Positions 1 through 33,988 are shown, counted from the first letter of the stretch. The stretch: 33,988 nt of DNA from Myxococcota bacterium (GCA_029941885.1 JAPYTP010000047.1:1-33988), one strand, 5' to 3'. Numbers and translations are program-made. Notes: a model not told the origin generated them from the letters alone.

Positions 1-526
1 ACAGCATCCCGAGCACCAGGAGGACACCCGTATAGAAGCCCCAATAGGCGCCGAGCAGCAGCACGGGACGGGTGGGAGCCTCCGCGCCCATCGCGGGTAG
101 CCAGCCGAGTTCTGAACCGAAGAGTACGAACCCGTAGCCCGCCGCAGCCAGCCCGCAACCAACGCCGACGCCGTTTCGGTCGAGAAAGAGAGCGCCGTAG
201 AGCACGACGAGCGCATAGAGGAAGGTGAAGACGGATTCGCTGGCCCCGGAGAAATACACGAGCGACGTGACGATCGTGATGTCGATCCCGACCTGCACCA
301 TCGCGAAGCGAGCGGGATCGCGAGTGCGATCGATCATCCTCGCAGACACAATCGTCGCCATGAAGGCCGCGGCGATCGTCCAATAGACGCCCCAGATTCC
401 CGGGCCGCTCTGATCGCCGTCGATCAGATCGATCGTGACCGCGAGACCGAGACTCAGTGCCGCGAGCAGGAGCCGGGCTCCGAGAAGCCAGCCAAGACCC
501 TTCCGAGTCCTCGAATCAACGAGCAT
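1..526 (-). CDS. pilS: PilS-like sensor histidine kinase, N-terminal membrane part (cut by window edge)
   Basis: Reading the minus strand from an ATG at 526 gives about 175 residues that run off the window. The sequence is dominated by hydrophobic segments (around residues 12-32, 43-60, 75-110, 118-135 and 150-170), which is the six-helix sensor of PilS kinases. A stretch reading FSGASESVFTFLY resembles a conserved loop of the PilS membrane domain. It lies 75 bp downstream of pilC in the order pilB-pilT-pilC-pilS, as in myxobacteria, where PilS and PilR control pilin expression. The kinase core is outside the window, so the function rests on the membrane domain and context. A GTG directly before the ATG is an equally possible start. 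Confidence 0.75.
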   Translation of the reverse strand, partial: MLVDSRTRKGLGWLLGARLLLAALSLGLAVTIDLIDGDQSGPGIWGVYWTIAAAFMATIVSARMIDRTRDPARFAMVQVGIDITIVTSLVYFSGASESVFTFLYALVVLYGALFLDRNGVGVGCGLAAAGYGFVLFGSELGWLPAMGAEAPTRPVLLLGAYWGFYTGVLLVLGML

Positions 527-600
527 CACCCCCGAAAGCCCCACGATTCGCCGCCCCTCCCCGGACCTACGCCGAATGCCCGACGCGAATTCCGTTCGAC

Positions 601-1812
601 TCAGCCGATGGTGTCCGCGATCGTGAAGATCGGCAGGTACATGGCGATCAGGATCGTTCCAATCGACCCACCCATGAACACCATCATGATCGGCTCGAGC
701 ATCGCGGTCAGGCCCGACACCGCGGAATCGACCTCGTCGTCGTAGAAGTCCGCAATCTTGTTGAGCATGACTTCCATCGAGCCCGTCTCCTCACCGACTG
801 CGACCATCTGGACCATCATGCTCGGGAAGATCTTCGAGCCCCGAAGCGGCTCGGCGATTGTCTTGCCCTCCGAGATCGCCTGTCTCGTATTCTGGAGTTC
901 TTCTTCGATGATCATATTGCCGGCGGTCTTGGCCACAATGTCGAGACCATCGAGAATCGGAACGCCGGAGGATATCATCGTGCCCAACGTCCGCGTAAAG
1001 CGGGCCACGGCCACCTTCTTGATGATATTGCCGAACACCGGGAGGCTCAGCGCAATCGCGTCCGTTCGATATCGGAAGGCGAGGCTTCGCATTCTCGCCT
1101 GACCGAAGAGCGTGAAGAAGATGAAGATACCGGAGAGTGCGTAGACGATATACGCCTGCATCCAAGCGCTCAGCGCGATCACCATCTGTGTCGGCCCCGG
1201 CAAGGTCCCGCCGAAGTCGGCAAACATCTGTTCGAAGACCGGGATCACCTTCACGAGCAGCAGCACGATACACGCGACCGCGATCACGGAGACCGTGGCC
1301 GGATAGACCATGGCGCCTTTCAGCTGCTTTCGGAGCTTTTCCTGCTTCTCGAGTTGGACGGCAAGGCGATTCAGGATCGTGTCGAGAATACCGCCGACCT
1401 CGCCCGCAGCGATCAGGTTCACGAAGAGGTCATCGAAGACCTTCGGATGCTTGGCGAGGGACTCCGCGAACGTGAGTCCAGACTCGACGTCGCCCCGAAC
1501 GGCGCGCAAGACGTTCTTGAACGTAATGTTGTCCTGCTGGTCGGCGAGGATCTGGAGACATTGGACCAGCGGCAGACCCGCATCCACCATCACGGCGAAC
1601 TGGCGCGTGAAGACGACCAGATCCTTGATCGTCACCGGGGGCGCGAGGAAGGGGAAGATCTCCGAAATGTCTCTCGGTTTCTCTTTCACCTTGTCGGGAA
1701 CGAGCCCCATGTTCTTCAAGTGCAGCGAGACCGAGTCCGGCGTCGCCGCCTCGAGCTCACCCTTCTTCTTCTCACCCGAACGCGTCTTCGCATTCCAGAG
1801 ATAAATCGGCAT
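601..1812 (-). CDS. pilC: Type IV pilus inner-membrane platform protein PilC
   Basis: A 403-residue protein, the normal length for PilC/GspF. PilC sits in the inner membrane and couples the PilB and PilT motors to pilus assembly and retraction. It has two T2SF domains (about 65-190 and 265-395), each with the family's Gly-Glu turn (AAGEVGG at 136-142 and AVGEETGS at 338-345), and three membrane helices (about 170-192, 217-237 and 373-395). The N-terminal MPIYLWNAKTRSGEKKKGE is typical of the family. The ATG at 1812 has GGAG upstream. The gene follows pilT by 62 bp on the same strand and precedes pilS. Confidence 0.95.
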   Translation of the reverse strand: MPIYLWNAKTRSGEKKKGELEAATPDSVSLHLKNMGLVPDKVKEKPRDISEIFPFLAPPVTIKDLVVFTRQFAVMVDAGLPLVQCLQILADQQDNITFKNVLRAVRGDVESGLTFAESLAKHPKVFDDLFVNLIAAGEVGGILDTILNRLAVQLEKQEKLRKQLKGAMVYPATVSVIAVACIVLLLVKVIPVFEQMFADFGGTLPGPTQMVIALSAWMQAYIVYALSGIFIFFTLFGQARMRSLAFRYRTDAIALSLPVFGNIIKKVAVARFTRTLGTMISSGVPILDGLDIVAKTAGNMIIEEELQNTRQAISEGKTIAEPLRGSKIFPSMMVQMVAVGEETGSMEVMLNKIADFYDDEVDSAVSGLTAMLEPIMMVFMGGSIGTILIAMYLPIFTIADTIG

Positions 1813-1874
1813 TGGTCAGTCTCCTACGATCACGTCGCCAAGATTTGCAGCGTCATCGGATTCCTCGATCGTCC

Positions 1875-2984
1875 TCACGGCTGCCCGGAGCGACGCTTAC
1901 TCCCGGCCCCCGCGCCTGCGGGTCCCTTGTTGATCAGCGACTGCAGCTCTTCGACGTCCGGGCTTCGCCCCTTGGCCACTTCGGGGTCGACGAGGCGCCG
2001 CGTGACGAGCGAGGCGAGACATTGATTCATCGTCTGCATGCCCGACTTCTCCTGGCCCATCTGCATGGACGAATAGATTTGGTGAATCTTGTCGTCGCGC
2101 ATTAGTGCGCGAATCGCTGCATTCGGCACCATCACCTCGAGCGCCAGGGCACGCCCCGGCCCGTTGGCTCTGGGCAGCAGCGTCTGGCACATCACGGCTT
2201 CGAGCACGAAGGAGAGCTGTTGTCTGATCTGAGACTGCTGATAGGGCGGGAACACGTCGATGATTCGGTTGATCGTCTGGATCGCAGAGTTCGTGTGCAG
2301 AGTGGCGAAAGCCAGATGCCCCGTTTCCGCCACGGTAAGCGCAGCCTCGATCGTCTCGAGATCTCGCAGCTCGCCAATCAAAACGACGTCCGGATCCTGA
2401 CGAAGGATATATTTCAGCGCCGCCTTGAATGAGTCGGTGTCCGACCCGATCTCCCGCTGGTTGACGATGCAGCCCTTGTGGGGGTGCAGATACTCGATCG
2501 GATCCTCGATGGTGACGATGTGCTCGTTCCGCTCGCGGTTGATGCTGTCGATGATACTGGCGAGAGTCGTCGACTTTCCTGAACCCGTCGGACCCGTCAC
2601 GAGAATCAGCCCGCGCGGCTTCTTGGAGAGCTCTGCCACGATCGGCGGAACACCCAACTCGTCGAAGGTCAGAATCTTGAAGGGGATCGCGCGGAACACT
2701 CCCCCCACGTTTCCGCGCTGGACGAATACATTGCCCCGAAAGCGAGAGAGCTTCTGGACGCTGAAGGAAAGGTCGAGCTCGCTCGTTTCCTCGAAGCGAT
2801 GCTTCTGGGCATCCGTGAGAACGGAATAACAGAGCTGCTTCGTCTCCTGCGGTGACAGGGGCGGCATCTTGAGCGGATGCAGCTTCCCGTCGATGCGAAG
2901 CTGCGGCGGTGTCCCGGTCGTGATGTGAAGGTCGCTCGCGCCCTTCTCGATCATCGCCTTCAGGAGCTGATGCATATTGGCCAA
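1875..2984 (-). CDS. pilT: Type IV pilus retraction ATPase PilT
   Basis: A 369-residue hexameric ATPase that powers pilus retraction, and so twitching or gliding. Visible motifs are Walker A GPTGSGKS (131-138), the Asp box around IEDPIEY (159-165), Walker B RQDPDVVLIGELRD (195-208), the His box TGHLAFATLHT (221-231) and the PilT signature AIRALMRDDKIHQIY (290-304), which separates it from PilB. The start is TTG at 2982-2984: AGAGGA lies 7 nt upstream, while the ATG three codons downstream would be 16 nt away. The C-terminal tail (about 350-369) is Gly/Ala/Lys-rich and probably disordered. It lies between pilB and pilC, likely in one transcript. Confidence 0.95.
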   Translation of the reverse strand: MANMHQLLKAMIEKGASDLHITTGTPPQLRIDGKLHPLKMPPLSPQETKQLCYSVLTDAQKHRFEETSELDLSFSVQKLSRFRGNVFVQRGNVGGVFRAIPFKILTFDELGVPPIVAELSKKPRGLILVTGPTGSGKSTTLASIIDSINRERNEHIVTIEDPIEYLHPHKGCIVNQREIGSDTDSFKAALKYILRQDPDVVLIGELRDLETIEAALTVAETGHLAFATLHTNSAIQTINRIIDVFPPYQQSQIRQQLSFVLEAVMCQTLLPRANGPGRALALEVMVPNAAIRALMRDDKIHQIYSSMQMGQEKSGMQTMNQCLASLVTRRLVDPEVAKGRSPDVEELQSLINKGPAGAGAGSKRRSGQP

Positions 2985-2991
2985 GACGAAT

Positions 2992-2997
2992 TCCTCT
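2992..2997 (-). promoter_or_regulatory. Shine-Dalgarno deciding the pilT TTG start
   Basis: AGAGGA on the minus strand, 7 nt before TTG at 2984 and 16 nt before the next in-frame ATG, supports TTG as the start. Confidence 0.65.
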
Positions 2998-3035
2998 CTT
3001 CCCTGAATCTCAAGACTCGAAGCCGGCGCCGCGGC

Positions 3036-4745
3036 CTAAGCCGAATCCGATGTACTGACCCGGTAGACTTCTGAAATCGTCGTGACGCCGTCGAGCATCA
3101 TGTTGAGTGCGCTCCGTCGCAGCGTCACCATGCCCCCGCGGATCGCTTCGCGCTTGATCTCGGCTCCGGAGGCTCCGTTCAGAACGAATTCCTTGAGCGA
3201 GTCGGTCATGACCATGACCTCGTAGATCGCCACCCGGCCCTTGAAGCCCGTATCCGAGCAGAGACCGCAGCCCTGGCCCTTCTTGGCCTGAAAACTCTTG
3301 ATCTCGTCTTCAGACAGCCCGGCATTCGTTACCTGTTCCATGTCGACGTCGGGATCGTCCCCCACGCACTCACTGCAGATCCGACGGGCGAGGCGCTGAG
3401 CTACGATGCAGTTGACCGCCGAGGACACCAGGAAGGGCTCGATGCCCATGTTCAGGAGTCGATTGATCGTCGAGGGCGCGTCATTCGTATGCAACGTCGA
3501 GAGCACCATGTGACCTGTCAGTGCCGCCTTGACCGAAATCTCGGCGGTCTCGAAGTCGCGAATCTCACCGACCATGATGATGTCGGGATCCTGCCGCAGG
3601 AACGACCTCAGTGCGGCCGCGAAGTTCAGGCCGATATCCTCGTGCATCTGTACCTGGTTGATGCCCCCGAGATTGAACTCGACGGGATCCTCTGCCGTCG
3701 AGAGATTCTCGCTCGTCTGATTCAGCTCGGAGAGCGCCGAATAGAGTGTCGTCGTCTTACCTGAGCCCGTCGGACCCGTAACGAGCACCATGCCGAAGGG
3801 CTGGTGGATACAGTCCTTGAAATCGTCGAGCTGAGGCTGCTCGAAACCGAGCTTCGTCATGTCTAGCTGCAGATTGCTCTTGTCCAGGAGACGAAGAACG
3901 ATCTTCTCTCCGAAGAGCGTCGGCAGGACGGAGACACGAAAATCCATCTCACGGCCCTTGCCCATCTTGAGTTTGATTCGACCATCCTGAGGCAATCGGC
4001 GCTCGGCAATATCGAGCTCCGACATGATCTTGACGCGAGAGGTCAGTGCGTTCTTGAGTTTGAGGGGCGGCTTCATCACCTCGTAGAGCACGCCGTCGAT
4101 GCGGTAGCGGACTCGAAACGACTTCTCGTACGGCTCGATGTGAATATCCGAGGCGTTCTTCTTGATCGCGTCGGTGAGGATCAGATTGACCAGTTTGACG
4201 ACCGGCGCGTCCTCGGCCTCGCGGGCGAGACCGGCCGTGTCCTCTTCCTCGTCGCCCGATACGAAGTCGATTCCCTCGTCGTCGAAGCCCGCCATCACAT
4301 CGTCGAGGAGATCTTCCTCGGGCTCGGCGTAGTACATCTCGATCGCGGCGCGAATCGCGTCCTCGGACGCGACGACTGGCTGGATGTTGTACCCGGTCAG
4401 GAATTTGATGTCGTCGAGGGCAAAGATGTTCGACGGGTCAGCGGTCGCAAGAATCAGCGTCGATCCCGCCCGATTGACCGGCACGACGCTGTGTTTATTG
4501 GCCACTTCTTCCGGGATGAGTGCGAGGACCTCCGGCTCGATCTGGAAGTCGTCGAGGTTGATCGAGGGGACACCATATTGTTTCGCGACGAACTCGGTGA
4601 GTTCGTTCTCGTCCATGAAGCCGAGGGCCGTGATCTGTGCGCCGAGGCGTCTACCTTTGGTGGCTGCCTCTTCCCGTGCCTTGAGTAACTGCTCAGACGA
4701 GAGCAAGTTCTCTTTGACCAGCAGCTCTCCTATGCGCTCGTTCAA
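3036..4745 (-). CDS. pilB: Type IV pilus extension ATPase PilB
   Basis: A 569-residue assembly ATPase of the GspE/PilB family. The N-terminal MshEN/T2SSE_N domain (about 1-150) begins NERIGELLVKENLLS. After an acidic linker (about 140-180) comes the motor domain with Walker A GPTGSGKT (324-331), Walker B RQDPDIIMVGEIRD (384-397), the His box TGHMVLSTLHT (410-420) and a Cys tetrad (CxxC at 457/460 and 493/496) that binds zinc in this family. I place the start at TTG 4743-4745, with GGAGG 7 nt upstream. An in-frame ATG at 4937 would add 64 residues of basic, family-unlike sequence. It is the first gene of pilB-pilT-pilC-pilS, after a 336-bp gap that probably holds the promoter. Confidence 0.94.
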   Translation of the reverse strand: MNERIGELLVKENLLSSEQLLKAREEAATKGRRLGAQITALGFMDENELTEFVAKQYGVPSINLDDFQIEPEVLALIPEEVANKHSVVPVNRAGSTLILATADPSNIFALDDIKFLTGYNIQPVVASEDAIRAAIEMYYAEPEEDLLDDVMAGFDDEGIDFVSGDEEEDTAGLAREAEDAPVVKLVNLILTDAIKKNASDIHIEPYEKSFRVRYRIDGVLYEVMKPPLKLKNALTSRVKIMSELDIAERRLPQDGRIKLKMGKGREMDFRVSVLPTLFGEKIVLRLLDKSNLQLDMTKLGFEQPQLDDFKDCIHQPFGMVLVTGPTGSGKTTTLYSALSELNQTSENLSTAEDPVEFNLGGINQVQMHEDIGLNFAAALRSFLRQDPDIIMVGEIRDFETAEISVKAALTGHMVLSTLHTNDAPSTINRLLNMGIEPFLVSSAVNCIVAQRLARRICSECVGDDPDVDMEQVTNAGLSEDEIKSFQAKKGQGCGLCSDTGFKGRVAIYEVMVMTDSLKEFVLNGASGAEIKREAIRGGMVTLRRSALNMMLDGVTTISEVYRVSTSDSA

Positions 4746-5081
4746 CGGAACCCCTCCACCAGACGGCCACCGATCGCGCGGATGCGCGGAACGGGGGCGC
4801 CGGGTCGCTTCGTGCGCGTTCTGCACATCGCAAAACAAACGCAATCTCGCTGAGTTATCGGCGGAGAACGGGGTTGACTTGAACCCGTCGCACAACGGGA
4901 CACGGGGTTGCATCGAAATGGTCGTGATGGGGGGCACAGACTACGACCACGGGACGTGAGCCCTGCGCCCCATCGGCGTCACATCGCAGCCCCGACCGGG
5001 GCTCCGCCCTCGGCAGAGTTCTCCGCACGGGCTCGATCTCGAAACGATTTCAGCGACCGGAAAGTCGCTCGACCCGCCCGA
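4746..5081. other. Intergenic region upstream of pilB
   Basis: A stretch of 336 bp between ribF and pilB. The frames crossing it show no family-like protein. It should carry the pilB promoter, but I see no sigma-54 GG-N10-GC site and no convincing sigma-70 pair. A short imperfect inverted repeat (GGGTT/AACCC, 4871-4886) is the only structure noticed. Confidence 0.5.
4753..4757 (-). promoter_or_regulatory. Shine-Dalgarno deciding the pilB TTG start
   Basis: GGAGG (inside GGTGGAGG) on the minus strand lies 7 nt before TTG 4745. It supports the shorter protein, whose N-terminus matches the PilB family. Confidence 0.7.
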
Positions 5082-6029
5082 TCAGATCTTCAACCGCACG
5101 CGGGCTTCATCGACGTCGCGTGCGATCTGTTCTCGAAGCGCATCGACGGATTCGAAGCGTTGCTCTCCCCGGAGCCGTCCCTCGAACGTGAGGTCGATTT
5201 CGACACCATAGAGATCGCCCGTGAAGTCGATCACGTGAGCCTCTGCGACCAGGTCTCGGCCATCGTGGAAAGTTGGGCGGTATCCCACATTCGTCACCAC
5301 CGGGAGGATCTTGCCCTCCCATTCTCCCGCTCCGCGAACACACCGCATGTGCCCGTAGTAGACCCCCGGTGCCGGAAGGATCTCGGTTTCCGGGGCCAGG
5401 TTGGCCGTCGGAAAACCAATCGTCCGCCCGCGCCGATCCCCTTCGGCCACGTCGCCCCGAGCGCAGAAGGGGCGCCCGAGCAGGGTCGCCGCCTCCTCCA
5501 CCCCCCCGGACGCGAGCAGCGCGCGAATCCGAGTTGAATTGACGTCCCGACCCTCGACCGAAACCTCGGGGACGACCGTGACCGAGAAGCCGAGATGGGG
5601 ACCCCGTTCGGTCAAGAGCCGCATCGAGCCCTCTCGATCGCGCCCGAAATGAAAGTCGTACCCGACGAAGACCTCGACCGGCCGAATCCCTCGATGGATC
5701 AACTCTTCGATAAAATACTCAGGGGTCACTTTGGCGAATTCGAGGTCGAAGGGCTCTGCGATGATCGCGTCGAGCCCCAACGATTCGAGTATCTCGACCT
5801 TCTGCTCGAAGGTGTCGAGCAGACGAAGATCTGCGTCCGGCTGAAGGACCCGACGCGGATGAGGCTCGAACGTGTAGAGGACGGACTCGCCCTCGAGCGC
5901 ACGGGCCCGCTCGACCACGAGATCCAGGATCGCCTGGTGCCCGAGATGCACCCCATCGAAATTCCCGATGGTCAGCACGGGCCGCGTGAATTCACGCGTG
6001 AGATCCGAAATGCCTCGAAATAATTCCAA
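5082..6029 (-). CDS. ribF: Bifunctional riboflavin kinase / FAD synthetase
   Basis: A 315-residue enzyme making FMN from riboflavin and ATP, then FAD from FMN. The N-terminal nucleotidyltransferase domain has IGNFDGVHLGHQ (21-32), YTFEPHPR (52-59) and VNSTRIRALLASG (163-175). The C-terminal flavokinase domain starts around 180 and has GRTIGFPTANL (201-211) and the VVTNVGYRPTF region. The start is TTG 6027-6029, with GAAGAGG 6 nt upstream, giving the usual RibF length. A longer frame, with an ATG at 6162-6164 or beyond, adds basic sequence unlike the family and has no ribosome-binding site. It is on the same strand as hflC upstream and pilB downstream, both across long gaps. Confidence 0.93.
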   Translation of the reverse strand: MELFRGISDLTREFTRPVLTIGNFDGVHLGHQAILDLVVERARALEGESVLYTFEPHPRRVLQPDADLRLLDTFEQKVEILESLGLDAIIAEPFDLEFAKVTPEYFIEELIHRGIRPVEVFVGYDFHFGRDREGSMRLLTERGPHLGFSVTVVPEVSVEGRDVNSTRIRALLASGGVEEAATLLGRPFCARGDVAEGDRRGRTIGFPTANLAPETEILPAPGVYYGHMRCVRGAGEWEGKILPVVTNVGYRPTFHDGRDLVAEAHVIDFTGDLYGVEIDLTFEGRLRGEQRFESVDALREQIARDVDEARVRLKI

Positions 6030-6035
6030 CGACTG

Positions 6036-6042
6036 CCTCTTC
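6036..6042 (-). promoter_or_regulatory. Shine-Dalgarno deciding the ribF TTG start
   Basis: GAAGAGG on the minus strand, 6 nt before TTG 6029. No comparable site precedes the ATG at 6164. Confidence 0.6.
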
Positions 6043-6216
6043 CGTTCCTCGCCCGACGCTCGTCGAACGGTCGGTTCTTCGATTCCCCTCGGCGCGATTC
6101 GCACGCCGATGTGCTTGGCCGCCTGCCCGGCTGTTCCCGCGCGGATTCCGTCGTACTCCTTCATCGCACGGTTTCCAGGCCTCTTCTCGATGATCTTGGC
6201 TGTAGCCTTTCTCGTA

Positions 6217-6618
6217 TTAGCGACGATCAATCTCGTTCTGGGTCTGGATGAGGTGTCGGCCTTCGGTGCGGCGCACAGCGCCCTCCGGGCCGATGCTCCT
6301 GACCTGCCCCGATTCGCTCCCTTCGCAAACGTCCTTCGCAACCCGGGGCTCCCACTCCCCTCCTGCCACCGGGCGGACGTCCTCCCGATTGCGAACTTCA
6401 TCGTTGTCTTGTCGCCTCTGCGACGGCGAGCCGCGCGATGGAGCTTTTGGCGGCCGTGGGTCCGGGAATCGGTCCAGCCGGGCCATCGAGCCGACCCTGG
6501 CCACGGCCCTGATCCTATCGCTTGCGACCGCTGTTCTCCACGAAACAGCGATCCTTCGGCCGGCCAGACCTGGAGCGGCCAAAGCCAGCACCAGCGGGGT
6601 CCTCGCGAGGGCGCTCAT
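6217..6618 (-). CDS. Doubtful small exported or hypothetical protein
   Basis: A 133-residue open frame in the 636-bp gap between hflC and ribF, on the operon strand. In its favour: the right orientation, a GC-rich third codon position like neighbouring genes, and an N-terminus (MSALARTPLVLALAAPGLAG) that looks like a short signal peptide. Against it: no clear ribosome-binding site, no recognised family, and a mature part rich in Arg, Glu and Gly as random frames in high-GC DNA often are. Plus-strand frames in the same gap look no better. Confidence 0.25.
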   Translation of the reverse strand: MSALARTPLVLALAAPGLAGRRIAVSWRTAVASDRIRAVARVGSMARLDRFPDPRPPKAPSRGSPSQRRQDNDEVRNREDVRPVAGGEWEPRVAKDVCEGSESGQVRSIGPEGAVRRTEGRHLIQTQNEIDRR

Positions 6619-6665
6619 CGGTCTGGCTGCGGCGTTCGGCGTGACTGGGCGTTCCGGCCTGGCAC

Positions 6666-7586
6666 CTATCGCGGTGCGCCGGACGGGTCGAGAAACTTGA
6701 AGAACTCGTGATCCGGGGAGACTACGAGGGTCGTATTCTCGCCGAGCGTCTTGCGATACGCCTCCAGACTTCGAACGAAAGCGTAGAACTCGGGATCGTT
6801 GCTATAGGCCTTCGCGTAGATCCGGGCCGCTTCGGCATCGCCTTCACCGCGAGTGACTTCGGCCTCGGCCCGCGCCACCGCCACTTCCTCCCGGGCCTGT
6901 CCCTCCGCCTTCGCCCGGATCTCCCTGGCTTCGCGTTCGCCGATCGCGCGCTTCTCCCGCGAAATCGCGCGCCGCTGCTCTCGCATCTGTTCGAACGTCG
7001 CGTTCTCGGTCGGGAGCGGAAGCTCTGTGCGATTGATCCGGACATCGATCACGCGAACCCCGTTTCCGGCCAGTTCCAAGGTCGCCCGTTCATGGAGATC
7101 GTCGAGCGCCTCCGCGCGGGCCAAAAGCTCGGCCATCGACAGAGTCCCCACGGCGTCGCCCACCAGCGCGCCAACCGTCCGCTGGATCAGGCTCGTCGCT
7201 TCGCGAGGGCCTCCCAGAAAGCTCCGCCGAAACTCGAGTGGAGATTCGATCTGCCAGAGCGCGTAGTAGTCGACGATCAGTCGTTCGTTCCCACCAATTT
7301 CAATTTCCGTCGCAGCGGCGTTGAGATATTGGATCTTCTTGTCGAAGACCAGGACCTCGTCGACGAATGGGAAGCGGATCAAGGGAATTCTGAGATAGGG
7401 AATCGGCTGCGTCTCGTAGAACGCCACGCCCGCCTCGGTCAACTCCGCGACGGGCTTGCCTAATCGAAGCACGAGTCGATATTCGTCGGCACGATTGATC
7501 ACGATCGGCCCGCGGTCGAATTGTGCTGCCCAGAGGGCTCCCACGACGACCGCGCCGAATACCACCAGAAGAAAGAAGAACCTCAT
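6666..7586 (-). CDS. hflC: HflC-like SPFH membrane protein, FtsH modulator
   Basis: A 306-residue protein with one N-terminal membrane helix (about 3-20) followed by an SPFH/Band 7 domain. The segment VFDKKIQYLNAAATEI and the later coiled-coil part rich in ARAEAE and RGEGDAEAARIYAKAY, then DPEFYAF, are HflC hallmarks. HflC and HflK form a large periplasmic complex around the FtsH protease and limit its attack on membrane proteins. The ATG overlaps the hflK stop by 4 bp (ATGA), so translation is probably coupled. The order hflK-hflC is the usual one. Confidence 0.93.
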   Translation of the reverse strand: MRFFFLLVVFGAVVVGALWAAQFDRGPIVINRADEYRLVLRLGKPVAELTEAGVAFYETQPIPYLRIPLIRFPFVDEVLVFDKKIQYLNAAATEIEIGGNERLIVDYYALWQIESPLEFRRSFLGGPREATSLIQRTVGALVGDAVGTLSMAELLARAEALDDLHERATLELAGNGVRVIDVRINRTELPLPTENATFEQMREQRRAISREKRAIGEREAREIRAKAEGQAREEVAVARAEAEVTRGEGDAEAARIYAKAYSNDPEFYAFVRSLEAYRKTLGENTTLVVSPDHEFFKFLDPSGAPR

Positions 7587-8623
7587 CGTCCCGCCCCCAA
7601 AGGCGGCACCTGATTCCCAAGCGGGAGCAGTGGCAGCATGTTCACGGTATTCGGTTCGACCACCATTTTCGCTACCCCAGGTAGGATCTGCTCCATCGTC
7701 TCGAGGTACAGGCGTCGCCGTGTCACCTCCGGCGCCGCCTGGTACTCGACCAGCAAGGCCTCGAATCGGGTCGCCTCGCCTCGAGCCTCGATGACCTTCG
7801 CGCGCCTGTAGGCCTCCGCTTGTTCGTGCATCTCGGCGGCCTCGGACCGGGCTCGCTGCAGTATCTCCTTGGCGTCACCCTCGGCTTGCAGGGACGATCG
7901 CTTCTCGTCCTGGCCCGCACTGACGACATCTGCGAACGCCTCGCGGACGGCATCGGGCGCCTGCGGCCTCTCGAGGTTGATGCGCCTGACTTCGAAGGCT
8001 GCCTCGTGGCCCATCTCCGTCACGTAGCTCTTCAGCATCGCCGCGAGCAAAGAACGGGCTTCTTTCTCGATATCGCTTCGATCCTGGGAGAGCACCGCGT
8101 CGATGGACCGCTTGCCGATCACGTTCCGCATCGCCGCCTCCGTCGCGTCGTGCAGCACCGCCCCCGGATCGGCCATCGAGAATCGATACGCGTAGGCGTC
8201 CCCGACCTTATACTGCAGTTCGTAGGCGACATTCACGATGTTGCTATCCGCGGTCTGGATCGCGTCGCGTTTGATCCGATCGGCGATCTCGCTTTCTTCC
8301 GCATCCGAAGGCTTTCCCGGCGTCGAATTCGTTGGCCTCGAGCCGAAGGACTCGGTGCGAAGACGGCTTGTGTTGACGACTTCCCGAGACTCGATCGGCG
8401 ACGGCAGGTGGAATGAAAGTCCTTCGACATCGCGAATGCGATCGAACGCGCCGAAGCGCAGGATCACGGCGGATTCACCGGGGCTGAGCATGAAAACCCC
8501 GCTTGAACCCCACGCCGCGAGGACCACTAGTGAGATGAGAAGAATCAACGTGTTCACGATCCTACGCGTCACGCCACGGCCCGCTTTGCCTGCAGCGTCT
8601 TGCTTCTCATTCTTCGTCGCCAA
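7583..8623 (-). CDS. hflK: HflK-like SPFH membrane protein, FtsH modulator
   Basis: A 346-residue partner of HflC. A short Lys/Gly-rich cytoplasmic head (1-20) precedes a membrane helix (about 22-40) and the SPFH domain (about 43-260), which begins VFMLSPGESAVILRFGAF. The DPGAVLHDATEAAMRNVIG segment and the Ala/Glu-rich helix through QAEAYRRAKVIEARGEA are typical of HflK. The start codon is TTG 8621-8623, placed directly after the slipin stop (TAG-TTG), with GAGGG 7 nt upstream. It overlaps hflC by 4 bp. The cluster slipin-hflK-hflC puts three SPFH paralogues in a row. Confidence 0.92.
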   Translation of the reverse strand: MATKNEKQDAAGKAGRGVTRRIVNTLILLISLVVLAAWGSSGVFMLSPGESAVILRFGAFDRIRDVEGLSFHLPSPIESREVVNTSRLRTESFGSRPTNSTPGKPSDAEESEIADRIKRDAIQTADSNIVNVAYELQYKVGDAYAYRFSMADPGAVLHDATEAAMRNVIGKRSIDAVLSQDRSDIEKEARSLLAAMLKSYVTEMGHEAAFEVRRINLERPQAPDAVREAFADVVSAGQDEKRSSLQAEGDAKEILQRARSEAAEMHEQAEAYRRAKVIEARGEATRFEALLVEYQAAPEVTRRRLYLETMEQILPGVAKMVVEPNTVNMLPLLPLGNQVPPLGAGR

Positions 8624-9439
8624 CTATCCGCCCTCACCTTCTTTCTGCTCGGCCTGTCCGTCGCCACTCGTCTCCACCTTCTTTCCTGCCTCGATGACCT
8701 GATCGAAGAAGGGGCGAATGAGATCCATGGGGACCGGGAAGAGCGTGGTCGAGTTGTTCCCGCCGCCCGCGATCTCGGCGAGCGTCTGGAGATAGCGAAG
8801 CTGGAGCCCCGACGGCTCACTGGAGAGCGTGCGTGCCGCATCCGCAAGTCGCTGCGACGCCTGCAACTCGCCTTCGGCCAGAGTCACCTTGGCACGCTTG
8901 TCGCGTTCGGCCTCGGCCTGCTTCGCCATCACGCGCTGCATCTCCGGAGGAAGATCGATCTGCTTCAACTCGACAGCTCGAACCTTGACTCCCCAGGGCT
9001 CCGTCTGTTGATCGATGATCTCCTGGAGTTGTTGATTGATCTGCTCCCGATCGGCCAGAAGCTGATCGAGTTCCGCCTGACCGCAGACGCTGCGCAGCGT
9101 GGTCTGGGCCAATTGCGAGGTTCCATAGAGGTAGTTCTCGACCTGAATGACCGCTTTTTCGGGATGCAGCACCCGGAAATACAGGACCGCGTTTACCTTG
9201 ACCGACACGTTGTCGAGGGTGATGACGTCCTGGGCGGGAACGTCCATCACGATCTCACGAAGGCCGATCCGGACCATTCGATCGACGCCGGGGATGATCC
9301 AGCGAAGACCCGCTTCCCGGATCCCCACATAACGGCCGAACCGGAATACGACACCCCGCTCGTATTCGGGCAGGATTCGCACGCCCAGCATCAACAGGAC
9401 GAACGCAAAGACGATGACGATGAGAATACCTAACCCCAA
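8624..9439 (-). CDS. Slipin (stomatin-like SPFH protein) paired with NfeD
   Basis: A 271-residue protein: membrane segment 2-20, then a stomatin-type SPFH domain (about 22-200) with [19 protein letters not shown] (21-39) and [18 protein letters not shown] (63-80), an Ala/Glu-rich coil (170-200) and a charged tail. Bacterial slipins sit in membrane microdomains and are normally encoded next to nfeD, as here, 82 bp downstream of it; archaeal NfeD proteases cut the C-terminus of their partner stomatin. I choose TTG 9437-9439 as the start, with AGGAGG 6 nt upstream. The open frame extends 54 residues further, but that part overlaps nfeD in another frame and is unlike the family. Confidence 0.9.
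8631..8635 (-). promoter_or_regulatory. Shine-Dalgarno for hflK inside the slipin gene end
   Basis: GAGGG on the minus strand, 7 nt before TTG 8623 and within the last codons of the upstream gene. This suggests coupled translation. Confidence 0.5.
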
Positions 9440-9445
9440 TTTTCC

Positions 9446-9451
9446 CCTCCT
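9446..9451 (-). promoter_or_regulatory. Consensus Shine-Dalgarno deciding the slipin TTG start
   Basis: AGGAGG on the minus strand, 6 nt before TTG 9439. It is among the strongest ribosome-binding sites in the window and fixes the start after the nfeD stop. Confidence 0.75.
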
Positions 9452-9521
9452 CTTGTCGGAACCGCACGCGGCTACGACTTCCCTCACCCCAATTAATGAA
9501 CCAAACGACCGTCTTGCCGGA

Positions 9522-10979
9522 CTATGCGCCGCCGGTTGCCTTTCGCACGTGGAGCGTGAGCCCCTTGATCGACATGATTTCGACCGGATCGCCGACGGCA
9601 ATGGATTCGCCGGCCGTACAATTCCAATATTCGCCCCGCACGAAGACCTTACCCTTGGAGCGCGTCGGATCGCCGGTCGTCTGCGGATCGATCGTCGACT
9701 CGCAGCGTCCGACCAGTCCGATCATCTCGTCGACCCCGGCGGTCTGTTGCGCAAAGAGTGTTCGGCCGAGACTGTAAGCGATCACCGCACCGAATAGCGA
9801 CAAAGAAACGGTCAACGGGAAGAGGACCTGCCAGAAATCCACGGTCAGATCAGATACCTCCGGGCGGTCGAAGACCATCGTACCGCCGATCAAAAAGCAG
9901 GTGATCCCCGCCGCGAAGAGCAACCCAAACGAGGCCACGAACAACTCGGCGATCAGCAGGCCGACGCCGAGTAACAGAAAGAGAGCCCCTATCCAGGAGA
10001 AGGGTAGGATCTGGAGCGCGAATCCCAAGAGGATCATCGCCGCGACCCCGATCGCTCCGGGCACGATCAGACCGGGACTCTGGAACTCCATGTAGAGCCC
10101 GAGGGCACCGATCGCGAAGAGGATGGTTGCGACATTGGGGTCCGACAGAAAATTGAAGATCGCCTGGAGAAGCGTCTTTTCGATGACCACCACCTGAGCC
10201 CCGGACACCGACATCGCGAGTTCGTCGCCGTCGACGTCGACGACTCGACCTTCCACCGCCTCGAGCAGTTCCTCCCGGCTGTCCACGACCAGGTCGATCA
10301 CATTGAGTTCGAGCGCTTCCTCGGCGGTCACCGCGACCGAGTTGCGAACCGCATCCTGCGCCCAATCGACATTCCGGTTGCGCTGTTTGGCGATCGACTC
10401 GACATAGGCGGCAAGAAAATTTTCGATCTTCTGCCCCATGACGTCTTGCCCCGCCTGAGGCTCCCCGTCAGCTCCCTGCCCCGCAGGCTGCGGCGGGGAT
10501 CCGCCGCCGAACATACTCACGGGATGAGCCGCGCCGATACTCGTTCCCGGCATCATCGCAGCCACATTGGCCGCCAGGGTGATGAACGTTCCCGCCGAAG
10601 TCGCGGTCGCACCTCGCGGCGTGACGAACACGATCGTCGGAACGGCCGAATTGAGCATCGCCTGGATGATGTCCTGGGTCGCCGAGACGAGCCCGCCCGG
10701 TGTGTCGAGCTCGATCAGGATGGCCGAGGCCTTCGCCACTTCGGCCGCCTCGATCGCCCCGATCAGATAGTCGGCGCTGGCGGGGTTGATCGAGCCATCG
10801 ATCGTGACGACGTACAGGTCACCGGGTCCGACGGCGGTCGCCGTCCACGCGGGCATCATGGCGACCACGCAGCCAATCAACAAGAGCGGCAGACGGAGAA
10901 CCCTGAGGATGCCATCGACAATGGAGGCAGCGGGTGCAACGCCGTCCACCGCGTGCAAGTCGCTTCGTGCCCTCGTCAT
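9522..10979 (-). CDS. nfeD: NfeD-family membrane serine protease (long form)
   Basis: A 485-residue long-form NfeD (NfeD1b type). A signal or anchor segment (about 28-50) is followed by a ClpP-like serine protease domain (about 54-250) with [10 protein letters not shown] (91-100), the nucleophile in ATSAGTFI (Ser128) and the likely general base Lys184 in [15 protein letters not shown]. Next come several membrane helices (about 275-400) and a C-terminal OB-fold (about 425-485). A Pro/Gly/Gln-rich insertion (158-178) lies between the catalytic residues. Its partner is probably the slipin encoded downstream. The ATG overlaps the coaBC stop (ATGA), so the two are probably translated together. Confidence 0.92.
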
Positions 10980-12181
10980 CGCCCCTCTCTCAACTTCTCG
11001 ATACGATCGAATAGTTGGGCCGCGACTCCCGGCTTGGGAAGCAGCGGCAACTCTTCGACCTCACCGCTCGGCCAGACGAAGAGGACCGCGTTCTCGTCCA
11101 CGTCGAACCCGGCGTCACTTCGGGAAATATCGTTCGCCACGATCAGGTCACATCCCTTGCGAGACAATTTCCTCTTCGCCGCGGCCAGCACGTCGTGGCT
11201 CTCCGCCGCGAACCCGACGATCGTGCGATCGCCCTTGCGCGCACTGATCTCCTGAAGGATGTCGGGATTCTGAACCAATTCTAGGGTCAAGCTCGCACCG
11301 CCGGCGAGCTCTTCCTTCTTGATCTTTCGACCGGAGACTTCGATCGGTCGAAAATCGGCAACGGCCGCCGCCTTGATCACGATCGACGCTTCGTCGAACT
11401 CGGCAAGAACAGCCGCGCGCATCTCGAGCGCGCTTCGAACATCGACGCGACGAACGCCGAAGGGCGTCGGCAGGCTGGTCACCCCGGCAACGAGGACGAC
11501 TTCCGCTCCGCGTCGGGCAGCTTCGTTCGCGATCGCGAATCCCATCTTGCCCGACGAACGGTTCGTCACCGACCGGACTGCGTCGATCGGCTCGGCGGTC
11601 CCACCGGCCGTCACGAGCACCCGGGTGCCGATCAACGTCGGCGGGACTCCGTGCGCGGCAGCGGCCACAGCAATCACGCTGGGGTCGCTCATCCGCCCGA
11701 TCCCCTCCCAGCCGCAAGCGAGCTCGCCGGAATCCGGACCGACGACGGCGACCCCCCGATCTCGCAGGACCGCCAGGTTGGCCTGAGTGGCGGGATGACT
11801 CCACATGTTCACGTTCATCGCAGGGGCCACGAGAATCGGTGCGCGGGTTGCGAGCAAGACCGTGCTGACGAGGTCATCCGCAAGCCCCGCGGCCATCTTT
11901 GCCAACAAATTGGCCGTGGCCGGCGCGACCAGGACGAGATCGGCCCAGTCCGCGAGACCGATATGATCGATCTCACCCTCTTCCCCTGCGTCGAAGAGGT
12001 CGCGCCTGACGGTTTCACCCGAGACCGCTTGAAGCGAGAGCGGCGAAACGAAGCGCTCGGCTTCGGGCGTCAGCGCGCAACGAACGACATGATCGGCGCG
12101 ACGAAGCGTCCGAACGAGTTCGGGAGCCTTGTAGGCGGCGATCCCACCGGAGATCGCGAGCAGTATGCGGCGCGGATCCAT
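10976..12181 (-). CDS. coaBC: Bifunctional phosphopantothenoylcysteine decarboxylase / phosphopantothenate-cysteine ligase
   Basis: A 401-residue fusion of two CoA-synthesis enzymes. The N-terminal flavoprotein CoaC (1-180) has LLAISGGIAAYKAPEL (7-22), the active-site His73 (DHIGL), PAMNVNMW (120-127) and Cys156 in the flap (ACGWEGIGRM). The C-terminal ligase CoaB (about 186-400) has VTAGGTAEPID (190-200), NRSSGKMG (207-214), AAVADF (272-277) and a Lys-rich loop KIKK (286-289). Together they convert 4'-phosphopantothenate and cysteine to 4'-phosphopantetheine. It overlaps nfeD by 4 bp. coaD, a later step of the same pathway, lies 137 bp upstream. Confidence 0.96.
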   Translation of the reverse strand: MDPRRILLAISGGIAAYKAPELVRTLRRADHVVRCALTPEAERFVSPLSLQAVSGETVRRDLFDAGEEGEIDHIGLADWADLVLVAPATANLLAKMAAGLADDLVSTVLLATRAPILVAPAMNVNMWSHPATQANLAVLRDRGVAVVGPDSGELACGWEGIGRMSDPSVIAVAAAAHGVPPTLIGTRVLVTAGGTAEPIDAVRSVTNRSSGKMGFAIANEAARRGAEVVLVAGVTSLPTPFGVRRVDVRSALEMRAAVLAEFDEASIVIKAAAVADFRPIEVSGRKIKKEELAGGASLTLELVQNPDILQEISARKGDRTIVGFAAESHDVLAAAKRKLSRKGCDLIVANDISRSDAGFDVDENAVLFVWPSGEVEELPLLPKPGVAAQLFDRIEKLREGR

Positions 12182-12318
12182 GCGGGTCGATCCTCCGTCT
12201 CAGCAACGCCTGCCGAAGAGACCCCTAGGGTAACCGCTCACGGCGGCAGCGGCCAATTGCCGTTGCGCGATCCCCTCAGTCCGAACGTCGGGCTCTTCAG
12301 AATCGTGTCTCAGTCTGC

Positions 12319-12816
12319 CTAGCCCAGTTTCCGCTTGAGCGCGTCCGCCACGATCGGCGGCACGAATTCATCGATGCTGGCGCCGAATCGCACCAATTCC
12401 TTGAGGCGGGAGGAACTCACGTAGAGGTACTCCTGGCTGGTCATGAAGAAGACGATCTCGACGGAGGGCGCGAGATGCTTGTTCATCAATGCCATTTCGA
12501 ATTCATATTCGAAATCCGACATCGCGCGCAAACCACGGATGATCGCGCTCGCGCCGATCTGCACAGCGTACTGGACGACCAGCCCGTCGAATACCTGGAC
12601 CGAAACGTTGGACATATCCGCGGTCACCGCTTCGAGAATCTCGAGTCGTTCGTCGGCGGAGAACGCTGCGCTCTTCGAGACGTTCCGGGCGACTCCGAGC
12701 ACGGTCTCGTCGAAGATCGCCCTGCTGCGATGAATCAAGTCCAGGTGACCATTGGTGATCGGGTCGAAACTCGCGGGAAAAAGCGCGAGTCGATGGGTAG
12801 GATTCGGGTCCGACAT
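12319..12816 (-). CDS. coaD: Phosphopantetheine adenylyltransferase
   Basis: A 165-residue enzyme that joins AMP from ATP to 4'-phosphopantetheine to give dephospho-CoA. It has the nucleotidyltransferase signature FPASFDPITNGH (13-24, with the TxGH motif), IIRGLRAMSDFEYE (92-105) and VSSSRLKEL (133-141, the ISSTxxKE motif). The length is standard. The ATG is preceded by a G-rich stretch about 9 nt upstream. The stop of rsmD lies only 7 bp before it; rsmD-coaD is a common bacterial gene pair. Confidence 0.96.
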   Translation of the reverse strand: MSDPNPTHRLALFPASFDPITNGHLDLIHRSRAIFDETVLGVARNVSKSAAFSADERLEILEAVTADMSNVSVQVFDGLVVQYAVQIGASAIIRGLRAMSDFEYEFEMALMNKHLAPSVEIVFFMTSQEYLYVSSSRLKELVRFGASIDEFVPPIVADALKRKLG

Positions 12817-12823
12817 TTTTGGT

Positions 12824-13396
12824 TCACCCCCTGACGGCGGCGGAAGTCTCCAACCACGTCAGCAGTGTGTCGCCATAGCGACGTTCATTGACCACCCGCA
12901 TCCCGGGCAATGGGGGCAGAGGATGCCGTTTCGGGCCCTCGACGACCACTCGTGCCCCGGATTCGAGAATTTCGCTGGCGAAAAGTGCCTCGAGGGCCTC
13001 CTCTCGATACCCGTCCGCGTACGGAGGATCGAGGAAGACGAGATCGAAGCGATTACCGGAATCGTTGGAAATTCGGCGTATCGCACGCAGCGCGTCGGCT
13101 TCGATGAGGGAGAACGACGTGTCCTCCGCCGGATCGAGATCCAGGGCTTCGAGCCGGGCCTTGAGAGCACGAGCGACCCGCCGGGATCGCTCGACGAACA
13201 TCACTCGGATCGCCCCTCGGGAATAGGCCTCGATTCCCAAAGCACCCGTGCCCGCAAAGAGATCCAGCACGGCGAGGCCCTCGACGGATCCCAGGGACGA
13301 AAACAGTGACTCCCGCACCCGGTCGCTCGTCGGACGCACGCCATCCGGGACCTTTCCGAGATCGCGACCGCCGAATCGTCCACTGATGATGCGCAT
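12824..13396 (-). CDS. rsmD: 16S rRNA (guanine966-N2)-methyltransferase RsmD
   Basis: A 190-residue SAM-dependent enzyme that methylates G966 of 16S rRNA. It starts with the typical MRIISGRFGGRDL, followed by RPTSDRVRESLFSSL (21-35), the SAM motif DLFAGTGALGIEA (45-57) and the catalytic motif FLDPPYADG (121-129). The ATG at 13394-13396 gives the family length. The open frame runs 69 residues further upstream into Ser/Arg-rich sequence that does not belong to the family. It is the first gene of the long minus-strand series. Confidence 0.95.
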   Translation of the reverse strand: MRIISGRFGGRDLGKVPDGVRPTSDRVRESLFSSLGSVEGLAVLDLFAGTGALGIEAYSRGAIRVMFVERSRRVARALKARLEALDLDPAEDTSFSLIEADALRAIRRISNDSGNRFDLVFLDPPYADGYREEALEALFASEILESGARVVVEGPKRHPLPPLPGMRVVNERRYGDTLLTWLETSAAVRG

Positions 13397-13738
13397 CCGA
13401 CTCCCCCGATTCATTCGCGATGGTCGGGCAGACCCTAACGGACTTTCGGAAGTCTGTGTGCCCGCTTTCGAGCACTCGAAACGGCAGCCAGGAAGATCGC
13501 ACCCGCCCGACGCACAATAGGGTTGCCCAGGCGAATGACGATCTATAGACTGCGCGCGTTTCTGACTCAGCGAAACACTTTGACGCACTACTGTGTCAAC
13601 CAAAATCGAGAGATCCCAGACTCGCGAGCCCGCGGGTCCGCAGACTGAACCGGGACTCGCGTGAGGATGGCGGTGAGACGTGCCGGTGGCGGCCTGAGCC
13701 AGCTCAACACACCTCTACGTACGAAAGGACCAGGATAC
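13397..13738. other. Divergent promoter region, rsmD / XRE gene
   Basis: A stretch of 342 bp between the divergent rsmD and XRE genes with no supported gene. It holds the inverted repeat at 13580-13599 and, just before it, a possible plus-strand promoter: TTGCCC (13523-13528) and TATAGA (13544-13549), whose 15-bp spacing is short. Confidence 0.5.
13580..13599. promoter_or_regulatory. Inverted repeat, candidate operator of the XRE regulator
   Basis: TTGACGCA and TGTGTCAA flank a 4-bp spacer CTAC; 7 of 8 arm positions are complementary. It lies 140 bp upstream of the small HTH gene and about 30 bp past a possible -10 element (TATAGA, 13544-13549), where a bound repressor could block transcription. 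Autoregulation is common for XRE regulators; here it is inferred from position only. Confidence 0.45.
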
Positions 13739-13978
13739 ATGGCCACTGCCGCCCTCAAGCGGATCAAGAAGAAGCTTCCCGAGCGCCTTGCGGAGGTTCG
13801 AGGTGAACGATCACAGCGACAATTCGCACGTGAACTTGGCGTGTTCCAGCAGAACGTGAATCGATATGAGAACGGCACGACCCCACACACCGATTTCCTG
13901 ATCACCCTTTCCACGAAGGAGAACATCTCTCTGGACTGGCTGCTGCTTGGCAAGGGCCGAATGCGCCGAAGCCGCTAG
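13739..13978 (+). CDS. Small XRE-family HTH DNA-binding protein
   Basis: A 79-residue protein that is almost entirely a Cro/C1-type helix-turn-helix domain: SQRQFARELGVFQQNVNRYE (25-44) holds the HTH, followed by NGTTPHTDFLITLSTKENISLDWLLLGKG, the usual end of the fold. It begins with a basic arm (ALKRIKKKLPERL). I use the ATG at 13739; the frame opens at an ATG 26 codons earlier, but that part is unlike the family. No toxin or other partner gene is next to it. A palindrome at 13580-13599 may be its operator and a hairpin directly follows the gene, so it looks like a single-gene unit. Confidence 0.85.
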   Translation: MATAALKRIKKKLPERLAEVRGERSQRQFARELGVFQQNVNRYENGTTPHTDFLITLSTKENISLDWLLLGKGRMRRSR

Positions 13979-14309
13979 GAATACTGGCAAGGGCTCGATC
14001 CGATTCGGGTCGGGCCCACCGCTCTTCTCGCGCGAGCAACTCTCTTGCGAGGCGATGCTAACGCAGCAGAGTCGTCCGCTGCCGGTTCGTTGCCCGTGGA
14101 CTCTACCTGCCGAATGAGGGAATTCGACTTCCCTCCTCCCCCACGATCCTCCTCTCGCCCAGCGGCAAGGCTCGGCGCAGTCGTCGGTACCCCCTCACGA
14201 AACCCTCTCTCCCTCGTTCGAAGGCACGGCTCTTGCTCTCCTCAGCATGATCGCGTTGCTGGAAATGCTTCCAGCGGCGAGCCCATGTTCGAGGCCGGGA
14301 GCCGACCGA
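13979..14309. other. Gap between XRE gene and small membrane protein
   Basis: A stretch of 331 bp. It begins with the hairpin at 13991-14017. The rest has open frames on both strands but no recognisable protein, repeat or clear promoter. Confidence 0.4.
13991..14017 (+). terminator. Hairpin after the XRE gene, possible terminator
   Basis: GGGCTCGATCC and GGGTCGGGCCC form an 11-bp stem (two G-U pairs) around a 5-nt loop, 12 bp past the stop codon. There is only a weak pyrimidine stretch after it and no true T-run, so termination is plausible but not certain. Confidence 0.5.
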
Positions 14310-14648
14310 ATGCTTCGCCTGTTTGTCGCCACAACGATCCTGTTGACCTGCGCAGACCACTGGACGACCTATCTCTGCCTGAATTCCCCGATCGAGGGTT
14401 GGGCGGTTTCCGAGGCGAATCCGATCGCGGACTGGCTCTTCGAATGGGCGGGCCTCGGGACGGGTCTCATGATCGACTCCCTGGTCACGCTCGGCGCGAT
14501 CTTCTTCCTCACGACGACCCATGTCTTCGATGGAAGCATCAAGGTCGGCCTGCTCGTGATCATCAGCTTGTCGACCGGATACGCGGTCGTGAACAATCTC
14601 GAAGCGATCAATCGCATGGGCGTCGCCCCCTGGTCGGGGCTCGTCTGA
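14310..14648 (+). CDS. Small membrane protein, DUF5658-like
   Basis: A 112-residue protein with about three membrane helices (roughly 3-18, 45-68 and 75-95). The segments CADHWTTYLCLNSP and AVSEANPIADWLFEWAG resemble the DUF5658-type family (a D-TT-L motif, then E-NP), whose function is unknown; I recall this from pattern only. The start is the ATG at 14310, with GGGAG 8 nt upstream. An in-frame ATG at 14247 would add 21 residues and lacks such a site. It ends 1 bp before the lytic transglycosylase start, so the two are probably co-expressed. Confidence 0.7.
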   Translation: MLRLFVATTILLTCADHWTTYLCLNSPIEGWAVSEANPIADWLFEWAGLGTGLMIDSLVTLGAIFFLTTTHVFDGSIKVGLLVIISLSTGYAVVNNLEAINRMGVAPWSGLV

Positions 14649-14649
14649 G

Positions 14650-15339
14650 ATGGATCGGATCTGGCTGGCCCTCCTGTTGGCCTGTGCGCTGATCGGCGCC
14701 GCCCTCCTGGACGAGGACGCCCCCGATCCTCTGCGAGGCGTGAGTCGCGCCGAGGTCGAACTGCCGTCGGCTTCGATCGAACGTCCGGCGGACCTCCGAT
14801 CCACCACCGCGCGCCGCGGCGAATCCGCGACGGACGAGATGGAGTCCGCGGTCGTCGCGCAGATTCTCGGGCGCTTTGCGATCCGACATACAGCGCTCCC
14901 GGAACGTGAACGGATCGCCCTCGCCCGCGCGATCGTTCGCGAGGCCCAGAGCCATGGACTCGCACCGGATCTGGTCATGGCCGTCATCGAGGTCGAGAGC
15001 GCGGGCTACCACCTGGCGCAGTCTCACGTCGGAGCGCTCGGACTCATGCAGCTGCTGCCTGCGACAGGCAAGGAACTCGCGGGCAAACTCGGGATCGAAT
15101 GGAAGGGGCCGGACACCCTGTTCGATCCGATCATCAACGTCCGACTCGGGACCGCCTACCTACGCCAACTCGCCGACCGCTACGACGGTGATGTCAATAT
15201 CGCCCTGGCCGCGTACAACTGGGGTCCTGGGCGAATCGATCGTCGCCTGCGAAGAGGCGCGAGCGTCCCCTCCCGCTACATCGAACAGGTCCGGCAAGCC
15301 GCCGACCGCTACGCCATCGCAGCCCCTACGCGTTCCTGA
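14650..15339 (+). CDS. Lytic transglycosylase, SLT domain
   Basis: A 229-residue membrane-anchored or exported peptidoglycan-cleaving enzyme. An N-terminal hydrophobic segment (about 4-20) precedes a polar linker (21-80) and a Slt70-type catalytic domain (about 95-215). The catalytic Glu116 is in VIEVESAG, followed by GALGLMQLLPAT (128-139) and AAYNWGPGRID (187-197), the standard motifs. The product would be 1,6-anhydro-MurNAc fragments, which fits the nearby anmK, amgK-like and murU-like genes. It follows the small membrane protein by 1 bp and converges with the dacB-like gene. Confidence 0.9.
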   Translation: MDRIWLALLLACALIGAALLDEDAPDPLRGVSRAEVELPSASIERPADLRSTTARRGESATDEMESAVVAQILGRFAIRHTALPERERIALARAIVREAQSHGLAPDLVMAVIEVESAGYHLAQSHVGALGLMQLLPATGKELAGKLGIEWKGPDTLFDPIINVRLGTAYLRQLADRYDGDVNIALAAYNWGPGRIDRRLRRGASVPSRYIEQVRQAADRYAIAAPTRS

Positions 15340-15394
15340 TCCGCGCCATCGGGTCGCCAAGCGGAGAACATCCTCGCGCAGCACGGCCCCCGAA

Positions 15395-16906
15395 TCAGTC
15401 AGCGTTCGCCGCCGCCACCGGGGTGGACTTGGATGTGGACTTGGGTCTCGGGGATCCGATCGGCGTGTCGAGCAAGGACTGGGCCACGCGATCCACCGCG
15501 TCGACAGCGGCGCCACTTCCGCCGCTGTGACCATTGACGAGGATCGAAAAGATCAGCGTCTCACCGTCGGCGCGATCCGCATATCCCGAGAGCGTCGTGA
15601 TCGAAGCATCGGAAAGCAGACCCGTCTTGGCCCGAATTCGCCCTTTGCCCCCCCGCAATCGCTTTTCGAGGGTGCCATCGAGTTCCGCAATCGGCAACGC
15701 GGCGACGAACTCCGCGCCCATGCGGAAAGACCTCAGGCCGATGGCGAGGGCGTCGACCAGCATTCGGGGCGTCAAGCGATTCTGGATCGAGAGGCCCGAC
15801 CCATCCACCAGTCGCGCCCGGTCCAAATCGACTCCGAGCCGTGCGAGCTGCCCGCGCAGTGCTCGAATTCCGCCGACCCACTCGCCTTGTCGACTCGGCT
15901 CGCCGTCGAGGGACGCGCCCTCCCAGGCGCCCAGATTCTTGACCAGGGCCTCGGCGATCGAGTTGTTGCTGTACTTCATGCAGAGTGACACCGCTTCCGC
16001 CACGCTCCGACCGGGGCGGTCCAGGATCAGCGTCAAGAGTTCTTCTGCACGGGGGGCGCGTCGCACCTCCCCGTCGAGGAAGATTCCGTTCGCGTCGAGT
16101 TGATAGGCGAGAAGCGAGCCCGCATACAGTCCGGGGTCGAGCACACTCCGAGGAAATCGATCGACCCCATCCCCGACGCGCACGACACCGTCTACCCGCA
16201 CGACTTCGTCCGCCGGTCCTTCGCTCTTCTGGCCCTGTGCCCGATCGACGGATAGCCTCGGGCGCGCCTTGCGCGAGGCGGTCGTGGCGCGGTTGTAAAT
16301 CCGCAGATAATCGACCGGCGGGTCGATATCGACGAGCGCGGGTTCCCCGACGGTAGAGCGGGGCCAGATCGAAACGAAGAAGGATCCGTAGTTCGCCGTC
16401 AATGCGCCGATCGGCGCGTGATAGGCGCGCGCGGAGATGCTTCCCCAGCTCGGATGCCAGCCCGGCGTCTCGAAACGGGTGTCATCGACGCGAAGGTCCC
16501 CGCGAATGCCGCGCAGCCCCTCACGACGCAGGTCCGCCGCAAGCCGCCACCAGTCCTCGGAGTTCATCGCCGGGTCACCGCCGCCCTCGACGATCAGCTC
16601 ATCGACGATGCCGTCGGCGTCGGGCTTCGACGACGCCCAGATACGGGTCGAGAAACGGTGGCTGGGGCCGAATCGATCCAGGCTCGCGAGTGCGGTCAGG
16701 ATCTTCTGATTTGAGGCGGGAATCATCAGACGATCGGCCCCGCGCGAATAAACCGTCGAGCCGTCCGATGCCCGGACGACGAGAATCCCGACGCTGGCCT
16801 TTGCGAGCGGAGCCCGCGCCACCAGGCTGTCCAGACGCGCCTCGAGAGTCGTGCCCTGGCTCGATGCATCCGTCGCCAGACTGGCGAGGATCAGCGTGAC
16901 CACCAT
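15395..16906 (-). CDS. dacB: D-alanyl-D-alanine carboxypeptidase / endopeptidase, PBP4 type
   Basis: A 503-residue penicillin-binding protein of the S13 (PBP4/DacB) family, acting in the periplasm on peptide stems and crosslinks. All three active-site motifs are visible: SxxK as SNQK (65-68, in MIPASNQK), SxN as SNN (313-315, in MKYSNNSIAE) and KTG (427-429, in IRAKTGLL). The long insert between SxxK and SxN typical of this class is present (about 90-300). A short hydrophobic N-terminus (1-17) should be the signal peptide. I use the ATG at 16906. The frame stays open to 17482, but that part overlaps the start of the divergent spmAB gene and looks non-coding. The C-terminus is Ser/Lys/Pro-rich. 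Confidence 0.9.
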   Translation of the reverse strand: MVVTLILASLATDASSQGTTLEARLDSLVARAPLAKASVGILVVRASDGSTVYSRGADRLMIPASNQKILTALASLDRFGPSHRFSTRIWASSKPDADGIVDELIVEGGGDPAMNSEDWWRLAADLRREGLRGIRGDLRVDDTRFETPGWHPSWGSISARAYHAPIGALTANYGSFFVSIWPRSTVGEPALVDIDPPVDYLRIYNRATTASRKARPRLSVDRAQGQKSEGPADEVVRVDGVVRVGDGVDRFPRSVLDPGLYAGSLLAYQLDANGIFLDGEVRRAPRAEELLTLILDRPGRSVAEAVSLCMKYSNNSIAEALVKNLGAWEGASLDGEPSRQGEWVGGIRALRGQLARLGVDLDRARLVDGSGLSIQNRLTPRMLVDALAIGLRSFRMGAEFVAALPIAELDGTLEKRLRGGKGRIRAKTGLLSDASITTLSGYADRADGETLIFSILVNGHSGGSGAAVDAVDRVAQSLLDTPIGSPRPKSTSKSTPVAAANAD

Positions 16907-17252
16907 TGACCCGATGGCGCTTGGTCCACGCGGCCCCCGTCGCCGGGGCGACGTCGATCCGGCGACAGGCGATTTCCTCGCCGCGTTTCGGCCTAGCTGG
17001 GGATCCCGCAAGATCGCTGCCTCCACGACGCCAATCCGGCCTCGATACCCATCGACTCGCCCGATCCCGATGACCTCGGCTCGACCGTCGGCCTTCCTTC
17101 GTCGTCGGGAATCTGGACGTGTCGGACTTGTCGGGGGGAGCGCCGCTGCGCTTGACGCCGACGAGGTTATCGGGGAGCCTGCCCTGGAGCAATCGCGGTC
17201 GACCAGGGGGGATCGGACGCGGTTCTCAAAACCGGCGGGATCGGGGGGTCCC
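16907..17252. other. Divergent promoter region, dacB / spmAB
   Basis: A stretch of 346 bp between divergent genes. Several open frames cross it but none resembles a protein family. It should hold both promoters; I found no convincing -35/-10 pair or palindrome. Confidence 0.4.
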
Positions 17253-18578
17253 ATGCTCAACGCGATCTGGCTGATCCTCGTAGGCGGCGCCCTGTGTGTC
17301 GCGGCGCTGGGCGGACCGGAACATCTCAAGGACGTGATCGACTCGATCTTCGCCAGCGCGAAGTCAGCGGTCCAACTGGTCATCGGCCTGGTCGGCGTCA
17401 TGGTCTTTTTCCTCGGCCTGATGCGAATCGCTTTCGATGCCGGTCTGCGGGACGTCATCGCTCGCAAGCTGACCCCGATCACGCGCCGACTGTTCCCAGA
17501 AGTTCCCGCTGATCATCCGGCGATGGGCGCCATGATCATGAACATGGCCTCGAACGTGTTGGGCATGGGCAACGCGGCGACACCCTTCGGCCTGAAGGCG
17601 ATGAGTGAACTCGCCAAGCTGAACAATCATTCGGGTTCGGCCTCGAACGCGATGGTTCTCTTTCTCGCGATCAATGCCTCCGCGATCACACTACTACCGC
17701 CACTGGGAACAGTCGGTGTTCGCGCCGCAGCCAATTCCACCGATCCCTGGGCGATCTGGATGCCCACGCTCTTTGCGACCGCCTGCTCGACCGCCGCCGC
17801 CGTGCTGGCCTACACCCTGCTCGGCCGACTCTCGATCTTCCGACACCGCCCCGAGACTCCGGGAGATGCGACGGCCCAGAGCCGGGAGTTCCCGGAGGTA
17901 ACCCCCGTGGAATCGGGACTCACCGCCCCGCCCGAAGCGCCGCTGGTGGGAAAGCTACGAACCCTGGTCGTAGTCGCCGTTGCGCTCGGGATGTGCCTGA
18001 TGATCGGAAACAACTTTCTGAACGCCTACCAGAGCGACGGACTGGTCATGGCCATTCGAGCGATTCTTCAGGCCTGGGCGCTGCCGATCCTACTGGTCGC
18101 TGTCCTGCTCTACGGGTTTTCGAAGCGAGTCCGGGTTTACGATTCGATGGTGGCGGGTGGCCGCGACGCGCTCGACGTCGCCTATATGATCGTTCCGTAC
18201 CTGGTCGTGATCCTGGTCGCGGTCGCCATGTTCCGCGCGTCCGGAGCACTGGAAGTCGTAATCGGATTCCTCGATCCCTGGACCAGCCGCATCGGCGTGC
18301 CCGCGGAGGTCCTGCCGATGGCTTTGATCCGGCCCCTCTCGGGCAGTGGCGCCCTCGGCGTGATGAGTGAGATCTTCAATGCCCACGGTCCGGACTCCTT
18401 CATCGGGCTACTGACCAGCACGCTGATGGGATCGACCGAGACGACCTTCTATATTCTCGCGGTCTATCTCGGTGCCGCCGGGGTGGTCGACGGACGCCAT
18501 GCGCTCTTCGCTTGCCTGGTGGGCGATGTGACCGGCTTTTTTGCTGCGGTGGCCGCCTGCCACTTCTTCTTCGGCTAG
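17253..18578 (+). CDS. spmAB: Fused SpmA-SpmB nucleoside-recognition (Gate) domain membrane protein
   Basis: A 441-residue membrane protein that joins two genes usually separate in Bacillus: an SpmA-like half (about 1-195; MNMASNVLGMGNAATPFGLKAM and FLAINASAITLLP regions) and an SpmB-like half (about 235-441; VAGGRDALDVAYMIVPYLV, RPLSGSGALGVM and STETTFYILAVY regions). Both carry Gate domains, found in membrane proteins. In Bacillus SpmA and SpmB are needed for spore core dehydration, but homologues are widespread in non-spore-formers, where the substrate is unknown. The ATG at 17253 has a G-run upstream. It starts the plus-strand series spmAB-amgK-murU-MBL, 14 bp before the kinase gene. Confidence 0.9.
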   Translation: MLNAIWLILVGGALCVAALGGPEHLKDVIDSIFASAKSAVQLVIGLVGVMVFFLGLMRIAFDAGLRDVIARKLTPITRRLFPEVPADHPAMGAMIMNMASNVLGMGNAATPFGLKAMSELAKLNNHSGSASNAMVLFLAINASAITLLPPLGTVGVRAAANSTDPWAIWMPTLFATACSTAAAVLAYTLLGRLSIFRHRPETPGDATAQSREFPEVTPVESGLTAPPEAPLVGKLRTLVVVAVALGMCLMIGNNFLNAYQSDGLVMAIRAILQAWALPILLVAVLLYGFSKRVRVYDSMVAGGRDALDVAYMIVPYLVVILVAVAMFRASGALEVVIGFLDPWTSRIGVPAEVLPMALIRPLSGSGALGVMSEIFNAHGPDSFIGLLTSTLMGSTETTFYILAVYLGAAGVVDGRHALFACLVGDVTGFFAAVAACHFFFG

Positions 18579-18592
18579 GCAGTCGTTTTCCC

Positions 18593-19672
18593 ATGGACCT
18601 CGTCGAGCAGGACCACACCTCCCTCGGTGAACTCTTGCGCTCACAACTCGGCTGGACGCCGATCCGAATCGAAGCGATGGCCGCGGGGATGGGAGCGCGG
18701 CGCTTTCATCGCATCTTTCTCGCCGGGGACGGCCCCGCCACGCTCGTCGCTCGAATCGAGGACGACCGCACGACCACGGCCCCGGCGGAGACCTCCCTCG
18801 TGCCTGCCGCGCCCGCCTGGCTCGAAGAGCCGGCCCTGGAACCGCTGCGCGGGTTTCTCGAAGACGCCGGTCTTCCGGTTCCCCGGAGTCATCTCCACTG
18901 GCCGCAGCAGGGGATCGACCTGCTCGAGGATGTCGGCACCACAACACTCGGCGACATCGCGGGGCCACACGGCGACGATCGCTATCGGGAAGCGTGTGAC
19001 CTCGTGCCTCGACTTCAGGGTCTCAAAGCCTCCCCCTCCTCGATTCCTGCCTTCGGTAGACACCTCGATCGGAGACTGCTCGATACGAAGGCCTGGAAAT
19101 GGCTCCACTGGACGATCCCCCTGCTGCTGGGACGTGTGGCGAGTTCCGAGGAGTGTGAACGGACCCATTGCCTCTTCGGATGCATCGCCGACCTCGTCGA
19201 AGCGGCCCCACAGCGACTCAGCCATCGCGACTTCAAGGCCGAAAATCTGCATCTGGCCCCGTCCCCGCGTGACTCACTCGTCATGATCGACGTTCAAGGG
19301 GCGTTTCTGGCGCCTCCGGAATACGATCTCGTCTGTCTGCTCTACGATCTCCAGGTCTGCCTCGAGGAGGCATCCGCACAAGCGGCCTTCGAATCGACCC
19401 GAACCAGGCTCCCGGACGCACCGGACCGAGCCGAAGCGCGACTTCGCTTCGACGCCCTGGCCGTCGCGAGACTCTGCAAAGACATCTCCCACATCGTGCA
19501 CGCGGGGCGCGTTCGCGGGGACCTCCGGCGATGGCACGAGATTTCACGTGGCCTCGAACTGTTACGGCGCGCAGCAGAGCGCCTGACACCCACTTTTCCG
19601 GAGGCCCAAACCCTCACTTCTGTGATTCAGGCACTTACCCCTGCGGCCCAATCGGCCGATAATGGAAACTGA
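18593..19672 (+). CDS. amgK: APH-family sugar kinase, AmgK-like (MurNAc/GlcNAc anomeric kinase)
   Basis: A 359-residue kinase of the aminoglycoside phosphotransferase fold. The catalytic loop is LSHRDFKAENLHL (209-221, with H211, D213 and N218), followed by the metal-binding segment MIDVQGAFLAPPEYDLVCLLYD (Asp233 onward), which resembles the ID-Q-A-GP-YDLVSLL pattern of AmgK. AmgK phosphorylates MurNAc (and GlcNAc) at C1. The gene directly downstream is a MurU-like nucleotidyltransferase, the same order as the amgK-murU pair of Pseudomonas, and anmK is nearby. An alternative is another small-molecule or choline kinase; the pairing makes AmgK more likely. The start is the ATG at 18593. Confidence 0.78.
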   Translation: MDLVEQDHTSLGELLRSQLGWTPIRIEAMAAGMGARRFHRIFLAGDGPATLVARIEDDRTTTAPAETSLVPAAPAWLEEPALEPLRGFLEDAGLPVPRSHLHWPQQGIDLLEDVGTTTLGDIAGPHGDDRYREACDLVPRLQGLKASPSSIPAFGRHLDRRLLDTKAWKWLHWTIPLLLGRVASSEECERTHCLFGCIADLVEAAPQRLSHRDFKAENLHLAPSPRDSLVMIDVQGAFLAPPEYDLVCLLYDLQVCLEEASAQAAFESTRTRLPDAPDRAEARLRFDALAVARLCKDISHIVHAGRVRGDLRRWHEISRGLELLRRAAERLTPTFPEAQTLTSVIQALTPAAQSADNGN

Positions 19673-19742
19673 GGGGCTGCATGCGGTCGAATTGGATCGG
19701 ACGATGCCAGGAGCGGACACGAGATCGACGGAGGGCGAAACC

Positions 19743-20741
19743 ATGCGCGCGATGATCCTCGCCGCCGGTCTCGGTACTCGCCTGCGCCCGCTCACGGACT
19801 ATCGTGCCAAGCCTGCGTTGCCGGTCCATGGCCGTCCGGTGATCAGCCTGCTGCTCGAACTCCTCGCTCGCCACGAGTTCGATCAGGTCCTGATCAACCT
19901 GCACCACCTTCCCGATACGATCCGAGCGGCGGTCGCAACCGACCATCCCGATGGATTGGCGATCAGCTGGTCCGAAGAGCCTCGCCCCCTCGGTACCGGC
20001 GGCGGCATCCGTCGCGCGGCAGAATTCCTGGCGGGCGAAAGCGACTGCCTCGTGATGGCGGGCGACATGCTGCTCGACATCGACCTCACCGACCTGCTGG
20101 CGCGACACCGTGCGAGCGGACGAGATGTGACACTGGTCTTGCGCGAAGATTCTCGGGGCGGCGACTTCGGTACGATCGGTCTGGATGCGAGGGGGCAATT
20201 GACGCGTGTCGGAAACCGTGAAATCACGAGACCGACCGACGGTGGGTCGACCGCCGACCGCGAAGAAAATCAGGGTCTCTTCACGGGTGTTCGAATCTTC
20301 TCACGGGCCGCCCTCACCGGCTGGCCCTCCATCGAGACCGACGCGACCGCCGAGCCCGCCTTCGAGGATCTCCGCGACTGGCTGGTACCCAGAATCGAGA
20401 CGGGGCAGTGTTCCGTCGGCGTCGAAGTCGTCGACGCCGCAACGACCGTCTGGGAACCCGTCGGAACACCGGGCGAGTACCTCGACGTGAACCTTTCCCC
20501 GCCGAGCCTGCCCTCGCTCGGTGGGGGGGCCCAAGCCTGGGGACGCGATGTCCTGCCGCCGCAAGCCGAAACGGGGAACATCATCGCGGGAAGCGCCGAC
20601 GTCCCGGCGGACGCGAGCCTCGAACAGTGCGTCGTCTGGGATCGGGAACACGTGCCCGCGGGCTTCCGAGGCCGTCACGGCGTCTATGCAGGAAATTCCT
20701 TTCACCCCTGTCGTGAATCCGCGAGCGGGAGCCCCGAGTGA
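19743..20741 (+). CDS. murU: MurU-like sugar-1-phosphate nucleotidyltransferase with C-terminal extension
   Basis: A 332-residue nucleotidyltransferase. It begins MRAMILAAGLGTRLRPLTDY with the GxGTRxRPLT signature and KPALPVHGRPVI (20-31), then EEPRPLGTGGGI and MAGDMLLDIDL with the metal-binding Asp. The likely reaction is MurNAc-1-phosphate plus UTP to UDP-MurNAc, following the AmgK-like kinase. The Pseudomonas enzyme is about 225 residues; this one has roughly 100 more at the C-terminus (about 235-332), resembling the tail seen in other NDP-sugar pyrophosphorylases. A mannose-1-phosphate guanylyltransferase remains possible. The ATG at 19743 has GGAGG 8 nt upstream; its stop overlaps the next start (GTGA). 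Confidence 0.75.
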   Translation: MRAMILAAGLGTRLRPLTDYRAKPALPVHGRPVISLLLELLARHEFDQVLINLHHLPDTIRAAVATDHPDGLAISWSEEPRPLGTGGGIRRAAEFLAGESDCLVMAGDMLLDIDLTDLLARHRASGRDVTLVLREDSRGGDFGTIGLDARGQLTRVGNREITRPTDGGSTADREENQGLFTGVRIFSRAALTGWPSIETDATAEPAFEDLRDWLVPRIETGQCSVGVEVVDAATTVWEPVGTPGEYLDVNLSPPSLPSLGGGAQAWGRDVLPPQAETGNIIAGSADVPADASLEQCVVWDREHVPAGFRGRHGVYAGNSFHPCRESASGSPE

Positions 20742-21475
20742 GCGAAGTCGTCTTCATCGGAACCAGCGACGCCTTCGGCGCCGGCGGTCGTCGTCAGTCC
20801 GCCATCTTTGCCCGGGGCGAGCGAGGCGGGATGCTCTTCGATTGTGGCGGCACGACGAACACCGGATTGGCGCAGCTCGAAATCGCGCGAGACGAGGTCG
20901 ACGTCATCCTGATCTCGCATTTTCGCGGAGATCATTTCGGCGGAGTTCCCGCGTTCCTGTACGCGTCGCTCTACACGGATGCCCGCACCCATCCGATCGA
21001 GATCGTGGGGCCTCCAGAGATTCAGGCCCGCGTGAACGCACTCGCCGCGGCAATGGGTCACCACCTCGACGACCGTGAGTGGACGTTTCCGATCCACTAC
21101 CGGGAGATCCATGCCGGTGAGCGTTTCTCCGCCGGTCCCGCCGAGATCGAAGCCTTCGCGACCCAACATCAGCCGGAAGCGAACCCCCACGGCTACCGCG
21201 TTCGACTCGGGCGAGAGCAGATCGCCTACTCCGGTGACACGGGATGGTTCGATGATCTGCCTCTTCAGATCGCGAAAAGCGACCTCTTCATCTGCGAGTG
21301 CACGCTCCACCACGCGGAACTCGACTTCCACCTGAGCCTGGAAGAATTGCGGGAACACCGCGACGACCTCGACTGCGGCCGCCTCATCTTGACGCATCTG
21401 GGAGAAGACATGACCCGGAAGCGCAGGCAGATCGAAATCGAGACCGCCGACGACGGCATGGCCGTCAAGCTCTAA
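20738..21475 (+). CDS. Metallo-beta-lactamase-fold hydrolase with altered HxHxDH motif
   Basis: A 245-residue MBL-fold protein related to the tRNase Z-like / ribonuclease Z superfamily. The metal motif reads SHFRGDHFGG (60-69): His61, Asp65 and His66 are present, but the second His is Arg63. The other expected ligands are visible: His144 (ATQHQPE), Asp167 (YSGDTGW) and His220 (LILTHLG). A HLSLEELREH stretch (198-207) resembles the conserved HLSPEE element. The start is GTG, overlapping the murU-like stop by 4 bp, so translation is probably coupled. The substrate is unknown; co-translation suggests a role in sugar-nucleotide or cell-wall recycling. Confidence 0.82.
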   Translation: MSEVVFIGTSDAFGAGGRRQSAIFARGERGGMLFDCGGTTNTGLAQLEIARDEVDVILISHFRGDHFGGVPAFLYASLYTDARTHPIEIVGPPEIQARVNALAAAMGHHLDDREWTFPIHYREIHAGERFSAGPAEIEAFATQHQPEANPHGYRVRLGREQIAYSGDTGWFDDLPLQIAKSDLFICECTLHHAELDFHLSLEELREHRDDLDCGRLILTHLGEDMTRKRRQIEIETADDGMAVKL

Positions 21476-21509
21476 CGACTCCATATCGCTCGTCGACCCC
21501 GCCCCTGGT

Positions 21510-22667
21510 TCAGCGCCACTCCGCCCCGTGGATGACGCCGAGCACGCGGCTTTCGTCCACTCCGGTGCACTGGGGCAACTGATTCGGAATCCCGAGGAGC
21601 GTATTCCTTCCCATCAGCGAAAACGCCATCGCCTCGGCCGCGTCGCCGGGAACACCACCCGCCTCCATCGGCGCAACGATCCCACCCGGAATCGCCCGGT
21701 CGAGGGATTCCATCACGAATCCGTTTCGCGCTCCCCCGCCACCCACGTAGATTCGCGCCGGCGACGTCCCGCTCACGGTCGCGGACATTCCGCTCCAAGC
21801 CGCCTCGATCGCGCGAACGCTGGCGGCAGTCAAGGTCGCCAGCAGATCGTCGACGCCGACCCCCTCCCGCTGCGCCCGATCGAGCCAGGTTCGCGCCTCG
21901 GCGATTCCGTAGTGCTCTCGTCCCGTCGACTTCGGAGGTGGCCGCTCGAGGTAGGGATCGTCGAGTAGCTCAGCCAGCCAGGGTTCGACGATCTTTCCGA
22001 TCCGGGCGCGGGCTCCATTTCGATCGAAACGTTCGATGCCCCCCGTCGCCAGTGTGATCACGCCATCGAGCAGCGAGTTCGCGGGGCCCACATCGAAGGC
22101 CATCACGCCCTCCGCCGCCCCACCTGCCGGGAGCCAGGTGAGGTTCGCAATTCCCCCGAGGTTGAGAACACCGCGCTCTTCGACATCGTCCGCAAAGACC
22201 GCGTGATGAAAGAACGGGGCCAGCGGCGCGCCCTCACCACCCATCGCGAGATCCCGACGCCGGAAATCGGCAATCACCGGCCGACCGAGTCGCTCCGCGA
22301 GTCGGGCCGGACAGCCAATCTGGAGGCTGCCACCGTGCTCCGGGTGGTGGGCGATCGTCTGCCCATGCGAAGCGAAACCATCGACGGCGCGAGCATCCTC
22401 GCCGGCCTCCTCGAGCAGTGCGAGGGCGGCATCCGCAAAGGCGTCCGCCAAGACGCGATCCAAGCGGACCTGTTCGGCCAGGATCCGATCGGAGGGGAGT
22501 TCGCCCGCGGCCAGACGGTGGATCTGTTCCTGGAGCAATTCCGGGTGGGGACACTCGAGAGAAGCGATCAGCTCGAAGGGCCGTGCCTCCGGCGTGTCCG
22601 GCCAATCGACCAACGCCGCATCGATTCCATCCGCCGAAGTGCCCGACATCAGTCCCACGACCCGCAT
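21510..22667 (-). CDS. anmK: Anhydro-N-acetylmuramic acid kinase AnmK
   Basis: A 385-residue sugar kinase that hydrolyses and phosphorylates 1,6-anhydro-MurNAc to MurNAc-6-phosphate during peptidoglycan recycling. It begins MRVVGLMSGTSADGIDAALVD, the family hallmark, and contains ASHGQTIAHHP, LQIGCPARLAERLGRPVIAD, GGEGAPLAPFFHH, LNLGGIANLTWLP and FDVGPANSLLD, in the family order. The ATG at 22667 gives the expected length; the frame stays open 94 residues upstream but that part is not family-like. It converges with the MBL gene (34 bp between stops). No murQ etherase gene is in the window. Confidence 0.95.
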   Translation of the reverse strand: MRVVGLMSGTSADGIDAALVDWPDTPEARPFELIASLECPHPELLQEQIHRLAAGELPSDRILAEQVRLDRVLADAFADAALALLEEAGEDARAVDGFASHGQTIAHHPEHGGSLQIGCPARLAERLGRPVIADFRRRDLAMGGEGAPLAPFFHHAVFADDVEERGVLNLGGIANLTWLPAGGAAEGVMAFDVGPANSLLDGVITLATGGIERFDRNGARARIGKIVEPWLAELLDDPYLERPPPKSTGREHYGIAEARTWLDRAQREGVGVDDLLATLTAASVRAIEAAWSGMSATVSGTSPARIYVGGGGARNGFVMESLDRAIPGGIVAPMEAGGVPGDAAEAMAFSLMGRNTLLGIPNQLPQCTGVDESRVLGVIHGAEWR

Positions 22668-22781
22668 GGCGCGAAGCTTAGGCCGAGTCACCCACCTCGC
22701 ACCCTTCAATTCGCTGATCGCAGCGCTTTCCGGTGTCGATTCGAGGCTTGATCGACCGCTTCGAAGGCGCGAGGCAAGTTC

Positions 22782-22809
22782 TTGACAGGCAAGGGGAATC
22801 CGGGATACT
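22782..22809 (+). promoter_or_regulatory. Sigma-70-like promoter of the glycosyltransferase operon
   Basis: TTGACA (22782-22787) is a perfect -35; GATACT (22804-22809) follows after 16 bp and matches 4 of 6 positions of the -10. Transcription would start about 100 bp before the small membrane protein gene at 22916. Confidence 0.55.
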
Positions 22810-22915
22810 GCCGCGGCCGCGGCCCCCCGTCTCGGCCTCGGCATCCCCGCTTCTCGTAACCCCCCCGACTCGTCCGTCCCAAGGTTGCGACGAGATCCTA
22901 AATCCTGAGGGAACC

Positions 22916-23191
22916 ATGAACGAGACTTCCCGCGCCCAGGGCTGGGCAATCACGGCTGGAGCTGGCGTTGCCGCACTCCTCTTCGTGCTCGGAATCCTGA
23001 ACGGCAGCTATTGGGCAATCGCGATTCCCGTTGCGATCGTCACCCTCTTTGCGCTCGGACTCGTCGCATGGGTGGGCTACACCATCGCCACGATTCAAGT
23101 CGAAGCCGACGCGCCTCCGGAGATCCTCGCGACGGACGCGCCGAGTCCGTCGGCACCAGAAGAGACGCGTAGCGCCGAAGACGCGGCCTAG
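22916..23191 (+). CDS. Small membrane protein, two helices
   Basis: A 91-residue protein with two membrane segments (about 10-29 and 34-55) joined by a short NGSY turn, and an acidic, Ala/Pro/Glu-rich tail (60-91). I do not recognise a family. The ATG at 22916 has GAGGG upstream. It follows a sigma-70-like promoter and ends 9 bp before the first glycosyltransferase, so it is probably the first gene of that operon. Confidence 0.75.
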   Translation: MNETSRAQGWAITAGAGVAALLFVLGILNGSYWAIAIPVAIVTLFALGLVAWVGYTIATIQVEADAPPEILATDAPSPSAPEETRSAEDAA

Positions 23192-23200
23192 GTTCGAATC

Positions 23201-24460
23201 GTGCGCATCGCATTGCTCACCTATCGCGGCAACATGTTTTGCGGCGGCCAGGGAATCTACGCGGCCTATCTGGCGCGGGAGTGGAAACGCGCCGGCCACG
23301 ATGTCCACGTGTTTGCGGGTCCACCCCTTCCCGAACTCGAAGAGGGGATCCCGCTTCACGAGATCCCCAATAACAATGTCTTCGGCCAGACCACCCGCGA
23401 GGCCATCGACCCAGACGACCCCTTCTCGATCCTCAAGCCACTCTCTCTCTGGGAACTCGGGGTTTCGCGATTCGGCGTGTTCCCAGAGATGCAGACCTTC
23501 GGATTCCGATTGATGCGTCGCTGGCGGGAGATCCAGCAGCGCTACCGCTTCGACATCGTTTTCGACAATCAGTGTCTGTCCTGGGGCCTGCTCGGAATCC
23601 AATCGATGGGCGTGCCCGTTGTCTCGGTGATCCATCACCCCCTGCATATCGATCGCGAAGCGGATTTCACGATCGACCCCTCGCTCAAGAAACGCGTGGA
23701 GCGGACGCTCTATTTCCCGCTGATGATGCAGCAGACCGTCGCTCCTCGATTGGCGAAGATCGTGACGGTCTCGGAAGCTTCCCGGGGCGCGATCGAAAAG
23801 TATTTCAAGATCCCCGAGAAGGACGTCAGTGTCGTCTACAACGGCACGGATACGGAAATTTTCCACCCGATTCCCGAGGTGAAGAAGGAAGCGGATCTTC
23901 TCTTCGTCGGGAGGACCGAGGATCGGAAGAAGGGAATCGGGACGATGTTCGAGGCGCTCTCGATGCTTCCCGAAAACGTCACGCTCAAGATCGTCGACGG
24001 GCGGATTCCCGGACACGGTCTCGTGCCTCGGCTCAAGAAGCGATTCGGACTCGAGAATCGCGTCCAGATCGTGGATCGAATGTTGACGGTGCCGGAGCTC
24101 GTCGAGCAGTACTCGAGCGGCAAGGTCGCGCTAGTCCCCTCATTCTTCGAGGGGTTCGGATTTCCGGCGAGCGAGGCGATGGCCTGCGGCCTCCCCGTCA
24201 TCGCGAACGCCGCGGGGGCCCTGCCGGAAGTGGTCGGAAGTGACGGACACGCGGGCCTTCTCGTTCCCCAGCGCGACGCCCAGGCGATGGCCGACGCGAT
24301 GAGATCGATCCTTTGCGATCCCGACAAGACCGCCCGCATGGGCCACGCAGCCCGAAGGAGGGTCGAAAGACTCTTCCAGTGGGATCAGGCGGCCGCTCAG
24401 ATGGTCGACGTCTTCCAGGAGGTGATCCATGCTGCTCACCGTCGATCTCGAGCGGCTTGA
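23201..24460 (+). CDS. GT4-family glycosyltransferase (first of a paralogous pair)
   Basis: A 419-residue GT-B-fold glycosyltransferase. The N-terminus RIALLTYRGNMFCGGQGIY (2-20) carries the Gly-rich loop of GT4 enzymes. The sugar-nucleotide site is SFFEGFGFPASEAMACG (314-330) with Glu317 and Glu325 (E-x7-E). The acceptor domain includes VIHHPLHIDREADF (143-156). The start is GTG at 23201. The last 32 bp overlap the methyltransferase gene. The sequence is visibly similar to the glycosyltransferase at 25204, especially around GGQGIY, HDVHVF-GPP and HHPL-DR. Donor and acceptor are unknown; the context suggests cell-surface glycan or glycolipid synthesis. Confidence 0.9.
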   Translation: MRIALLTYRGNMFCGGQGIYAAYLAREWKRAGHDVHVFAGPPLPELEEGIPLHEIPNNNVFGQTTREAIDPDDPFSILKPLSLWELGVSRFGVFPEMQTFGFRLMRRWREIQQRYRFDIVFDNQCLSWGLLGIQSMGVPVVSVIHHPLHIDREADFTIDPSLKKRVERTLYFPLMMQQTVAPRLAKIVTVSEASRGAIEKYFKIPEKDVSVVYNGTDTEIFHPIPEVKKEADLLFVGRTEDRKKGIGTMFEALSMLPENVTLKIVDGRIPGHGLVPRLKKRFGLENRVQIVDRMLTVPELVEQYSSGKVALVPSFFEGFGFPASEAMACGLPVIANAAGALPEVVGSDGHAGLLVPQRDAQAMADAMRSILCDPDKTARMGHAARRRVERLFQWDQAAAQMVDVFQEVIHAAHRRSRAA

Positions 24461-25199
24461 TATCCAGCCGGGCCACCGGCTCCTGGACGCGGGTTGCGGA
24501 GAAGGCCGCCACTGCTTCGGTAGCCTGGCCCGCGGTGCGACGGTGGTCGGTCTCGATCTCGACCTCGACTCCATCCGCGAACCGTCCAGGAATCTTCGCA
24601 AGCGAGGCGATGAGAACGGGCGCATGGGCGCGATGCTGCAAGGCGATGCCTTCCATCTGCCCTTTGCCGACGCGAGCTTCGATCGAATCATCTGCAGCGA
24701 AGTCATGGAGCACGTCCATGACTACCGCGGCGCCATCCGCGAGCTCTTTCGTGTCTCCCGGCCCGGGGCAAAGGTCGCGATTACGATCCCAACGGCCACG
24801 AGCGAGCAGCTCTACCTGCGTCTGGGCGACGAGTATTTCGAGAGTCCTGGCGGACATATCCGTATCTTTCGCCCCCGTGAACTCGCCGAGGGAATGGCGG
24901 CCGCGGGCTTCGACGCCGTCGGTTGTGGATTCGCCCACGGTTTCCACACCCCCTACTGGGTCCTGCGCAGCGTCATGCATCTACCGGATGCCGATCAAAG
25001 CCGGCTCGTTCGCGCCTACCGGGAATTCCTGATCCGCGCGACCGCCTCGCCGTGGATGGACCGGCTCGAGGGGATCCTCAATTTCGTCTGTCCGAAGAGC
25101 ATCATCCTCTACGGGACGAAGCGCGCTACTGCGTGCGGCACATCGGACTCCTCGCAGAACGCGGCCCAATCCGCCGCAGCGCTCTCCGCCGCGGCCTGA
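24429..25199 (+). CDS. Class I SAM-dependent methyltransferase
   Basis: A 256-residue methyltransferase of the Methyltransf_11 type. The SAM motif LLDAGCGEGRH (18-28) is followed by an acidic residue in VVGLDLDLDS, then GDAFHLPFADASFDRIICSEVMEH, the usual motif II and III region. The C-terminal tail is Ala/Ser-rich. It starts inside the preceding glycosyltransferase (32-bp overlap) and ends 4 bp before the next, so the three should be translated together. The likely role is methylation of the sugar or lipid handled by the glycosyltransferases; the substrate is unknown. Confidence 0.88.
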   Translation: MLLTVDLERLDIQPGHRLLDAGCGEGRHCFGSLARGATVVGLDLDLDSIREPSRNLRKRGDENGRMGAMLQGDAFHLPFADASFDRIICSEVMEHVHDYRGAIRELFRVSRPGAKVAITIPTATSEQLYLRLGDEYFESPGGHIRIFRPRELAEGMAAAGFDAVGCGFAHGFHTPYWVLRSVMHLPDADQSRLVRAYREFLIRATASPWMDRLEGILNFVCPKSIILYGTKRATACGTSDSSQNAAQSAAALSAAA

Positions 25200-25203
25200 C
25201 ACC

Positions 25204-26535
25204 GTGACCGTGCTGTCGAAGCCCCGTCCAGACCGAAAGCTTCGAATCGCCTTCGTCGCCTATCGAGGCAACATGAACTCGGGCGGACAGGGGATCTACC
25301 TGTGGTTCCTTGCGCGCGAGCTGGCCCGTATGGGTCACGACGTTCACGTATTCGTCGGCCCCCCCTATCCCGACCCGATGCCCTTCGCCAGGGTCGAGAG
25401 GCTCCCGAATCAGCAGTTCTGGGCAAAGTGGGTGCTCGACCAGACGGATCAGATCATTCCTGAGCACAACCCGTTCCAGGTCCTTGGCCCACTGAACTTC
25501 TATGAACTGGCGGCGAGTCGGATCGGTTTTCTGCCGGAACCCTTCGCCTTCAGTGTGCGCGCCTTCCGCCAACTCGCCCGACACCTTCGCGCAGGAGAGA
25601 GATTCGACATCGTTCACGACGTGCAATGTCTCGGCTACGGCCTGCTGGGCATGCAGGCACTCGGTCTTCCGGTCGTAACGACCGTACATCATCCCCTGAC
25701 CGTGGATCGCCGCGCCTCGTTCATCCGGGACGAAACCCTCGAGGACGCGATCGGAACGATGAAGTTCTATCCGATCGGAATGCAGGCCTTCGTTGCACGT
25801 CGTCTCGATTGTGTCTTCACCTCGTCAGAGGCCAGCGCGCGACAGATCGTGCAGGATTTTGGCGTCCGCCCGGAACGGCTTCGAAACGTTCGCAACGGAC
25901 TCGACACCGAGTTCTTCTCACCGAGTGCCGATGTCGAAAGGAGCGAATCGAATCTGCTCTGCGTCGGACGCTCGACGGATCCGAACAAGGGAATCCGCAC
26001 TCTGATTCACGCACTTTCACGACTCCCGGCACATCTCACCCTCACGCTCGTCGATGACGACAGCCCCGATAATCAGGTTCGGCAGTGGGCGCGGGAAGTC
26101 GGCGTGCTCGACCGGCTGAAACTCACAGGGCGTGTCAGTTCAGACGAACTCGTGCGCCTCTATCGGGAGGCGGTCGCGGTGGTCGTGCCGTCGCGATACG
26201 AGGGCTTCGGGCTCCCCGCGGTGGAGGCGATGGCCTGCGGAGCGCCCGTCGTCGCGACCCGCGCAGGTGCGCTCATAGAGGTGATGCAGCTGACCGGCGG
26301 CGGCGTCCTCGCCGAGCGCGATGATGCAGATTCGATCGCAGCGGGCGTGCGAACGCTGCTCGAGAACCGTGAAGCTCGAGCCTTGATGGCGAAGCACGGC
26401 CGCGAGCGGGTCGTCGAGAGACTTTCCTGGCCCGGCGTCGCGGCGGCGATCGCGGAGATCTACGCGGAAATGGTCGAAGCGCGGAGGCGAGGTCGCCCCA
26501 CGACGATGATGACGTCCGCCAGCGTCGGGAATTGA
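25204..26535 (+). CDS. GT4-family glycosyltransferase (second of a paralogous pair)
   Basis: A 443-residue GT-B glycosyltransferase. It has RIAFVAYRGNMNSGGQGIY (14-32), VHDVQCLGYGLLGMQ (137-151), VHHPLTVDRRASF (161-173) and the donor site SRYEGFGLPAVEAMACG (330-346) with Glu333 and Glu341. The start is GTG at 25204, 4 bp after the methyltransferase. It is a paralogue of the gene at 23201: the same distinctive segments recur in the same order, which suggests local duplication and divergence. The last 76 bp overlap a convergent methyltransferase gene. Confidence 0.9.
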   Translation: MTVLSKPRPDRKLRIAFVAYRGNMNSGGQGIYLWFLARELARMGHDVHVFVGPPYPDPMPFARVERLPNQQFWAKWVLDQTDQIIPEHNPFQVLGPLNFYELAASRIGFLPEPFAFSVRAFRQLARHLRAGERFDIVHDVQCLGYGLLGMQALGLPVVTTVHHPLTVDRRASFIRDETLEDAIGTMKFYPIGMQAFVARRLDCVFTSSEASARQIVQDFGVRPERLRNVRNGLDTEFFSPSADVERSESNLLCVGRSTDPNKGIRTLIHALSRLPAHLTLTLVDDDSPDNQVRQWAREVGVLDRLKLTGRVSSDELVRLYREAVAVVVPSRYEGFGLPAVEAMACGAPVVATRAGALIEVMQLTGGGVLAERDDADSIAAGVRTLLENREARALMAKHGRERVVERLSWPGVAAAIAEIYAEMVEARRRGRPTTMMTSASVGN

Positions 26536-27266
26536 CGCGCGAGGGCGTCGAGACCCTCGAGAATGACGTCGACGACCGGCCGAGGGAGATGACACGCGAG
26601 CGTCGCCCATCCGGGTAGCCCCCAACCGATCGACACACCCTGGACCCGTTCGATCTCGACGTGCCTGGCGGCCTGCTCCTTCATCAAGTCGACTTCGTAG
26701 CGCGTGAAGTGATCGCTCGGCGTGTCATAGCCTCGACGGCCCCGCATCGGTCCCCACCCAAGCCAATCCTCACGGAACTCGTCGATCGCTCGCGTCACGC
26801 GGCAGGCCAGTGAATCGAAATTCGCGATCGCGAGGACGACACGTCCGTCCCGCTTGGTCACGCGAGCCATCTCGGCGATTGCAGATTCCGGATCATCGAA
26901 ATGATCCATCGCACCCTTACAGAAAGCCGCATCGAAGCAGCCGTCCTCGAAGGGCAAGGCGTCCGCCCACCCACGAACCCAGTCCGGCGCGAGCTGCCCC
27001 TCTTCGAGATCTTCGGCGCCCAGAATCTGGGCCATCGCTGTCATCCTCTGTGAAGGCTCCGCACCGATCACCCAAGCGCCACCGCGGGCGAGTGCGATCG
27101 AGTCCTGACCGAATCCGCTCGCAACATCGAGTACCCGGCGACCGGGATCCGCACAGGTCGCAAGCAACGCCGCTTCGGTCATCCGAGCGAACAGGAATTC
27201 GCTGTCCGGCGACATTCCGGTCGGGATCACGTCACTCATGTCTCGGTCGAGGTCGACGACTCGCAT
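26460..27266 (-). CDS. SAM-dependent methyltransferase, convergent with the GT operon
   Basis: A 268-residue class I methyltransferase: VLDVASGFGQDSIALA (45-60) is the SAM motif, followed by VIGAEPSQRM, WADALPFEDGCFDAAFCKGAMDHFDDP (motif II/III) and AEMARVTKRDGRVVLAIANF. It is unlike the methyltransferase at 24429 outside these motifs. The start is the ATG at 27266; an ATG nine codons downstream is also possible. Its 3' end overlaps the GT4 gene on the other strand by 76 bp. It follows the kinase and single-receiver genes on the same strand, 84 bp downstream, but the substrate is unknown. Confidence 0.85.
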   Translation of the reverse strand: MRVVDLDRDMSDVIPTGMSPDSEFLFARMTEAALLATCADPGRRVLDVASGFGQDSIALARGGAWVIGAEPSQRMTAMAQILGAEDLEEGQLAPDWVRGWADALPFEDGCFDAAFCKGAMDHFDDPESAIAEMARVTKRDGRVVLAIANFDSLACRVTRAIDEFREDWLGWGPMRGRRGYDTPSDHFTRYEVDLMKEQAARHVEIERVQGVSIGWGLPGWATLACHLPRPVVDVILEGLDALARQFPTLADVIIVVGRPRLRASTISA

Positions 27267-27350
27267 GGCGGGGACCTTAGCGACCCGCCCACGCCGACGC
27301 CTCGTATCGAGGGGCGAATCGGGGCGCACCCGCCGGGACGGCCGTGACCC

Positions 27351-27716
27351 TCAGTCGAGATCCAGCGTCGTGCGAATCGTTGCCTTCAGTTCCCCATCGT
27401 CCCAGGGCTTCGAGTGTACGGCCGCGGGCCCCGCCGCTCTCAGTTCCTCTGCCGGAATTTCCGACGTCCACCCGCTGAGCAGGATCCGGGCGGTGCTCGG
27501 GTACCTCGCTCGAGCCTTCGTCAACAATTCGACGCCGGTCATCCCCGGCATCTTGTGGTCGGAGATCACCAGCGCGATGGGAGGATCGAGTCCGAGCCGT
27601 TCGAGCGCTCGCGCCCCGCTTTCTGTCGTCTCGATCTCGAAAGCCTCGCGTCGCAGGGTCCTGCGCAGCGCTGAAAGGATGCGGGAATCGTCATCCACCA
27701 GTAGAACGACCGGCAT
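27351..27716 (-). CDS. Single-domain response regulator
   Basis: A 121-residue stand-alone receiver: acidic pocket Asp8-Asp9 in LLVDDDS, phosphorylation site Asp53 in VISDHKMPG, Ser81 in LLSGW and Lys103 in HSKPWDDGEL. The last motif is typical of receivers of the RpfG type. No output domain is present. It starts at the ATG at 27716, 13 bp after the stop of the histidine kinase, so it is most likely the kinase's direct partner. Confidence 0.92.
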   Translation of the reverse strand: MPVVLLVDDDSRILSALRRTLRREAFEIETTESGARALERLGLDPPIALVISDHKMPGMTGVELLTKARARYPSTARILLSGWTSEIPAEELRAAGPAAVHSKPWDDGELKATIRTTLDLD

Positions 27717-27729
27717 GACCCCCAACGAC

Positions 27730-29751
27730 TCAGGTCCCGCGCGGATTGGATTCGGCCGGTGGATCCTCGGCCTTCGGTGGCGAGATCGGTAGCCGGATCT
27801 CGAAGAGGGTTCCCCGACCGACTTCACTCTCGACCATGATCCGGCCGCCGTGGCGGTCGATGATGTTGAAGGAAGTCGACAGGCCCAAGCCCGTCCCAGC
27901 GCCGACCGGCTTGGTCGTGAAGAAGGGTTCGAAGATGCGCGACTGATCGGCCGGGGAGATGCCGATCCCCGTATCGGAGATTCGAATCACGATCTCCTCG
28001 CCAATCGTGTCGGTCTCGATTCGGATCACGCCGGGCTCCGGCTTCCCCCTCGCCTCGATTGCCTGGTGTGCGTTCACGAGCAGGTTCATGAAGACCTGCT
28101 TGAGCTGCATCGGGTAGGCTTCGATCTTCGGGAGGTCGTGGTAGTCCTTCTCGAGTACGACGGAATGTTTCATCATCGTGTAGACGATATTCGCCGTCGA
28201 ATCGATCGCTTGATTGACATCCGCCGGAGTACGTGCGGGTAGATCGGGGCGCGAAAAATCCCGCAGATCCCTCACGATGTGACGAATCCGTTCGGCGCCC
28301 TCCCCCGACTCGAGCAGTGCTTTCTCGAAATCCGAGCGGACGAAATCGAGATCGATCTCCCTGGCCACCACGGCCACGTCCTCAGCCGCGGCGCGGATGA
28401 CTTCGCTGTCTCCCTCGATCGCGGCCAATTGCAATCGCTGTGTCGCGTCGAAGTACCTCTCGAGGTCACCCAGATATTCAGACATCTGATGCAGGTTTGC
28501 GTGAATGAACCCCATCGGGTTGTTCACCTCGTGCGCAACGCCTGCGGCGAGTCGACCGATCGACGCCATCTTTTCGGTCTGCCGAACCTGGAGTTCGAGT
28601 TCCTTGTGGTCGGAGAGGTCCTGGAAGACCGCGACGACCCCCTGTGATCGACCGCTCGCATCCAGACGCGGCGAACACGAGACGCCGACGGGAATCCATT
28701 GCCCGTCGCCCCGCTGAAGGTAGGTTTCGGCGCCGCGACTGCGTGTCCCGCTGACGAGGCATTCTTCGATCGGGTTCGCGACTTGGCCCGATCGCGCAAA
28801 CCAGTCTTCGACTTGTCGACCTCCGAGATCCCCTTCCGCCCCTCCCAGAATCCGTTCAGCGGCGGGATTGGCGAAGGTAATTCGCCCAGCGAGATCCACG
28901 ACGATCAGGGCGCTGTTGATATTCTCGATGATGTCGCGGGTGTCCCGCCGAAGCGCTTCGAGTCGCTCGGAGAGCCACTCGCTCTCGGTGACATCGGAGA
29001 TGACGACCAGACCCCGTTCCTTCCCCGCAAGCCGGCGATGGCGGATTTCGTAGGCTCGCGCGGTGGCGTCGATGTCCTCGACACGAACAAGTTCGTGAAA
29101 ATGAGATCCCCGGTCGGACTCGGCCCGTTCCGCGCGATCGACGGCATCGGAGAGCTGGACGGGAAGTCGCGCGGCCAGGAACTCCGTCACAACTTCTCCC
29201 ACCGCCGAGCGACACGGGAAGAGCCGGCCAAACTCGGGATTCTCCGCCACGATCAGACCACCCGAGTCGATCACGACGAGAGCGGCAGGCATCTCCGAAA
29301 CGATTGCGGCGTTGAGATCCTCGAGCCAGCGAATTCGGGCATCCGACACCTGACGCTGTCGCTCGTTTCGCCGGCGCTGAACCTGTTCGAGCAACACGAC
29401 GGGCAACACGTTGTCGTACTCGGGGCCAAAGTAGATACAATCGGAAGCGCCCGCGCGGAAGGCGTCCAACGCGGCGGCCTCCGAGTCGCCGTCGATCACC
29501 ACGATCGAGGGAGGCCCATCGCTGGCGATCGCGGCGAGCATGTCCGCGACTTCCGCGGTCTCCAGTCGATCGAAAAGCACGAGGTCGATCGAGGGATCCG
29601 CTGTGATGTCGCGCACCTCTTCGGCGGTCTGCGCGCGCAGCAATTCCACGGGATCCCCGAGCCTCGCGAGACCCGCGGTCGTATCGACCGACATCGGCGG
29701 TGGACCGCCAAGCGGATCGACACCCGTCGCGACCACGAGGATACGGATCAC
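27730..29751 (-). CDS. PAS histidine kinase with degenerate receiver-like N-terminus
   Basis: A 673-residue kinase with no membrane segment, hence probably cytoplasmic. An N-terminal receiver-like domain (about 1-125) keeps one Asp in LVLFDRL (61) but lacks the acidic pair. Two PAS domains follow (about 145-260 and 270-390), then a dimerisation domain with His407 in GVAHEVNNP and an HATPase with VFMNLLVNAHQAI, ISDTGIGI, FEPFFTTKPVG and GTGLGLS. I place the start at GTG 29749-29751, with GGAG 9 nt upstream and directly before the first domain strand. An ATG at 29904 would add 51 Ser/Gly/Arg-rich residues. It is followed by a single receiver and diverges from the NtrC-type regulator. Confidence 0.88.
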   Translation of the reverse strand: MIRILVVATGVDPLGGPPPMSVDTTAGLARLGDPVELLRAQTAEEVRDITADPSIDLVLFDRLETAEVADMLAAIASDGPPSIVVIDGDSEAAALDAFRAGASDCIYFGPEYDNVLPVVLLEQVQRRRNERQRQVSDARIRWLEDLNAAIVSEMPAALVVIDSGGLIVAENPEFGRLFPCRSAVGEVVTEFLAARLPVQLSDAVDRAERAESDRGSHFHELVRVEDIDATARAYEIRHRRLAGKERGLVVISDVTESEWLSERLEALRRDTRDIIENINSALIVVDLAGRITFANPAAERILGGAEGDLGGRQVEDWFARSGQVANPIEECLVSGTRSRGAETYLQRGDGQWIPVGVSCSPRLDASGRSQGVVAVFQDLSDHKELELQVRQTEKMASIGRLAAGVAHEVNNPMGFIHANLHQMSEYLGDLERYFDATQRLQLAAIEGDSEVIRAAAEDVAVVAREIDLDFVRSDFEKALLESGEGAERIRHIVRDLRDFSRPDLPARTPADVNQAIDSTANIVYTMMKHSVVLEKDYHDLPKIEAYPMQLKQVFMNLLVNAHQAIEARGKPEPGVIRIETDTIGEEIVIRISDTGIGISPADQSRIFEPFFTTKPVGAGTGLGLSTSFNIIDRHGGRIMVESEVGRGTLFEIRLPISPPKAEDPPAESNPRGT

Positions 29752-29924
29752 GCCCGCGCGCTCCGGAGCAAGCGTCGAACCGGTTTCGCTGGGATGGGAT
29801 ACGCCGGACGGATTTCGGCGAGCGCCGGTCGGGGACCTCCCTGCGGACCCCCACGACCCCCCATCCATCGAACTACCAGTGGAACCCCGCTCGTGCTGAG
29901 CCATTGTGATGCTGCGACACTCCG

Positions 29925-29951
29925 GCCGATCGAACTCGCGAGTCGATCGGC
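29925..29951. promoter_or_regulatory. 27-bp palindrome between divergent kinase and regulator genes
   Basis: A near-perfect palindrome: outer 9-bp arms GCCGATCGA and TCGATCGGC flank an inner palindrome CTCGCGAG, broken only by one extra A at 29934. It lies in the region between the divergent kinase and NtrC-type genes and is a good candidate operator; a structural role in the kinase mRNA leader is also possible. Confidence 0.5.
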
Positions 29952-30013
29952 TCAGGCGGGGGCCGATAAAAGTAGCCGATCGCCTCCGACCCGGCGATCG
30001 ACGGAGTCCGGGG

Positions 30014-30042
30014 CTGACCGGATGTCTCGCATTGCCTACACT
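30014..30042 (+). promoter_or_regulatory. Possible promoter of the NtrC-type regulator
   Basis: CTGACC (30014-30019) and TACACT (30037-30042) are 17 bp apart and each matches 4 of 6 consensus positions. The transcript would begin about 25 nt before the proposed CTG start at 30075. Confidence 0.35.
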
Positions 30043-30064
30043 GAAAAAGCCCCCTCCGCATCGC

Positions 30065-30068
30065 GGAG
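30065..30068 (+). promoter_or_regulatory. Shine-Dalgarno before the proposed CTG start
   Basis: GGAG lies 6 nt before CTG 30075. An in-frame TGA at 30042-30044 leaves no ATG, GTG or TTG before the receiver domain, so this site is the best clue to the real start. Confidence 0.45.
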
Positions 30069-30074
30069 TCCACC

Positions 30075-31493
30075 CTGCAAGCCCAGACCCGGTCCCTTGT
30101 TCAGGCGACGATCCTGATCGTCGACGACGAAGAGCTGTATCGCAGCGCCATCGAGCGCATTCTGCACCGCGTCGGGCATCGGATCGCCATGGCACCCGAC
30201 GCCACCGAAGCGCTCAAAGTGATCGCCTCGGAGCGCGTCGATCTCGTGCTCTGCGATATCCAGATGCCGGGAATCAATGGCCTCGAACTCGTCCGGCAGA
30301 TCCATGAACTCGAACCCGATCTGCCCTGCATCGTGATGACTGGCTACAACACCCCTGAAAAGTCCCTCGAGGCGCTCAAGGCCGGAGCCTTCTGGTACCT
30401 CGAGAAGCCCTTCGAACAGGAGCGCCTCGACGTCGTCCGCCAACTGGTCGAAAAGGCCGTCGAGCACGGTCGGCTGAAATCCGAGAACCGTCATCTCCAG
30501 CACCAACTTCGCTCGCGACACAAATTCGACAGCTTCATCGGGAAGAGCAGCAGCCTCGGCCGCACCCTCGCGCTCGTAGAAAAGATCGCTGACACCGAGA
30601 GCACCGTTCTCATCACCGGCGAGAGCGGCACCGGAAAAGAACTCGTCGCTCGCGCGCTTCACTACAACAGCCGCCGCGCCGAACGCCCGCTCGTCACCGT
30701 GAACTGCGGCGCGATCCCAGAGACGCTGCTCGAATCCGAACTCTTTGGCCACGTCAAAGGCGCATTCACAAGTGCCGTCAGCCACCGCGAGGGGCGCTTC
30801 GCCCTTGCACACGGGGGAACCATCTTCCTTGATGAAATCGGTGACATGAGCCCGAACCTCCAGGTGAAGCTCTTGCGAGTCCTCCAGGAACGCACCTTCG
30901 AGCAGGTCGGCTCCTCCAAGACCCAGAAGGTCGATGTCCGGGTGATCGCCGCAACGCACCAGAATCTCCACAAACTGATCGAAGGCGGCCGTTTCCGTGA
31001 AGACCTTTTTTATCGATTGAATGTCCTTCCGGTCGAGGTGCCGCCCCTGCGAGAGCGCATCGAAGACCTGCCCCTGCTCGTCCATCATTTCCTCGACTAC
31101 GCCCGACAGGAGCGCGGCGCGCGCGTTCAGGGCGTGACCGACGAAGCCATGCAGCGCCTCATGGACTACCACTGGCCCGGCAACGTTCGGGAACTCGAGA
31201 ACCTGACCGAACGCCTGACCATTCTCGTGGGCGAAGGCGACATCGAACTCGAAGACCTGCCGGCGCAGATCCTGGCCGAACCCATCACCCAGGCCTGGGC
31301 GCCGCGGGTGCCCTCGACGGGCCTGGATTTCAATGCGGTCGTCGGACGCTTCGAATCGGAGTTGATCGAACAGGCCCTCGCTCACACCCATTGGAACAAG
31401 AATCGCGCTGCCGGCCTGCTCGGCCTCAATCGAACGACTCTGATCGAGAAGATCAAGAAGCGCGGGGTCACCCCACCCGAGGACGACACCTAG
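30075..31493 (+). CDS. NtrC-family sigma-54-dependent response regulator
   Basis: A 472-residue regulator from the proposed start. The receiver domain (11-125) has ILIVDDEE (13-20), Asp61 in LVLCDIQMPG, VMTGYN and Lys111 in YLEKPF. The AAA+ domain has GESGTGKE (182-189), GAFTSA (229-234, a variant of the sigma-54-contacting GAFTGA loop), FLDEIGDM (251-258) and the FREDLFYRLNVLP region. The C-terminal Fis-type HTH is NRAAGLLGLNRTTLIEKIKK. The frame holds no ATG, GTG or TTG upstream of the receiver; ATG 30189 would cut away the first part of the domain. CTG 30075 with GGAG 6 nt upstream is my choice. A sigma-54 promoter lies downstream. Confidence 0.88.
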   Translation: MQAQTRSLVQATILIVDDEELYRSAIERILHRVGHRIAMAPDATEALKVIASERVDLVLCDIQMPGINGLELVRQIHELEPDLPCIVMTGYNTPEKSLEALKAGAFWYLEKPFEQERLDVVRQLVEKAVEHGRLKSENRHLQHQLRSRHKFDSFIGKSSSLGRTLALVEKIADTESTVLITGESGTGKELVARALHYNSRRAERPLVTVNCGAIPETLLESELFGHVKGAFTSAVSHREGRFALAHGGTIFLDEIGDMSPNLQVKLLRVLQERTFEQVGSSKTQKVDVRVIAATHQNLHKLIEGGRFREDLFYRLNVLPVEVPPLRERIEDLPLLVHHFLDYARQERGARVQGVTDEAMQRLMDYHWPGNVRELENLTERLTILVGEGDIELEDLPAQILAEPITQAWAPRVPSTGLDFNAVVGRFESELIEQALAHTHWNKNRAAGLLGLNRTTLIEKIKKRGVTPPEDDT

Positions 31494-31652
31494 GAGCCTG
31501 ACCCAAGACTCTCGTGGGAAGCCCTCGTGTCGAGGCGCGCCCCTTGGGGGGACATCCGATCGGAAACGCAGCTCGTTCGGATTCAAACGTTCTGCAACGT
31601 AATTTCGGGTCGAGCGTCGAGCGATTGACGCTTCTGCGTCCAGGATGCGCTT

Positions 31653-31719
31653 CATGCCACTCCCGTTGGTACCCCATTCGAACAATTCCGATCATCCGCG
31701 TCCGGGCCATGCCACTCCC
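31653..31719. repeat. Two direct repeats upstream of the sigma-54 promoter
   Basis: CATGCCACTCCC occurs at 31653-31664 and again at 31708-31719, 55 bp apart (about five helical turns). They lie roughly 100-165 bp upstream of the sigma-54 site, the usual distance for activator-binding enhancers. The link to an activator is inferred. Confidence 0.4.
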
Positions 31720-31818
31720 CCAAGCTTGAGGATTTCCAACGATTTATTCGGGCCCTGGCGGGCCGGGGGAAGGAATCCCCCAGCTATCTCAAAGACTTTC
31801 GGGAGGATTCGTCCGGCT

Positions 31819-31834
31819 TGGCACGCTCCCTGCT
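31819..31834 (+). promoter_or_regulatory. Sigma-54 promoter of the FliA-type sigma gene
   Basis: TGGCACG-CTCC-CTGCT matches the sigma-54 consensus TGGCACG-N4-TTGCW except for one base, with GG and GC exactly 10 bp apart. Transcription would start near 31845, about 90 nt before the sigma factor ATG. An NtrC-type activator is encoded directly upstream. Confidence 0.72.
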
Positions 31835-31935
31835 TCTCATCCGCTCATCAGGCATGGACGCCGCACTCCGCGGTGACCATCGAAGCCAATGCCGCCGTTC
31901 TATCAGCGGCGGATGCGGAAGAGACGGACGGACAA

Positions 31936-32730
31936 ATGGCAGAAAAGTCAGGGGAACGGATCGAGACAGAAACTCTGATGCGGGATGCACAGCTGGAACA
32001 CGATCACATCCCAGCGCCGCTCAAGGACGAGATCGTCCTCGAGCACACTCCCCTCATCCGATACATCGTCAATCGCATCGCAGTGCGACTGCCATCTCAC
32101 ATCGACCTTGATGACCTGCACAATACCGGCGTCATCGGCCTGATGGATGCGATCGACAAATACAATCCCGAGAAGAACTGCAAGTTCAAGACCTACGCTG
32201 AGTTTCGGATCAAGGGCGCGATCCTGGATCAGCTGCGCTCCCTCGATTGGGTTCCACGCAGCGTCCGCCAGAAGAGCCGCAAACTCGAGAAAGCCTACGG
32301 AGAGGTCGAACAACGCCTCGGCCGTTCAGCCAACGAGGAAGAAGTCGCCGACTCCCTCGGACTCGAGCTCGACAAGTTGCACGTCCTGATCAATCAGGTG
32401 CGTGGGATCTCCCTGGTCAACCTCGAAGAGGTTCGCGGCAGCAACTCCGACGGAGACAGCTCCGGCACCTTCGCCGACGTGATCGAAGACGTCCATTCCG
32501 AAAACCCGTTCGCCTCCATGAAGCTGATGGAGACGAAGCACATCATCTCGGACACGATCGCCTCCCTGCCCGAGAAGGAGCGACTCGTGATCTCGCTCTA
32601 CTACTACGAAGATCTGAACATGAAAGAGATCGGCGGCATCCTCGGGATCACCGAATCCCGCGTCTGCCAGATCCACACCAAGGCCGTGATGCGGCTGCGA
32701 TCCAAGCTCAAGGGGATGGTCGACTGCTGA
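31936..32730 (+). CDS. FliA/WhiG-family RNA polymerase sigma factor
   Basis: A 264-residue alternative sigma factor of the sigma-28 group. Region 2 (about 35-105) has RYIVNRIAVRLPSHIDLDDL and FKTYAEFRIKGAILDQLR with DWVPRSVRQKSRKLE just after; region 3 (about 113-165) and region 4 (about 205-258; LPEKERLVISLYYYEDLNMKEI and ITESRVCQIHTKAVMRLR) follow in order. Such factors direct flagellar, sporulation or motility genes; no flagellar gene is in the window. The start is the ATG at 31936, though a GTG at 31876 is in frame. A sigma-54 promoter lies about 100 bp upstream, suggesting a sigma-54 to sigma-28 cascade. Confidence 0.9.
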   Translation: MAEKSGERIETETLMRDAQLEHDHIPAPLKDEIVLEHTPLIRYIVNRIAVRLPSHIDLDDLHNTGVIGLMDAIDKYNPEKNCKFKTYAEFRIKGAILDQLRSLDWVPRSVRQKSRKLEKAYGEVEQRLGRSANEEEVADSLGLELDKLHVLINQVRGISLVNLEEVRGSNSDGDSSGTFADVIEDVHSENPFASMKLMETKHIISDTIASLPEKERLVISLYYYEDLNMKEIGGILGITESRVCQIHTKAVMRLRSKLKGMVDC

Positions 32731-32809
32731 GCCGGCCGCGCGCGAGCCAGCTTGCCTTCAAGGCCCCGAAACGACCCACGGAGTCTTGGCGAATCGTTCT
32801 CGGGGACCG

Positions 32810-33541
32810 CTAGTCGTCCTTCTCGTAGCGCACCAGCAACACCGTGATGTTGTCGAGGCCACCCGCCCGATTGGCTGAGTCGACCAGGCCGTTTGCCGCG
32901 CTTTCCAGATCCTGCTCATCGCCGACTCGCTCTGCGATCTCGCGATCCGCGACATGGGTCGTCAGACCGTCGCTGCAAAGGATCAACACGTCCCCCGCAA
33001 GGGGTGTCATTTCCGCCAGATCCGGTTCCGTTCGTGAACGCACACCGAGTGCTCGGGTCAGCACGTGACGATGAGGATGTTCGAGGGCGTCGGCCTCACT
33101 GATCTCGTGGCGACGCAGGAGTTCGGCCACGATCGAATGGTCGTCGGTGAGCCCGCGTAGACGCCCATGTCGAAGGAGGTACGCACGGCTATCACCAACG
33201 TGTGCCAAAGCGAGTCGCTCGCCGGCGAAGAGCATCCCGACGAAGGTGGTGCCCATTCCGGAGAATTCGGGCTTGGATTGAGCGGCGGTGAAGATCTCGC
33301 GGTTGGCGCAAGCGACGGCGTGGCTAAGTCGCTCCGCCAGGCTCACCGACGCACATCGAAGTGCCTCAACCGCGCGTATGGCCGCTTCGGCGGCGAGCTG
33401 GCTCGCAACCTGCCCGGCCCTGTGCCCACCCATGCCATCCGCGACGAGGTAGAGCCCGAGACCCGGCACGATCGCATAGCGATCTTCGTTCGCTTGACGA
33501 CGCATTCCCACATGGGTGCTGGCAGCGGATCGAAGCAGCAT
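32810..33541 (-). CDS. PP2C-family serine/threonine protein phosphatase
   Basis: A 243-residue soluble phosphatase of the bacterial Stp/PrpC type. Metal and phosphate motifs appear in order: RRQANEDRY (14-22), YLVADGMGGHRAG (31-43), SGMGTTFVGM, LAHVGDSRAYLLR, LTDDHS, LTRALG, LILCSDGLTTHV and GGLDNITVLLVR. It would reverse the action of a Ser/Thr kinase, but none is encoded in the window. The ATG at 33541 has GGAGG 5 nt upstream. It is convergent with the sigma gene and divergent from the receiver gene at 33751. Confidence 0.94.
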   Translation of the reverse strand: MLLRSAASTHVGMRRQANEDRYAIVPGLGLYLVADGMGGHRAGQVASQLAAEAAIRAVEALRCASVSLAERLSHAVACANREIFTAAQSKPEFSGMGTTFVGMLFAGERLALAHVGDSRAYLLRHGRLRGLTDDHSIVAELLRRHEISEADALEHPHRHVLTRALGVRSRTEPDLAEMTPLAGDVLILCSDGLTTHVADREIAERVGDEQDLESAANGLVDSANRAGGLDNITVLLVRYEKDD

Positions 33542-33720
33542 TCAAGCCTCCCGGGACCTCGGCACGACCGGGCGGCCCCCCTCCCAACGTATCGGAATGG
33601 CCGCCGCGCGGCTTGATCGTGAGGCGACGCGGGTTTTCCCTCATGAACACGCAAAAAACCATTCAATCACGCACAACATCAGGACGATAGGACCCTTGAG
33701 CGGTACGCTCGCCGTAGGGA

Positions 33721-33737
33721 CGGACCGTCTGGGTCCG
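33721..33737. promoter_or_regulatory. Short inverted repeat before the last receiver gene
   Basis: CGGACC and GGTCCG flank a 5-nt spacer, 13 bp before the ATG at 33751. It could form a hairpin in the mRNA leader near the ribosome-binding site or be a protein site; either is tentative. Confidence 0.3.
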
Positions 33738-33750
33738 AATGGGGGGACGC

Positions 33751-33988
33751 ATGTACAAGAAGCTTCTTCTGGCCGATGACTCGGTCGTGATCCAAAAGCT
33801 GGTCGGGCTTTCATTCGCCAACGAAGACATCGAGATCTTCTCCACGGACAATGGCGACGACGCCGTGATCCAGGTGCGTGAAATTCAACCCGATATCGTG
33901 CTGGCGGACGTCGTCATGCCAGGCCTCAGCGGATACGAAGTCTGCGAAGCGATCAAGCGGGATCCAACCCTCTCCCACACCCCGGTGC
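33751..33988 (+). CDS. Receiver-domain response regulator, N-terminal part (cut by window edge)
   Basis: The first 79 residues of a protein starting MYKKLLLADDSVVIQKLV. It has the acidic pair Asp9-Asp10 and the phosphorylation site Asp53 in IVLADVVMPGLSGYEVC, so the receiver domain is intact as far as visible. The LADDS-xIQK start is common in deltaproteobacterial receiver proteins with longer, often low-complexity or unknown C-terminal parts. Output domain and length cannot be seen. GGGGGGA lies just before the ATG. Confidence 0.88.
   Translation, partial: MYKKLLLADDSVVIQKLVGLSFANEDIEIFSTDNGDDAVIQVREIQPDIVLADVVMPGLSGYEVCEAIKRDPTLSHTPV

Follow-up and report, generated by a model that had tools for sequence, protein, structure and literature searches.

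The genes described here lie in a window of 33,988 nucleotides (the whole stretch of DNA analyzed) from a Myxococcota bacterium (GCA_029941885.1, JAPYTP010000047.1:1-33988), whose genome is referred to as G000. A sequence-only reading had recognized an AmgK-like kinase, a MurU-like nucleotidyltransferase (NT), an MBL-fold protein and a convergent AnmK, with a lytic transglycosylase and a PBP4 nearby, and had taken them for a compact MurNAc-salvage locus. All of these genes are present and placed as that reading had them (Table 1), and a gene for a Gate-domain membrane protein comes first in the apparent operon, separated from the kinase ATG by a 14-bp gap. The NT and MBL genes share a 4-bp stop-start overlap (GTGA), which makes the proposed co-translation of the MBL protein reasonable; the NT frame has an additional in-frame ATG at 19662. 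The PBP4 gene, divergent from the Gate gene, is a conserved neighbor of the locus, and the SLT lytic transglycosylase gene is a frequent one across the loci compared for synteny. A Gate-domain protein gene beside a D-Ala-D-Ala carboxypeptidase gene presumably recalls the Bacillus dacB-spmA-spmB sporulation locus, although the genes here are divergent, the carboxypeptidase is of the S13 family and there is no sporulation context. Downstream, past the convergent AnmK gene, two GT4 glycosyltransferases and a methyltransferase lie on a separate unit; conservation in that position covers the methyltransferase and the first of the two glycosyltransferases. Promoter and terminator scans gave nothing useful.

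Table 1. Features of the locus, with positions counted from the first nucleotide of the window
Feature	Coordinates	Strand	Remarks
Small SLT-domain lytic transglycosylase	14650..15339	+	PF01464, 97 bits
PBP4-type D-Ala-D-Ala carboxypeptidase (S13)	15395..16999	-	TIGR00666, 207 bits (cut-off 108)
Gate-domain membrane protein, SpmA/SpmB- or YjiH-like	17265..18578	+	PF07670, two stretches, 75 bits
APH-fold sugar kinase, AmgK-like	18593..19672	+	ATG start at 18593; Pfam APH, 33.5 bits
Nucleotidyltransferase (NT), MurU/GMPP-like, with C-terminal extension	19746..20741	+	MurU model, 99 bits
MBL-fold hydrolase, RNase Z/YhfI/Apyc1/PhnP clade, 245 aa	20738..21475	+	GTG start
AnmK, 1,6-anhydro-MurNAc kinase, convergent	21510..22667 (ORF end 22667/22676)	-	PF03702, NCBIfam AnmK

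When 98 relatives were searched with the NT and the 30 best loci were read for gene order, the order Gate-kinase-NT-MBL with a convergent AnmK was found in every fetched stretch of sufficient length. In named genomes, a scan with an MBL alignment yielded 69 loci, almost all in Deltaproteobacteria/Myxococcota-type MAGs, UBA4427 and UBA9160 among them; the remaining matches were one Acidobacterium and four weak ones in Caldisericota/Coprothermobacterota. An NT gene was present at 59 of the 69 loci, AnmK at 58, the kinase at 55 and the Gate gene at 53, a linkage far beyond chance. The NT and MBL genes overlap by 4 or 8 bp at 56 of 68 distinct loci, and the kinase and NT genes by 1, 4 or 13 bp at 53 of 63. 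A tRNA-Ser call near the NT/MBL junction of one locus (L057) was rejected as a false match; it sits within the NT coding sequence. In a sister order of the class (family f12), the kinase, NT, MBL and AnmK genes are still together, at about 27 to 44% identity, and the Gate gene was not seen at those loci. Class-wide synteny shows a unit conserved beside murein genes: the cluster recurs through essentially the whole class of uncultured Myxococcota (UBA9160-like MAGs) and is ancient. Within the genus, no other enzyme of the operon is as conserved as the MBL protein, which has 81% identity compared with 61% for the NT and 59% for the kinase; AnmK stands at 69%.

The kinase is a member of the APH superfamily. 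Its best NCBIfam model is AmgK, but the scores of 36 and 31.5 bits lie far below the AmgK equivalog cut-offs of 500 and 550, so that the enzyme is only distantly AmgK-like. Its catalytic motifs HRDxxxxN and IDxQ are intact, residues R213, D214, N219, D234 and Q236 are invariant (alignment A3), and its profile matches PDB entry 3csv over the full length with 120 bits. Homologues are widespread in Myxococcota outside the class; among 20 such loci read, 15 have no NT neighbor and five have one.

The description of the NT as MurU-like stands insofar as MurU is its best model, but the match covers only residues 1 to 136 and stays under the cut-off of 250 bits, and a mannose-1-P guanylyltransferase model (ManC-Rv) scores nearly the same (94 bits). 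Its predicted structure (pLDDT 87) comes nearest to those of UGP, GMPP and AGPase enzymes, and MurU was not among its top 50 structural matches. In every class NT whose motif could be read, the second metal-ligand Asp has given way to Pro, so that WxDVGT became WxPVG (WEPVGT in the window). We take this Asp to be a catalytic metal ligand of the sugar nucleotidyltransferase fold. Pseudomonas putida MurU carries it, UGP- and GMPP-type enzymes have Asp at the same site, and it is retained in four of the five non-class NT partners that were sampled. The nucleotide-binding signature GxGxR...KP and the first Asp are kept, with G8, G10, R12, K22, P23 and D107 invariant. The C-terminal extension resembles a left-handed beta-helix in the sister order, as judged by structure search; the NTs of family f12 have a hexapeptide-like tail, which looks degenerate in the window's order.

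For the MBL protein, the fold prediction (pLDDT 85) has its best matches in 1zkp, YhfI, RNase Z and Apyc1 (TM about 0.8), followed by PhnP-family enzymes. On this model, its nearest structural relatives are phosphodiesterases, not sugar phosphatases. It resembles YhfI, Apyc1, the PhnP family and 1zkp in fold, length and metal-ligand set, but shares only about 15 to 25% identity with them and differs in being fixed in a kinase-NT operon. The metal ligands H61, D65, H66, H144, D167 and H220 are invariant in the family and H63 nearly so. Unlike RNase Z-clade phosphodiesterases, the window copy, and it alone, reads HFRGDH for HFHGDH, with Arg replacing the second His of HxHxDH (codon CGC at 20924-20926, versus CAC in the related locus L004); the change is either a genuine mutation or an error of sequencing. 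In other Myxococcota families and in the Acidobacterium, homologues have no kinase, NT or AnmK alongside, and these contexts offer no hint of function.

AnmK is a secure assignment by sequence and confirms the earlier identification: it scores 315 bits with PF03702 (cut-off 24; profile positions 1 to 365 of 367) and 351 bits with NCBIfam AnmK. Of 98 relatives, 81 exceed the cut-off, all within the class, and AnmK was absent from the seven non-class genomes tested. The sequence-only reading had seen no murQ, which is correct for the window but not for the genome: a full-length MurQ (288 bits) is encoded elsewhere in G000 (C114:4651-5448) and so escaped that reading. Since all eight congeners of G000 also have murQ, contamination was rejected as an unlikely source; about 78 of 91 class genomes encode it.

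Natural gene losses bear on how these parts are connected. Three genomes in two families (G036, G037 and G043) lack AnmK in place, the MBL gene being followed directly by the next gene (loci L154 and L197 to L199); murQ is missing from them as well, and the kinase or NT is kept together with the MBL gene. In genus g29 (G048, G060 and G070; loci L193 to L196), it is the MBL gene that is missing from between NT and AnmK, and kinase, NT and AnmK are kept. Over 91 genomes, uncorrected for phylogeny or assembly gaps, absences of AnmK and MurQ are associated (Fisher p=0.0046), and those of NT and MurQ are not (p=0.26). The loss pattern comprises few events in draft MAGs. Because AnmK was lost with murQ in two lineages that kept kinase-NT-MBL, AnmK most likely feeds MurQ, and the operon is most likely independent of the AnmK product. 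The premise of a MurQ-less route of the Pseudomonas type, as first envisaged, is not supported: murQ is present, AnmK losses track those of murQ and not of kinase-NT-MBL, and throughout the class the NT is without its second Asp.

The same observations weigh on the suggestion that the MBL protein supplies a missing MurNAc-6P phosphatase or another accessory step to connect AnmK with the kinase. It is a weak candidate because its nearest structures are the RNase Z/YhfI/Apyc1/PhnP phosphodiesterases, and the role is unlikely since MurQ already consumes MurNAc-6P, since the MBL protein persists where AnmK and MurQ are lost, and since it is gone in g29, a genus that still has AnmK, kinase and NT.

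The complete MurQ route that the sequence-only reading had named as incompatible with its proposal is half there. As in the E. coli-type AnmK-MurQ-NagA route, AnmK and MurQ are both present, and they were jointly lost in two lineages. Unlike in that route, NagA was found in none of the nine genus members (25 of 98 genomes reach the NagA cut-off) and AmpG was not found in G000, with genus matches weak (at most 120 bits); the MurQ route is for these reasons not a textbook one. In a congener (G002), murQ lies near glmU, which suggests that GlcNAc-6P is re-used without deacetylation. Four of the nine genus members have NagZ, which was not found in G000; in G002, nagZ lies about 12 kb from murQ on the same contig, and the murQ contig of G000 ends on that side, so that a G000 copy may have been missed. 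A search of G000 for MupP returned weak HAD matches only (at most 75 bits), with a Gph model that cannot separate MupP from other HAD phosphatases.

We put at about even the chance that two parallel arms operate, AnmK-MurQ and a separate, divergent sugar-1-phosphate operon. This reading starts from gene content, synteny, the presence of MurQ, its joint loss with AnmK, the Asp-to-Pro replacement and the MBL clade, all established at the level of sequence comparison. In the first, catabolic arm, AnmK would make MurNAc-6-phosphate, which MurQ would convert to GlcNAc-6-phosphate. The second arm would be the co-translated Gate-kinase-NT-MBL operon, for which we infer substrates, flow direction and the functions of the MBL and Gate proteins as follows. 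The kinase would most likely phosphorylate MurNAc or GlcNAc, as a free amino sugar, at C1; the NT, whose metal site is altered, may bind or slowly nucleotidylate the resulting sugar-1-phosphate; and the MBL protein would most likely act as a phosphodiesterase or pyrophosphatase on a phosphorylated or nucleotide-linked product. As AmpG was not found in G000, the Gate protein is a possible sugar or muropeptide permease. The conserved operon-like kinase-NT-MBL spacing and the intact catalytic motifs of the kinase support two arms, as does the wide spread of the kinase family beyond the class, where most kinase genes lack an NT neighbor and none of the seven genomes tested has AnmK.

Speaking against them, AnmK stays convergent beside the operon in nearly every genome, and this conserved adjacency suggests some link between the two. 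A further observation on that side is that eight class genomes, including the two sampled from genus g17 (G034 and G047), have AnmK with no detectable murQ and yet keep the NT, as a Pseudomonas-type route would require; most keep the MBL gene too, and the kinase is present where checked. Because of these genomes, Pseudomonas-type use may occur in some lineages. As a general account, in which AnmK, the MBL protein or another phosphatase, the AmgK-like kinase and the MurU-like NT would convert anhydro-MurNAc to UDP-MurNAc in parallel to MurQ, such a route is doubtful. In its favor are the adjacency, the MurU model as the best for the NT, the murQ-less genomes that have AnmK and the operon, and, in one of these (G034), a Gph-like HAD match that is the strongest in the 21 genomes searched and may be a MupP, among HADs that the model cannot tell apart. 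It is opposed by the class-wide loss of the second metal Asp, by the persistence of kinase-NT-MBL without AnmK and MurQ, by g29, which lost the MBL gene and kept the rest, and by the phosphodiesterase type of the MBL protein.

It is unlikely, in our estimate, that the kinase and NT salvage mannose, heptose or a glycan sugar for a surface polysaccharide, with the murein neighbors coincidental. The nearly equal mannose-1-P guanylyltransferase score, the structural closeness to UGP, GMPP and AGPase enzymes and the downstream glycosyltransferases and methyltransferase would fit this, but murein genes (PBP4, SLT, AnmK) flank the operon on both sides through the order, and the glycosyltransferase block lies beyond AnmK as a unit of its own. 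Similarly improbable is an NT that does no catalysis and instead senses sugar nucleotides or acts as a regulatory partner, controlling the kinase or the MBL protein, comparable to GMPPA, the non-catalytic partner of GMPPB (PMC11228364). The Asp-to-Pro change fixed in the class when most outside NT partners sampled keep Asp, the faster evolution of the NT relative to the MBL protein and the retained nucleotide-binding signature speak for a sensor; however, the remaining active-site residues (GxGxR, Lys22, Asp107) are invariant, and another residue could supply the metal ligand. We give little credence to a third route for cell-wall amino sugars, into which the kinase-NT pair would have been rebuilt; MurNAc would pass through AnmK-MurQ, and the NT would have given up normal nucleotidyl transfer to act with the MBL protein, for example as a sensor of sugar-1-phosphate or sugar-nucleotide linked to a phosphodiesterase or pyrophosphatase activity of the MBL protein. 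That the MBL protein is the tRNase Z of the lineage, in the operon by accident, is very improbable: among 21 class genomes searched, it gives the best RNase Z match in most, no genome reaching the RNase Z cut-off, and it is better conserved than any other enzyme of the operon, but it reaches only 106 bits with the tRNase Z model TIGR02651 (cut-off 293), is too short at 245 aa for the usual exosite arm and is missing from g29 and other genomes, and a second, longer MBL protein scores nearly as high in many of the 21.

The locus can be compared with known systems. It shares with the Pseudomonas AnmK-MupP-AmgK-MurU route (PMC5371407) a sugar kinase of the APH type with a MurU-like NT after it, and AnmK in the genome. 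It differs in that MurQ is present, in that kinase and NT fall far short of the AmgK and MurU cut-offs, in an NT without the second Asp and with a C-terminal extension, and in the added, co-translated MBL and Gate proteins. An excerpt of a report on Tannerella forsythia describes MurQ together with a presumed AmgK/MurU-type salvage route (PMC5790795), a precedent that favors the two-arm reading and means that both kinds of route in one organism are by themselves not new; unlike at our locus, that excerpt reports no MBL partner. The novelty lies in an MBL partner fixed across the class, in an NT with Pro in place of Asp, and in natural losses that set the two proposed arms apart.

Among Proteobacteria, and most of all in the beta and gamma groups, genomes tend to encode either MurQ or AmgK/MurU, and AmgK/MurU recycling has been linked to intrinsic fosfomycin resistance (PMC5371407). 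The class studied here, deep-branching and uncultured, combines MurQ with an AmgK/MurU-like operon in which the NT active site is altered and an MBL partner is fixed. This is a real and deeply conserved cell-wall-sugar locus, with a kinase and an NT scoring below the AmgK and MurU cut-offs, which probably salvages cell-wall sugars but does not simply duplicate the MurNAc pathway of Pseudomonas. Annotation based on names would mispredict the pathway, and the natural losses, of AnmK with MurQ in two lineages and of the MBL gene in one, form a clean set for finding the function of each part.

In the window, the second His of the metal motif of the MBL protein, a metallo-hydrolase of the RNase Z/YhfI/Apyc1/PhnP clade, is replaced by Arg (codon CGC; HFRGDH for HFHGDH). 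The change is confined to this copy, the residue being kept in all relatives with a readable motif, and reflects either a point mutation or a sequencing error. When 21 genomes of the UBA9160-like class were searched with an RNase Z model, none gave a match above the cut-off, and the top matches were the MBL encoded in the operon and another MBL of greater length. A second MBL homologue outside the operon occurs in a few class members (loci L167 of genome G013 and L202 of G070, and contig G025:C90).

While NagA was not detectable in the window's own genome or in eight congeners, both MurQ and AnmK were found in all nine.

Features of the window
Feature	Position	Strand
NfeD-like membrane protein, then three SPFH/Band-7 proteins in a row	6666-10979	
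PBP4 gene	15395-16999	-
SpmA/SpmB-like Gate-domain protein, two Gate stretches	17265-18578	+
Arg codon in MBL metal motif	20924-20926	+
Two related GT4 glycosyltransferases flanking a methyltransferase, with a small protein ahead	22790-26535	
Small conserved protein	22790-23191	

The first GT4 glycosyltransferase and the methyltransferase surpass even the salvage genes in conservation, and their synteny holds across the class; the small conserved protein ahead of them is without a family match.

The Gate-domain and PBP4 genes are divergent, an arrangement that we take to recall the dacB-spmAB locus of Bacillus. A role in murein or sugar transport is possible.
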